Source: Cordylochernes scorpioides (taxonomy: Eukaryota > Arthropoda > Arachnida > Pseudoscorpiones > Chernetidae). From it: 64,000 nt of DNA. Below are positions 1 through 64,000 of this stretch, in pieces. The stretch is from the NCBI GenBank assembly GCA_030710605.1, contig CP092865.1:136231500-136295499 (forward strand), given 5' to 3'. The notes beneath the pieces were generated by a model that was not told where the DNA came from, did no database searches, and worked only from the letters and a program-made list of their open reading frames with translations. Every line of letters begins with the position of its first letter. Position 1 is the first letter of the stretch. A program made the translations under genes and the position numbers.

Positions 1-980
1 GTTGATTGCTTAAACCAACCTACGCAGACCATGCTTTCCTAGTATATTGATGAGGTCAAGTCGAACTGCTTTTCACATATGTAGACATGTGGTGCAGTTA
101 CAGTAAAAGCAGTCTACCCACCATGATTATCGTGGCCTGTACCACGTGTACTAGGGATAGGCAAAAAATATATATTGATGACTTGCTGGGGAATTTTGTA
201 GAGATCTTGCCTGTGTAAAATGTGAATGTTGCAACAAATTGCTATAATCACCTTAACCAACTATTAATTCATAGCTAATTCTAATTAAACCAAAAATTCT
301 GATCCCTTGGGGGATTTGAACTGAAGAGGTTGAACTGTAATTCTAAGAGGTCCCAAGTTTCAAAGTTCCAAATTGATTTAACTGTTGCTCTCTAAAACAA
401 CAACAACAAACTTGGTCAAATATGATGTTGTTATAGCAACTTTATGGTTGTTGATATAATATGGCCCAAAGGAAGAAGTCACCAGACAAAAACCACTGAA
501 TTGATTCTAAAAGAGTAGTGTAAGAGAATGAATATAAAAGACATAAACATATCAAAAGAGTAGATCCTGCTAAGAGATACCACACAACATAGATATGTAC
601 TCCTGGAGCTGGCTATTTCTTGAGTGTGGATAATTCTGGTCATCTTGTGATAAAAACAAAAGCTCCGGGAGTTAGTACTCAACTATACAAATTACTTCTT
701 AGTGAGAAGGCAAAAATTGGTCCCAAAATATCCGGAATATATTTAAGCATCATATAGTATCATCTTTGAGGTTGACCATAATGGAAGGTCATTTCAACCT
801 CAAGAAAGACAAAACTTACCATGATGTAGCTATGATACTAGATACAATGTGTGGTTAAAGTGGTGTTAGATTTGGGCAAGAAGCACAGTGAAGCAGCAAT
901 TTATCATTTGAAAATACTGATCTCTCTCTCATTGAAGTATTTGATTCCCAAAGTATATATAAAGTACTTTACCTCTTTCA
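1..980. other. Unassigned AT-rich DNA
   Basis: No coding region, RNA gene or repeat with recognisable ends is visible. The short open frames here show no family motifs. Confidence 0.4.
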
Positions 981-1174
981 CCAAAGTGTGCCTGGATCAT
1001 GGCGCCATGATCAACGAAAGCTGCACCACTACACCCCATTCCATGAGATCAGATGTTGATTTGCATGCTGCATCGCCCGTCGCGCAGAATAAACAGGGGT
1101 GCGTTCAGGACTTAGGTAGAGGGTTCTGTCCGATAAGTATAATACAGTCTCCACAAACTTCACACTTTGCAGCT

Positions 1175-1842
1175 TCCAAGCAATTGAGCATTTTGCAGTG
1201 CAACATAAATGGATTGTGCTCAACAGCAACAAAAATAAAATTAGAAGAAATAATGGAAATAGCTGAAAAACAAAAGATACAAATTATAGCCCTACAGGAA
1301 ACCAAATTAAATGAAAAGTACAATCTCAAATATAAAAATTACAATATCCTTAGAAAAGACAGAAACAAAGAAGGGGGTGGTCTTGCATTTTTAATCAAGA
1401 ATTTGTACTATGAGGACATAGCCATTAATATTCCAAACACATCAGACCTCGAAACCCAAGGTATCAAAGTCTACCTCAGTCAAAACAAAGCCATCAACAT
1501 ATACAATATGTATCACCCTCCAAACAATAAACTTATTGACGATGGAACAATGGCTCAATTTCTTACAGACGACACTATTATTGTATGTGACCTTAATGCC
1601 AAACATCAACTATGGGGATGTTCCACGCCAAACCCAAGAGGAAAATACTCTCAAACTTATTTGACAACAATGCCTTCATGTGCTTAAATGATGGGAATCC
1701 TACCCACCATTCCTACAGTTATAATACTGCACAAGCACTTGATATAAGTTTCTCCAGTCCTGACATTTTCCACAAATGCAAATAGCAAATATTAAAAAGT
1801 ATTGGAAGTGATCATTTGCCTATTTTGATAGAAATTAGCACC
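1175..1842 (+). pseudogene. LINE apurinic endonuclease domain, frameshifted
   Basis: The endonuclease nicks target DNA to start target-primed reverse transcription. Visible motifs in order are LQCNINGL (about 1195), the catalytic glutamate in IIALQETKL (about 1285), CDLNAKHQLWG (about 1590) and the SDHLPI histidine motif (about 1810). The first three lie in one open frame that begins upstream at 851, but the residues before about 1175 look unrelated to the family and are probably leader sequence. A stop at 1685 reflects a frameshift, because the alternative frame continues the family-like sequence up to the SDHLPI motif. Non-functional as it stands. Confidence 0.8.
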
Positions 1843-2262
1843 AAGACCAAAACCAGCTCAATTAAAGAAAAATTCTGGAACTTCAAAAAGGCTAATTGGA
1901 ATCTTTACCAGCAAAACACCAATGAAGACTTTAGAAAAGCACCCACTAGAATAAAAGATCTGGAACAAAATTGGATATCTTTCAAAAACACCATTATTAA
2001 AGCAGCCAAAGTTTCAATACCAAGAGGTAATATTAAGGAAACGGATTCCAAATTATACACACCAGGCAAAAGATATTCAAACACTTATAACTAAAATAAA
2101 TGAACTACAAAAAAGTGCACCCAAAAACCAAACAAATTGTAGAACTGAACTGAACATTGTGAATGCAAAAATAAAAAGATTATACGTAAATATGAAAAGG
2201 GAAAATGGAAACAAACTTGTGAAAACCTGAACCCAAGAAGCCCAATTACAAAACTTTGGCGT

Positions 2263-3330
2263 TTGGCAAACCAAATTGACAAAGCCCAGACACAAACTGA
2301 AAACACAAATATGATTAAGAATACAGATGGAACCCCAGCAACTAATGACAAAAATGCTGCTAATCTTTTAGGTAATTCATATCAAACAAGTAGTAAAATC
2401 AAATTTGAAATAAAAGATAAGAAAATTGAAAAAAAGGCCCGAAAGATTATTCATGACTGTAAAAACGTCACTAGCACTCATAATATTTTCCATGAAAAAA
2501 TCAATATGAAAGAGCGAGATTATGCATTAGAAAACACTGACCTGAACAAGACTCCTGGGCCAGATGGAATCCATGGCCAAATGATATCAAACTTGGGCAA
2601 AAATGGCAAAGAAAGACTTCTTGATTTTTTCAATAACTCCTGGAAAACTGGAAAATTGCCTCAAGACTGGAAAACTGCAACAATAATTCCTATTTAAAAA
2701 CTTGACAAATCTGCTGATGACCCAAAAAACTACCGACCTATCTCCCTCACAAGTATTTGCTGCAAATTAATGGAAAAAATTATACTCAGACGACTCACCT
2801 ACCACCTCGACACAAGAAATCTCTTACCAGAAGAACAATATGGATTTAGGAAAGGACATGGGACAATAGACCAACTCTTATTTTTCACACAAAAGGTAAA
2901 AGATGCACAAAACAGAAAACCAACTAACCACACAATAGCTGCTTTTTTAGACCTTACACAAGCTTTTGATAAGGTATGGAAAAACAAGTTAATTACAAAA
3001 TTATACAAACATTTCAAAATTGATGGAGAAGCTATCACTTGGATAAATTATTTCCTTAAAAATAAATACATCAGGGTCAAATATAATGGCGCTCTATCTA
3101 AAACCTTCAAATTGTACCAAGGATTACCACAAGGATCAGTCCTTAGCCCAACTCTCTTCACCCTATTTATTGCAGGCATAGAAGAAAAAATTTCACATAA
3201 AACCAATATTGGACTTTTCGCTGATGACATTATTCTATGGAGCAGCACACTAACTGTAAAAAAGCTGAAAGGGATTTGAACAAGACTCTTATCCACCTAG
3301 AAAAATTTGCTAATAAACATAAATTAGAAT
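2263..3330 (+). pseudogene. LINE reverse transcriptase domain, interrupted
   Basis: Reverse transcriptase of the LINE above. Motifs in order: TPGPDGIHGQMI (about 2550), the KNYRPISLTS block (about 2730), YGFRKGHGTIDQL (about 2840), AAFLDLTQAFDKVW (about 2940), GLPQGSVLSPTLF (about 3120) and the catalytic box FADDIILW (about 3220), which is the usual Y/F-ADD form. A TAA at 2695-2697 interrupts an otherwise continuous frame, and a frameshift near 3270 follows the catalytic box. The N-terminal fingers before 2430 are weakly conserved. Confidence 0.9.
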
Positions 3331-3464
3331 TTAACCCCCAAAAAATCTGAAACCTGTCTTTTTACTACCGATAACAAACTATACATAATAAGACCAAAGT
3401 TTATTCTGAAAGTACAACAATTACAATATAATAAACATCCTAAATATAGTATATCGTTCAAATG

Positions 3465-3845
3465 AGGATTAAAATTTAATTTATTCTTCCTTCTATGGTT
3501 TGCAAAGGTAATTCCCAAAATTTTTATTTCTTGAACAGGCGTAATAATATTATTTTTTAATTTAATTTCAAATTTATCTTTGTTATGAAAATGTAAAATA
3601 CTAGTTTCATCAAGACTTATTTTTAATTTGTTTTCTGTACACCAGTCGTCAACCTTTTCCAAAATACGCTCAATTGAATTTTTGAGGGTTGCTAAATCTT
3701 TGTTCCAGCATATTATTGTGACATCATCGGCATAGCAAATTATTTCGGATTTTGGTAGGTGTATTTTGGTTAACATATCATTTATAAATATCACCCAAAA
3801 CAATAGAGATAATGGTCCACCTTTTGGGCAACCTTTTTATAATGT
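3465..3845 (-). pseudogene. Reverse transcriptase fragment of a second LINE, antisense
   Basis: On the minus strand, the region upstream of 3803 reads like a GGPLSLLFWVIFINDML block with the catalytic box CYADDVTII near 3730, followed by the thumb-like NSIERILEKVDDWCTENKL segment and LGITFANHRRK. It is a second LINE distinct in sequence from the one at 985-3452. Only palm and thumb remain; there is no endonuclease part and no 3' end. It abuts the first LINE in opposite orientation, so the junction near 3455 is a rearrangement or nested-insertion scar. Confidence 0.8.
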
Positions 3846-3947
3846 TTTAGATATTTTTCTGCTACTATATATATATATAATTTTAAAATATTTTCCAATT
3901 TTTCAAAAGGGATTGTAAAATTTTGATCAGGTCAGCAGGCATAAATA

Positions 3948-5250
3948 CAAGGTATGTCCCATAAGTTCCCGGACTGAGTCCATAAAAAAATAAATAAATG
4001 AAAAATGTAAATGAATTTGACTGTTTATTATAGAAAAAATATCTGGCTACACGGTGGTACCAATATCGAGGCGGTACGTGCACGCGCCCCAAAGTTATTC
4101 TTATTTATTTAAAGGTTACACATAGCGCTGCGGCGATTTTACGATGGAACGAAAATTGAAGCAGAGGATTTGCATAGAAGTTTGTGTGAAACTTCAAATA
4201 TCAGCAACCGAAACTTTTTAAATGCTTAATAAAGCATTCCCCAAAGAGAACAATTGTTTTTGAATGGCATTCTAGATTTAAAGCTGGCAGAATTTCCATT
4301 GAAGATGATCTTCGTCAAGGACGCCCAAAAATTTCAAAGGACTGATGAAAATGTGCAAAAAATCACCGATTTGATAAAAGAAAATCCTCGAACCACTTTG
4401 CTGGAGCTAGAGCAAGACACAGGCATCTCTAAAACAACGATTGGAAGGATCGTAACCAAATCAAAAAGACTCCTGCAAAATTCATCCCAAGATTCCTCAC
4501 TAATGAGCAAAAACTGTGTCGGCTTGCAACCTGTGAGGACATGTTGGAAATGACAAGAACGGATCGGGAATGGAAAGACAAGATAATCACAGGCTACGAG
4601 ACATGGGTCTATGGCTATGATCCTGAAACCAAGCATCAATCTGCCGAGTGGAGATGTCAGGGTGAGCTTAGACCCAAAAAATCCAGATTATTGAAATCCA
4701 GAAACAAGGTGTTGCTGGTCGCTTTTTTGGATAAAAGGGGCATTTTTCATCACGAGTATCTTCCTGCAGGCCAAACAGTTATCAAGGATATGTATTTGGG
4801 CATTCTTCGCCGTCTAAGGGAAGCGATTCGAAAAAAAAAGGCCAGAAAAATGGACTAATGGTGGCTGGATCCTACACCATGACAATGCTCGCCCTCACAC
4901 AGCGCACTTGATGACTAACTTTTTGGCGAAAAACGGGACACATATCCTACTTCAACCACCCTATTTCCCAGATATCGCACCAAATGACTTTTTCCTGTTC
5001 CCCAAACTTAAAGCAGTTCTAAAAGGAAGACATTTTGACACCAGGGATGACATAATAGAAAAATCGCCGTTAGCATTGAAGAGCATTCCAAAAGAGGCTT
5101 ATAAAAACTGTTTCGACAATTGGGAGAAACGATGGCGCTGGTGCGTTGAAGCAAGGGGGATTACTTTGAAAAGTTTTAATAAATTTTTTTTTTTAAATCT
5201 TACCTTTTTTTTTTATGGACCCAGTCCGGGAACTTATGGAACATACCTTG
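3948..5250 (+). mobile_element. Mariner transposon, complete ends, inactive
   Basis: A full-length mariner of 1303 bp. The left end begins CAAGGTATGT and the right end is its inverted complement ending ACATACCTTG. The terminal inverted repeats match over about 43 bp with a few mismatches, and both ends are flanked by TA (3946-3947 and 5251-5252), the mariner target duplication. A damaged transposase frame lies between the repeats. The complete ends mean it could in principle be moved only by a transposase supplied from elsewhere. Confidence 0.93.
4144..5200 (+). pseudogene. Mariner transposase, frameshifted, first catalytic Asp lost
   Basis: Cut-and-paste transposase with an N-terminal helix-turn-helix pair and a C-terminal DD34D catalytic domain. 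The start ATG at 4144 opens with MERKLKQR. An N-terminal stop and frameshift lie near 4220, and there is a deletion or shift near 4450-4540. The catalytic part reads across several frames. The second Asp (HHDNARPH, codon at 4881) and the third (IAPND, codon at 4986) are exactly 35 codons apart, as expected. The first is replaced: the usual TGDE reads TGYE (codon TAC at 4595). A stop near 4855 also interrupts. Length before damage would be near the family norm of about 345 residues. Confidence 0.9.
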
Positions 5251-5422
5251 TAATAACAACATTATCCGTTTTAAATGGTATTTTTCGATTTTTCAAATAT
5301 TTAAATAATTTTATTATAGATATATATATATTTTTTTTATATATCGAACCACTTTTATTTTAATTATAATTGTCTATTTTAAACATTTTTACATCCGTTT
5401 TAATCAAGCTTTATAAATAAAG

Positions 5423-5622
5423 TGATATATAGCTAGCAATAAATATGTATATATATATGTTTCTATGAAAATGTTAATCTGCAAGACGCAGGTTATCATC
5501 ATCCCTTTTTGATTTGTTTTTGTCACTTTTTGGCGTTTCGAATATAAACAATAAAAGGCTGTATCAGACTTTACTAAGACAATAAAGATTTGCTAAAAAT
5601 AAATGTGTACGAAGATGCTGCA
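5423..5622 (+). repeat. 5' LTR of gypsy 1
   Basis: 200 bp, repeated at 9766-9965 with about three substitutions. It carries a polyadenylation-like AATAAA near its 3' end and is followed directly by the primer-binding site. Confidence 0.92.
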
Positions 5623-5623
5623 T

Positions 5624-5641
5624 TTGGCGACGAGGATATAA
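5624..5641 (+). promoter_or_regulatory. Primer-binding site of gypsy 1
   Basis: The sequence TTGGCGACGAGGATA lies two bases after the LTR, the position where a tRNA primer anneals. A nearly identical string occurs at 10289. I do not assign the tRNA. Confidence 0.65.
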
Positions 5642-5774
5642 GAGTAAGTACCCTCGAATTTTGAAGTAAATATTTTTAGAAAATATCTTTGATTTTGCAT
5701 ATAATTGAAAGTTAATTTTAAAAGACACAAATTGCAAAGTTTTAGGATGCAAATTTAAGAAAGAGTGAAATAAA

Positions 5775-6590
5775 ATGGCTAGTTACCAATTTAAGGAATA
5801 TAATGAGGAAACTGAAACTTTTGAAACGTTTTATGAACGATTGGAACAGTTTCTCATATTGGAGGAGGCAGGGGATGAGATGAAAAAGGCTTATCTCCTA
5901 ACCCTCATGGGAAGTAAAACATATGGTGTTTTGAAGAATTTGTGCAGTCCTATTCTACCTAAAGATAAAACTTTTGATAACCTAATAGATATCTTGAAAA
6001 GGCACTTCTCTCCAAAGCGCTCAATTGTAGTAGAGAGGTTCATTTTTTTAAAAGAATGCAATTAAAGGAAGAAAGCATCTCGGATTACTTGGTGGAAATT
6101 AAGCGTTTGGCTTCCTCATGCAACTTTGGAAATTTTCTGGAGGATTCTTTACGTGATAAAATGGTTTGTGGGTTATATAATGCCAAAATACAAAATAGAA
6201 TTTTGTCGGAGGGCGACATTTCTTTAGCTAAAGTAATTGAGATAGCATTATCTATGGAAGCGGCCGAGAAAAATACAAAATTATTTCATTTGGAGCAGGG
6301 TGAAGATTGTGTAGATAAGTTGAGGATGGAACGCAAGGTTGAATCAAATTTCCAGAATGGCAAATGTAAACATTGTGGTAAACTGCATAAAGAACTATGT
6401 AGATTTAAGGAGGCGATATGCTTTAAGTGTAATAAAAAAGGACACATTGCCTCAATATGTTGGAGCAGTAGAAGAAATCTAAGGCAACATCAGAATCAGC
6501 CGGGAAATATACATCAGATAGGAGACCAAGAAGAGGAGGAAGAGTATGTCCAGAAAATTATAAGCGTGACGATACCTGAGTATAAAATTA
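5775..6590 (+). pseudogene. Gypsy 1 gag (capsid and zinc knuckles), frameshifted
   Basis: Structural gag protein that packages element RNA. It starts at ATG 5775 (MASYQFKEYNEE). A capsid-like region follows, then two zinc-knuckle motifs: a variant CKHCGKLHKELC (about 6367) and a canonical CFKCNKKGHIASIC (about 6418). One frameshift occurs in a T-run followed by an A-run at 6042-6053. The frame before it ends at 6065 and the next frame carries on the family-like sequence, so a single-base indel explains the break. Gag and pol appear to form one frame, with no visible ribosomal-shift site. Confidence 0.88.
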
Positions 6591-9500
6591 ATTTTGCCTC
6601 AAGTGACCCTCCCTATCTGATGGAGTTAAAAGTAGAAGGAAAAATTATTATATTTGAAATGGATACGGGTAGTGGTCTAACACTGATATCAGAAAAGGAT
6701 TTTAAAAATAGTCTTCAACACTTGAAATTGGAAAAAGCGAGTATTATTGTAAGAACTTATGATGGTACCGTGGTACCCATTCTGGGTAAAATCAATGTCA
6801 AAGTGGAGTGTCAAGATATTACTTACAAACTTAGAGCGTTGGTGGTGAAAGGAGAAAAGAGGGCTTTGATGGGAAGAGAATGGATAAATAGATTGAAATT
6901 GGGCTGTTTCGCGGTAAAACATATGCCTGTGGAAATTACCATTGAGGAAATTTTGAAGGAAAATCAAGCCCTATTTGTGGAGACAACTGAACCAATAAAA
7001 GGTTTCACATTTTCAGTAAACATGTGTGATGTGAATCCAATTTTCCATAAGGCTCGTCCGGTGCCTTTCGCCATTAGGCCAGCAGTTACTGAAGCATTAG
7101 ACAAAATGGTGGCTAAGGGTTATCTATGTGAGGTGGCGAGCAGTAAATGGGCCACTCCAGTGGTTGTAGTGCCGAAGAAAAATAAAGAGATCAGAATTTG
7201 CTGCGACTTCAAGGTAACTCTAAATAAATATTTGGACACTGCGGCCTATCCCCTTCCCACACAGCAAGATTTATTCTCCACATTGGCCAAGGGAAAATAC
7301 TTTTCTAAATTGGACTTGAGGAACGCTTATCTGCAATTAGAGGTGGACCCAGGCACCCGACCGTTACTAACGATAAATACTCATAAAGGGCTTTTCAGGT
7401 TTAAGAGAATGCCATTTGGATTGGCAAATGCGCCCAGTTATTTTCAATCTGTAATGGATAGGGTTTTGTCGGGTATAGGAGGCGTAATTTGTTATATTGA
7501 TGATGTCCTTATAGCCACAGCATCAATTGAAGAACATCTGGCGTTGTTGAAGACTATATTTGCTCGCTTTGCGAAGTATAATATCAAACTAAAGAAAGAA
7601 AAATGCCTATTTTTGCAAAAAGAAATTGAATATTTAGGACATCTTGTCACGGGAGAGGGCATCAGACCTTAAGATCATAAGGTACAAGCAATACAGAAGG
7701 CCAAAACGCCTACGAATATCTCTGAATTAAGGTCATTTCTTGGTTTGGTAAACTTTTATGGGAAGTTCATACCCAATTTGCCAGAGCTTTTGAAGCCTCT
7801 TCATGAGCTTCTTCACAAAAAACGTCCTTGGGTTTGGACAAAGGAATGTGGAGAGGCCATTGACAAGTGCAAGAATAGCATTACCTCTGAGAGGGTGCTA
7901 GTCCCGTATGATGCGACTTTGCCATTATGTTTGGCCACTGATGCATCGCAGATTGGAGTGGGCGCTGTGTTGTCACATATTATAGAAGGCCAGGAGAGAC
8001 CGATTATGTTTGCCTCACGGACTTTATCGGAAGCAGAACAAAATTATTCTCCGATTGAGAAGGAGGCTCTAGCCATTATTTATGGAGTTACCAAGTTTCA
8101 TCAATTTATTTATGGAAGAAAATTTATTCTTATTACAGACCATAAGCCATTGGTGACCATTTTGGGCTCAAGATCAGGAATCCCCACCTTATCTACTTCA
8201 AGATTGCAGCGTTGGGCGCTTATTTTGTCAGCTTATACTTACGATATTAAATTTCGAAGAACTCAAGACCATGGGAATGCAGATCTTCTGTCACGTTTTC
8301 CTGTGGGCTGTGAAGAAATTCCAAGATTAAATAATGTCTATGCTTTATCCTATGTGGAAGAATTTCCGATCACAGCAGAGGAAATTGCCACGGAAACTGA
8401 AAAAGACGAAGTGCTCTCATTGGCCAAATTTTATACTCAGCAAGGCTGGCCTGAAAAGGTGGCTGATCACCTCAGACCTTATTTTCAAAGGAAACTTTAG
8501 CTAACTGTAGATGGGGAGTGTTTGGTTTGGGGAATGAGAGTTGTCATTCCACCATCTCTCAGAATTAAAATGTTGAACTGTCTTCATGAGACTCATTCCG
8601 GTATGAACAAAATGAAGGCTGTAGCAAGATCACATTTTTGGTGGCCAAATCTAGATACCCAAATCGAGTTTTTGGTAAATAAGTGCAGAAGCTGTCAGCA
8701 ATCCCAGGATGGGCCAAATAAAGGAAAATGGCAACCCTGGAAATGGTCAACCAGACCTTGGCAAAGAATTCACATTGATTTTGCAAATAAGGAAAACATT
8801 AATTTATTAATAGTAGTAGATAGTCATTCAAAGTGGATCGAAGCCATCCCAATGAGAGAGACCACCACACGCAAAACCATTGAGCAACTACGGCGACTTT
8901 TTTCTTCCTATGGTCTACCGGAGGAACTTGTATCTGATAATGGACCTCAGTTTACTGGTAGTGAAATGAAAGGTTTTCTGGAAGGAAATGGAATTAAACA
9001 AACATTGATCCCGGCGTACCACCCGCAAAGTAATGGCTTGGCTGAAAGAGCGGTTAGAACAATTAAGACTGCCCTGGATAAAAATAAAAGGAAAATTGGG
9101 GATACCATTCAAGACACCTTATCAAAAGTTCTTCTGGCATATCGAAGCACCCCGCATGTGACAACGGGAAAGACTCCATCAGAGCTCTTTATTGGGCGTG
9201 CGCTTCGAACCAGAGTATCGTTGATACATCCCAGCTTGGCATCTAGAGTTAGGGACCAGCAAGCCAGGCAAATGAAGTATGATCGGCGAACCCATTTGGA
9301 AGAATTCCAGATAGATGATTTAGTGTGGTGTAAAAACTTTAGAGGTGGTGATAAATGGATCCCAGGAAAAATTGTGGGCAAGAAGGGAACTAGAGTCTAC
9401 ACCATTTTGATCCACGGACAGGTAAAGGCCTATCACAGGGATCAAATTAGAAAAAGGTGGAGGAATGGTGAGGAAGATGAGAGTGGAGATGGAGAGCGTC

Positions 9501-9625
9501 AACCCGAGCACTCAAGAGGAGCAGGTCCCAGTGCCATAATCTCGGAGGTTGTACGAGACAAAGGTTATATGGAGTCGCTGTCGCCAGGACTAACTAGCCA
9601 GCGGTCGGATCAAGATTCAGAGTGA
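6590..9625 (+). pseudogene. Gypsy 1 pol (protease-RT-RNase H-integrase), two in-frame stops
   Basis: Polyprotein for replication and integration. Domains in order: aspartic protease with MDTGSG (about 6660), reverse transcriptase with the catalytic box YIDD (7492-7503), RNase H with LATDASQIG (about 7930), integrase zinc region HSGMNK...CRSC (8595-8695), and an integrase core with Asp in HIDF (about 8772), Asp in SDNG (about 8935) and Glu in LAERAV (about 9040). The C-terminal tail resembles the GPY/F module. The frame is constant from 6056 to 9625 but has stops at 7670-7672 (TAA) and 8498-8500 (TAG). Sequence style is close to the K02A2.6-like gypsy group. Confidence 0.92.
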
Positions 9626-9765
9626 TACAGACGATGGAAAGTCATTGGAGCCTCTTCGCTCGCTGGACCCCGAGGCCTTGAAAGAGGAGGGTCCTGTCCT
9701 AAGGCGGAACCCACCTCGAGCGAGGAGACCGCCTGTGAGATTTCGTGTTTGAAGAGAGAAGATGG

Positions 9766-9965
9766 TGATATATAGCTAGCAATAAATATGTATATATATA
9801 TGTTTCTATGAAAATGTTAATCTGCAAGACGCAGGTTATCATCATCCCTTTTTGATTTGTTTTTGTCACTTTTTGGCGTTCCGAAAATAAACAATAAAAG
9901 GCTGTATCAGACTTTACTAAGACAATAAAGATTTGCTAAAAATAAATGTGTACGAAGATGTTGCA
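9766..9965 (+). repeat. 3' LTR of gypsy 1
   Basis: Second copy of the 200-bp LTR, preceded by the purine-rich GAAGAGAGAAGATGG tract used to prime plus-strand synthesis. Confidence 0.92.
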
Positions 9966-10880
9966 GAGTGTAAAATGGTTTAATAAAAAATATTATATAT
10001 GAAATATTTTAAAATGTTATGAAATGTTTTAAAATTCCCAAACTTATATGGAAAAAGAAAATAAATATTATTTGGTATTTTTAACTAGGTAACACCTTGT
10101 GAAATCTATAGCTTTGCAACACTGTATTTTTTACCTAACAAAATTGTTTGTTGTTGATATTTACTTGTCGATTAATGAAGACCTCGTTAGAAAATTTTGT
10201 AATAGTATCTTAAATAAAGATATTGTTATAGATAATATGGGTTAATTATTAAATTCAATGTGCGCTCGTGTGTGTATATAGACAAAATTGGCGACGAGGA
10301 TAGAAAATGTTTATTTTCGTCTAAAATATGAATACCTAAGTTTATTTTTTAAAGATAAATAATGGTATTATTATATATTTATAATAGTATCAAAATATTA
10401 TTTGTTATTTTAACGCTAACAAACATTGAATCAAAGAATTATCAATTCAAAATCAAATAATAAAAGAAAAATATATTTACTAAAATGTATCCAGATATCT
10501 TGCAAATATATATTGGGGCGTTTAACAAAATCCATCGGCAGCTCATTATATAAGTAAATGTATTTGTAAAAAATTAATATTATTAATGAAGGTTAAGAAA
10601 AATTGCATCCGATTTTGGAAATTTCATTCAAACAAACTTTAATATATATTACTCAAAATAAGAAACATGTGCTACAAACAGAAGTATACTAATTAAGGGA
10701 TATTATAATAAGGATATAACACTTGGAAAAAAGTAGATAGCAGGGAATTATCACGGAACAAACATCAACTACAACAGTACACGCAAAAAAAAAATACCTC
10801 GATTTTCTAAAAAAAAAAAAATAGAAATTAGAAATTACACTGCATTGGTCTAGATTTACTAAGAAAATAAACATGACTTC
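9966..10880. other. AT-rich DNA with a relic gypsy primer-binding site
   Basis: Mostly AT-rich and without genes. At 10289-10303 the string TTGGCGACGAGGATA repeats the gypsy 1 primer-binding site. The DNA just left of it may be an eroded LTR of a related element, but no second LTR is visible. Confidence 0.4.
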
Positions 10881-13800
10881 CTTGAACTGGAATGGCTAAT
10901 AATGCCTTACCATGGACTGACTCGACTAAAGAACACCCCTACCATGGACTGACTCGGCTGAAGAAAGCCCCTAACATGGACTGACTCGGCTGAAGAAAGC
11001 CCCTAACATGGACTGACTCGGCTAAAGAAAGCCCCTGCCATGGACTGACTCGGCTAAAGAAAGCCCTTACCTTGGACTGACTCGGCAAAAGAAAGCCCCT
11101 ACCATGGACTGACTCGGCTAAAGAAAGCCCCTACCATGGACCGACTCGGCTAAAGAAAGCCCTTACCTTGGACTGACTCGGCTAAAGAACTCCCTTACCT
11201 TGGACTGACTCGCCTAAAGAAAGCCCCCACCATGGACTGACTCGGCTGAAGAAAGCCCTTACCATGGACTGACTCGCCTAAAGAAAGCCCCCACCATGGA
11301 CTGACTCGGCTGAAGAAAGCCCTTACCATGGACTGCCCGCTGTACAAATTCAATGGAGCAATCTCCAATCTCCATTCTGTCACCCCGGAAGCCCTGAACT
11401 GGCTGAAGGCCTTGCCTCTCAGACTTTAATGACCGATATGTCCTCATTTCTTTTTTCTAGATTCAATTCATTTTGTCTCCTCTCTAATTGTAAATACGCT
11501 GCTGTATCACCTCATGAGCATAAATAAATAAAACCATGGACTGACTCGGATAAAGAAAGCCCCTACCATGGACTGACTCGGCTAAAGAAAACCCCTACCA
11601 TGGACTGACTTGGCTAAAGAAAGCCCCTACCATGGACTGACTCGGCTAAAGAAAGCCCCTACCATGGAATGACTCGGCTAAAGAAAGCCCCTACCATGGA
11701 CTGACTCGGCTAAAGAAAGCCCCTACCATGGACTGACTCGGCTAAAGAAAGCCCCTACCATGGACTGACTTGGCTAAAGAAAGCCCCTACCATGGAGTGA
11801 CTCGGCTAAAGAAAGCCCCTACCATGGACTGACTCGGCTAAAGAAAGCCCTTACAATGGACTGACTCGGCTAAAGAAAGCCCCTACCATGGACTGACTTG
11901 GCTAAAGAAAGCCCCTACCATGGACTGACTCGGCTAAATAAAACCCCTACCATGGACTGACTCGGCTAAAGAAAGCCCCTACCATGGACTGACTCGGCTA
12001 AAGAAAGCCCTTACAATGGACTGACTCGGCTGAAGAAAGCCCCTACCATGGACTGACTTGGCTGAAGAAAGCCCCTACCATGGACTGACTCGGCTAAAGA
12101 AAGCCCTTACCATGGACTGACTCGGCTAAAGAGAGCCCTTACCATGGACTGACTCGGCTAAAGAAAGCCCCTACCATGGACTGACTCGGCTAAAGAAAGC
12201 CCTTACAATGGACTGACTCGGCTAAAGAAAGCCCCTACCATGGACTGACTTGGCTAAAGAAAGCCCCTACCATGGACTGACTCGGCTAAAGAAAGCCCTT
12301 ACAATGGACTGACTCGCTAAAGAAAGCCCTTACCATGGACTGACTCGGCTAAAGAGAGCCCTTACCATGGACTGACTCGGCTAAAGAAAGCCCCTACCAT
12401 GGACTGACTCGGCTAAAGAAAGCCCCTACCATGGACTGACTCGGCTAAAGAAAGCCCCTACTATGAACTGACTTGGCTAAAGAAAGCCCCTACCATCGAC
12501 TGACTTGGCTAAAGAGAGCCCTTACCATGGACTGACTTGGCTAAAGAAAGCCCCTACCATCGATTGACTCGGCTAAAGAGAGCCCTTACCATGGACTGAC
12601 TTGGCTAAAGAAAGCACCTACCATGGACTGACTCGGCTAAAGAAAGTCCCTACTATGAACTGACTCGGCTAAAGAAAGCCCTTACCATGGACTGACTCGG
12701 CTAAAGAGAGCCCTTACCATGGACTGACTCGGCTAAAGAAAGCACCTACCATCGACTGACTTGGCTAAAGAAAGCCCCTACCATGGACTGAATCGACTAA
12801 AGAAAGCCCCTACCATGGACTGACTCGGCTAAAGAAAGCCCCTACCATGGACTGACTCGGCTAAAGAAAGCCCCTACCATGGACCGACTTGGCTAAAGAA
12901 AGCCCCTACCATGGACTGATTCGACTAAAGAAAGCCCCTACCATGGACTGACTTGGCTAAAGAAAGCCTCTACCATGGACCGACTCGGCTAAAGAAAGCC
13001 CCTACCATGGACCGACTTGGCTAAAGAAAGCCCCTTCCATGGACTGATTCGACTAAAGAAAGCCCCTACCATGGACTGACTTGGCTAAAGAAAGCCTCTA
13101 CCATGGACCGACTCGGCTAAAGAAAGCCCCTACCATGGACTGACTCGGCTAAAGAAAGCCCTTACAATGGACTGACTCACTAAAGAAAGCCCTTACCATG
13201 GACTGACTCGGCTAAAGAGAGCCCTTACCATGGACTGACTCGGCTAAAGAGAGCCCTTACCATGGACTGACTCGGCTAAAGAGAGCCCTTACCATGGACT
13301 GACTTGGCTAAAGAAAGCCCCTACTATGAACTGACTCGGCTAAAGAAAGCCCTTACCATGGACTGACTCGGCTAAAGAGAGCCCTTACCATGGACTGACT
13401 CGGCTAAAGAAAGCCCCTACCATGGACCGACTTGGCTAAAGAAAGCCCCTACCATGGACTGACTCGACTAAAGAAAGCCCCTACCATGGACTGACTTGGC
13501 TAAAGAAAGCCTCTACCATGGACCGACTCGGCTAAAGAAAGCCCCTACCATGGACTGACTCGGCTAAAGAAAGCCCCTACCATGGACTGACTCGGCTAAA
13601 GAAAGCCCCTACCATGGACTGACTCGGCTAAAGAAAGCCCCTACTATGAATTGACTCGGCTAAAGAAAGCCCTTACCATGGACTGACTCGGCTAAAGAGA
13701 GCCTTTACCATGGACTGACTTGGCTAAAGAAAGCCCCTACCATCGACTGACTTGGCTAAAGAGAGCCCTTACCATGGACTGACTTGGCTAAAGAAAGCCC

Positions 13801-15055
13801 CTACCATCGACTGACTCGGCTAAAGAGAGCCCTTACCTTGGACTGACTTGGCTAAAGAAAGCCCCTACCATCGACTGACTCGGCTAAAGAGAGCCCTTAC
13901 CATGGACTGACTTGGCTAAAGAAAGCACCTACCATGGACTGACTCGGCTAAAGAAAGCCCCTACTATGAACTGACTCGGCTAAAGAAAGCCCTTACCATG
14001 GACTGACTCGGCTTAAGAGAGCCCTTACCATGGACTGACTCGGCTAAAGAAAGGACCTACCATCGACTGACTTGGCTAAAGAAAGCCCCTACCATGGACT
14101 GAATCGACTAAAGAAAGCCCCTACCATGGACTGACTCGGCTAAAGAAAGCCCCTACCATGGACTGACTCGGCTAAAGAAAGCCCCTACCATGGACCAACT
14201 TGGCTAAAGAAAGCCCCTACCATGGACTGACTCGACTAAAGAAAGCCCCTACCATGGACTGACTTGACTAAAGAAAGCCTCTACCATGGACCGACTCGGC
14301 TAAAGAAAGCCCCTACCATGGACTGACTCGGCTAAAGAAAGCCCCTACCATGGACTGACTCGGCTAAAGAAAGCCCCTACCATGGACTGACTCGGCTAAA
14401 GAAAGCCCCTACCATGGACTGACTCGGCTAAAGAAAGCCCCTACCATGTACCGACTCGGCTAAAGAAAGCCCCTACCATGGACTGACTCGGCTAAAGAAA
14501 GCCCCTACCATGGACCGACTCGGCTAAAGAAAGCCCCTACCATGGACCGACTTGGCTAAAGAAAGCCCTTACCATGGACTGACTCGACTAAAGAAAGCCC
14601 CTACCATGGACTGACTTGGCTAAAGAAAGCCCCTACCATGGACCGACTCGGCTAAAGAAAGCCCCTACCATGGACTGACTCGGCTAAAGAAAGCCCCTAC
14701 CATGGACTGACTCAGCTAAAGAAAGCCCCTACCATGGACTGACTTGGCTAAAGAAAGCCCCTACCATGGACTGACTCGGCTAAAGAAAGCCCCTACAATG
14801 GACCGACTCGGCTAAAGAAAGCCCCTACCATGGACCTACTCAGCTAAAGAAAGCCCCTACCATGGACTGACTCGGCTAAAGAAAGCCCCTACCATGGACT
14901 GACTCGGCTAAAGAAAATCCCCTACCATGGACTGATTCGGCTAAAGAAAGCCCTTACCATGGACTGACTCGGCTAAAGAAAGCCCTTACAATGAACTGGC
15001 CTGGCTAAAGAACGCATTACCATGGACTAACCTGACTAAAGAACCCTCTACCTTG
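10880..15055. repeat. 32-bp satellite array, about 125 units
   Basis: Tandem 32-bp units built on CCATGGACTGACTCGG followed by CTAAAGAAAGCCCCTA. Recurrent variants (ACTTGG for ACTCGG, GAGAGC for GAAAGC, CATCGACTG for CATGGACTG) reappear in blocks of several units, suggesting higher-order amplification. The edges decay gradually, at about 10880 and 15055. One foreign segment interrupts the array at 11335-11532. Confidence 0.97.
11335..11532 (+). mobile_element. Short retroposon (LINE-like 3' end) inside the satellite
   Basis: About 198 bp of non-satellite sequence ending in an AAAT-type tail (ATAAATAAATAAA). Satellite sequence resumes with ACCATGGACTG, which also occurs immediately left of the insert, as a target duplication would. 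Because the site lies in a repeat, that duplication is not conclusive. Confidence 0.5.
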
Positions 15056-16279
15056 GTCTGACCACTTGCGACGACTCCATAGAAGAGAGTGAATCCCACG
15101 CCACGCCTCTTCCAGTTGAAAAAGATGAGGAGAAATGACATCAGAGAGACATGTCCCTCATCACTAGCCTTCTCGAACTTAACCATCTGTTCTTAAAATG
15201 TCGATTTAACAATAAATATTTTGTGGTCTTTATATCTTGTAACTATCTTATTAAAGAACATAACATTTGTTGGTGCTAGATAGCAATATTATAGCGGTCT
15301 GGTTTATTGAACTGTCGAGAGAAGGGGTTTACTACATTGAGATAAATTTGAAACTATTATTCATAATTGAAACTAAGACAAAATATTGAAAATATAACAA
15401 ATCAACGGCAGCTTGAAAAGTTTTAGCTGCGGTAAAAATGAATATTTTTCAATCAAAATAAATAAATTGAAGAAAAAGAGTGCGTCACTAATTATTTAAT
15501 TATAAAAAAAATATTCTAGTTAAATATCTTTTTTGATTAAATATTATTTAAAATATATAAATAAGGTTTAAGTATAAATATTTTAAAAGTCGGTCTCTTA
15601 AAAAAACAAGGTATTTTTACATCTATTCAAGCTCTGAAGCAAAAAAAAAAAAGATGAAACAAATCGAAAAATCAACCTAAGAGTCTTTTTTGGAAATGTA
15701 GGAGTCTGTAAACCGGTAACAAGATTACCTATTCATGATAAAATTGTGAAAAAGTATTATATTTTTCCAATGAATATAATAGCATAAACAGAAAAATAGA
15801 TTTACCATCACAATACCGATATCTCAGAAGAAATCAATAGATCAATTTTATAAGTTCTGGATGCCCTAAAAATAAAATAGATATATTCCATAAAATATTT
15901 AAAATAGTTAAATTACAAACCAATTCAAAATTTTCAGTTATGAATATATATATATGTATTAGATAATAAAAGGCATATTTAGGATTCAATAAAATATTTA
16001 TTTTGCCAATATTTCGGCTGGCTGAACGCCAACCTTTATCGAGGCATTGCATTTTTGTATACACAATATATATGTATGTCCACGCGGCGCGCGTTTGTTT
16101 TTTGTAAATATTTCTGAAGGGATCAAGTCGATATTATTGTAAGGCCGTTGAAGAGTAATTAAAGCTTGAAAGCTAACGTTTTTTTAAATAAAAAATTTAC
16201 CCATTGTGAGAATATATTTGTAATTTTTAATAAAGATTACATATCTTATAAATGTCTGACACCAATACTTCTATTGATA
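15056..16279. other. Unassigned AT-rich DNA
   Basis: No gene is recognised. The minus strand of about 15995-16045 contains a stem-loop followed by CCGAAATATTGG, resembling the degenerate ends of Penelope-like or hammerhead-bearing repeats, but the conserved ribozyme core is not intact. Confidence 0.3.
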
Positions 16280-16540
16280 ATTCGAAACTATTTTAGACGC
16301 GTAAGATTCTTTTTAAAAATCAAACAATTTCTACTGCCCTTACTGCAATGGAGAAATTAAGGGGAGGGCCTGGCTCATTAGTGGTGAAGCCTCCCAGCGG
16401 TTTCGCCAATTTAATCTACCATACGCTGGGAGGGTTACCACTTATCAGCCAGGCCCTCTCATTACTTTTTCTTTGCAGTAAGGACAGTAGAAATTGTTTA
16501 TTATTGAAAAGAATCGCGTCTATATTAGTTTTGAATTTTC
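16280..16540. repeat. Foldback palindrome, family A
   Basis: Two arms of about 120 bp (16280-16400 and 16423-16540) are inverted complements and would fold into one long hairpin with a small loop. Shared markers are CTTACTGCA, AGGGCCTGGCT and CCCAGCG. Related sequence occurs at 16588-16745, 21893-21976 with 28827-29035, and 43261-43459. Confidence 0.85.
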
Positions 16541-16587
16541 AATGTAAATTTTACTATATATGTATTCAATTGAATTTATAAATTCAA

Positions 16588-16750
16588 TTGCCATCTATCG
16601 ATAAAATCTGTAACAAATAAATTTACTGACAATGTGTTTCTTTTTGATAATATCATCAAATATTATCTCTACAGACCTTACTGCAATGATTGCAGTTATT
16701 GAATGAGAGGGCTTGGCTCATCAGTGGTGAACCCTTTCAGCGGTTTTACC
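16588..16750. repeat. Foldback family A, single arm
   Basis: It starts TTGCCATCTATCG and matches the left half of the palindrome at 43261-43459 through ACAGACCTTACTGCAATGAT and GAGAGGGCTTGGCTCATCAG. The opposite arm is missing, so the copy is truncated. Confidence 0.7.
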
Positions 16751-16984
16751 AATTATGTAGACAAAAAGATCACGTAAAAAAGTAAAGGATTTAAAAAGAG
16801 ATATTGACAAAGTGGTAGCTATCCAGTGTACTCCCACCACTGCAGTATTTACAATCTGATGGTCTCAGGTCGTGGAAATCTCCCAGTTTACAGCAAGAAT
16901 TGAACAAGCAGCCATCCTATTCTATAACATAATTCCTTGTATCAATATTAAGTAAAATTAATCATTCCTCCAGGGAAAATTATC

Positions 16985-17168
16985 TTTTTAAAACATTTTT
17001 ATTCTCTAGATTTCAGGCACGGACGTCCTTCTACAGGAGAAAACCTCGTATAACAATTCGCCAATAGAAAACGAGTTGAATACAATCGGATACTTGTTAT
17101 ACCAGCTTCTCTCCTGTACAAGTGCGTCCGTGCCTGAAAGCTAGAGAACAATAAAAATGTTTTGAAAA
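16985..17168. repeat. Foldback palindrome, family C
   Basis: The arms at 16985-17040 and 17108-17168 are inverted complements sharing TTTCAGGCACGGACG and AAAACATTTTTATT. The loop is about 65 bp. It lies directly left of gypsy 2. Confidence 0.85.
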
Positions 17169-17174
17169 GACACT

Positions 17175-17420
17175 TGTGGGGGCCAGCTGGATGCAGCACC
17201 CCGCCGCCGCCAAGATAAATAAACAGGCGGCCGCGATAAATTACCAGGACGACCGCGGCACCAGACAGCGGAGGAATCCAGAGAGAGGACCAGACGTACA
17301 TTCCGGGCTGTTGTGCTTTTGGTCTTCCCATATAAATGTAGTTAACAAGAAACTTCAATAAAACACTAACTTTGAGAGACTTTCTGAGCCATCGCTGGAC
17401 CAGTAAATCGACACACCACA
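17175..17420 (+). repeat. 5' LTR of gypsy 2
   Basis: 246 bp, notably GC-rich in its first half compared with the surroundings. The right boundary is confirmed by the family copy at 33520-33762, and the left boundary by the repeat of its first 27 bp at 21706. Confidence 0.88.
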
Positions 17421-17421
17421 T

Positions 17422-17440
17422 TGGTGAGCCGGACGTGATT
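17422..17440 (+). promoter_or_regulatory. Primer-binding site of gypsy 2
   Basis: TGGTGAGCCGGACGTGAT follows the LTR by one base and is conserved in the second copy (minus strand, about 33500-33518). The TGG start complements the CCA end of a tRNA. I do not identify which tRNA. Confidence 0.7.
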
Positions 17441-17644
17441 GAAAAGAAAAAGCATACGAAGATTTCAAGAGATAAAAAAATGCAAAAAGTGATTCAAGCT
17501 TGAAAAGAAGCATCATCCAGGATATCGGGATATCATCTCAAGACTAAGATAAGTTTTTATATTATCTTCCTTATTATTTTATCTCAATATTTTTATTTTT
17601 AACTTTATCTCTAAGCTGTTGTGTCGAATTTAAATTTACGTAAA

Positions 17645-18438
17645 ATGGAAACAGAAAATAAGACTAGCGATACCTCAGAAATATGCAAAGTTAGTGTTAA
17701 AATACCGCCTTTTTGGGTTGAAAAACCTGAAATATGGTTCTTCCAGGTAGAAGCACAGTTCAAAATAGGTGGAATTATTCAGGAAGACACTAAATTTAAT
17801 TATTTGATCTCCCAATTAGAACCTAAATATATAGAAAACATTTGGGACATAATTAATAGGAAAAGCGACAACAAGTATTCTGAATGTAAATCACGACTAC
17901 TTGAATTGTTCAGAGAAAGTGAAGGGTTGAGAATTAAAAAGTTAATTTCAGGTATTAAGCTCGGAGACATGAAGCCGAGCCAGTTATTACAAAAGCTCAG
18001 ATCCCTCGCTACCCCAGATATCTCTGACAATTTAATAAAACTTTATGGCTTGATAAACTGCCCACATCCATAAAGAATATACTTATTGTAAGCAAAGAGG
18101 ACATTAGCAAATTGGCCATAATGGCCGATAAAATAAATGAAATAAACTCTTCCAAAGAAATATATGATGCGGAAGTGCCATCTTCATCAACAGATCGCTT
18201 GATCGCCAAATTGGAAGATCTTGAACGGCAGGTGTCCGAATTGAGACTGGATAGATCTAGATCTCGATCCAAAAATAGGACTCAGTCAAGACCGAGAAGT
18301 AATTCTCAAAGATCTTTCGATCCAAAAGGGAAATACTGCTATTACCATTTTAGATTTGGTCCTAATTGCTTGGAAAATAAATGCAGGTCTCCGTGCAGTT
18401 GGAAAGAGTCGGAAAACTCAAACCGGCGGACAGAGTAG
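17645..18438 (+). pseudogene. Gypsy 2 gag, frameshifted
   Basis: Gag protein starting at ATG 17645 (METENK), with the capsid-like stretch PPFWVEKPEIWFFQVEAQFK. The reading frame shifts near 18040, giving a premature end at 18073, then continues in another frame. It includes an Arg/Ser-rich segment (about 18250-18310) and a non-canonical zinc-finger-like CYYHFRFG...C...C (about 18340-18400) instead of CCHC knuckles. A second shift near 18420 separates it from pol. The antisense copy at 32.1-33.3 kb is continuous across both of these points, confirming that they are lesions. Confidence 0.85.
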
Positions 18439-18439
18439 C

Positions 18440-21400
18440 GACAAGCTCTTCTGCCTGCATTCAGGATTGTCGCAATCTCCGATTATTTGTGACGGACAAA
18501 AACACGGGATTGCGCTTTTTGGTGGACAGTGGTGCTGATATATCTATAATACCTCCAAAGGATAAAAATAGGATGCCTAGCTCTGATTATAAATTATATG
18601 CAGCCAATGGTACAGAAATTGTTACCTATGGAACAAAGGTTAGAAATTTGGATATCGGACTTCGACGTCAATTTCAATGGCCTTTTGTAATCGCCAATAC
18701 CAACAGAGCAATAATAGGAGCAGACTTTCTGAGCAACTTTGGATTGATTATTGATATGAAAAATAAACGCCTAATTGATGGAATAACTAATCTGTCCATT
18801 AGAGGCGTCATTCAGTCAATCTCAGACATGGGAAATATTAGCACCCTAAATTCATCATCCAAGGTCAGCGCTATCCTATCCAAATATCCTAACCTATGTA
18901 GGCCACCATCAGATTTTGTAGAAGCAAAACATAGCGTTAAGCATTATATTCCTACAAGAGGTAGCCAATTCACTCAAAAGCCCGTCGCCTAGATTCACAG
19001 AGATTAACTCTTGCTAAGGCAGAATTTCAATATATGTTGAATAATGGAATAATTAGACCCTCAAATTCTCCTTGGGCGAGTCCACTACATTTAGTTTCAA
19101 AAAAGGACGAGTCACTAAGACCTTGTGGTGATTATAGAAGACTCAATGCAGTTACACTTCCAGATCGTTATCCAATCCCTAGACTGGACGATTTCCACCA
19201 CATCTTAAAAGGTACTCGTGTGTACTCAAAAATAGACCTATGCAAGGCATTCTATCAGATTCCAATTGCTGAGGAGGATAAACCAAAGACTGCCATCATT
19301 ACTCCTTTTGGGCTATTCGAATTTAATGTTAAGAGTTTCGGTCTTAGAAATGCTACTGCTACCTTTCAGAGATTCATGCATGAAGTCTTAAGAAACTTGG
19401 ACTTTGCATTTGTCTACTTAGATGATATTCTGGTAGCCTCTAAAACGGAAGAAGAGCATTATAGCCACCTAGAAACCTTATTCAGCAGACTAAATTCCTA
19501 TGGATAAAGAATCAATCTTTCTAAATCTAAATTCCTAGTACAGGAAATTGATTTTCTAGGATACCTAATTACCTCTCACGGTGTGAAACCACTCCCAACA
19601 AAGGTTAAAGCTATTCTAGAATATAAGAAACCAAAAACAGTTCATGAATTTCGCATATTTTTGGGTATGCTAAACTTTTATTGTACCTTTTTGAACAATG
19701 CCGCAGAGACTCAGGCAATCCTTCATGAATGCTTGAGGGGAGCCAAGAAAAAGGATAGAAGCGAAATAAAATGGACTGAAGAAGCTGAAGTTCAGTTTGA
19801 AAAATGCAAACAAGCCCTAGCTAATACAGCACTGTTAGCCTACCCCGATACTGAACTGCCTATCTCACTCTGTACAGATGCTTCAGATTGGGCAGTTGGA
19901 TCAGTTCTCCAACAGCTTGACAATAATAATTGGAAACCAATAGCATTTTTCTCTAAAAAATTAAATCCTGCTCAATGCAATTATAGTACATATGATAGAG
20001 AGCTTCTCGCAATATATTTGTCTATCAAATTCTTCAAGCCCCTGCTTGAGGCACGTGAATTTATACAATTTTAACTGATCACAAACCTTTAATTTACGCA
20101 TTCAAACAAAAAAAAATGAGAAAGCTTCTCCTAAACAATTTAGACATCTACAATACATTTCCCAATTCACTACTGATATCAAGTACATAAAAGGTACTGA
20201 CAACATAGTCGCCGATGCTCTTTCCAGAGTTGATGCTATCACAACTATCGACTACGAAGAGATCGCCAAAGAACAAACTGGTGATTCAGAACTACAAAAC
20301 CTGATATCGAATAATACCTCTCTAAAATTTAAGCAATGCCCACTACAATCAGGCAATTTGTTATGGTGTGACGTGTCTACCAATAATATTAGACCCTTCA
20401 TTCCAATTAAATTCTGAATGATGGTTTTTAGGAACTTCCACGAACTCTCACACCCAGGCATCAAAGCCACTACTAAACAATTAACATCAAGATTTATATG
20501 GCCCAATATGAATAAAGACATTAGGAAATGGGCTCAAGCTTGTGTCAACTGCCAAAAGTGCAAGGTGTCGATACACACAAAATCAGAAATAGGCAAATAT
20601 CAAGAAGTGGATGAAAGATTTAGTGTTGTCCACATAGATCTAATTGGTGCTTTACCTCCATCGAATGGTAACATCTACTGTCTGACCTGCATCGACAGGT
20701 ACACCAGCTGGATGGAAGTTGTTCCGTTACCAGATATGAAGTCTGAAACGGTAGCGAGAGCGTTCTACGAAAACTGGATTGTTAGATTTGGAGCACCGCA
20801 TACAGTGATATCAGACCAAGGAAAGCAGTTTACTTCTCAACTTTTCAAAGATTTAACAACGCTGTGTGGTATCAAACTTCGTCATTCCACGGCGTACCAC
20901 CCTCAGTGTAACGGGAAGATTGAAAGGCTTCATAGAACCATTAAAACTGCCATTCGTGCCCACAATAGTATTAAGTGGACAGAAACGCTGCCAACAGTTC
21001 TCCTAGGCTTGCGTGCTGCTATCAACAAAGATACCAACCATTCTTTGTCTCAGATGGTATATGGCAAAACCATCAGACTGCCTGGCGAATTCTTTGATGA
21101 TTCTAAACATCACCTGCATGCTGAAGAATTTGTTCAACAGCTTCAAAAGCAAATGGAATTGCTCAAACCCTTAAATGAAAAACATCATTCGAAGACTAAA
21201 GTATTTGTTCGTAAAGATCTGAAAACATGTTCACATGTATTTATCAGGACAGATCGAGTGAAGAAACCTCTGGAACCACCATATGAGGGACCCTTCCCAG
21301 TCCTTGAAAGAACAGACAAGTATTTCACACTCAAAGTGAAAGGAAAAAACGTTACCACATCGATTGACGGATTGCGACCTGCATACTTACTGGCAGATTC

Positions 21401-21602
21401 GGACAATATAACTGCAGAACACCCTACTGCACCAAAACCCATCGCGTCGGGAGCGCTGCCTTCTACATCGTGCCAACAGAATCCTGACCCACCAGATGTG
21501 GAGAAGTACACAGAATTCCAAGGAACAGGATCAGCACCAGACCTGCCTAGGACAAGATCGGGGAGAATAATCAAGAAACCCGTGAGATTTAAGGAGCAAT
21601 AG
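18440..21602 (+). pseudogene. Gypsy 2 pol, multiple frameshifts and a stop
   Basis: Protease with FLVDSGADIS (about 18520), reverse transcriptase with GDYRRLNAVT (about 19130) and catalytic YLDD (19415-19426), RNase H with CTDASDWAVG (about 19870), integrase with zinc region HELSHPGI...CVNCQKC, Asp in HIDLIG (about 20633), Asp in SDQGKQF (about 20813) and Glu in GKIERLH (about 20920). Breaks: a frameshift near 18985, TAA at 19505-19507, a frameshift near 20065 in RNase H, and one or more between 20075 and 20418. The integrase part (20418-21602) is open. The tail is Pro/Thr-rich and ends in a basic stretch. No envelope gene. Confidence 0.9.
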
Positions 21603-21705
21603 ACTATATTTTACCTTATTTTATTTTCTTGCCTATATGATGTATATATATTGTACTTAACCACTTTGTGCACAAATCGTGACTTCGCCACTGGAGGGGG
21701 AGTAC

Positions 21706-21732
21706 TGTGGGGGCCAGCTGGATGCAGCACCC
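21706..21732 (+). repeat. 3' LTR stub of gypsy 2
   Basis: It repeats the first 27 bp of the 5' LTR, from TGTGGGGGCC to GCAGCACCC, after a CTGGAGGGGGAG purine tract. The remaining roughly 220 bp of LTR are absent. Confidence 0.85.
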
Positions 21733-21892
21733 ACTTACCCTGGAGGAATGATTAATTTTACTCAAGCCATCCTATGTTAGGTTTATTGTAGCTCATTGAT
21801 TCTCTTAGCCATAAGAGAATCTTTGCAAAATTTTAACTAAAATTATTTTAATTATAAGGCAATAACGTGCCATCTATATATAACAAATGAAA

Positions 21893-21976
21893 TCATTAAA
21901 GCATGAATGTTTATTTTAAACATAAAATAAACTTCTAATATCCTTACTGCGATGAAAAAATATTGTGAAGGCTTGG
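21893..21976. repeat. Foldback family A, left arm (split by copia)
   Basis: The inverted complement of this arm lies at about 28950-29035. Shared markers include CTTACTGCGATGAAAAAATA here against the complement of TTTTTTCATCACAATAAGG there. The copia at 21977-28821 has separated the two arms. Confidence 0.8.
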
Positions 21977-22180
21977 TGTTAGGATTTTTATAAGTTGTTT
22001 TATCATAGATTAATTTATTTATGTTTTGACCAGATGACCGGACGACTTTACATGTATATAATTGGTTTTTAATTATGTAAATTAGTTAGTCATGATAGGA
22101 AATTAAAAGTGTCGTTTTTCTTAGAGGTGTTGTGTTTTACTCTGCTTGATTGTAGACTAGGAAAGAATTGATTCCTAACA
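21977..22180 (+). repeat. 5' LTR of outer copia
   Basis: 204 bp, matched by 28618-28821 with three visible substitutions (for example ATCATAGATT against ATCATTGATT). Confidence 0.95.
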
Positions 22181-22211
22181 GGTTATGGGCCCAGCACGCT
22201 TCCACTGCGCC
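22181..22211 (+). promoter_or_regulatory. Primer-binding site: initiator tRNA-Met 5' half
   Basis: Directly after the LTR, 31 bases beginning GGTTATGGGCCCAGCACGCT are complementary to the D-arm to anticodon-loop part of metazoan initiator tRNA-Met. Drosophila copia is known to prime from an internal cut of this tRNA rather than its 3' end. The length of the match is direct sequence evidence that this family uses the same mechanism. Confidence 0.88.
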
Positions 22212-22236
22212 GTAGAAAGTAATTAGTTTAGCCAAA

Positions 22237-22241
22237 GAAGG
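22237..22241. repeat. Target-site duplication of inner copia (left copy)
   Basis: GAAGG, repeated at 26926-26930 immediately after the right LTR. Five bases is the usual copia duplication length. Confidence 0.92.
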
Positions 22242-22473
22242 TGTTGAAATTGGTAAACAAATCAATTTATAATAATCTGTGATGTAAAATATGTTCCTTT
22301 TTGACTAAGTTTGTTTTTGTTTATGTTGTAGTAATAGCTTAGAATATAGAAGCTCAATTCTTTCTTCATTTGTTAAGTTAATTAGTTTGTTTAACCTCTC
22401 CTTGTATTTGAATAATAAATTTGTTTTAAATTAATAAGCGCAGTTATGCTGAATTAAATTTCAAAATACAACA
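22242..22473 (+). repeat. 5' LTR of inner copia
   Basis: 232 bp; the same sequence at 26695-26925 lacks one T in the GTTTTAAATT run near the end. Confidence 0.95.
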
Positions 22474-22474
22474 A

Positions 22475-22490
22475 CTGGTAGCAGAAGCCT
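22475..22490 (+). promoter_or_regulatory. Primer-binding site of inner copia
   Basis: CTGGTAGCAGAAGCCT lies one base after the LTR. It resembles the TGGTATCAGAGC-type site seen in many copia elements, thus differing from the internal tRNA-Met site of the outer copia. The tRNA is not assigned with certainty. Confidence 0.55.
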
Positions 22491-22566
22491 GGTTAATTGT
22501 TATTGCGTAAGAAGAAAGCGCCGATTTTTGAAAGAAAGGTTGAGTACGATTATATATATTTTTAAA

Positions 22567-25500
22567 ATGGCAGAATATTTTTCGATGAATAGAATAGAGC
22601 CACTGACATCTTCAAATTACCATATATGGGCGCTTAAAATATCAGCAATTTTGAGAAGCAAAAAATTGTTCAAAAAAGTGATCGAATCGCCTAAGCCTAA
22701 CCGTGGAATGGCCGATTCAAAGGAAGAAGAATTTTTCAAAGAATGGGAGGATAAAAATGATGAGGCGTTTGGAATAATAATAGTAAATTTGTCACCTGAG
22801 CAGGCTGGCATATTTATAGGAGAAACAAATGCTAAAACTGTGTGGGATGAACTGAAGCGTATCCATACTGGAAATATTGAAGATAAAATAATCGACATTG
22901 GACTTGAATTGAAAAATATTCAAATGAGAAATAATGAAGGCATTGAAGCCTACATAACAAGGGCCAGAAATATTGCATCCAGAAGTGCTAACTTGGGACA
23001 GCCTATTTCACCAAGGGAAATGGTGTATCATGTAGTGAGAGGTTTGTTGCCAAAGTTTGAAAATATAGCAGCGGTTTTACGACCACAACGATCTGCGAGT
23101 CTCGAGGAAGTTTTCCAGGCACTTCAAGAGGAAGAAATGAGGCTAAACTCAATGGGATTTCCTAAAGAAGGTCAACATGAAAAAGCTTTTAAAGCTCGAA
23201 ATGACCGAGGGATACAAAGAACATGCAAATTTGAAGGGAAATGTCATACATGCGGAAAATTTGGGCACATGTCAAGAAACTGTTGGCATCGTCAAGATAA
23301 AGCGAACTTCAATAAACCAAAAGGCAAATATCCACAAAATAATATGCAAACTAAGTCTTCATCATCTGGGAAAAATAACTCAAGGGAACATGCTAATGTA
23401 GCGAATGGTTCTGCTAACACTGAACATGCGTTTACTTCAGCAGAAATGATCTACTCTTCTTCACATCTACCTGAGGAGGATGCACACATTTGGAACCTTG
23501 ATTCAGGATGCACTTCACACATGTCTCCTAGAGAAGATTGGCTTATCAACAAGATTCCTATTGACAGTGATATTAACCTTGCAGAAGAAGAAAGGGTCAT
23601 AAAAGCTGAAGCACAAGGTGATGTGAAATTGTCTACATACACAAGTGAAGGTAAGCAAGATATTTGTATTAAGGATGTACTCTATGTGCCTAGACTTAAA
23701 TCTAATCTTCTTTCTGTCAGATGTCTGGTTAATAATGGAAATAAAGTATATTTTGAGAAAGGAATAGCTAAAATTTATAACTGCAAAGGAAATTTGATAG
23801 CTGAGGCTAATGAAGAAGATAGAATGTTTATAATTAAAACTTTACCTAGAAATTTGTTAAGCACTAAAGATAATTGTTTAAAAGCAGAAGATAAATGTTC
23901 AGCCAAGACAATGTGGCATAGAAGACTAGGACACTTGAACGAAGAATATTTGGATAAAATGATGAAGAATAATATGGTAAAAGGACCTAATTTTGATTGT
24001 CAACATCTCGAAAAATGTGAACCATGTATCCTTGGTAAACTAACCCAAAGCCCTTTCAAAGCTATAGAGAATAATCATTCTGAAAGGCCATTAGAACTTA
24101 TACACATGGATCTCTGTGGTCCTATGCCAACCAAATCACTGGGTGGTGCAAAATACCTGTACGTTATTGTGGATTCGTATAGTAGACGTATCTTTGTATA
24201 CTTCTTGAAATCAAAGGAAGATGCATTTGATTTTTTTGTAGAATTTAAAAATCATCGAGAAAATGAAACTAATGTTAAAATCAAAAATGTTAGATCGGAC
24301 AACGGAACTGAATTTGCAAATAAAAAATTTAATGAGTTTTTCAGAAATGAAGGAATACACCATCAAAGAACAGTTCCATATTCACCACAAAGCAACGGAA
24401 TTGCAGAACGAACCAATCACACCCTTCTAGATTGGGCTAGAACTATGTTGTTTGATGCTAAGTTACCAACTGAGTTTTGGGCGGAAGCCATTGCAACAGC
24501 CGCTTATTTGAAGAATTGCACACCGACCAAGAATGATAACATGAAAACTCCCATAGAGAAATGGACTGGACACAAACCATCAGTAGCGCATTTAAAAATC
24601 TTTGGAAGTCTTGCCTACTATTACATTCCTAAAAATCAAAGAAATAAATTTGACTCTAGAGCAAGAAAAGGAATATTCACCGGTTACTCCAGACAAAGAA
24701 AAGCTTATAGAATATATGATCCACAAGATGGAAAAATACACGAAGTTCAAACTGTCAAATTTGATGAAAATTCAAAAGGCTCTGATCTCTTGACTTCTAA
24801 TGTTTTTGACCAACATGTCCAAGATCATATTATCTATAGAAATGAACAACATGAATCAGATTTCTTTCAAATTACACATACCATGGGCTCTACTCCAGAA
24901 GAACTAAATACTCCAGACAACCTTGAGCCAATACCTGAATCATCAGGATTACCCCGAAAACCCGGACGTATTGCAGGAAGAACTAATGAAGATATTCAGG
25001 CAAAGCATCTCATCAATCTACAAGAGCAGGAAGAGAGGCTGAGAGCAAGTGGTGTAAGACGATCTGAAAGAATAAAAGAAAGAAACGCAGCCAATGTAAC
25101 CGAACTATCTTCAACTTCCATGAACATACCTAAAACATATCGAGAAGCCATGAACACCCCATTTTCAGACCAATGGAAAGAAGCAATGGAAGAGGAATTC
25201 CATTCCCTAACTTCACATAATGTTTGGACCCTTGTACCCAAACCAGAAAATGAAAACCTGATAAAAGGAAAATGGATTTTTAATATAAAACTGAATCCAG
25301 ATGGAAGCATTGACAAAAGAAAGGCTAGATTTGTTGCAATGGGGCATAATCAAAAACCTGGCGTTGACTATGAAGAATCTTTTGCTCCTGTGATGAAGCT
25401 GGACTCTTTAAGAACATTGATTGCCATTGCATCACAACAAAACATGAAAATTGAACAATATGATGTTAAAACTGCCTATCTCAATGCGGAACTAAAAGAC

Positions 25501-26700
25501 GATGTGTACCTGGAACAACCTGAAGGATTTGTTCAAGCAGGACAGGAAAATAAAGTGTGTAAACTAAACAGAAGTTTATATGGTTTACCACAATCCGGAA
25601 GATGCTGGAATGAAAAAATTAACCAAATTTTTAATGATATTGGACTCAGACGTTTAGAAAGTGAACCATGTGCATACATCCTTCAAGAAGAGGAGAAAAC
25701 TCTAATAATTGGGATTTATGTAGATGATTTTCTCATTATTGGATCGGATAGTACCATAATTAACAGAATAGTTAAGCAATTGGATAAGCAAATTGTCATT
25801 GTTCGAAAAGAAAAGCCTATATTTTTTCTTGGAATCAAAATTGAGGAAAAAGAAAATTGTTTCGAACTTTCACAAGAAGCCTATGTAGAAAAGATTTTGA
25901 AGAAATTTAACCTTGAAGAATGTAATCCAGTGAAAACCCCTGGTGATCTCAATCAAGATCTGGATAATCACCCAGATTCTTCTCCTGTGGACCCTAAACT
26001 TTACCAAGAAATGATAGGTTCCTTGATGTATTTATCAGTGGGAACAAGGCCCGATATAACATTTTATGTTAGTCAACTCTCCCAATACAGCAAGGATCCC
26101 AAAGTCATTCACCTTACTGCACTTAAAAGAATATATAGATACTTGAAGGGAACAAAAAGCTACAAGTTATGCTTTGACAGAATAAGAGGAAAAATTGAAG
26201 TCTTTACAGATGCTAGTTGGTCCTCAAATAAAGACTCAAAATCCTTTTCAGGATATTTAACTAAATTAGGATCTTCACTACTTAGCTGGAAATCTCAAAA
26301 ACAACCACTGGTAGCCCTGTCAACATGCGAAGCGGAATTAATGGCTATCTGTGAGGGCACTAAAGAGTTAAAATGGTTTATGAACTTTCTTTCTGAAATA
26401 GGTCATCAATCATGTGTTGAAATACCACTTGTTCTGAAGACAGACAGTAAATCAGCAATAGACTGGATTAAAGGAACATCTCATCATTGTAGAACCAAGC
26501 ACATTAACAGAAAATATTTCTTCGTGAAAGATGAAGTCTCAAAGGGAAATTTGAGGATCTCCTTCGTGAATTCAGAAGCTCAAGAAGCGGATCTTCTCAC
26601 CAAGAGGCTGCCGGGAGACAGAATTCAGAGACTGCTTGTAAATATGGGACTTCTTTTGGGACCTAATTTTGATTTGCTCACCAAAGAGGGGAGTTGTTGA
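22567..26700 (+). CDS. Copia gag-pol polyprotein, intact (1377 aa)
   Basis: A single polyprotein for packaging, processing, reverse transcription and integration. I place the start at 22567 (MAEYFSMNRIEPL), the usual copia N-terminus, rather than the in-frame ATG 13 codons upstream. Domains: gag of the UBN2 type (about 5-210), CCHC knuckle CHTCGKFGHMSRNC (about 226-239), protease with DSG (D312), pre-integrase MWHRRLGHL (about 449), integrase core D515, D578, E614 with the normal 35-residue gap, reverse transcriptase with YVDD (1051-1054), RNase H with FTDASWSS (D1215) and LKTDSKSAIDW. All catalytic residues I can check are present. The stop codon (26698-26700) lies inside the 3' LTR. No frameshift between gag and pol. 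Confidence 0.96.
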   Translation: MAEYFSMNRIEPLTSSNYHIWALKISAILRSKKLFKKVIESPKPNRGMADSKEEEFFKEWEDKNDEAFGIIIVNLSPEQAGIFIGETNAKTVWDELKRIHTGNIEDKIIDIGLELKNIQMRNNEGIEAYITRARNIASRSANLGQPISPREMVYHVVRGLLPKFENIAAVLRPQRSASLEEVFQALQEEEMRLNSMGFPKEGQHEKAFKARNDRGIQRTCKFEGKCHTCGKFGHMSRNCWHRQDKANFNKPKGKYPQNNMQTKSSSSGKNNSREHANVANGSANTEHAFTSAEMIYSSSHLPEEDAHIWNLDSGCTSHMSPREDWLINKIPIDSDINLAEEERVIKAEAQGDVKLSTYTSEGKQDICIKDVLYVPRLKSNLLSVRCLVNNGNKVYFEKGIAKIYNCKGNLIAEANEEDRMFIIKTLPRNLLSTKDNCLKAEDKCSAKTMWHRRLGHLNEEYLDKMMKNNMVKGPNFDCQHLEKCEPCILGKLTQSPFKAIENNHSERPLELIHMDLCGPMPTKSLGGAKYLYVIVDSYSRRIFVYFLKSKEDAFDFFVEFKNHRENETNVKIKNVRSDNGTEFANKKFNEFFRNEGIHHQRTVPYSPQSNGIAERTNHTLLDWARTMLFDAKLPTEFWAEAIATAAYLKNCTPTKNDNMKTPIEKWTGHKPSVAHLKIFGSLAYYYIPKNQRNKFDSRARKGIFTGYSRQRKAYRIYDPQDGKIHEVQTVKFDENSKGSDLLTSNVFDQHVQDHIIYRNEQHESDFFQITHTMGSTPEELNTPDNLEPIPESSGLPRKPGRIAGRTNEDIQAKHLINLQEQEERLRASGVRRSERIKERNAANVTELSSTSMNIPKTYREAMNTPFSDQWKEAMEEEFHSLTSHNVWTLVPKPENENLIKGKWIFNIKLNPDGSIDKRKARFVAMGHNQKPGVDYEESFAPVMKLDSLRTLIAIASQQNMKIEQYDVKTAYLNAELKDDVYLEQPEGFVQAGQENKVCKLNRSLYGLPQSGRCWNEKINQIFNDIGLRRLESEPCAYILQEEEKTLIIGIYVDDFLIIGSDSTIINRIVKQLDKQIVIVRKEKPIFFLGIKIEEKENCFELSQEAYVEKILKKFNLEECNPVKTPGDLNQDLDNHPDSSPVDPKLYQEMIGSLMYLSVGTRPDITFYVSQLSQYSKDPKVIHLTALKRIYRYLKGTKSYKLCFDRIRGKIEVFTDASWSSNKDSKSFSGYLTKLGSSLLSWKSQKQPLVALSTCEAELMAICEGTKELKWFMNFLSEIGHQSCVEIPLVLKTDSKSAIDWIKGTSHHCRTKHINRKYFFVKDEVSKGNLRISFVNSEAQEADLLTKRLPGDRIQRLLVNMGLLLGPNFDLLTKEGSC

Positions 26701-26925
26701 AATTGGTAAACAAATCAATTTATAATAATCTGTGATGTAAAATATGTTCCTTTTTGACTAAGTTTGTTTTTGTTTATGTTGTAGTAATAGCTTAGAATAT
26801 AGAAGCTCAATTCTTTCTTCATTTGTTAAGTTAATTAGTTTGTTTAACCTCTCCTTGTATTTGAATAATAAATTTGTTTAAATTAATAAGCGCAGTTATG
26901 CTGAATTAAATTTCAAAATACAACA
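26695..26925 (+). repeat. 3' LTR of inner copia
   Basis: 231 bp, preceded by the purine tract AAAGAGGGGAGT. It supplies the last sense codon and the stop of the polyprotein frame, and is followed by the GAAGG duplication. Confidence 0.95.
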
Positions 26926-27065
26926 GAAGGTAAAGAAGAAAAAAGCTGAAGTTAAAGCTAAGAAGGTAAAGAAGAAAAAGCTGAAGTTAAAGCTAAGAAG
27001 GTAAAGAAGAAAAAGCTGAAGTTAAAGCTAAGAAGGTAAAGAAGAAAATTTGAAGATAGAGCTAA
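26926..27065 (+). repeat. 35-bp purine-rich tandem repeats in outer copia
   Basis: About four units with a 35-bp period, starting at 26926, 26962, 26997 and 27032, each with GAAGGTAAAGAAG and AAAGCTGAAG. The period is not a multiple of three, so it does not encode a regular protein repeat. The nested copia inserted at the first unit. Confidence 0.85.
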
Positions 27066-27287
27066 AGAAAAAAAAAGCTGAAGGCTAAAGAAGATAAGGC
27101 CAGGAAATATAGGGCTAAAGAAGAAAAGCTTATGTTAGACTAAAGAAGATAGAGCTAACTAAGATAGAGAAAAGAATTTGATTATTGGAAATTTGAGCGA
27201 TTTAAAATCTGAACTTTATACAAAGAAGAAGAAAAAGATTTAAGTTATAATTTTTTGTCAGATTTGCATAACTAGAAAAATCAATGG

Positions 27288-27880
27288 CTATAGCTGGTTG
27301 GAGATAGCTATAGATGTTTGAAGAAGGTTATTCCTATAGCTGGTTGGAGATAGCTATAGATGTTTGAAGAAGGTTATGCCTATAGCTGGTTGGAGATAGC
27401 TGTAGATGGTTGATGAAGGTTATGCCTACAGCTGGTTGGAGATAGCTATAGATGTTTGGAGAAGGTTATTCCTATAGCTGGTTGGAGATAGCTATAGATG
27501 TTTGAAGAAGGTTATTCCTATAGCTGGTTGGAGATGGCTATAGATGGTTGAAGAAGGTTATTCCTATAGCTGGTTGGAGATGGCTATAGATGGTTGAAGA
27601 AGGTTATTCCTATAGCTGGTTGGAGATAGCTATAGATGGTTGAAGAAGGTTATTCCTATAGCTGGTTGGAGATAGCTATAGATGGTTGAAGAAGGTTATT
27701 CCTATAGCTGGTTGGAGATAGCTATAGATGTTGGAAGAAGGTTATGGAGATAGCTATAGATGTTTGAAGAAGGTTATTCCTATAGCTGGTTGGAGATGGC
27801 TATAGATGTTTGAAGAAGGTTATGCCTATAGCTGGTGGGAGATGGCTATAGATGTTTGAAGAAGGTTATGCCTACAGCAT
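27288..27880 (+). repeat. 46-bp tandem repeat in outer copia
   Basis: About 13 units of 46 bp containing CCTATAGCTGGTTGGAGAT and TTGAAGAAGGTTAT. One unit near 27740 is shortened. The array occupies the place where gag, protease and most of integrase should be. Confidence 0.93.
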
Positions 27881-28209
27881 GTTACATAAGAAACAAATGT
27901 TCTAGCAAGGCAATAAGCAACAAAATACCAGAAGAAATGTGGACCGAACGGCCAATGAAGATTGAGCATATCCGAGTTTTCGGTTGTCAGACCTGGACAT
28001 TCAACGACCAGCGTCGATCCAAATTTGACTCACGAAGCAGAGAATGTGTTTTAATTGGTTATCCGGAAGGAGTCAAAGGATACAAGGTTTGGGACTTCAG
28101 AAACAATAAGGTCTTCGTAACCAGAAATGTGAGATTTAGAGAAGATGTTTTCCCAACTAAGAGAATCGACAAACAAATTTCACCTGAAACTGATTTTTCC
28201 AGGTTTTAA
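27875..28209 (+). pseudogene. Copia integrase C-terminal fragment
   Basis: The open stretch reads ACYIRNKCSSKAISNKIPEE, then HIRVFGCQTWTF, SKFDSRSRECVLIGYPEG and KGYKVWDFRNN, the region after the integrase catalytic Glu in copia polyproteins. It is distinct from the inner copia in sequence. Upstream it joins the 46-bp tandem repeat without any integrase core, so it cannot be functional. A run of acidic codons (28250-28480) follows in another frame, as in the linker before reverse transcriptase. Confidence 0.85.
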
Positions 28210-28489
28210 ATAATAATTTTGAAGAAGACTATGAATCTATAAATGAGGAAGATACGAAATTGGTGGAAGGGAATCAGAAAGACGAACTTAAGAAGGAAGA
28301 CGAGGAAGGTCGAAGTGAAGCTGCGATCCCAAGGGGATATTCAGGGACTGATGGGACAATATCGGTAGAGAAAAATCTGAATAACTTAGAACGAAAAGAG
28401 GATGAAGAGCAGGCCTGTGAAGACGAAGAACTGAGGAGAGAAGACGAAGAGGAAGGCCAGAATGAAACTGTAATCCCAAGAAGATCTTC

Positions 28490-28585
28490 AAGAATTGCGG
28501 CTTGGCGGTGTTGCAGATTTTCTAACTAAGGGAATTGGAAGAATTAAACTGACCAGGATCTTGACCACTCTAGGCCTCCGATGAG
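28490..28585 (+). pseudogene. Copia RNase H C-terminal remnant
   Basis: The frame reading GGVADFLTKGIGRIKL then TLGLR and a stop at about 28583 matches the extreme C-terminus of copia pol (the ADxLTK motif). Reverse transcriptase and the rest of RNase H are deleted between 28480 and this point. Confidence 0.75.
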
Positions 28586-28617
28586 CGTATCAAAACAACT
28601 TTAAAATGGGGGGGCAT

Positions 28618-28821
28618 TGTTAGGATTTTTATAAGTTGTTTTATCATTGATTAATTTATTTATGTTTTGACCAGATGACCGGACGACTTTACATGTATAT
28701 AATTGGTTTTTAATGATGTAAATTAGTTAGTCATGATAGGAAATTAAAAGTGTCGATTTTCTTAGAGGTGTTGTGTTTTACTCTGCTTGATTGTAGACTA
28801 GGAAAGAATTGATTCCTAACA
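28618..28821 (+). repeat. 3' LTR of outer copia
   Basis: 204 bp, preceded by the AAAATGGGGGGG purine tract and followed by the CTTGG duplication. Confidence 0.95.
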
Positions 28822-28826
28822 CTTGG

Positions 28827-29035
28827 CTTATCAGTTAAATACCATTTCTATAATTCAAACCTTCAGTGTTAGCATATATTCAGAATGATCCAATACAGTA
28901 TTATAGCTCTAAGAAGCGCGGTCCGGTAGATTAAAATGGTGAAACCGCAACCAAGCCCTCCTATTATTTTTTCATCACAATAAGGACAGTAGAAGTTCGT
29001 TTTATGTGTAAAATAAGCATTTGTGCTTTAATTCT
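28827..29035. repeat. Foldback family A, right arm (split by copia)
   Basis: Centre plus right arm of the foldback interrupted by the outer copia. The arm at about 28950-29035 is the inverted complement of 21893-21976. Confidence 0.75.
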
Positions 29036-29154
29036 TTCATTTGTTAATAATTTTATCTTTTTGGAGTGGAGTTGAATTGTTGTAAGGTTGCTGTATTTTG
29101 AAAAAAATATTTTTTTTTTCTTAAAATATTTATCAAAGTGACCATGGAATGGAA

Positions 29155-29440
29155 TACAATAGCAAAACTCATTACACAAACCAAAATACCCATACAGCCC
29201 ATATGCAACCTCAACATTAACAGAGAATTAACGGCAACAGTATAAAGAATCAGAGCAGGACATTTTAAAGGAATGAAGATAAACCCAGACATGACTAGAT
29301 CCTACAGGAACTGCAATAAATGTTTCAACACCCAACTCACTCCGGACCATATATACAGTTGCTCGGCCATCCTTGCAGCCTTTTATATGGCAAATATCAA
29401 TCCAGAAGAGGACATCCATACGAAACAAGGCACCTTTGTT
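29155..29440 (+). pseudogene. LINE C-terminal fragment (zinc-knuckle-like tail)
   Basis: The translated segment reads GHFKGMKINPDMTRSYRNC, CNKCFNTQLTPDHIYSC and SAILAAF. This C-x2-C...H-x4-C tail closes the second open frame of Jockey-like LINEs. A stop lies just upstream near 29245, and reverse transcriptase is absent, so it is a 3' remnant only. Confidence 0.75.
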
Positions 29441-29712
29441 GGCCGGTATTGTGATCAGGGTGCATGGATCGTTCTGATCTGCTCCATAGACAAGATACCA
29501 CCTCAATTGGCCGGTATTGTGAATAGGGTGCACGGACCGATCTGATCTTCTCCATGGACAAGACACCACCACCTCAGTTGGCCGACATTGTGATCAGGGT
29601 GCACGGAACGATCTGATCTGCTCCATGGACAAAACACTACCTCCACCTCTGTTGGCCGTTATTGTGATCAGGATGTATGGATTGATCCGATCTGCCCCTG
29701 GACAAGACACCC
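29441..29712 (+). repeat. 68-74-bp tandem repeat in a LINE tail
   Basis: Four units starting at 29441, 29509, 29580 and 29654, each with TTGGCCGGTATTGTGATCAG-like starts and GATCTGCTCCATGGACAAG-like ends. They follow the LINE C-terminus and probably form its 3' untranslated region. Confidence 0.85.
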
Positions 29713-29914
29713 CCATCAAAGTGACCCGATGATATTAATGTAAAAGTTTAATATACTGGTTCCTTTAAATGGGCGTTGTGTGTTTCAACATGGAAGGATA
29801 TGTTTACCTTGTTGAGATGGAAGAAATCCAGTGTCTCTGTCTAGAGAAATTTAAACAGGGTAAGTTACGAAGTGTTTATAATGGTTTCTAAAAGAAACAT
29901 AAATAAACTTCCAA

Positions 29915-30440
29915 TGGATCCCTTCCTATGTCGACATACCTCTTAATGAAGAGGCAGACAAATTAGCAAAAAAGCATGTCATTTGCCAAGCAATAGCAAT
30001 AATCTTACCTTTGAAGAAATATATACGAATAAAAAAAAGAAAATAAATCAAAACTGACAGCTTATCTAAATCATCACTGGTACAAACCATTGAAACAATT
30101 AAAAGAACTTCAAAAACTCAATATGAAATCAAAAAACAACTTTAGAAAGACTAAGAAGTGGCCATATAAAAACTCTAGAATTTAAAAATGGACAACAAAC
30201 CTTCAATAACTGCTTGAAATACAATAGTGTGGAAGCTTCTCCGGAACATATCATGCTCAGAACTGACAATAGAGGACCTATTTTCCAGGCCTATAACTAC
30301 CATTGAAAAATTTGGAGAGGAGTGGACTTCAGGAATTGGTTTAACCATGGAGATAAGCACCACCACCATTGTTTCTATCTAAATATAGCTGAGAGAATTG
30401 TTAAAGCGCTATTGCTCTTAATGTTATTTAATAAAACCAA
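29915..30440 (+). pseudogene. Second LINE C-terminal remnant
   Basis: The stretch near 29930-29980 reads VDIPLNEEADKLAKKHV, the end of the LINE RNase H domain, followed by decayed sequence that again carries the TLEFKNGQQTFNNCLKYN-type tail near 30170-30230. Several stops and shifts are present. The region ends with LINE-like untranslated sequence up to the foldback at 30436. Confidence 0.6.
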
Positions 30441-30686
30441 TAAAGCATCCAAGGCTAAGTTTATTGTATAATTATATGTCTCTAACCTTCGGACTAGCAT
30501 GACCTTCAACAGGAGCTACTAAGAGTATAACTTCTAGTTAACTATACACGCCGAAAATTAAATGTAAAGTTAGCTAGAAGTTATACTCCTAGGTTCTTCT
30601 GTTGAAGGGATGATAAGTTCAAAATCTAGAGAAATATAATTGTACAAGAAACTTAGCCTTGGGTGATTTAATGATTTGGTTGAATT
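30436..30686. repeat. Foldback palindrome, family D
   Basis: Arms at 30436-30545 and 30568-30686 are inverted complements, sharing CCAAGGCTAAGTTT, CCTTCAACAG and GAGTATAACTTCTAG. Loop about 20 bp. Confidence 0.85.
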
Positions 30687-30850
30687 ATAAGTCAGGGGAG
30701 AAGAACGTTTATTCTAAATGTGATATTTCTCTCAACAAATATGTTCACAATATGCGAGTTTTGTTCTCATCGTGATTCCTAAATACTTATTATCCCAGTA
30801 CACGTGTTAGTGGCCATGATAATTATAATATATACATATATTTTTTTTAT

Positions 30851-31253
30851 TCATAGAAGCATAGGACGCCTCTCCCGTCAAAATAAACGTCAAAACCTGA
30901 CGCCATCCATTGACCGTCGCCGCAAACTAGTGACCTCGGGTCGGTGACAAAGCCACAACACCAGCTTTGGCAAACTTAGAAGCGTCCACCTAGAGACCAT
31001 GGTTTCGGGCTAATGGCCCTCATCAGCCCAGGGCGGACTTTATTCCATGAGATCCACACGGGATCTAATGGAATCCTAACAATCTGCCAAAGAGGTGTTT
31101 TGCTGGCAAGGTGGTTGGGCCAAATCTATGGCTTGAATATAGATGGAAAATTTGCCGGGAGGAAATTGATCCATAGAAGCATAGGGCGCCTCTCCCGTCA
31201 AAATAAACGTCAAAACCTGACGCCATTCCTCCCGGCAAATTTCCATCTATATA
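30851..31253 (-). repeat. About 320-bp retrozyme-like repeat, 1.2 copies
   Basis: A 55-bp block (CATAGAAGCATAGG to CTGACGCCAT) occurs at 30852 and again at 31172, a period of 320 bp. Between the two copies, on the minus strand, is a complete hammerhead ribozyme motif. The right end forms an inverted repeat, TTGCCGGGAGGAA (about 31152) with its complement (about 31226). Related fragments are at 44160-44325, 45190-45335 and 61405-61560. Tandem repeats of a few hundred bp with one hammerhead each are the hallmark of retrozymes and hammerhead satellites; the retrozyme label is inference. Confidence 0.75.
30984..31038 (-). ncRNA. Hammerhead ribozyme (type I, minimal helix III)
   Basis: Read on the minus strand the core is complete: CUGAUGA (31026 to 31020), helix II GGGC-CAUUA-GCCC, then GAA, helix III ACC-AU-GGU with a two-base loop, and the cleavage-site C at 30995. 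Helix I pairs 30989-30994 with 31027-31032 (six pairs, two of them G-U). After a one-by-two internal loop, 30984-30987 pairs with 31035-31038 (four Watson-Crick pairs). All invariant core bases are present. A three-pair helix III is typical of Penelope and retrozyme hammerheads, which can act as dimers. Helix I is open at the outer end, making it type I. Activity is predicted, not shown. Confidence 0.88.
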
Positions 31254-31911
31254 TTTTTATATGAAGTCAATGGCGTATGTTTTAGAAGAACTTTGAGATG
31301 TGATGATTGTAAAAATTATGAAGCAATCATGATGACTTGGCAGTTTTCTTTATGAAAATATTATTTTGGTGAAATACACTTTATGGTCATTATATCTATA
31401 GATTTTGATGACATACAGGAAAACTAAGAGCAGCATCAGCGCCATTGGATTACCCAAAAAGCATTTTAAATGCTCAAACATCAAAAACTTTTTAAAATTT
31501 TGTAGACCTGTGTAATCATAGTGGGTAGTTTGTAGCGGATGTATGTAAGTTTTTCTTTTATAGCTATTTTTAATGTAAAGGAAATAAAAAATCAAGAATG
31601 TATGTCTCGTTATTTTTTTATTTTTAACCAAACGTCTCCTTTTTACAAAGTTTACCTGTAAACAATGCTAAGTGATGATGATTATTGAAATAAAGTTCTA
31701 TGAAAAATTAAATATGAGAATGATAATTTTGAGATGTTTACAGCATTTTTTTTTTTTTTTTCCGTATCATTTACCCCCGCTTTGATGCATTTATTCACGG
31801 AGAATAAATGACTTTAATTGGGAGATGTGAGCCTTTATAGGATCTCCTGTAGGATTTCTTGGTGGGTTGTCTTGATCCGTTGTAGAGAGTTCGTAAGTCC
31901 ACTTTAGACCA
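31254..31911. other. Unassigned AT-rich DNA
   Basis: No gene or family is recognised. A poly-T run lies at about 31747-31762. Confidence 0.4.
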
Positions 31912-32010
31912 AGCATGTCAAACTCGCGGCCCGCGGGCCTCATGCGGCCCACAACGAATAAATTTGCGGCCCACCAGGCAATATATTTTAATTTAAAAAA
32001 TTTCATAAAT
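31912..32010 (+). mobile_element. hAT-like transposon end (fragment)
   Basis: CATGTCAAACTCGCGGCCC followed by GCGGGCCTCATGCGGCCCAC is the characteristic GC-rich end of many hAT elements (Charlie-like). The other terminus was not found; the sequence runs into AT-rich DNA and then into truncated gypsy 2. Confidence 0.6.
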
Positions 32011-32145
32011 TGAAAAAATAATAATAAAAATTTGTAGCCTAATTTTTTAGAATTGTAATTATACATAATTTATTTATAAATAACGAACCACTGGTCGCCA
32101 TACATAAGTCGTAAGTTTTGATAATATTATACCTACATACATAAC

Positions 32146-33296
32146 CTACATACATATTCCATCAATTAGGCGTTTATTTTTTATATCAATAATCAATCCA
32201 AAGTTGTTCAAAAAATCGGCTCCTATTATTGCTCTGTTAGTATTGGCTATTACAAAAAGGCCATTGGAATTGACGTCGAAGTCCGATATCCAAATTTCTA
32301 ACCTTTGTTCCATAGGTAACAATTTCTGTACCATTGGCTGCATATAATTTATAATCAGAGCTAGGTTTCCTATTTTTATCCTTTGGAGGTATTATAGATA
32401 TATAGCACCACTGTCCACCAAAAAGCGCAATCCCGTGTTTTTGTCCGTCACAAATAATCGGAGATTGCGACAATCCTGAATGCCGGCAGAAGAGCTTGTC
32501 GCTACTCTGTCCGGCCGGTTGGAGTTTTCCGACTCATTCCAACTGCACGGAGACCTGCATTTATTTTGCAAGCAATTAGGACCAAATCTAAAATGGTAAT
32601 AGCAGTATTTCCCTTTTGGATCGAAAGATCTTTGAGAATTACTTCTCGGTCTTGACTGAGTCCTATTTTTGGATCGAGATCTAGATCTATCCAGTCTCAA
32701 TTCGGAGACCTGCCGTTCAAGATCTTCCAATTTGGCGATCAAGCGATCTGTTGATGAAGAAGGCACTTCCGCATCATATATTTCTTTGGAAGAGTTTATT
32801 TCATTTATTTTATCGGCCATTATGGCCAATTTGCTAATGTCCTCTTCGCTTACAATAAGTATGTTCTTTATGGATGTGGGCAGTTTATCAAGCCATAAAG
32901 TTTTTATTAAATTGTCAGAGATATCTGGGGTAGCGGGGGATCTGAGCTTTTGTAGTAACTGGCTCGGCTTCATGTCTCCGAGCTCAATACCTGAAATTAA
33001 CTTTTTAATTCTCAACCCTTCACTTTCTCTGAACAATTCAAGTAGTCGTGATTTACATTCAGAGTACTTGTTGTCGCTTTTGCTATTAATTATGTCCCAA
33101 ATGTTTTCTATATATTTAGGTTCTAATTGGGAGATCAAATAATTAAATTTAGTGTCTTCCTGAATAATTCACCTATTTTGAACTGTGCTTCTACCTGGAA
33201 GAACCATATTTCAGGTTTTTCAACCCAGAAAGGCGGTATTTTAACACTAACTTTGCATATTTCTGAGGTATCGCTAGGCTTATTTTCTGTTTCCAT
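32146..33296 (-). pseudogene. Gypsy 2 gag-protease, partial, antisense copy
   Basis: Starts at the METENK ATG (33296, complement). A frameshift near 33138 breaks the N-terminal part. The following frame then runs unbroken through capsid, the Arg/Ser-rich linker, the CYYHFRFG zinc-like region and RLFVTDKNTGLRFLVDSGA in the protease (about 32410), where gypsy 2 at 17 kb is broken twice. Two further shifts occur near 32395 and 32290. It ends truncated within NFGLIIDIKNKRLIDG. Confidence 0.88.
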
Positions 33297-33519
33297 TTTA
33301 CGTAAATTTAAATTCGACACAACAGCTTAGAGATAAAGTTAAAAATAAAAATATTGAGATAAAATAACAAGGAAGATAATATAAAACTTATCTTAGTCTT
33401 GAGATGATATCCCGATATCCTGGATGATGCTTCTTTTCAAACTTGAATCACTTTTTGCATTTCTTTATCTCTTGAGATCTTCGTATGCTTTTTCTTTTCA
33501 ATCACGTCCGGCTCACCAA

Positions 33520-33762
33520 TGTGGTGTGTCGATTTACTGGTCCAGCGATGGCTCAGAAAGTCTCTCAAAGTTAGTGTTTTATTGAAGTTTCTTGATAACT
33601 ACATTCATATGGGAAGACAAAAAAGGACAACACCCCGGAATGCACATCTGGTCCTTTCTGGATTCTCCGCTGTGCCCTCCTGGTGCAGCGGTCGTCCTGG
33701 TGATTTATGGCGGTGGGGTGCGGCATCCCGGTAGGCTGGAATGAAATCTTTCAGCCCCCACA
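33520..33762 (-). repeat. LTR of antisense gypsy 2 copy
   Basis: 243 bp against 246 bp in the other copy. The second half is nearly identical (ending CGACACACCACA on the minus strand) while the GC-rich first half has diverged considerably. Confidence 0.88.
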
Positions 33763-35560
33763 GTATCATTCAGTCCTTTGAAGGTCCATGGCCCTCTACT
33801 GTGGTAATGATTTTTTAAAATGGCAGTTTGCTTTAATAAACAATGTTAAAGATTAGTTTTAATTATTAATCAAGATTGTGTGTGAATATGTGAGAAAGAT
33901 GTAATATCGTTGTTGTTTTCTTGGCCGACTGTTTTACATATGGTGTTATCTTAAATTGCTTGTTTTGAATATTTTTTAGATTGAGATTATTAGCTAGTAT
34001 GTAAAAAAATTAACTCTGTTGAAATTTAATTTTGTATTTATATATAAATAAAATTAACTCTGTTGATTTTTTTTTATTTAATCGATAACAGCGAAGTTAC
34101 GCATGTTAAAGTTAGGAAATATATTTTGATGTTAAGCAAAACCTGCTCCATCTCGTTTTACATAAATGTTGAAAATTTGGTTGAAATTGATGCATTTGTA
34201 ACGAAAGTTTTTAGTGATGTCCACTTATGAAATTTCCATTTTATTAATATAGATGTGTTCACGTATTATTCATTAGTCTGCACATGCATACAAGAAAAAT
34301 TAACATCCAAGCAAAAATACAGGAGTCAACATTCCATCTTTGGTATCTGAACCAAGCTATTCTTGAATGTATTTTAGCAACCTGTATTCCCAGGCTCAAA
34401 ACTGGCAGCCATACACGACCGCTCTTCTTCCAGGATGGTTGTAAAGACCTTCCCCATGACAAAAGAGGCCTCACCAGACCACTTCTTGGAATGTATGGGA
34501 GCCTCAAGAGAGGACCTATGTCCAACCCTACCAAGATTATAAATTTAATCCATGATTTAGGGTCTCGGTGACCTTGTATAACTATACAATGGGATAATAA
34601 TAAAAACACCTCTGTAAATAATTATATACAAGATTGACATGTGTCATATTCTTTTTAATCCCCACTCAATCACACTAAGGCATCAAGCTTGTAAAGCTTG
34701 AGACTATTGATGGTGTCTGCCGGGGAAGAGTAGAGCTCATCAATGGATGAGTCAATACAGTCAATACATGTGTCATTAACATCACAATATGTATTGTACT
34801 CTGTTTAAACTGAGAATAATAAATGAAACTGTGTAATAGAAGAAGAGTTGAGCTATATAGCAATGATTGAGATGCAGAAGCCAACAACATGTTGGAATGA
34901 GGCTTAGAAGATGTAGGAGGCTGCCAGGAAGTCTTCAGAGTGTACAATGACATCTCTTCCATGATCCACGCCTTATTGCATCCGCTGAAAGCCCAGTACT
35001 TTCTCATCGGCAAAGTATATAAGCCTCTGCCAAGCTGTAAATGTATAGTCACTTCACCATCCGCTGAAGCCCTCGTTACATCTTTTGATTCTCAGCATGC
35101 CATAGACCAGTAAGAACTCCTCTTAAATATCCATCTTTTGTCCTAGCTCAACTATCTTTTCACAGAACTTTACCCGTACAAATGTGTCCCTTGTTTTTGT
35201 GTATGGACATTCCCAAGTCTTCCACTCTGCCTCAACCACGACTGCATGTACTCTGTGATAACTGTTAAGGGTCTTCCAAGGTGCAGATAGGAACTGGAAA
35301 CTCTCCACAACCTGACTGCCCCTCTCAGTTACTACAGGATTGACCCTCTCGGTTACCACACATATATATATGATGTAATTCCACTATAGATGCGTGAAAA
35401 ATTAGCAGTCGTTTGTGGCTGTCTCCACCTCAATCATCTCTCTCTTTATTTTCCAAATCTATTTAAACAAAAAAAAATTTACATACTCCATTTAGTTAAA
35501 TCTTCAGTAAAAACAAAAAAAAAAATTACATTCTATCATTCAAAATGTATCACTACCCCC
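33763..35560. other. Unassigned region with weak open frames
   Basis: No recognised family. Open stretches of about 125 codons (34675-35052, minus) and 78 codons (35123-35359, minus) show no motif I can name and may be decayed coding or repeat sequence. Codon content near 34940-35060 looks less AT-rich than the surroundings. Confidence 0.35.
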
Positions 35561-35899
35561 CACAAAACAATATTAGTATTAATTTTTTCCTCAACGGAGG
35601 TTGGGAGGGGATGGAAGGTAAAGGATAAGATACATTTTGAAAGAAAAAAAAAAAAAAAAGAGAGAGAAAAAAAATGCAAAAATTATATTACACAAGTAAT
35701 TGTATTTACACAAGAAACCATATTGTTAGAGGTAAAAGGCGACCAAAGCCTGTTAGTTGGGGAAAATCACAGGAAAAGGTGGCCCTACAAAACCTAAATA
35801 ACAATAGGCAGGAAGAAAAAAATGATATTTTAAAATTTGGACATTACATGTCTTTGGAGACACTCTCCATGTAGAATCCCATTCCAGGGCAACTTTTAG

Positions 35900-36181
35900 T
35901 TATTTTCCCAATGAATCGCACCCCAGTTCTTGGAATTTATATGACCTCTTCCACCTTTGGTAAACCTCACAGGATACAACTGATTCTGATTCAGTTTGGG
36001 TGTCTACCGAAACCAGCAGTAGTTTCTCCAGGGGCTCTGTGGGGTGATCTGGATTTTTAATGGAAGAGAATAAAACCTGAGGACTATCGGTGGAAGCTTG
36101 CTTGTTAGGTTCGACACCAAAGCATCTTTCCAAATCCTCTTCTTCCTGAAATGGGAATGGTGGTTCAGTATTTTTCTTCAT
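35900..36181 (-). pseudogene. Acidic C-terminal open frame downstream of gypsy 3 pol
   Basis: A 93-codon frame whose ATG overlaps the last codons of the integrase frame (NEEKY stop) in a different phase. It is rich in Glu, Pro and Ser and has no membrane segment, so it is not an obvious envelope. It is probably the original C-terminus of pol shifted out of frame, or a non-conserved trailing frame. Confidence 0.45.
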
Positions 36182-37191
36182 TATCTTCAGCTACCGGATT
36201 CCAGAGCTTTACTTTAGAAATATTAACTATTGTTGCATGCTTATTTTTGGGTTGGCATGGCTTATCTATTTCTATGGTTTGTGGTGAGGGTATGGAAATT
36301 ATGGTGTATGGTTCTGGGTAAAAGGCTGGCATAAGCTTACCTTGACCTGATTGGTAAGGGATCTTATAAAGGACCTTATCCCCTATTTTTTGATTAGGCG
36401 TTTTATGGGATTCATTATATCTTTTTACCACACAATTTAAGATGTAATTTTTCTTTATTTTCATTTGCAATTCTCCTAGCCTCTTCTATGGGTGGATATG
36501 CTCTTGTTAAATTATTGATATATGATGGCGTTATGCCAAAAAGCAAATAAACGGGAGGCATTTTAGTTATGGAATGAGGAATACTCCGATATTCTTCTAA
36601 GGCCTTTTGTAATAATTTGGGCCATGGTATTCTGGGATTTTGTTGATGGTGAAGTCTAAGTTTTGAGATAATAGTCGCATTCGCCCTTTCTACAAGCCCA
36701 TTACATTGTGGGTGCGAAGGGGATGTCATTACGTTTTTTATGCCCTTTTCTTGTATAAATTTGTTAAACCTTTTGGACACAAATGAGGGGTGCCTATCAG
36801 TAACAATAATTTTTGATTTACCTACATTTAATAACTGATTTATTATATTGATGTACGTTGCTATAGACGTACTCTTAGAAGGATAAGCCCAGATGTATCT
36901 TGAGTGATGATCAACTATCACATGAAGACAATTCTTTGTACTGTTATAATCCCCTAATCCTAAAATACTGTCAAGGGCAACTACATCAAATGGTTTCTCA
37001 GCTAGTGGTAAATTACCCATGAGTCCATACGAAGGTGTAGTTGGCTTCTTTACAGACTGACATATTTTACATTTCAGAATATAATTTTTTATTTGTCCTA
37101 TCATTCCTTTGAAATAATATTGTGTTGAGATAACTCTAGCCATTGAACTTATGCCTGGGTGTCCTAAACTTTTGTGAGCCCTACTTATCAA
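36165..37191 (-). pseudogene. Gypsy 3 integrase, frameshifted near its end
   Basis: Inserts element DNA into the genome. The zinc region reads HKSLGHPGI...CKICQSVKK. The catalytic core has Asp in VVALDSILG (about 36965), Asp in VTDRHPSF (about 36795) and Glu in GLVERAN (about 36690). A frameshift near 36425 splits off the C-terminal part (36470-36165), which has NQKIGDKVLYKIPYQSGQGK followed by a GPY/F-like region. It is separated from RNase H by another frameshift near 37200. Confidence 0.88.
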
Positions 37192-37214
37192 TTGTTGCTG
37201 TAAGGAGGGTGGTA

Positions 37215-38640
37215 CTATAATCCTATCTCTATTTTTAGCCTAATATAAGTAATACCGTTTTTAATGAAATATAGTTTAGATGAAGGCTTAAGTAATGATT
37301 TTTGTTCTTGTTCTATATTTTGAACAGTTAAGAAGCAGGTATATGGCAGTCTGGACAACATGTCGGCTTCATGATTCTCACATCCCTTATTATATTTAAA
37401 TTCCAAATCATATTCTGATAATTTTAGCGCCCATCGGAATAATCTACCGTTAGTATGTTTGAAATTATTTAACCAAATTAATGCCTTATGGTCGGTATGA
37501 ACTATCACATGTTGACCTGAAATATAGGGATGATATCTTTTACATGTTTCTATTATCGCCAATAATTCAAGTTCTGTTATTGTATACTTGGATTCTGCTC
37601 CCCTTAAAGCCCTACTATAAAGCGCTATGGGTCTTAAGGTGCCATCAGGATACTCCTGTTTAAGTACGCCTCCTAAACCTGCAATACTAGCATCGCAAAA
37701 GATATGTGTAGCTAATAATGGATTATAAATTTGGAGTATTGGTTTCGAAACTAATGCTTCTTTAAGGGCTTCAAAACTCCTCTGACACTCTTCAATCCAC
37801 GTAAATTTTACATCTTTTTTCAATAGATCATTTAAAGGCGCTCTCAACTTATTAAAATTATTTATAAATATTGCATAATGCGTAACGCTGCCCAAAAATG
37901 ACCTTAAGCATCTAACATCACGAGGAGGGGGCAAAGATTTAATTATACCAACATTAGTACTTGAAGGAGAGATTTGATCTCCAAAAATTTCGTAACCCAA
38001 ATAATTTATCTTTTGCATAAAAAACAAACATTTATCTTTCCTAAGTTGGATACCTTCCTTTTGTAGGATTGCAAATATTTCCCCAAGGTGTTCTAAATGG
38101 GATTCGGTATCTTTTGAGAAAACCAATATATCGTCAAAGTAAGATATTATATTTTTAAGTTCATATTTCTGCAATATGGAAGTGAGGATCCTGTTAAAAA
38201 TAGCAGGAGCTGTCCGCAATCCAAATGGTAATCTGCACCATTGGTAAGAACCTTCTGTGGTGGTAAAGCAATAGGTTGATCTTAAAATATCAAGGCACGA
38301 GAATACTTTTGAGCCTTGCACCTTTTGGATGATATTTTCAACTAAAGGAATTGGGAAACTATCTCCTATCAGTTTTGAATTCAATTTCCCTAAAGTCTAT
38401 CATAGTCTAGTAAACTATCATAGTCTAGATTTATCATTTTCTCCCTTTTTATGTGCTAAAGTTACTGGCGAACTATATGGAGAAGAAGCATGCCTAATAA
38501 TCCCATATTTTAATAATTGCCTAATTTGTTCCTTAATTATTTCGGTGTCCCTGGGATTATGTCGATAAGGTCTGAGACAAACAGGAGTTTTATCTTTGAG
38601 TCTTAACCTGGGGGGATCTACTTTTAATGGTCTAATATTA
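37215..38640 (-). pseudogene. Gypsy 3 reverse transcriptase and RNase H
   Basis: The N-terminal part (38640-38400) reads RPYRHNPRDTEIIKEQIRQL and SSPYSSPVTLAHKKGE in a frame broken by a local duplication of CTATCATAGTCTAG at 38397-38430. From 38384 the frame is open to 37215: IPLVENIIQKVQGSKVFSCL, LPFGLRTAPAIFNRIL, the catalytic box YFDDILVFS (about 38130-38143), then RNase H with FCDASIAGLGG (about 37695) and VHTDHKALIWL (about 37485). The YFDD variant of the usual YxDD is allowed in the family. Confidence 0.9.
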
Positions 38641-39284
38641 TATTGTTTTCACCAAAAATATCATTATAGCGACTTATAAAATGTAGAAATTATTCTTAAG
38701 TTTGTCATCATTATTTAGATAGCTGTCTTCTAGATTTGGCAAGGGTAAGGGTCGAAAGTTTGGTTGGTAAACGAGTTTAGATTTAAAACAAGAGGGGACA
38801 TTTATGTTATATTGATCAATAGTTCTATCTAAAAGAGATAACTTTTTATATGATTACATTTTCCTGAAAGTCTTAACCAACAAATTATGTTTTTCACAAT
38901 ATTTAACATTATTAAAAACACCAAAATATTTTTTTGAGTTATCACAATATTGCAAAGCATTGAGTTAATCTTTAGAAAAATGGTATATTGAAATTTGGAT
39001 AAAAACACATTATTTTGCATAATAACATTCATCATCAAAATCAATCTTTAGGTTAAAATATTTTCAGGTACTTAGTGGATATTATCAGAAAATTTAAATT
39101 TGGATTATCAATAATATAGAACAAATATTGTTGGTTATATCTCCAATTCTGATCGTTAAACAAATTTGCCCAAATATTCCAATACGGTTAGATACAGTGC
39201 TGATCATATAGGTGTTGTTTTGTGTGTTGTTGGCTAGAGTTATTTATCTTATCTAAAAGGCATTCAGGTAATAGGTGTACAGAA

Positions 39285-39330
39285 TAATATTAATGTCACT
39301 GCCGGAATCAAAAAGTACTAAATAGGTTCC
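39285..39330 (-). pseudogene. Gypsy 3 protease trace
   Basis: The minus strand reads YLVLFDSGSDINII, the active-site block of a retroviral-type aspartic protease (DSG). Flanking frames are broken; the stretch 38640-39280 is otherwise decayed. Confidence 0.6.
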
Positions 39331-39378
39331 CAAGAGTAATGAATTTACCCCAACGTCACTCATCACTCCTGGGCACCA

Positions 39379-39801
39379 CTATTGTTGCCTTACATTACCT
39401 CGAAAGTCTTGGTAAAACTGCTTTCGCCGGGTTTCTTGCCGGTCGCCAACCTCTCTGCCGGGGGCGGGCACCTGAAGGAAGAGAATCCTGTGAAGGCGTT
39501 GCATTCCTTGAGTCGATATTTTGAAAGTCCTGTCGATATCTGGGGCCATTAACTGGTGAAGATGTCTCTTCATGTCGAAATCCTTCTTCCAGGAAGATGC
39601 AATTTTAATCCACATGTCCAGATTAGCTGGATTGGCAGTGATCAAAAATGGTCTCAGCTTCGCGTTTACATTCGAAGAAAGCGCTTCCAGGGTCTGCTCC
39701 GAACTTATATTCAATATTTTTGCCAACTTCAATTTATTAAAATAGTAGTCCATAAGGGATTGCGATGGTAGCTTCTTTTCAGTCCAAAATTGCTTCATCA
39801 A
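39379..39801 (-). pseudogene. Gypsy 3 gag fragment
   Basis: A 140-codon open stretch with FWTEKKLPSQSLMDYYFNK, LAKILNISSEQTLEALSSNV and a basic Arg/Gln-rich end, consistent with the C-terminal half of a gypsy capsid. The N-terminus lies toward the assembly gap at 39818. It is assigned mainly by position upstream of protease and reverse transcriptase. Confidence 0.65.
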
Positions 39802-39817
39802 TCCACTTGTCGATACC

Positions 39818-39917
39818 NNNNNNNNNNNNNNNNNNNNNNNNNNNNNNNNNNNNNNNNNNNNNNNNNNNNNNNNNNNNNNNNNNNNNNNNNNNNNNNNNNN
39901 NNNNNNNNNNNNNNNNN
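39818..39917. other. Assembly gap, 100 N
   Basis: Exactly 100 unknown bases, the conventional size for a gap of unknown length. It separates gypsy 3 from the 48-bp satellite. Confidence 0.99.
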
Positions 39918-41280
39918 TGCAAAGTAAACCCTCACCATTTCACACAGGGTCAAGTCACGCGACATGCGAATTGCCAATGTAAACCCTCGCCATTTCACAC
40001 AGGGTCAAGTCACGCGACATTCCACTTGCCAACGTAAACCCTCGCCAGTTCACACAGGGTCAAGTCACGCGACATTCCACTTGTCAATGTAAACCCTCGC
40101 CATTTCACACAGGGTCAAGTCACGCGACACGCCAATGTAAACCCTCGCCATTACACACAGGGTCAAGTCACGCGACACGCCAATGTAAACCCTCGCCATT
40201 TCACACAGGGTCAAGTCACGCGATACGCCAATGTAAACCCTCGCCATTTCACACAGGGTCAAGTCACGCGACACGCCAATGTAAACCCTCGCCATTTCAC
40301 ACAGGGTCAAGTCACGCGATACGCCAATGTAAACCCTCGCTATTTCACACAGGGTCAAGTCACGCGATACGCCAATGTAAACCCTCGCCAGTTCACACAG
40401 GGTCAAGTCACGCGACATTCCACTTGCCAACGTAAACCCTCGCCATTTCACACAGGGTCAAGTCACGCGACTTGCCAATGTAAATCCTCGCCATTTCACA
40501 CAGGGTCAAGTCACGCGACACGCCAATGTAAACCCTCACCATTTCACACAGGGTCAAGTCACGCGACACGCCAATGTAAACCCTCGCCAGTTCACACAGG
40601 GTCAAGTCACGCGACTTGCCTATGTAAACCCTCGCCATTTCACACAGGGTCAAGTCACGCGATACGCCAATGTAAACCCTCGCCATTTCACACAGGGTCA
40701 AGTCACGCGACACCCCAAGGTAAACCCTCGCCATTTCACACAGGGCCATGTCACGCGACATGCCGATGTAAACCCTCACCATTTCACACAGGGTCACGCG
40801 ACTTGCCAATGTAAACCCTCGCCATTTCACACAGGGTCACGCGACTTGCCAATGTAAACCCTCGCCATTTCACACAGGGTCACGCGACTTGCCAATGTAA
40901 ACCCTCGCCATTTCACACAGGGCCATGTCACGCGATACGCCAATGTAAACCCTCGCCATTTCACACAGGGTCACGCGACTTGCCAATGTAAACCCTCGCC
41001 ATTTCACACAGGGTCACGCGACTTGCCAATGTAAACGCTCACCATTTCACACAGGGTCAGGTCACGCGACTTACCAATGTAAACCCTCGCCATTTCACAC
41101 AGGGTCACGCGACTTGCCAATGTAAACCCTCGCCATTTCACACAGGGTCACGCGACATGCCAATGTAAACCCTCACCATTTCACACAGGGTCACGCGACA
41201 AGCCAATGTAAACCCTCGCCATATCACACAGGGTCAAGTTACGCGACATGCCAATGTAAACCCTCGCCATTTCCCACCAA
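39918..41280. repeat. 48-bp satellite with a 43-bp variant
   Basis: Units of 48 bp (GTAAACCCTCGCCATTTCAC then ACAGGGTCAAGTCACGCGAC) dominate up to about 40790. After that most units are 43 bp, lacking AAGTC within GGTCAAGTCACGCG. About 29 units. Because 48 is divisible by three, the minus strand is open over long stretches with a 16-residue repeat (MARVYIGVSRDLTLCE). I regard this as incidental. The array starts at the gap, so its true length is unknown. Confidence 0.96.
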
Positions 41281-42505
41281 ACCAATATCTTCCCATCTTC
41301 AAACAACCTGGCATAATTACGTTTTTTGGAACCGTTTCAAATCCCCACTTTGGAAACTTTCGCCGGAAAAATTTTAACGTCATTAATCAACACTCTAATT
41401 AACTTAAAATTAAAATCTGTCAAATTATTTCGCTGCCTCAATGGCCGGTGACATGAACAAATTAGAAAAATAGATGACAATCATTTTTTTTACTCTTTTC
41501 CTTATTAATATTAGTTTTTTTTTCTCTAAACTAAAGAATAATATAACTTTGAGATTTAAAAAAAAAAATCTTAAGCCTAATTTCCTTCAGCCCACACTTC
41601 ACTTTTCATCAAGTGGGCCGTTGAAGTAAAACACCGAGAAATTTGCATGATATAATTTGCATAAGGTGGTGCCCAACAAAGTTATGAATTTTAAATAAGA
41701 TACTCTTTTTTTTTTTTAATATGCACTTTTGTCGCTACATTAAAATGAAAGTGTTAGAAGAAGCGGGGGTGGTTAGATTGAATGAAAAAAAAAAATCTTA
41801 AGAAAAAAAAAAAGGGAGGGGGGGAAATTTTCTGTAACTTTAAAACTTCTTCCGCCTCATATGTTTTAAAGCGAAATCCGTAGCCCTCTAGTGGGTAAAT
41901 TTGTAATTAACCCCCCTTCCCACAAATGTAGGTTTTGAGGTTGCAATCTAAAGCAGGCAGGTGGCAAAGTTTGGGGCTAATTTAACTTGGCGTCGTCTGA
42001 CAACCAAGCTGAAATCGCCATTTTTATTTTCGTTGTTTAATTTTCTTTCTCTCGACAACTTCAGTTATGATTTAACTGGCTTTGTATATTTGAGCACACA
42101 CAAAGTTAATAAAAGAAGTACTTTCAGACCATTTGGAATGCCATTTAAATGTTTTCTTGAATGGCTCATTAAATTTTTATAATATTACTTACACATTGGT
42201 GATCTTTTATTCCTGTAATAACATAACGTGTTGTGTGTGTGTTTTATTGGGATACTTTTTTGTTTATTTATTATTGGAATCATATACTATATAAATGCAA
42301 ATTTTTAATGGAATATTTTGTTGAAGCGTCTGAAATAAATGCTGTGGAAGATGAATTAAACGATATGTAAATGTAATTAAAGTTTGGTGTTTGGAGACAT
42401 AGAAAAGTGAGCATGGAAGGGATTCTGACTTATCTAGGGATAAGAAATGAACGTGGTAATCTGAAACTTGAATTTTGAATTCAACACACACATCACTTTC
42501 CACAA
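41281..42505. other. Unassigned AT-rich DNA
   Basis: No gene is recognised. It contains poly-A and poly-T runs (41515-41580, 41708-41720, 41785-41815) and otherwise looks like low-copy sequence. Confidence 0.4.
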
Positions 42506-42519
42506 ATACGTTCATGAAC

Positions 42520-42870
42520 AAAACTTAAGGAAGTGGAAAGTCTTTGATGTCTCGCAAATCATATGTTTTTTTAAGGAGACAGAGACTATTCACACTTGGT
42601 TATCTCGTGTGTCTTCAATAAAGGTCACTATAATATCTTTCAGAGTTATTGTCTCAATCCCGATATACATGGTAAAAGGTATAACTTCCTTAAGTTTTGT
42701 CGATGAGTGTATCTTTCAGAGTTATTGTCTGAATCCGATATACATGGTAAAAGGTCCAACTTCTTTAAGGTTTGTCCATGAGTGTATCTTTCAGAGTTAT
42801 TATCTGAATCCCTAATACATGGTAAAAGGTACAATTTCCTTAAGTTTTGTCCATGATGATATATCTTATA
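42520..42870 (-). repeat. 126-bp satellite family, antisense cluster with shortened units
   Basis: Inverted relative to the array at 63.1-64 kb. It contains TCTTTCAGAGTTATTGTCTG and ATACATGGTAAAAGGT repeated, with one long unit followed by units of about 75 bp that end in TTTGTCCATGAGTG. Confidence 0.85.
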
Positions 42871-43260
42871 TGTCGTTAATGATAAATCAGGCAAAAAGTG
42901 GAATCGAATCTTTAGAAGATTTAAATAAACAAAATACAATTTAAAATTTGACTGTAATTATTGTATATATATGTATAGACAAATGGCATACATGTATGAC
43001 AAGTGCAAGTGTCCCTAGGGGGAAAATAGCGCTTTAAATTGAATTAAATTTAAATATTGTCCATGAGTTGTATATGCATCATATATGCTGAACAGATTGA
43101 AAGAATAAATATAATTTAAAATTATTTATTATTTTATATTTTGAATATACATTAATATATATGATTCTGTTTTTATTTCTATTTCTACTCTAATTCTCTT
43201 CACTCTTCCTTTTTTCACTATTAAATTTTATTGCCATCTATCGTTAAAATTTTACACAAA

Positions 43261-43459
43261 TAAATTTACTGGCAATGCGTTTCTTTTAAATATCATCAAA
43301 TATTATCTCTACAGACCTTACTGCAATGATATGAGTTGGGTTGAGAGGGTTCACTACTGATGAGCCAAGCCCTCTCATTCAATAACTCATATCATTGCAG
43401 TAAGGTCTGTAGAGATAATATTTGATGATATTTAAAAGAAACGCATTGCCAGTAAATTT
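43261..43459. repeat. Foldback palindrome, family A (complete)
   Basis: Arms 43261-43340 and 43380-43459 are near-perfect inverted complements (AATTTACTGGCAATGCGTTT, ACAGACCTTACTGCAATGAT), with a short central segment. Confidence 0.9.
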
Positions 43460-43608
43460 TTTCACTATGTTCCGTATATATGACCCGTAACTGCCGAAGC
43501 ATTTGTGTGAACACTGCGTTATAGCTCTTGATTGTTTAAAATAAAATCTTTGTAAATTTCAAATATATATTCTCTTTATAATACAATATAATGCGGCTTA
43601 TAATTGTA

Positions 43609-43969
43609 AAACGACATTTGAAAATTATCCCACATGTGTTTCTTTTGAACGAAAAATCGAAAATTTATTTTAAGGAGAAATAATGATTATTTCTAACCTT
43701 AAGGATGAAGTATGAAATGATGAATTGTGAAGATTAATGATAAACGGAAAGAGTAGCCTAGTGGACATGGCATCTGCCCGGTAAGCGGAACACTGTGGGT
43801 TCGATTTCCATCCCTGGACACTTTTATTTTTCCGTTTATCATTACTCTTCACAATTCATCCTTTCATACTTCATTCCTAAGGTTAGAAATAATCGTTATT
43901 TCTCTTTAAAATAAATTTCGATATTTCGTTCAAAAGAAACACATCCGGGATAATTTTCAAATGTCGTTC
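43609..43969. repeat. Foldback palindrome with a tRNA-like loop
   Basis: A 361-bp palindrome. Arms of about 140 bp (43609-43748 and 43827-43969) share AACGACATTTGAAAATTATC, TTTCTTTTGAACGAAA and GATAAACGGAAA. The whole loop (about 43747-43820) is a tRNA-like sequence. Confidence 0.88.
43747..43818 (+). tRNA. tRNA-like sequence (degenerate), in a foldback loop
   Basis: It has an A-box-like TAGCCTAGTGG and a B-box-like GGTTCGATTTCC. A cloverleaf can be drawn: D stem GCC/GGC (three pairs), anticodon stem TCTGC/GCGGA (five pairs) with the seven-base loop CCGGTAA, a five-base variable region, and T stem GTGGG/TCCAT with loop TTCGATT. Triplet GGT would sit at the anticodon (Thr), but position 33 is C rather than T and the acceptor strands (GAAAGAG and CCCTGGA) hardly pair. 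Probably a tRNA relic or SINE head, not a working tRNA. Confidence 0.6.
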
Positions 43970-44159
43970 TCTATTCTCTTTCATTTCCTTAGCTTATCTC
44001 TTTTCCATTTTTACCCTTTTTTAATTTTAACACATTACTTAAATTTACCTATTATCAAAGAATGTTTATAATCTTGAAATATATTAATTTAATTTTCAGT
44101 TTGAGCTTGCTAAACTGACATTATATGAACAAAGTAATTTCCAATTGATTTAAAAAAAA

Positions 44160-44325
44160 AGCTCCACAAGGAATCTAATGGAATCTTCACAATCTACCAA
44201 AGAGGTGTTTAGCTGTTAAAGTTGCTAGGCCAAATCTATGGTCCAAATATAGATGGAAATTTTCCCGGATGGAGATTGATCTATAAAACATTGGTCACCT
44301 CTCCAGTCAAAATAGACGTTAAGGT
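44160..44325 (-). repeat. Fragment of the retrozyme-like repeat
   Basis: Matches the right part of the 320-bp unit: AATCTAATGGAATC, CCAAAGAGGTGTTT, GGCCAAATCTATGG, ATAGATGGAAA and a diverged CGCCTCTCCCGTC block. The hammerhead segment is not included. Confidence 0.75.
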
Positions 44326-45189
44326 TTTATGTAATAGTATATAATAATTAATATTTTAGTATCTATTTCTCAGTAAAAAGGACAAACTCCGCCTTTGCCG
44401 GTCCCAAGCCCGGATGAAAAAGGAAGAGGGGGAGCCTGGCCCGGCTGATAGTACCCTGTAAGGGCTCCTGATCCAGGAATACAGGATGAGCAGTGTTTGT
44501 ACTCCTTGTTAGGAGTATCTGCACATGGCGTCTGTTCCTCATGTCAGAGGCATCCATTTCTTTTGGAGCTAAGTCGGCCTGCCACTGCTCCCAGTCTTAA
44601 TGACAAAGGCAGACTTATTCTACTTTACCCAATCATGATGTTTGTCAAATCCCTTTTTCAAAAGTCTCAAGCTTTACAACCTTGACACCCTAATATGATT
44701 GGGTGGAGATAAGAAAGAAAAAGTAGAAAAAGACAAAGGACAACATTAAAAAAGATAAATGATTTAAAAAGAAAAACAGACAAAGTGGTATATCAATTCA
44801 GAGAACTCCTACCACAGTATTTATTTTCTATGAATGTATTTCGAACAGAACATGACATGTCCCTACTGCCAAGAAAAACCAGCAACAATCTCTCTACCTG
44901 CCTCCCAATACCAAAGATATCAGACGCCACCTACCTAGGAATTCGCAAACCTAAGCCCGACACCCCTGGAGAATCTTCACAGAAATAAATCTGCTTGACG
45001 TTATCTTACGCCGTGGATTTTCACTGATATTGTGAATAACTTGGAGAATTTGTTTACTTTGGAGCAAATAACCTGAGAGTGTTTGTCAATTAATATAATA
45101 TTGATTATTTATATATACCACACATCTTTGAAATATATATTGATATAAATTTTAACTACAAAACTAAATTTCAAAATATTATATGATAT
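44326..45189. other. Unassigned; GC-richer block 44370-44620
   Basis: The block contains TTGCCGGTCCCAAGCCCGG and is clearly more GC-rich than its surroundings, resembling part of a retroposon, but I cannot name the family. The remainder is AT-rich with no gene. Confidence 0.35.
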
Positions 45190-45335
45190 AAAAGCATTGG
45201 GCGCCTCTCCCGTCAGAATAAACGTTAAAACCTGATGCCATTTATTGATACAGGTTTTGACGTTTATTTTGACGGGTGAGGCGCCCTATGCTTCTATGGA
45301 TCAATTTCTTCCCGGAAAATTTTCCATCTATTATA
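45190..45335. repeat. Hairpin made of the retrozyme-like repeat edge
   Basis: The edge block of the 320-bp unit is present twice head to head: GCGCCTCTCCCGTC (45201) and its complement GACGGGTGAGGCGCC (45271). The right flank CTTCCCGGAAAATTTTCC matches the adjoining part of the family. Confidence 0.85.
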
Positions 45336-45518
45336 TGATATGTTAAACAATTTTAAAATATTCCTTTAATACGTTTCCATATACGCTTAATTTATGAACA
45401 AAATGTATTATATTTTATTCTCTCTAAAATATTACATCCAATCGTTGAATTGAAACAAAAGATTAAATTCTGGAAATTGTGAAGAATATCATAGAGTGAA
45501 GCAAATGTGTAGGTAGAA

Positions 45519-48500
45519 ATGGAACGCTTCACGATTTTGTGTGTCATCCTTGCGCAGGGGCCATGCTAAACTTCTCTGTATCGTTCCTATTGTAGTAGTT
45601 ATACCGCCGAACACAGGGGCCATACCTTAATCTTCTCTGTATCGTTCTTATTTTAGTAGTTGTACCGCCGAACACAGGGGCCATACCTTAATCTTCTCTG
45701 TATCGTTCTTATTTTAGTAGTTGTACCGCCGAACACAGGGGCCATACCTTAATCTTCTCTGTATCGTTCTTATTTTAGTAGTTGTACCGCCGAACACAGG
45801 GGCCATACCTTAATCTTCTCTGTATCGTTCTTATTTTAGTAGTTGTACCGTCGAACACAGGGGCCATACCTTAATCTTCTCTGTATCGTTCTTATTGTAG
45901 TAGTTGTACCGTCGAACACAGGGGCCATGCTAATCTTCTTTGTATCGTTCTTATTGTAGTAGTTGTACCGTCGAACACAGGGGCCATACCTTAATCTTCT
46001 CTGTATCGTTCTTATTGTAGTAGTTATACCGTCGAACACAGGGGCCATGCTAATCTTCTTTGTATCGTTCTTATTGTAGTAGTTGTACCGTCGAACACAG
46101 GGGCCATGCTAATCTTCTTTGTATCGTGCCTATTGTAGTAGTTGTACCGCCGAACACAGGAGCCATGCTAATCTTCTCTGTATCGTTCCTATTGTAGTAG
46201 TTGTACCGTCGAACACAGGGGCCATGCTAATATTCTCTGTATCGTTCCTATTGTAGTAGTTGTACCGCCGAAAACAGGGACCATGCTAATCTTCTCTGTA
46301 TCGTTCCTATTGTAGTTGTTGTACCGCCGAACACAGGGGCCATGCTAATTTTCTCTGTATCGTTCCTATTGTAGTAGTTGTACCGCCGAACTGGTATCAC
46401 AGGGGCCATGCTAATCTTCTCTGTATTGTTCCTATTGTAGTAGTTGTACCGTCGAACACAGGGGCCATGCTAATCTTCTTTGTATCGTGCCTATTGTAGT
46501 AGTTGTACCGCCGAACACAGGGGCCATGCTAATCTTCTCTGTATCGTTCCTATTGTAGTAGTTGTACCGTCGAACACAGGGGCCATGCTAATATTCTCTG
46601 TATCGTTCCTATTGTAGTAGTTGTACCGCCGAAAACAGGGACCATGCTAATCTTCTCTGTATCGTTCCTATTGTAGTAGTTGTACCGCCGAACACAGGGG
46701 CCATGCTAATTTTCTCTGTATCGTTCCTATTGTAGTAGTTGTACCGCCGAACTGGTATCACAGGGGCCATGCTAATCTTCTCTGTATCGTTCCTATTGTA
46801 GTAGTTGTACCGCCGAACTGGTATCACAGGGGCCATGCTAATCTTCTCTGTATCGTTCCTATTGTAGTAGTTGTACCACCGGACACAGGGGCCATGCTAA
46901 TCTTCTCTGTATCCTTCCTATTGTAGTAGTTGTAACGCCGAACACAGGGACCATGCTAAACTTCTCTGTATCGTTCCTATTGTAGTAGTTGTACCGCCGA
47001 ACTGGTATCACAGGGACCATGCTAAACTTCTCTGTATCGTTCCTATTGTAGTAGTTGTACCGCCGAACTGGTATCACAGGGGCCATGCTAATCTTCTCTG
47101 TATCGTTCCTATTGTAGTAGTTGTACCACCGGACACGGGGGCCATGCTAATCTTCTCTGTATCCTTCCTATTGTAGTAGTTGTACCGCCGAACACAGGGA
47201 CCATGCTAAACTTCTCTGTATCGTTCCTATTGTAGTAGTTGTACCGCCGAACTGGTATCACAGGGGCCATGCTAATCTTTTCTGTATCATTCCTATTGTA
47301 GTAGTTGTACCGCCGAACTGGTATCACAGGGGCCATACCTTAATCTTCTCTGTATCTTTCTTATTTTAGTATATGTACCGCCGAAAACAGGGGCCATGCT
47401 AATCTTCTCTGTATCATTCCTATTGTAGTAGTTGTACCGCCGAACACAGGGGCCATGTTAATCTTCTCTGCATCGTTCCTATTGTAGTAGTTGTACCGCC
47501 GAGAACAGGGTCCATGCTAATATTCTCTGTATCATTCCTATTGTAGTAGTTGTACCGCCGAACACAGGGGCCATGCTAAACCTCTCTGTATCGTTCCTAT
47601 TGTAGTAGTTATACCGCCGAACACAGGGGCCATGCTAATATTCTCTGTATCGTTCCTATTGTAGTATTTGTACCGCTGAACACCGGGGCCATGTTAATCT
47701 CTGTATCGTTCCTATTGTAGTAGCTGTACCGCCGAACACAGGGGCCATGCTAATCTTCTCTGTATCGTTCCTATTGTAGTAGTTGTACTGCCGAACACAG
47801 GGGCCATGCTAATCTTCTCTGTATCGTTCCTATTGTAGTAGTTGTACCAACGAACACAGGGGTCATGCTAGTCTTCTCTTTATTGTTCCTATTATAGTAG
47901 TTGTACCGCCGAACACAGGGACCATGCTAATCTTCTCTGTATCGTTCCTATTGTAGTAGTTGTACCGCCGAACACAGGGACCATGCTAATCTTCTCTGTA
48001 TCGTTCCTATTGTAGTAGTTGTACCACCGAACACAGGAGCCATGCTAATCTTCTCTGTATCCTTCCTATTGTAGTAGTTGTATCGCCGAACACAGGGACC
48101 ATGCTAATCTTCTCTGTATTGTTCCTATTGTAGTAGTTGTACTGCCGAACACAGGGGCCATGCTAAACCTCTCTGTATCGTTCCTATTGTAGTAGTTATA
48201 CCGCCGAACACAGGAGCCATGCTAATCTTCTCTGTATTCTTCCTATTGTAGTAGTTGTACCGCCGAACACAGGGACCATGTTAATCTCTGTATCGTTCCT
48301 ATTGTAGTAGTTGTACTGCCGAACACAGGGGCCATGCTAATCTTCTCTGTATCGTTCCTATTGTAGTAGTTGTACCGCCGAACACAGGGACCATGCTAAT
48401 CTTCTCTGTATCGTTCCTATTGTAGTAGTTGTACCACCGAACACAGGGGCCATGCTAATCTTCTCTGTATCCTTCCTATTGTAGTAGTTGTACCGCCGAA

Positions 48501-50272
48501 CACAGGGATCATGCTAATCTTCTCTGTATTGTTCCTATTGTAGTAGTTGTACCGCCGAACACAGGGACCATGCTAATCTTCTCTGTATCGTTCCTATTGT
48601 AGTAGTTGTACCACCGAACACAGGAGCCATGCTAATCTTCTCTGTATCCTTCCTATTGTAGTAGTTGTACCGCCGAACACAGGGACCATGCTAATCTTCT
48701 CTGTATTGTTCCTATTGTAGTAGTTGTACTGCCGAACACAGGGGCTATGCTAATCTTCTCTGTATCGTTCCTATTGTAGTAGTTGTACCACCGAACACAG
48801 GGGCCATGCTAATCTTCTCTGTATCCTTCCTATTGTAGTAGTTGTACCGCCGAACACAGGGACCATGCTAAACTTCTCTGTATTGTTCCTATTGTAGTAG
48901 TTGTACTGCCGAACACAGGGGCCATGCTAATCTTCTCTGTATCTTTCCTATTGTAGTAGTTATACCGCCGAACACAGGGGCCATGTTAATCTCTGTATCG
49001 TTCCTATTGTAGTAGTTGTACCACCGAACACAGGGGTCATGCTAGTCTTCTCTGTATCCTTCCTATTGTAGTAGTTGTACCGCCGAACACAGGGACCATG
49101 CTAAACTTCTCTGTATTGTTCCTATTGTAGTAGTTGTACTGCCGAACACAGGGGCCATGCTAATCTTCTCTGTATCTTTCCTATTGTAGTAGTTATACCG
49201 CCGAACACAGGGGCCATGTTAATCTCTGTATCGTTCCTATTGTCGTAGTTGTACCGCCGAACACAGGGGACCATGCTAATCATCTCTGTATCGTTCCTAT
49301 TGTAGTAGTTGTACTGCCGAACACAGGGGCCATGCTAATCTTCTCTGTATCGTTCCTATTGTAGTAATTGTACCGCCGAACACAGGGGCCATGTTAATCT
49401 CTGTATCGTTCCTATTGTAGTAGTTGTACTGCCGAACACAGGGGCCATGCTAATCTTCTCTGTATCGTTCCTATTGTAGTAGTTGTACCGCCGAACACAG
49501 GGGCCATGCTAATCTTCTCTGTATCGTTCCTATTGTAGTAGTTGTATCACCGAACACAGGGGCCATGCTAGTCTTCTCTGTATTGTTCCTATTATAGTAG
49601 TTGTACCGCCGAACACAGGGGCCATGCTAATCTTCTCTGTATCCTTCCTATTGTAGTAGTTGTACTGCCGAACACAGGGGCCATGCTAATCTTCTCTGAA
49701 TCCTTCCTATTGTAGTAGTTGTACCCCCGTACACAGAGTCCATGCTAATCATCTTTGTATCCTTCCTATTGTATAGTTGTACCTCCGAACACAGGGTCAT
49801 TGTAATCATCTCTGTATCGTTCCTATTGTAGTAGTTGTACCGCCGAACACAGGGCCATGCTAATCTTCTCTGTATTGTTCCTATTGTAGTAGTTGTACCG
49901 TCGAACACAGGGGCCGTGCTATTCTTCTCTGTATCGTTCCTATTGTCGTAGTTGTACCGCCGAACACAGGGGCCATGCTAATCTTCTCTGTATCGTTCCT
50001 ATTGTAGTAGTTGTACCGCCGAACACAGGGGACATGTTAATCTTCTCTGTATCGTTCCTATTGTAGTAGTTGTACCGCTGAACACAGGAGCCATGCTAAT
50101 ATTTCTGTATCGTTCCTATTGTAGTAGTTGTACCGTCGAACACATGGGCCATGCTAATCTTCTCTGTATCGTTCCTATTGTAGTAGTTGTACCGCCGAAC
50201 ACAGGGCCATGCTAATCTTCTTTTTATCGTTCCAATTTTAGTATATGTACCGCCGAACAAGCGTGTACACAT
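45519..50272 (-). repeat. U6 snRNA-derived satellite array 1, about 80 units
   Basis: Read on the minus strand, each unit is a segment of spliceosomal U6: TTCGGCGGTACA, then GGAACGATACAGAGAAGATT and AGCATGGCCCCTG, followed immediately by the next TTCGGC. Units are 59 bp, or 66 bp when a GATACCA spacer is present. The last unit (45519-45600) continues into the true U6 3' half (GCGCAAGGATGACA, TCGTGAAGCGTTCC). The first unit (about 50225-50272) keeps the unaltered ACATATACTAAAATTGGAAC. Each unit has the ACAGAGA box and the AGC triad but not the internal stem-loop. No T-run terminator is visible. Confidence 0.95.
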
Positions 50273-50466
50273 ATTTAGATAGATATATTCTATAGAGATA
50301 ATAAAATATTTAGAGGAATTTAAATTTCTGAAAATATCCAGCAGTTTAAATTCTTAAAAATTTAATTGCATACAAAATTATATATACTTGCAAACTCTAC
50401 ACTCGCCTGTTCAATGATACGCTAACCATGACGTATGCACGAAGGAACCTGTGGCCATTGGACATA

Positions 50467-51788
50467 CGAGGTGTGTTCAAAGAGTTTCGCGACTTTTGAA
50501 TTTTCGCGGGTTACGTATATTCGAATTTCGATCTTTTTTGTGGCTTTATGTTGGTACTCATGTCTCTCAAGTATGCCGACAAGCTCGGCCATTTTGAATG
50601 TTCACTTAATTGTTGACAGCTGCTTTGCTTGCAGGTGTTTTGGATCGTCTTCGATTTTTATCTATTAAAAAAAATGGATCAAAGAACCTGTATCAAATTT
50701 TGTGTGAAAAACGAAATTAAGTGCGTGGATGCATTCTGAATGTTGACTGTGGCATACGGAGAAGCTACCTTGGACCGAAGCAACGTTTATCGGTGGTACA
50801 AAATGTTCTCAGAAGGCCGAGAAGATGTGAACGACGAAGAGCGTGCCGGACGCCCGAGCACTTCAACAACAGACGAAAAAATTAATGAAGTGGAGAAAAT
50901 GATATTGGCCAATTGTCGAATCACCGTTAGAGGAGTTGCTGAGGACCTAAACATATCGATTGGCTCGTGCCATTCGATTTTTATCAATGATTTGGGCATA
51001 AGACGGGTCGCCGCGAAATTCGTACCAAAATTGCTCAATTGCGACCAAAACAGCATCGCATGAACATTGCTAATGAGATGTTGGACTCTCTCCGCGACGA
51101 CCCAAATTTGCTCCAGAGGGTCATAACTGGTGACGTAGCGTGGGTTTATGGTTATGACGTGGAAACCAAAGCTCAATCATCTCAATGGATACTGCCGCAC
51201 GAACCAAGACCGAAAAAAGCGCGCCAAGTTCGGTCGAATGTGAAAGTTTTGCTGACAGTTTTCTTCGATTGCAGGGGCGTGGTGCATCATTAGTTCTTGC
51301 CACAGGATAGAACGGTCAATAAGGAATATTACCTGCAAGTTATGCGCAATTTGCGAGGAGCAATCCGCCAGAAACGCCCGGATTTGTGGAAGAACAAAAA
51401 TTGGCTTTTGCACCACGATAACGCCCCTGCTCACACATCGTTGCTTGTGCGCGACTTTTTTGGCCAAAAACAACACACTAATGATGCCGCAGCCATCGTA
51501 TTCCCCAGATTTGGCCCCCTGTGACCTTTTCTTGTTCCCTAAACTGAAGAGGCCCATGAAAGGACGACGTTACGCTACGCTTGACGAGATAAAGACGGCA
51601 TCGAAGGAGGAGCTGAAAAAGATTTTAAAAAATGATCTTTTGAAGTGCTTCGAAGATTGGAAAAACCGTTGGCACAAGTTTATAATATCTCATGGGATTA
51701 CTTTGAAGGGGACAAAATAGGTATTCATGAATAAATAAATTATTTTTGAAAAAACACAAAAGTCGCGATACTTTTTGAACACACCTCG
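50467..51788 (+). mobile_element. Mariner transposon 2, complete ends, inactive
   Basis: 1322 bp, with ends CGAGGTGTGTTCAAAGAGTT and the inverted complement AACACACCTCG, and TA on both sides (50465-50466, 51789-51790). The inverted repeats match over about 28 bp. The family differs from mariner 1. It is inserted in an older retroposon. Confidence 0.93.
50674..51720 (+). pseudogene. Mariner 2 transposase, two stops and two frameshifts
   Basis: Starts at ATG 50674 (MDQRTC); the stop TAG at 51718-51720 gives the family length (349 codons). Helix-turn-helix region to about residue 120. The catalytic Asp residues are all present: TGDVAWVY (codon 51132), HHDNAPAH (codon 51417) and LAPCD (codon 51523). 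Lesions: TGA near 50737, a frameshift near 51050, a TAG at about 51291 (in HH-stop-FLPQ) and a compensating frameshift near 51480-51490. The first and last parts share one frame, so the two indels balance. Confidence 0.92.
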
Positions 51789-52204
51789 TATATCGGACCT
51801 GGAGGCTGTTGTTGGGTGCTGCGCTGCCTGGAGTATAGGAGTTCCATCTATGTTTTCTTCCTGTGGTGAATCTGTTAAAGACCGGTGGTCCTAATAAAGC
51901 TTTGTGTGTGTATATATATACTTGCAAATATATGCAAATAGATCATTGACTGGTGTTGAGAGAAGATATAAATAGAGAAAGAAGCACTTGGATGTTTGTA
52001 TGGGCTGTTTAATATTTCAATGGCTATTTCTGGGGAAATAAGTTTGTTTTTAGAACAGATCACAAACCATTTATTTATAAGCGTAATACAAAGTAGGCGT
52101 CAGTTTTACCAACAAGATTTAATAGTTTGACACTTCAACCATATGACAATGAAATAGAGTATATTCAGGATAATATTGCCGATATATTTTGAAAACTTCA
52201 ACTA

Positions 52205-52440
52205 ATATTTCCTTTGGAAATATTGTTGTTGTTGTCGTGTCCAATGAATAGCCTCAGATGTCTCCATACATCTCTATCACAGCAATGTCCACCATCTTCA
52301 TTGGAAAATGGGTGACGTTGCCATGTTAGTCACCTTGGACCAGAATTTGGTCAAATATTCCAAGAGTCCAGGGGGGACCGCAGGGAAGTGTGGTCGGACT
52401 CCCCCCCCAAATATTGTGTTGTGAAGAATATATTTAAAAA
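52205..52440 (-). mobile_element. Retroposon with (CAA)n tail, antisense
   Basis: On the minus strand it ends ATTCATTGGACACGACAACA followed by more CAA triplets, a tail typical of small LINE-derived or SINE retroposons, and it is much more GC-rich than the gypsy remnant around it. AATATT occurs at both edges and may be the target duplication. Confidence 0.5.
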
Positions 52441-52790
52441 TTCATTTTCATATTTCAGAAGAAATAAAGGCAATTTACTTCAATATGATATTAAGAAACA
52501 TAAAATGAAGAGAAGATCCATTTCTCAAAAAACTAACTAGATTTTTCAAACTGGAAATTGGCCATACCAAATTAATAATTCTGAAATTAAAAGGTTGGCA
52601 CAAATAAAGAACTTTCAGTTTACGATTATCTCATTTTAAAAGGAAAAGAATTGTTATCAAAGAAATCTTGGGAAATATTTTAGATCTAGCTTATGAAACT
52701 TATTAAGGATTCGATAGAACTAAACGAATTTAAAGAGAAAAATAATATTGGCTCAATATGGGACAAAGATATAGAAAGACTTATAAAGAA

Positions 52791-53041
52791 TTGTGAAAAA
52801 AAAGGCATCTTCTTATCGTGCAACTGAAAGTTGTTGATGACTTGCGCCATCTATCGGAATGAATATCAACTATTCTCATTGATTTTTAATTATTCCAGAA
52901 TTGGCCAAATACCCATTCTTGATTAATCAATTCTGGAATAATTTAAAATCAACGAGAATAGTTTATATTTATTCCGATAGATGGCGCAAGCCATCAGCAA
53001 CTTTCAGTAGCACGATAAGGAGATGCCTTTTTTTTTCACAA
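52791..53041. repeat. Foldback palindrome, family F, inside gypsy 4
   Basis: Arms share TTGTGAAAAAAA, GGCATCTTCTTATCGTGC, GCGCCATCTATCGGAAT and AATTATTCCAGAATTG with their inverted complements, leaving a loop of about 25 bp. It splits the integrase region of gypsy 4. Confidence 0.88.
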
Positions 53042-53279
53042 TTTATGCACCTTATCCCAGTGCAATATCACATTTGTACTATTTATTCACATTATAAAGA
53101 ATTGTTAGATTTGTCATGACAATCAGCTTTAATGACATGACCAGCCTAACCACACCAATACTTCCTCGACCAATGGTATAAGTTAGGTGTAGACTTGGTA
53201 GGACCATTTGATTCAAAATATATTTTGACATTTATTGATTAGTATTCATTATTACCAGAAGTAATTATAATAAACGATA

Positions 53280-53459
53280 CAGTTAAGCCTGTCTATAGCG
53301 CCCCATCTGAATAGCGCCTTCCTCTCTATAGCGCCCGATTTTAAACATTAAAATGTAAACATTTTACATTAAAAGCAACCTGTTTATAGCACCCCCTCTC
53401 TATAGCACCCTATTTTAGTGAGTCCCAAGAGGGGGCGCTATAGACTATAGGTTTAATTG
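53280..53459. mobile_element. Tigger/pogo-like MITE, 180 bp
   Basis: Ends CAGTTAAGCCTGTCTATAGC and the inverted complement GCGCTATAG...TTTAATTG, flanked by TA at 53278-53279 and 53460-53461. CTATAGCGCC repeats inside. No coding capacity. Sits in the integrase core of gypsy 4. Confidence 0.8.
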
Positions 53460-54310
53460 TATTTCTTTAAAAATCGTAATTTCAAAATCAAAAGAAATGT
53501 TTGCAAGATATGGAATTGACATTGAAATAGTCCATATAATGAATTTCAGTTTTTAAACAAGGATACTGAACAATATTTTATTGAAATCAGTTATAAGACA
53601 TATAAGAGTATCCCCTATTATCCTAAAATCCATGGAAATATCGAACAACAAACACAGGTTGGATATTACAAAAATGTATATCAGTAAAATTACAAAGAAA
53701 GGATTGAAAAGAAGAATTTAAAAATGTTATAAAGACATACAGGTTGTCTCCACACCCATCTACAGGTAAAACTCTAGCATGTTGCTCTTTTTGTCCAGGG
53801 AAATAAGAAATAAGATCATTGATAGAATCAGCAATGATTCTATTATGGATAAAGAATTAATGGAGCATAATCAAGTCTATAAAGACAATTGACAATAAAA
53901 ATAATTTTATTGACATCTTGTCAATACACGCAAAGTGCACAGTCTTCACTATTTTAAAAATATAATTATATATATATATGATACTATGTACAAAGAACAT
54001 GGCACCTCAGCCACCGCTGCAGAGTTTGGTGGAGAATCACCAGTGGGTCTCCAGCGACACCACGTATTTCACGATCTAGGAAGAAAACGTAGATCGCGTA
54101 CTTCGCCGCTGAGGTGATGGTGATGGCGTGGTCCTCGAGACCAACTGGAACGTCTAACAAGGAAGAATGAAAAATATGATAATAGCACAAGAATAAGGTC
54201 TCATGAATTCAAGAAAGACAATATTGTCTATGTCTCAAACACTGATATGAAAAGCAAGCTGCCAACAAATTAAGATTACCAAAGTTTTACCATTCTATAG
54301 AATAATTTCA

Positions 54311-56901
54311 GGTAGTGTTTTATTCATATTAAACTATAAAATGTTTATATTATACCATAAAATGTCGTTACTAAACTTTTAAATGGGCTTCTAAGAGTGC
54401 AAAACCTTTAATACACATACAATATGCCCATGTTAGAATCAAAAATGAACTTTTTGAAAATTAAAAATAGTGTAGACAAAAGAAAAACTACTATAATAAA
54501 CTAATTTGATTTAAAATAAAAAGGTGGATCAATTAAAAATTTGAAAATAAAACATATATGTGATATCTTGGGACCTCTGGGACCAGTGTTACCTGATGCT
54601 AGACGAACCTCGATGTCAACTCTACCGTGCAGTCGTGGTGGAAGGCGACACAGCTGGGCCAAAGGTGAAATAAACAAACAGAGATTCCACTAAGAAGCGT
54701 CTGACGTCAAGAAGGAATGGGATGAGGAGAGAGGGAGATCTTTAGAGCAAGTGTTACCTTGTTGAGAGCCAAGCGTATATTGACAATTCTTGCTTCTCGA
54801 TTTAACACCAAGACCTGTCTTCTTTCCCATTGGTCGAAAGGTGTCACATGGCCTTTTTCTATTGGTTGACCTATTTAGGTGATGTCTTCTGATTGGTCTT
54901 TGCTACTGCCTTTGACGGAAGATACGTCCGGTCTTGTTCCGGAAATACGGGGCGTTACTCGACTTTTATGGTTTCCGCGGTCACAAGATACGTCCGGTCT
55001 TGCCCAGGAAATATTGTCTTGTAAATTATTTATAGTTGGGCTAGTTTTAAGCTTCTTTTGCTAGGCCTTGCTTCGACTTCTGTCCTAAGCCTGATTAGTT
55101 TTAACCCTAATTTTCTCCTGTTAGTCTCCATTCCTTCTATCTGTACAGTTGCGATACTTTATTAGATTCTTACGCGGTACAGATTGATGTTAGTTGAGGC
55201 TTTCTATGTGCAGTACATAAGAAGTTATATACAGTCATGGGGTGGAACATGTGGTAGTAGATATCTAGGCTATTTACAACAATTCCATGGTCTTAAATCA
55301 TCACATATATTGCTGTTGAAGTTTCAAATAAAATCGTAAAATATGGCTTAAAAATAAATTATCATCAAAGTGTGCAAATAATTGTTATTAAAATGATAAA
55401 TGTTGTTATTAAAGAGTTAAAAAAGTTGTCTCAAAAGTGAAAACATATATAATAACGTCATGCAATATCATTTTGATAATTTAAAATAAGTTATCTTTCA
55501 AAAGTAAACTAAAATTTCCTATAGCCTGGATTTTAAAATATACACCTACACTCAAAATTAATCAAAATAAACGAAACGAATTTCGCGCTCCAAAAAAAAG
55601 TAAATATAAGAGTATAGAAATATAAATTAACAAAAGAGAATTTTAAAAATGAAAAAAAAAAGGATATTTTAAAATCGTTAATCAATCTGTAATCAATCAA
55701 GTTAATGAATGAAAGATAAACAAAATTAGCAAAAGATCAATAAAAATAAGAGCAGATATTTAATTCCAAACGGCAGGCGTGCTTATATTAATTCAGATAA
55801 ATAGGGTTAGGAATTCGAGGCAGCTGATTCCTAGCAGAGGATTGTGAAACCAGGTCGAAAATACTTTAGCAACGACGCTCTCGTCTGCTTTATCGATTAT
55901 TTTTAATTAATACCCCAGCTCGATACGTGTGAGGGAACCCTAATTTATATTTCTGACAAGTTAATTTAAGCTAGCCCCCCCTCCCCCATCTTCTCCAAAC
56001 TTGCTCCTTTCTTAATGACTGGTCAATTTTTTTCCCTCAATTTCTCTACAATTACGTCAGCGTCCAGTTGCATCTGACAGCACTGGACATTCGGTTCGGT
56101 TGGAGTGATGATGATTAAATAATTTGTCATAGAGTGGAGGAAAATAATTTCGCTAAAGCTGGTGGAAGTCACAGAGGGAGAAAAAATATCATCATTAGCC
56201 GATTGAGGTAGAGAGAGAGAAAAAAAAAAGGTCGGGGCTGGATTATTGGTGTAAAATGGGCGAAAACATCAATTTGGCCCCGTAGAAATGATTAGTTAGT
56301 CTGTGATTTATCTAGGGACTGGCCTATGAAGCTGTCTACGGAGATGATTTAATGTAAAAAGCGAACGGTGAAAGATGTGCAGGGGGACCAGATGCGCTTG
56401 TTCCCCGCTTGTTTGCCCTCGAATTGTTCTTCTTTTGTTCCCGCCCAAATAAATTAGTCAATAAGCGCAGTCGTCTGCCTTTGTTTATTCATTCCCTGAC
56501 GCCATCTTGGATGCCGCCATTCTTCCAAAGGGTTTTCCTGAATACTTTATAATTTTATGCCGTTTTTGGTGTGTGAATGATGAAGTGTTAATGCCTTTTA
56601 TTCTGTTCGATTTGTCTTACTACAAAAGAATCCTTCTTCTTTGATTTATCTAAAGAATGCTTATGTTATTTCTATGTTGCAAATATTTTTCCTCAACAAT
56701 TAATATTGCCCAGTGAGAGATCTTGATTGAAATCCATCATATATAATGTCAATATATGTGTCTTCCAATGGATTCTAAGGATTTCAAACTGTATCATATT
56801 GGAAAGATTATAGGAATCCTAACCCTTAAAAATTCATTTTTTTAAATCGATATATAATCCAAACACCATTTTGTCACAATTGTGTGGAAAAACATTACAA
56901 A
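54311..56901. other. Unassigned region between the U6 arrays
   Basis: No gene is recognised. GC content is higher at 54780-55030, with three ATTGG (inverted CCAAT) motifs (54827, 54859 and about 54890) and a direct repeat of GATACGTCCGGTCTTG (54919 and 54984), suggesting an LTR-like or promoter-like segment. The stretch 55760-56560 looks low-copy and non-repetitive. Confidence 0.4.
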
Positions 56902-57990
56902 AGGTATGATTAAAAATAGGAAAGAGACATAGAAGATTAGCATGGTCCCTGTGATACCAGTTCAGCGGTACAATTACTACAATAAGAACGATACAGAGAA
57001 GATTAGCATGGTCCCTGGGATACCAGTTCAGCGGTACAACTACTACAATAAGAACGATACAGAGAAGATTAGCATGGTCCCTGTGATACCAGTTCAGCGG
57101 TACAACTACTACAAAAAGAACGATACAGAGAAGATTAGCATGGTCCCTGTGATACTAGTTCAGTGGTACAACTACTACAATAAGAACGATACAGAGAAGA
57201 TTAGCATGGTCCCTGTGATACCAGTTCAGCGGTACAACTACTACAATAGGAACGATACAGAGAAGATTAGCATGGTCCCTGTGATACTAGTTCAGTGGTA
57301 CAACTACTACAATAAGAACGATACAGAGAAGATTAGCATGGTCCCTGTGATACCAGTTCGACGGTATAACTACTACAATAAGAACGATACAGAGAAGATT
57401 AGCATGGTCCCTGTGATACCAGTTCAGCGGTACAACTACTACAATTAGAACGATACAGAGAAGATTAGCATTGTCCCTGTGATACCAGTTCAGCGGTACA
57501 ACTACTACAATTAGAACGATACAGAGAAGATTAGCATTGTCCCTGTGATACCAGTTCAGCGGTACAACTATTAAAATAAGAACGATACAGAGAAGATTAG
57601 CATGGCCCCTGTGATACCAGTTCAGCGGTACAACTACTACAATAGGAACGATACAGAGAAGATGAGCATGGCCCCTGTGTTCGGCGGTACAACTACTACA
57701 ATAGGAACGATACAGAGAAGATGAGCATGGCCCCTGTGTTCGACGGTACAACTACTACAATAGGAACGATACAGAGAAGATTAGCATGGCCCCTGTGTTC
57801 GGCGATACAACTACTAAAATAAGAACGACACAGAGATGATTAGCATGGCCCCTGTGGTACCAGTTCAGCGGTACAACTACTACAATAGGAACGATACAGA
57901 GAAGATTAGCATGGCCCCTGTGTTCGGCGGTACATATACTAAAATTGTAACGATACAGAGAAGTTTAGCATGGCCCCTGTGTTCGGCGGT

Positions 57991-58030
<40 letters not shown>

Positions 58031-58619
58031 GGCCCCTGTGTTCGGCGGTACATATACTAAAATTGTAACGATACAGAGAAGATTAGCATGGCCCCTGTGT
58101 TCGGCGGTACAACTACTACAATAGGAACCATACAGAGAAGATTAGCATCGCCCCTGTGTTCTGCGGTACAACTACTACAATAGGAACCATACAGAGAAGA
58201 TTAGCATGGCCCCTGTGTTCGGCGGTACAGCTACTACAATAGGAACAATACAGAGAAGATTAGCATGGCCCCCGTGTCCGGCGGTACATATACTACAATA
58301 GGAACGATACAGAGAAGATCGCATGGCCCCTGTGTTCGGCGGTACAACTACTACAATAGGAAGGATACAGAGAAGATTAGCATGGGCTCTGTGATACCAG
58401 ATCGGCGGTACAACTACTACAATAGGAAGGATACAGATAGGATTAGAATGGTCCCTGTGATACCAGTTCGGCGGTACAGCTACTACAATAGGAAGGATAC
58501 AGAGAAGATTAGCATGGCCCCTGTGATACCAGTTCGGCGGTACATATATTACAATAGGAACGATACAGAGAAGATTAGCATGGCCCCTGCGCAAGGATGA
58601 CACGTAAAATCGTGAAACG
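56902..58619 (+). repeat. U6 snRNA-derived satellite array 2, about 28 units
   Basis: Plus-strand counterpart of the array at 45.5-50.3 kb. Early units (to about 57600) are mostly 66 bp with the GATACCAGTTCAGCGG junction; later units are 59 bp. Several near 57930-58070 keep the ancestral U6 text CATATACTAAAATTGGAACG. The final unit continues into CCCCTGCGCAAGGATGACAC and CGTGAAACGT, the U6 3' half, and stops without a T-run. The left edge is a decayed unit. Confidence 0.95.
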
Positions 58620-58978
58620 TCAGTAATCAGACTGAGATAGATTTAAAACATTTTATTGAACAGCTTCAAACATACGAGTATACATGCTCAACATATATAA
58701 GATAATAAAAACAAAGTTATAAAATATATACAATCAAAAATTTTAAATGGTTAGAAATTTTTACAAAATTCCTTTTTAGGTCTTCTGGATTCGGTCGAAA
58801 GATTCTCTTGCAGGTAGGCTCACCTCTTCTTTCTCCGAGTCGGCATATCCTCCAGAGTGATTATACCGCCACGGCTCGGTTGTAGGTGAGGCATACAGCT
58901 TCAATAAGCCCTTGGGAAAGAAAGGTAGTCTGCAGGATCAGGTCAGAACAACAGGAATACTGGAACAAACAGGCCGAT

Positions 58979-59013
58979 CACTTTGATTTTAGCCAAAAAG
59001 GCCGAGAAGCGAT
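58979..59013 (-). ncRNA. U2 snRNA 5'-end fragment
   Basis: The minus strand reads ATCGCTTCTCGGCC, five T, then GGCTAAAATCAAAGTG. This matches the first 34 nt of U2 with one extra T and one G-to-A change. The branch-point recognition sequence and all downstream stems are absent, so it is a relic or the head of a snRNA-derived retroposon, not a functional U2 gene. Confidence 0.8.
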
Positions 59014-59245
59014 AGAAAAAAAGTAAGGATGAAGACAACTTCTCTGAGATTTCATTTACTAGATCACAACCATTTGATGTTGTTGAAACTCTAAGGCGTT
59101 CTTTTCATCGCTTTTTAAAAACTTCAATTTAACGAATTCCCTCTTTTGAAGAATCAATGAAAAGAAAATAATATCTAAAAATGTTGCCATGATCAAACAG
59201 GTATTGATCAATTTTGTAAAATCTACACTAATGGACAAAACTTAA

Positions 59246-60062
59246 TCTATATATATAAAAATGGATGTTTGTTGGTTGGTCCGTTGGTCTGTGAGTGATA
59301 ATCTTCTACATCGCTCAACCAATCGTGATGAAACTTTGGGAAGATGTTTAGTATACTACCGGGATGGTTTCTGGCTAATTACTCTTTAGAAATAACCTTT
59401 CGTTGCATTTTTATTTACAATAAAACGTAAATTCACTCGCAATCAGCGCCCCTCTCGCGGCAGACGGGCGATGGCGGCGCGCGACGATTGGCTGCCGGCG
59501 CAGCACGTGACTTCCCTGCCCCCCCCCCCCGCCGAGTAAATGAGATCTCCCGGTTGACGGCCGAGCAGCGCCCTCTAGAACGCGTGACGCTTTTGACGGC
59601 GCGGGGCGCTCCCGGTTGGACAGTTGCGCGGGGGCAGAGTGACCTCGCGGGTGCCCTCCGGGAACTACGTCCATCTCTCTCTCTCTCTCTTCCATATGTA
59701 ATATACATTTAAACGTGTAAACCCGGGCGTTGCCCGGGTCATTCGTCTACAAATTCGCAGTAGTTCACTAATTAAAACCAAAATTTCCATACATAGGTAA
59801 AAGAATACTGGGAAGACTGACATTTATTAATGCAGTGATTATAATCAATGATTACAATGAAGGGCTATATTGTATATATATATAAAAATCACTTTCAAAT
59901 TTTAACGTAACGTTCCATTCTCAATCCCGTTGGGCTTTAGATCGGCTAAAACATTTTTATCTTTATTAGTGAATATTAACTTTACTGTACTGAATAGTTT
60001 AGTATAATGTTAATTCAACATATTACAATTTAGCCACTGCAACGCGTGGCCGGGTTCGCTAG
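59246..60062 (+). mobile_element. Non-autonomous Helitron-like element
   Basis: Begins TCTATATATATAAAAATGGA and ends GGCCGGGTTCGCTAGT, with A on the left and A on the right of the insertion. A 5' TC, a 3' CTAG-type end preceded by a GC-rich segment and lack of terminal repeats fit Helitrons. No Rep/helicase is encoded. The hairpin CCCGGGCGTTGCCCGGG lies internally at about 59721. A Penelope-like origin is an alternative. Confidence 0.55.
59437..59690. other. GC-rich island inside the Helitron-like element
   Basis: About 250 bp, strikingly GC- and CpG-rich, including a C-run at 59519-59530 and a CT microsatellite near 59675. ATTGGCTGCC (inverted CCAAT) lies near 59486. Composition is unlike anything within several kb, consistent with captured promoter-type DNA. 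Confidence 0.65.
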
Positions 60063-60284
60063 TAATATATAGAAGGTTGGAATCCATAGTCTGGGTCGCG
60101 TGGGTGTGAGATTCACTCACGCAATACAAGACCAAATAGAGATACCATTTATTTGTTTACAAACGTTACTATTTGAAATTGTTTTTCTAATGTTCCTGTA
60201 GAAGGGCTGTTTTCGCCCGAAAGCTCGAATCTATATTAAAGATTAAAAGAAAAGTATATCCTCGTACGCTTCAAATATTTTACT

Positions 60285-60430
60285 TAAAACTTAATAATGT
60301 TGTACATTTTAGCATGTATATTGGGATACAGACAATAACTCTGAAAGATATTGCAGTGATCTTTATTGAAAACACACGAGATAACCAAGCGTGAACAAAA
60401 TTGCCTCTGTCTCCTTTAAAAAAAATGGTA
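60285..60430 (+). repeat. 126-bp satellite family, single unit
   Basis: One unit: TTTTAGCATGTATATTGGGA, CAATAACTCTGAAAGATATT and GCCTCTGTCTCC, matching the array at the window end. Confidence 0.85.
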
Positions 60431-60468
60431 CTTCCTTTCATTTTTTGTCAGTGAGTTTATACATATAT

Positions 60469-60588
60469 ATTAAAAATAAAATGGCATATCCTGACCAGGA
60501 GGACATGTGCTTTACAGAAGGCAGAGCGCATATAATAAATAATAAAGCACATGTGCTCCTGGTCAGGATATGCCATTTTTATTTTTAA
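60469..60588. repeat. Foldback palindrome, family G
   Basis: The 45-bp arms are almost perfect inverted complements (AAATAAAATGGCATATCCTG, GACATGTGCTTTA) around a 30-bp loop. Confidence 0.9.
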
Positions 60589-61004
60589 AATCAACACCTG
60601 ACCTTTTTATCTTTTATTTTCTTTTTTTTCATTTTTTCACACACATATATATGTATATGTATGTATGCAGGGAGAATCTTCATAACACCGAAAAACTTCA
60701 GGAGAGAATATGCATCACATACATTCAAAAAAATAATAATAAAACCTGTTTTATGAACATTTATTCGTTTTTAAATATTTGATGTGATATATAAATAGAG
60801 CCTTTCGAAAAGTCAGAAAAATATTGGTATATATATATATGTCGTATGCAGGTATCCCTCCCGCTGATAGATGTGGTAGGTAGGTTATGCAGTCATGGGG
60901 CTACAGTGGTTTCAGGATCAACACAAAAGGATGAAGCAGATTGGATGTCACCTAGAAGAGAGGCCAGTGCCGAAGACACGGACAAGGTCCAAGGAGGGTG
61001 TAAT
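60589..61004. other. Unassigned DNA
   Basis: No gene is recognised; a short AT microsatellite lies at 60830-60840. Confidence 0.35.
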
Positions 61005-61155
61005 CTACACACACACACAAAACTTTATTAAGACCAGCGATCTTATACAAATTCACCACAGGAAGAAATAATAGATGGAGCTCCTATACTCCAGGCAGCA
61101 CAGCACCCAACAACAGCCTCCTGGTCCGACGCATGTCCAATGGCCACACGTTCCT
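61005..61155 (-). mobile_element. Antisense copy of the TG-tailed retroposon
   Basis: Complement of the retroposon at 50405-51925, here uninterrupted at the GGACATGCGTCGGACCAGG position where mariner 2 inserted in the other copy. It starts with a CA-run (the tail) on the plus strand. Confidence 0.75.
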
Positions 61156-61404
61156 TTGTACATGGGTGTGATCTACATGAGAGGCAGAAATGATCGGCTA
61201 ATATCCTCCGTTTATAGTTGGAGGCGGAATTAGAACAAACTAACGACTTCTGTAATAGGACCTTTACCTGTCTTGGATGCGGCGGACTCTCAATAAAACT
61301 TTATGATCTTATTTTGTATTACATAATGGTCAAACTGGCGCGTTGAATTATATCTACGAACGTGATTCGTTCTGTCGCCTGAAAAAATGGAATGATTAAA
61401 AGGG

Positions 61405-61560
61405 GGATAAATAGCCCTCTTCTGTCCAAGGCGGGCTTTTATTTCATAGAATCCAAAAGGAATAAAATAAAATCTTCATAATCTGTCAATAAGTGATTAG
61501 CTGGTTAAGTGGTTAGGCCCAATCTATGGTCAAAATATAGAGCCGTAGATTTGGTTTAAC
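61405..61560 (-). repeat. Degenerate retrozyme-like repeat
   Basis: Matches the 320-bp unit through the helix I strand and right part (CCAAGGCGGGCTTTTATT, GGTTAGGCCCAATCTATGG). The hammerhead core has decayed: minus-strand CUGAUGA reads CAGAAGA and GAAAC is lost. Confidence 0.65.
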
Positions 61561-61944
61561 TACTCTATCAGGTAAAGGCCTCTTTGGCGGATTCTGGGGA
61601 TTTTGTTTGATCCCTTCTGAAAACATGGTCCCCAGATGGCCAAGATATAGACCTTTATTTTCAAATATCAATATCCTCATTGCAAAAACTCCATTTAAAA
61701 AGAATCTTTAAGAAAGATATCATTGCATCTCTCCAATCTGCATATCTCCCTGTCTTTTAAAGGGCTACACACCGCGGAATAGCATATATGGGACAATCTC
61801 CTTGAGCCATCCTGAAAAATCAATGAATAGGTTTATAAGTTTTGCCAAATATTGTTTTTTAAAATTCGATATAATAATCCATTTGTATGTGACAAAGTTC
61901 ATTTATTATTTTCTGCTTGGCTAGGTTTCAGGCCAGGAAGCTTT

Positions 61945-62395
61945 CAAAAGGCAAAAAACTTGTCTTAGCTTGATTTTTTCGAACCAAGAATACCTTCAAC
62001 GGGTCATAAACAATCTATGCCTACACCTTAGCTATGTTTCGGGCCAAGAATGCCTACAACAACCAAAAACAATGTATATAGGTTTTTGCTAGCTTTTTAT
62101 TAGGACATTAACAGACCTAAAACAACGTATACATGTCTTATCTATCTTTTTACAGGTCAAGAAATACATTCAACGGACCTAAAACAAGGAATACCATCAA
62201 CGGCCTAAACCAATTTGCAGATGGTTTATCTAGCTTTATTCAGACCAAGAATCCTTTAACGGGTCTAAAACAATGTATACATGTCTTATCTAGCTTTTTC
62301 GGGCCAATAAATGCCTTTTACGGCCCTAAAACAAAGTATAAATGTATTAGCTAGCTTTTTTCTGCCCAAGAATACCTTCAACGAGCCTGAAACCC
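61945..62395. repeat. Degenerate tandem repeat of about 70 bp
   Basis: Six or seven diverged units with the markers CTAAAACAATGTATACATGT, TTATCTAGCTTTTT and CCAAGAAT.CCTTCAACGG. Confidence 0.75.
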
Positions 62396-63090
62396 AGCCA
62401 CAAGCATAATTTAATCGAAAAAAAAACCTTTCGCACTAAAACAGAGAATTTTATCGGATTTAAAAAAAAAAATTACATATCACTTGTTAAACTTGCGATT
62501 CTATTGGATACAAGAATTTAAAAGCATTCAGAGTCAAAAATATCATACATGTGCAAGCTAAACTGTATGAATGAAAAAAACAAACAAACTACAAAATATA
62601 CCAGATTAAACGGTAAATGATATAGTTGTGTTATATAACAGAGAAAATGTTTGTACTTGAACCGCATCAATAATCTCATTCCAAACCCATTACCTTTATT
62701 CAGGATAAGAAAAAAATACGACCAACGTGTGTTAGTTTTAGATAGAAACATGTCTAGCCTTAATTGACTAATTTCCTAATTGGTTAATTAAAACCGGCCC
62801 ATGTGAGGCCACATCAAATATACATACGCATCCTGAGAAATATCCCTAATTAATCGTTATTAATTATGAAGATGGAGGGAATTTGCTAATAATTAAGTAA
62901 GTCATGTAGTGTGTGGTCTTCTGGGATCGTCAAAGGTTGTGTGGAGATTTCTTCGGCAGGAATGTTCCTCAGTATTGATAGATATGTGATAGCAGCATGT
63001 TGTAGAATACTGTCGTGCATCAGACACCATGGTCTGAAACATGGCTGAATTTGGCCTCTTCTGGAGATAATCATTATCTCTGTCAAATAC
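62396..63090. other. Unassigned AT-rich DNA
   Basis: No gene is recognised. The short open frames near 62886-63096 lack family features. Confidence 0.35.
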
Positions 63091-63094
63091 ACTC

Positions 63095-64000
63095 ATGGAG
63101 AAAACTTAAGGAAGTTGTACATATTAACATGTATATCGGATGTCAGACAATAACTCTGAAAGATATTACAGTGATCTTTATGGAAGACATGCGAGATAAC
63201 CAAGTGTTAACAGCTTCTGTCTCCTTAAAACTTAAGGAAGTTGTACCTTTTAGCATGTATATCGGGATTCAGACAACAACTCTGAAAGATATCACAGTGA
63301 CCTTCATTGAAGACATAAGAGATAACCAAATGTGAACAGCCTCTGTCTTCTTAAAACTTAAGGAAGTTGTACATATTAACATGTATATCAGAATTCAGAC
63401 AATAACTCTGAAAGATATTACAATGACCTTTATTGAAGTACACGAGATACCAAAGTGTGAACAGCCTCTGTCTCCTTCAAACTTAAGGAAGTTGTACCTT
63501 TTATCATGTATATTGGGATTCAGACAATAACTCTGAAATATATTACAGTGACCTTTATTGAAGACACATGAAATACCCAAGTGTGAACAGCCTCTGTCTC
63601 CTTAAAACTTGAGGAAGTTGTACCTTTTAGCATGTATATTGGGATTCAGACAATAACTCTGAAAGATATTACAGTGACCTTTATTGAAGACACACGACAT
63701 ACCCAAGTGTGAACAGCCTCTGTCTCCTTAAAACTCAAAGAAGTTGTACCTTTTAGCATGTATATTGGGATTCAGATAATAACTCTGAAAGACATTAGTG
63801 ACCTTTATTGAAGACATACGAGATAACCAAGTGTGAACAGCTTCTGTCTCCTTAAAACTTAAGGAAGTTTTACCTTTTGGCATGTATATCGGGATTCAGA
63901 CAATAACTCTGAAAGATATTACAGTGACCTTTATTGAAGATACACTAGATAACCAAGTGTGAACAGCCTCTATCTCCTTAAAACTTAAGGAAGTTTTACC
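63095..64000 (+). repeat. 126-bp satellite array, runs off the window
   Basis: About seven units with a period of 125-126 bp (GGAAGTTGTA at 63110, 63236, 63362 and 63487). Each contains AGCATGTATATTGGGATTCA, AATAACTCTGAAAGATATTA and GAACAGCCTCTGTCTCCTTA. The first unit starts after CACTCATGGAG. Confidence 0.95.

What the first reader, a model, noticed from the sequence alone, without database searches (positions are those of the whole stretch)
45519..50272. Satellite made from an internal segment of U6 snRNA
Each of about 80 units carries the U6 5' region, ACAGAGA box and AGC triad, then jumps from CCCCTG back to TTCGGC, skipping the internal stem-loop and 3' end. Tandem gene copies of U6 are known, but a satellite built from a sub-gene U6 segment is unusual. 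If transcribed, it could make an RNA with many U4- or splice-site-pairing motifs and no catalytic stem-loop.
Basis: partly seen in the sequence, partly recalled or inferred. Interest (0 to 1): 0.9.

Follow-up and report, generated by a model that had tools for sequence, protein, structure and literature searches.

The report
U6-derived jumping minisatellite of a pseudoscorpion
In a pseudoscorpion genome, part of a small RNA that cells need for splicing has been repeated in tandem inside copies of its own gene, and these repeat-bearing copies appear to have been copied through RNA into several hundred places, much like the repeat-carrying mobile elements known from apes.

Summary
Confirmed, and larger than described. 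Window 45519-50268 (- strand) holds 79 tandem units of U6 nt 11-68, lying inside a U6 copy: a U6 5' end precedes the array and the U6 3' part follows it. A second array (56915-58620, +) has the same repeat and tail. The host is almost certainly the pseudoscorpion Cordylochernes scorpioides.

The commoner unit elsewhere is 66 bp: U6 nt 11-68 plus an 8-nt non-U6 linker TGATACCA. That junction occurs exactly 5230 times (control 0), extrapolating roughly to 500 dispersed arrays. The window's 59-bp unit is a rarer derivative. Flanking direct repeats of 8 bp or more occur in 10 of 18 tail-bearing arrays against 7 of 306 mismatched pairs, though not around window array 1. Some copies are mutation-free. 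Duplicated loci differ in unit number: 79 versus 18.

Best reading: a U6-derived retroposon family with an internal variable-number repeat (architecture like SVA/LAVA), spread by LINE-type retroposition, growing and shrinking in place. No promoter-bearing source gene was found. Transcription and any splicing role are untested.

The parts
50259..50268 (-). U6 5' head (nt 1-10, GTACACGCTT) of array 1
   Evidence: Sequence; 10 of 10 identical to the head of promoter-bearing host U6 genes of the GTACACGC class (L011, L013)
50201..50258 (-). Unit 0, the 5'-most unit, U6-type at the four diagnostic sites
   Evidence: unit 0: TA/A/T as in host U6
45555..50258 (-). 79 tandem units of U6 nt 11-68: 72 of 56-61 bp, 7 of 66-68 bp with linker TGATACCA
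45519..45554 (-). U6 3' tail (CGCAAGGATGACAC...GCGTTCCAT) closing array 1
   Evidence: Rfam U6 hit 45513-45620, 87.6 bits, model 1-105; tail length 36
45503..45518 (-). 3' flank, possible decayed target-site duplication; not significant
   Evidence: 11 of 16 positions match 50269-50284 by eye, but the tests are negative (p about 0.38; longest exact match 4)
50269..50284 (-). 5' flank, possible decayed target-site duplication; not significant
   Evidence: As above
56915..58589 (+). Array 2: 27 units (first one partial), 66- and 59-bp forms mixed; no U6 head in the window copy
   Evidence: its segmental duplicate (L106) has a head
58590..58620 (+). U6 3' tail of array 2
   Evidence: Rfam U6 hit 58526-58631, 93.3 bits; the duplicate L106 shows direct repeat TCCAGTAA at both ends, by eye

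Best explanation
The arrays are members of a dispersed, U6-derived retroposon family. A U6 sequence of the GTACACGC class acquired an internal duplication of nt 11-68 with an 8-nt filler (TGATACCA), perhaps by a reverse-transcriptase template jump. RNA running from the U6 5' end to its 3' part, with several internal repeats, was reverse transcribed and inserted at new sites by target-primed (LINE-type) machinery, with 3' ends chosen by short pairing between the U6 tail and the target. This gave the plan: target duplication - U6 head - n x 66 bp - U6 tail - target duplication. Inserted copies mostly lack a promoter, and their repeats then expand, contract and mutate in place; the window's 79-unit, mostly 59-bp array is an old, overgrown, linker-deleted member. 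Shown: U6 origin, head/tail plan in many copies, common linker, dispersal, flanking duplications in many copies, unit-number change in duplicated loci. Inferred: an RNA intermediate that already carried several units, LINE machinery, Pol III transcription, the template jump. Unknown: the source locus. No host function is indicated.
For: An 8-nt linker absent from U6: 5230 exact 32-mer junctions, 0 in the reversed control. Arrays found without using the linker carry it too: window arrays 1 and 2, L009 (from the U6 family search), and L120/L121 (from a promoter search; near-duplicates). Twelve consecutive array sites on C1 lie in different flanks, except J and K which are a duplication; 11 of 12 match the U6 head at 6 or more of 10 positions (D and L only 6; I 5), and 5 of the 11 whose 3' ends were examined end in the U6 tail. 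Exact direct repeats of 8 bp or more flank 10 of 18 tail-bearing arrays (8 of 16 without the two (CT)n insertions) versus 7 of 306 cross pairs, permutation p about 2e-4; by the same measure plain U6 retrocopies score 13 of 34 (cross pairs 55 of 1122) and TATA-bearing U6 loci 0 of 10. Mutation-free arrays L092 and L093 (5 units each) with exact head and tail. Unit variants shared between arrays at different sites: C40G in 20 of 31, an AC insertion in 6 of 31 (J and K counted apart). Unit number differs between duplicated loci: 79 vs 18; J vs K 17 vs 13 (alignments spanning array and flank about 95% identical). The duplicate of window array 2 has a head and, by eye, a flanking TCCAGTAA repeat. 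L010 and L026 are head-to-tail concatemers of nearly full-length U6 joined at oligo-T tails within one CT-rich insertion site, as expected if a LINE-type reverse transcriptase jumps between U6 RNAs. LINE-like endonuclease and RT ORFs lie in the window.
Against: 8 of 18 tail-bearing arrays, including array 1 of the window, show no exact flanking repeat of 8 bp or more. 6 of the 11 C1 arrays with an examined 3' end (A, D, E, H, J, K) lack a U6 tail. Of the 15 U6-type sites, two (L089, L100) lack a head. No promoter-bearing source gene was found: eight further promoter-bearing U6 loci fetched have the spacing of single-copy U6, and only 1 of 21 array-head rows (19 independent loci; L093) has a TATA-like box at the right distance. 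Four of the 26 promoter places were not looked at, and the search for the second promoter class did not complete. No RNA data.
Confidence: 0.75

Rival explanations
1. Interlocus gene conversion: ordinary U6 retropseudogenes, already flanked by target duplications, were converted by array-bearing U6 copies, so the arrays spread as DNA between resident U6 copies rather than through RNA.
For: Would also give heads, tails and target duplications; plain U6 retrocopies are common (34 examined); unit variants are shared between loci.
Against: Mutation-free copies with perfect head, units and tail (L092, L093) and exact 12-16 bp direct repeats (L094, L095, L096, L099) look like fresh insertions of the whole element; conversion needs no such coincidence of ages.
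Confidence: 0.12
2. Independent local satellite growth: each U6 pseudogene duplicated its own internal segment and grew by replication slippage and unequal crossing over.
For: Unit number clearly changes in place (79 vs 18; 17 vs 13); shared variant order suggests local higher-order duplication in array 1.
Against: The same 8-nt non-U6 linker in 5230 exact junctions at sites on many contigs. All 31 arrays tabulated have it in at least one unit, but 28 of these were found by patterns containing it; the fair cases are the two window arrays, L009, L120 and L121, all with the linker. U6 tandems without it exist (L010, L026) but are of nearly full-length U6.
Confidence: 0.06
3. A transcribed, functional satellite: array RNA with many U4- or 5'-splice-site-pairing motifs acts on splicing or chromatin.
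For: Inner units keep the ACAGAGA-AGC stretch largely unchanged.
Against: That stretch is shared by descent and units diverge; no TATA-like box at 20 of 21 array-head rows examined; arrays vary greatly in unit number and ends; no RNA data.
Confidence: 0.05
4. Assembly artefact: collapsed or mis-joined U6 repeats.
For: Reads could not be inspected; tandem arrays are error-prone.
Against: Junctions lie on at least 12 contigs, in many different flanks, many with flanking duplications; unit-level divergence and ordered variants are not what a mis-join gives. Exact lengths may still be wrong.
Confidence: 0.02

Closest known systems
U6 snRNA processed pseudogenes, including 3'-truncated tailless ones (Doucet et al. 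2015, PMC4476161; abstract and passages seen)
   Same: U6 5' end intact, variable 3' truncation with junction homology, target-site duplications, no poly(A) needed, LINE-type template choice proposed
   Different: Those are described as single U6 copies; the word 'tandem' has 0 occurrences in the main text held. Here the retroposed unit carries an internal tandem repeat with a fixed non-U6 linker
VNTR composite retrotransposons SVA/LAVA/PVA/FVA (Lupan et al. 2015, PMC4432496; abstract seen)
   Same: Non-autonomous retroposon with a central variable-number tandem repeat between other 5' and 3' domains, VNTR remodelled at DNA level, mobilised by a LINE in trans
   Different: SVA-type elements are composites of Alu and other parts and described as hominoid-specific; here head, repeat and tail are all U6, no poly(A) tail was seen by eye in the 18 tails, and the host is an arachnid
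SINEs derived from small RNA genes (tRNA, 7SL, 5S; snRNA-derived ones recalled, not looked up)
   Same: Dispersed short retroposons from a Pol III RNA
   Different: U6 promoters are external (recalled; TATATAA lies 23 nt before the U6 start in L003, L011, L013), so copies do not carry their promoter
Satellite/minisatellite DNA arising inside transposable elements (recalled)
   Same: Tandem arrays seeded by a mobile element and expanded in place
   Different: The seed here is a spliceosomal RNA segment

Membership tests
U6 retropseudogene | U6 5' end at the element boundary | tested here: met
   Window array 1 head 10 of 10; 11 of 12 C1 arrays match at 6 or more of 10 positions; window array 2, L089 and L100 lack it
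U6 retropseudogene | Flanking target-site duplication | tested here: met
   For the family: 10 of 18. For window array 1 itself: not detected. For window array 2: seen by eye in its duplicate
U6 retropseudogene | No promoter upstream | tested here: met
   TATA-like box in 1 of 21 array-head rows
VNTR retroposon (SVA-like) | Central tandem repeat of variable number between fixed ends | tested here: met
   Unit numbers 2 to 79 with the same plan; several C1 arrays lack the tail
VNTR retroposon (SVA-like) | Composite of parts from different elements, with poly(A) tail | tested here: not met
   Head, unit and tail all U6; no poly(A) after the 18 tails, by eye
VNTR retroposon (SVA-like) | Mobilised by LINE machinery | tested here: inconclusive
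   Target duplications and microhomology, U6 concatemers joined at oligo-T, LINE-like ORFs in the window; no assay
SINE | Internal Pol III promoter carried by each copy | not tested
   No A/B box scan was made; U6 genes use an external promoter (recalled)
Classical satellite DNA | Long head-to-tail arrays | tested here: met
   79 units in window array 1
Classical satellite DNA | Large blocks at centromeres, telomeres or heterochromatin | tested here: inconclusive
   Arrays sampled are short and dispersed; chromosomal mapping not possible, only the first 100 places are listed

The most novel reading that the evidence does not exclude
A still-active retroposon family has evolved out of a spliceosomal RNA: U6 duplicated its own catalytic-core segment into a VNTR, the repeat-bearing RNA became a better or tolerated template for LINE machinery, and it has seeded several hundred loci of an arachnid genome, independently arriving at the SVA/LAVA architecture known from apes. 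The multi-ACAGAGA RNA would be expressed and would meet the spliceosome.
Probability: 0.45. Interest if true: 0.8.

Novelty: new variant of a known kind. Interest (0 to 1): 0.62.

Why it matters
VNTR composite retrotransposons are described as specific to hominoid primates (abstract of PMC4432496). A family with the same architecture made wholly from one essential snRNA, in an arachnid, would show that the architecture can arise again from a single RNA gene, and gives a clean system, with known parent sequence and a fixed linker as a tag, to ask how internal tandem repeats arise and why retroposition tolerates them. It also shows a route from an essential RNA gene to minisatellite DNA.

Tried and rejected
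1. Target duplication of window array 1: a 16-nt candidate agrees at 11 positions by eye but fails both tests; not claimed.

2. Genome search with the 66-bp unit as DNA: 0 candidates; the tool skips very common words, so this shows nothing about rarity. The exact-pattern search was used instead.

3. Promoter-bearing source gene: promoter search (26 places; two were the known L011 and L013), 20 fetched, four not looked at. Eight of the 20 are U6 with single-copy spacing; L116 is a broken U6 copy; L118, L120 and L121 have U6 or an array on the opposite strand. No source. The parallel search with the other U6 promoter did not complete. L093 has TATATAA 23 nt before the head, the same gap as in L003, L011 and L013, but no recognisable upstream element by eye, and lies in a (CT)n stretch: it may be coincidence and cannot be excluded as a source.

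4. U4 as a control family: not answered, not repeated.

5. Literature: the lists of searches of an open-access library show no paper that by its title or abstract start reports a U6-derived satellite or a U6 VNTR retroposon. Several lists were cut (39: 10 of 837; 73: 10 of 17; 75: 10 of 12; 76: 10 of 26; 97: 12 of 88); subscription papers are not covered. PMC7754599 and PMC4935994 were seen as passages only and speak of snRNA genes; PMC2770079 passages gave nothing on this.

6. Copy-number estimates (about 500 arrays, about 15,000 units, about 1 Mb) are extrapolations from 12 arrays on C1 and are rough; arrays with no exact junction are missed.

7. The script printed its results, then stopped with an error when saving; its printed results are used.

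8. Rows dropped before counts: one search left out L001 and L015; one search ran L002-L048 without L007, L009 and L015, and L049 (which repeats L003-L005) was left out; the TATA group of 10 holds L002 and L048, which are one locus, and L032, probably TATA-like by chance. could use only arrays with a recognisable tail (18 of the 29 given to it).
Full report
1. Observation. The window holds two tandem arrays of a U6 segment. Array 1: 45519-50268, minus strand, 79 units. Array 2: 56915-58620, plus strand, 27 units, the first partial. Rfam U6 matches in the window at gathering score, best 1e-22. A unit is U6 nt 11-68 (GTTCGGCGG...GCATGGCCCCTG) plus either T (59 bp) or TGATACCA (66 bp). In array 1, 71 units have the short linker, 7 the long one and the last runs into the tail; six units are 61 bp, with an AG insertion, and one 68 bp. 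Mean distance of array 1 units to host U6 is 10.5%, to the unit consensus 4.2%. Four substitutions set most inner units apart from U6 (T24A, A25C, A31C, T35A); unit 0 of array 1 has the U6 state at all four.

2. What the finding missed. Array 1 starts with a U6 5' end (GTACACGCTTG) and ends in the U6 3' part (CGCAAGGATGACAC...GCGTTCCAT), so the array sits inside one U6 copy. The terminal copy keeps the internal stem-loop region that the inner units lack.

3. Host. A copia-type ORF of the window matches proteins of Cordylochernes scorpioides, the best 98% identical over 56% of the query, and contig lengths behind those hits (for example 103967631, 90421875, 180100396, 223678689, 173459892) equal those of contigs C8, C15, C24, C1 and C3 of the window's genome. 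The host is therefore this pseudoscorpion; the assembly is 2.62 Gb.

4. Host U6 genes. One search scored 48 U6 hits over the cut-off. Eight distinct loci have a TATA box about 30 nt upstream (L002/L048, L003, L004, L005, L006, L011, L013, L047), in two classes, GTACTCGC and GTACACGC. Most others lack it, and many of these are flanked by direct repeats: 13 of 34 plain copies have an exact repeat of 8 bp or more (cross pairs 55 of 1122), against 0 of 10 in the TATA group (the group counts one locus twice and holds one probable chance case, L032). This genome thus carries many U6 retropseudogenes. Two loci are head-to-tail concatemers of nearly full-length U6 joined at oligo-T tails: L010 (three copies) and L026 (two), each in a CT-rich site. 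They look like products of a reverse transcriptase that jumps from one U6 RNA to the next.

5. The family. The 66-bp junction (32 nt) occurs exactly 2411 + 2819 = 5230 times, control 0. The 59-bp junction (25 nt) occurs 154 times; the first 100 places, the only ones listed, include the window's arrays and their duplicates and other sites on C1, C2, C3 and C6. Of 31 arrays tabulated only the window's two contain 59-bp units, but 28 of the 31 had been found by patterns holding the long linker. In the first 65 Mb of C1 the junction falls into 12 array sites. 11 of 12 match the U6 head at 6 or more of 10 positions (D and L only 6; I 5). Of the 11 whose 3' ends were examined, B, F, G, I and L end in the U6 tail; A, D, E, H, J and K do not; C was not reached. 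The 12 arrays hold 118 exact junctions (93 in the DNA counted; 25 more of array E listed), which extrapolates to about 530 arrays; 263 units per 93 exact junctions extrapolates to about 15,000 units or 1 Mb. Both figures are rough. Junctions were seen on 12 of 24 contigs, from lists that are mostly cut short.

6. Two unit types. An exact U6-type unit with linker (56 nt) occurs 29 times at 17 sites; all 17 were looked at (15, L104, L009 before). Several arrays are wholly U6-type at the diagnostic sites (L090, L092, L094, L095, L096, L099, L100); others start with one U6-type unit and continue mostly with the derived ACCA type (L093, L098; also L and window array 1) or alternate (L103). L092 (five U6-type units) and L093 (one U6-type plus four ACCA units) show no mutation in head, units or tail, so the family includes young copies.

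7. Retroposition. Of 18 arrays with a recognisable tail, 10 have an exact direct repeat of 8 bp or more at the two ends: B 12, F 8, G 9, L090 8, L092 15, L093 16, L094 15, L095 12, L096 15, L099 16; L092 and L093 lie in (CT)n and count for little. The other 8, window array 1 among them, have 4-6. Cross pairs: 7 of 306; permutation of pairings p about 2e-4, the floor of 5000 shuffles. The U6 tail ends at different points (13 to 37 nt of tail), in several cases within a few bases shared with the target. This is the picture described for 3'-truncated snRNA pseudogenes in mammals, where pairing of the RNA with nicked target DNA is proposed (PMC4476161, passages).

8. One origin, then local change. 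The linker is not U6 sequence. All 31 arrays have it in at least one unit, but for 28 of them this follows from how they were found; the window arrays, L009, L120 and L121 were found otherwise and have it too. 5230 identical junctions in dispersed arrays point to one founding duplication. Unit variants recur in arrays at different sites: C40G in 20 of 31, an AC insertion in 6, linker TGATACTT in 7 (J and K, one duplication, are counted apart). This suggests that several units travelled together. Unit number also changes in place: the window pair is duplicated about 76 kb away at 88% identity including flanks, and array 1 has 79 units where its duplicate has 18 with the same 3' junction; J and K on C1 have 17 and 13, with alignments of 95-96% identity spanning array and flank. 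The duplicate of array 2 has a head and, by eye, the repeat TCCAGTAA at both ends, which ties a window array to retroposition although array 1 shows no such repeat.

9. Source. None found. Of 21 array-head rows (19 independent loci) only L093 has a TATA-like box, 23 nt before the head as in real genes, without a recognisable upstream element by eye. A promoter search found 26 places; of 20 fetched, eight are further promoter-bearing U6 genes with single-copy spacing, their interiors withheld. The search for the other promoter class did not complete. The source may be lost, unassembled, or one of the copies.

10. Function. No host function is indicated. Inner units mostly keep ACAGAGA-AGC but this is inherited.

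11. Novelty. U6 retropseudogenes and VNTR retroposons are both known; their union in one snRNA-only element did not appear in the search lists named under Tried and rejected. I class it as a new variant of a known kind.

Noticed in passing
L010 and L026: Head-to-tail concatemers of nearly full-length U6 (three and two copies) joined as ...CCATATTTTTT-GTACACGC..., inserted at CT-rich sites: looks like reverse-transcriptase template jumping between U6 RNAs, a different kind of U6 tandem from the 66-bp family.
   Followed up: partly
window 10908-15062: A long 32-bp minisatellite (ACCATGGACTGACTCGGCTAAAGAAAGCCCCT), rows of 13.4 and 110.4 copies at 90-91% matches.
   Followed up: no
window 42634-42856 and 63101-64000; L009 8378-9110; 3' flank of array E (L073): Another dispersed minisatellite (75-126 bp units...AACTTAAGGAAGTTGTACC...) in opposite orientations in the window, again near the L009 array, and directly at the 3' end of U6 array E: a second dispersed minisatellite family of this genome.
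   Followed up: no
window 39920-41277: 48-bp tandem array, 25.5 copies at 40085-41277.
   Followed up: no
L126 (C1:114373840-114374590): A U6-like PSE/TATA promoter directly followed by repeated CCGACCCTAGTAGTT...GTAGAAGGCGGAA segments; no Rfam match up to E 0.01. Possibly a second small-RNA locus with internal repeats.
   Followed up: partly
L096 3' flank and L102 5' flank: Two arrays inserted almost at the same spot of the same repeated sequence (CAACAACCTGTATACCATG), hinting at target preference.
   Followed up: no
L050 (C1:1004277): Array A is followed directly by an inverted U6-array segment, by eye with its own head.
   Followed up: no
window 45200-45290: A near-perfect inverted repeat (GGGCGCCTC...GAGGCGCCC), MITE-like, just beside array 1, by eye.
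   Followed up: no
C1, places listed: Eight of the twelve array sites in the first 65 Mb lie within the first 7.1 Mb, one at 22.5 Mb and three at 63.6-65.2 Mb: distribution looks uneven.
   Followed up: no
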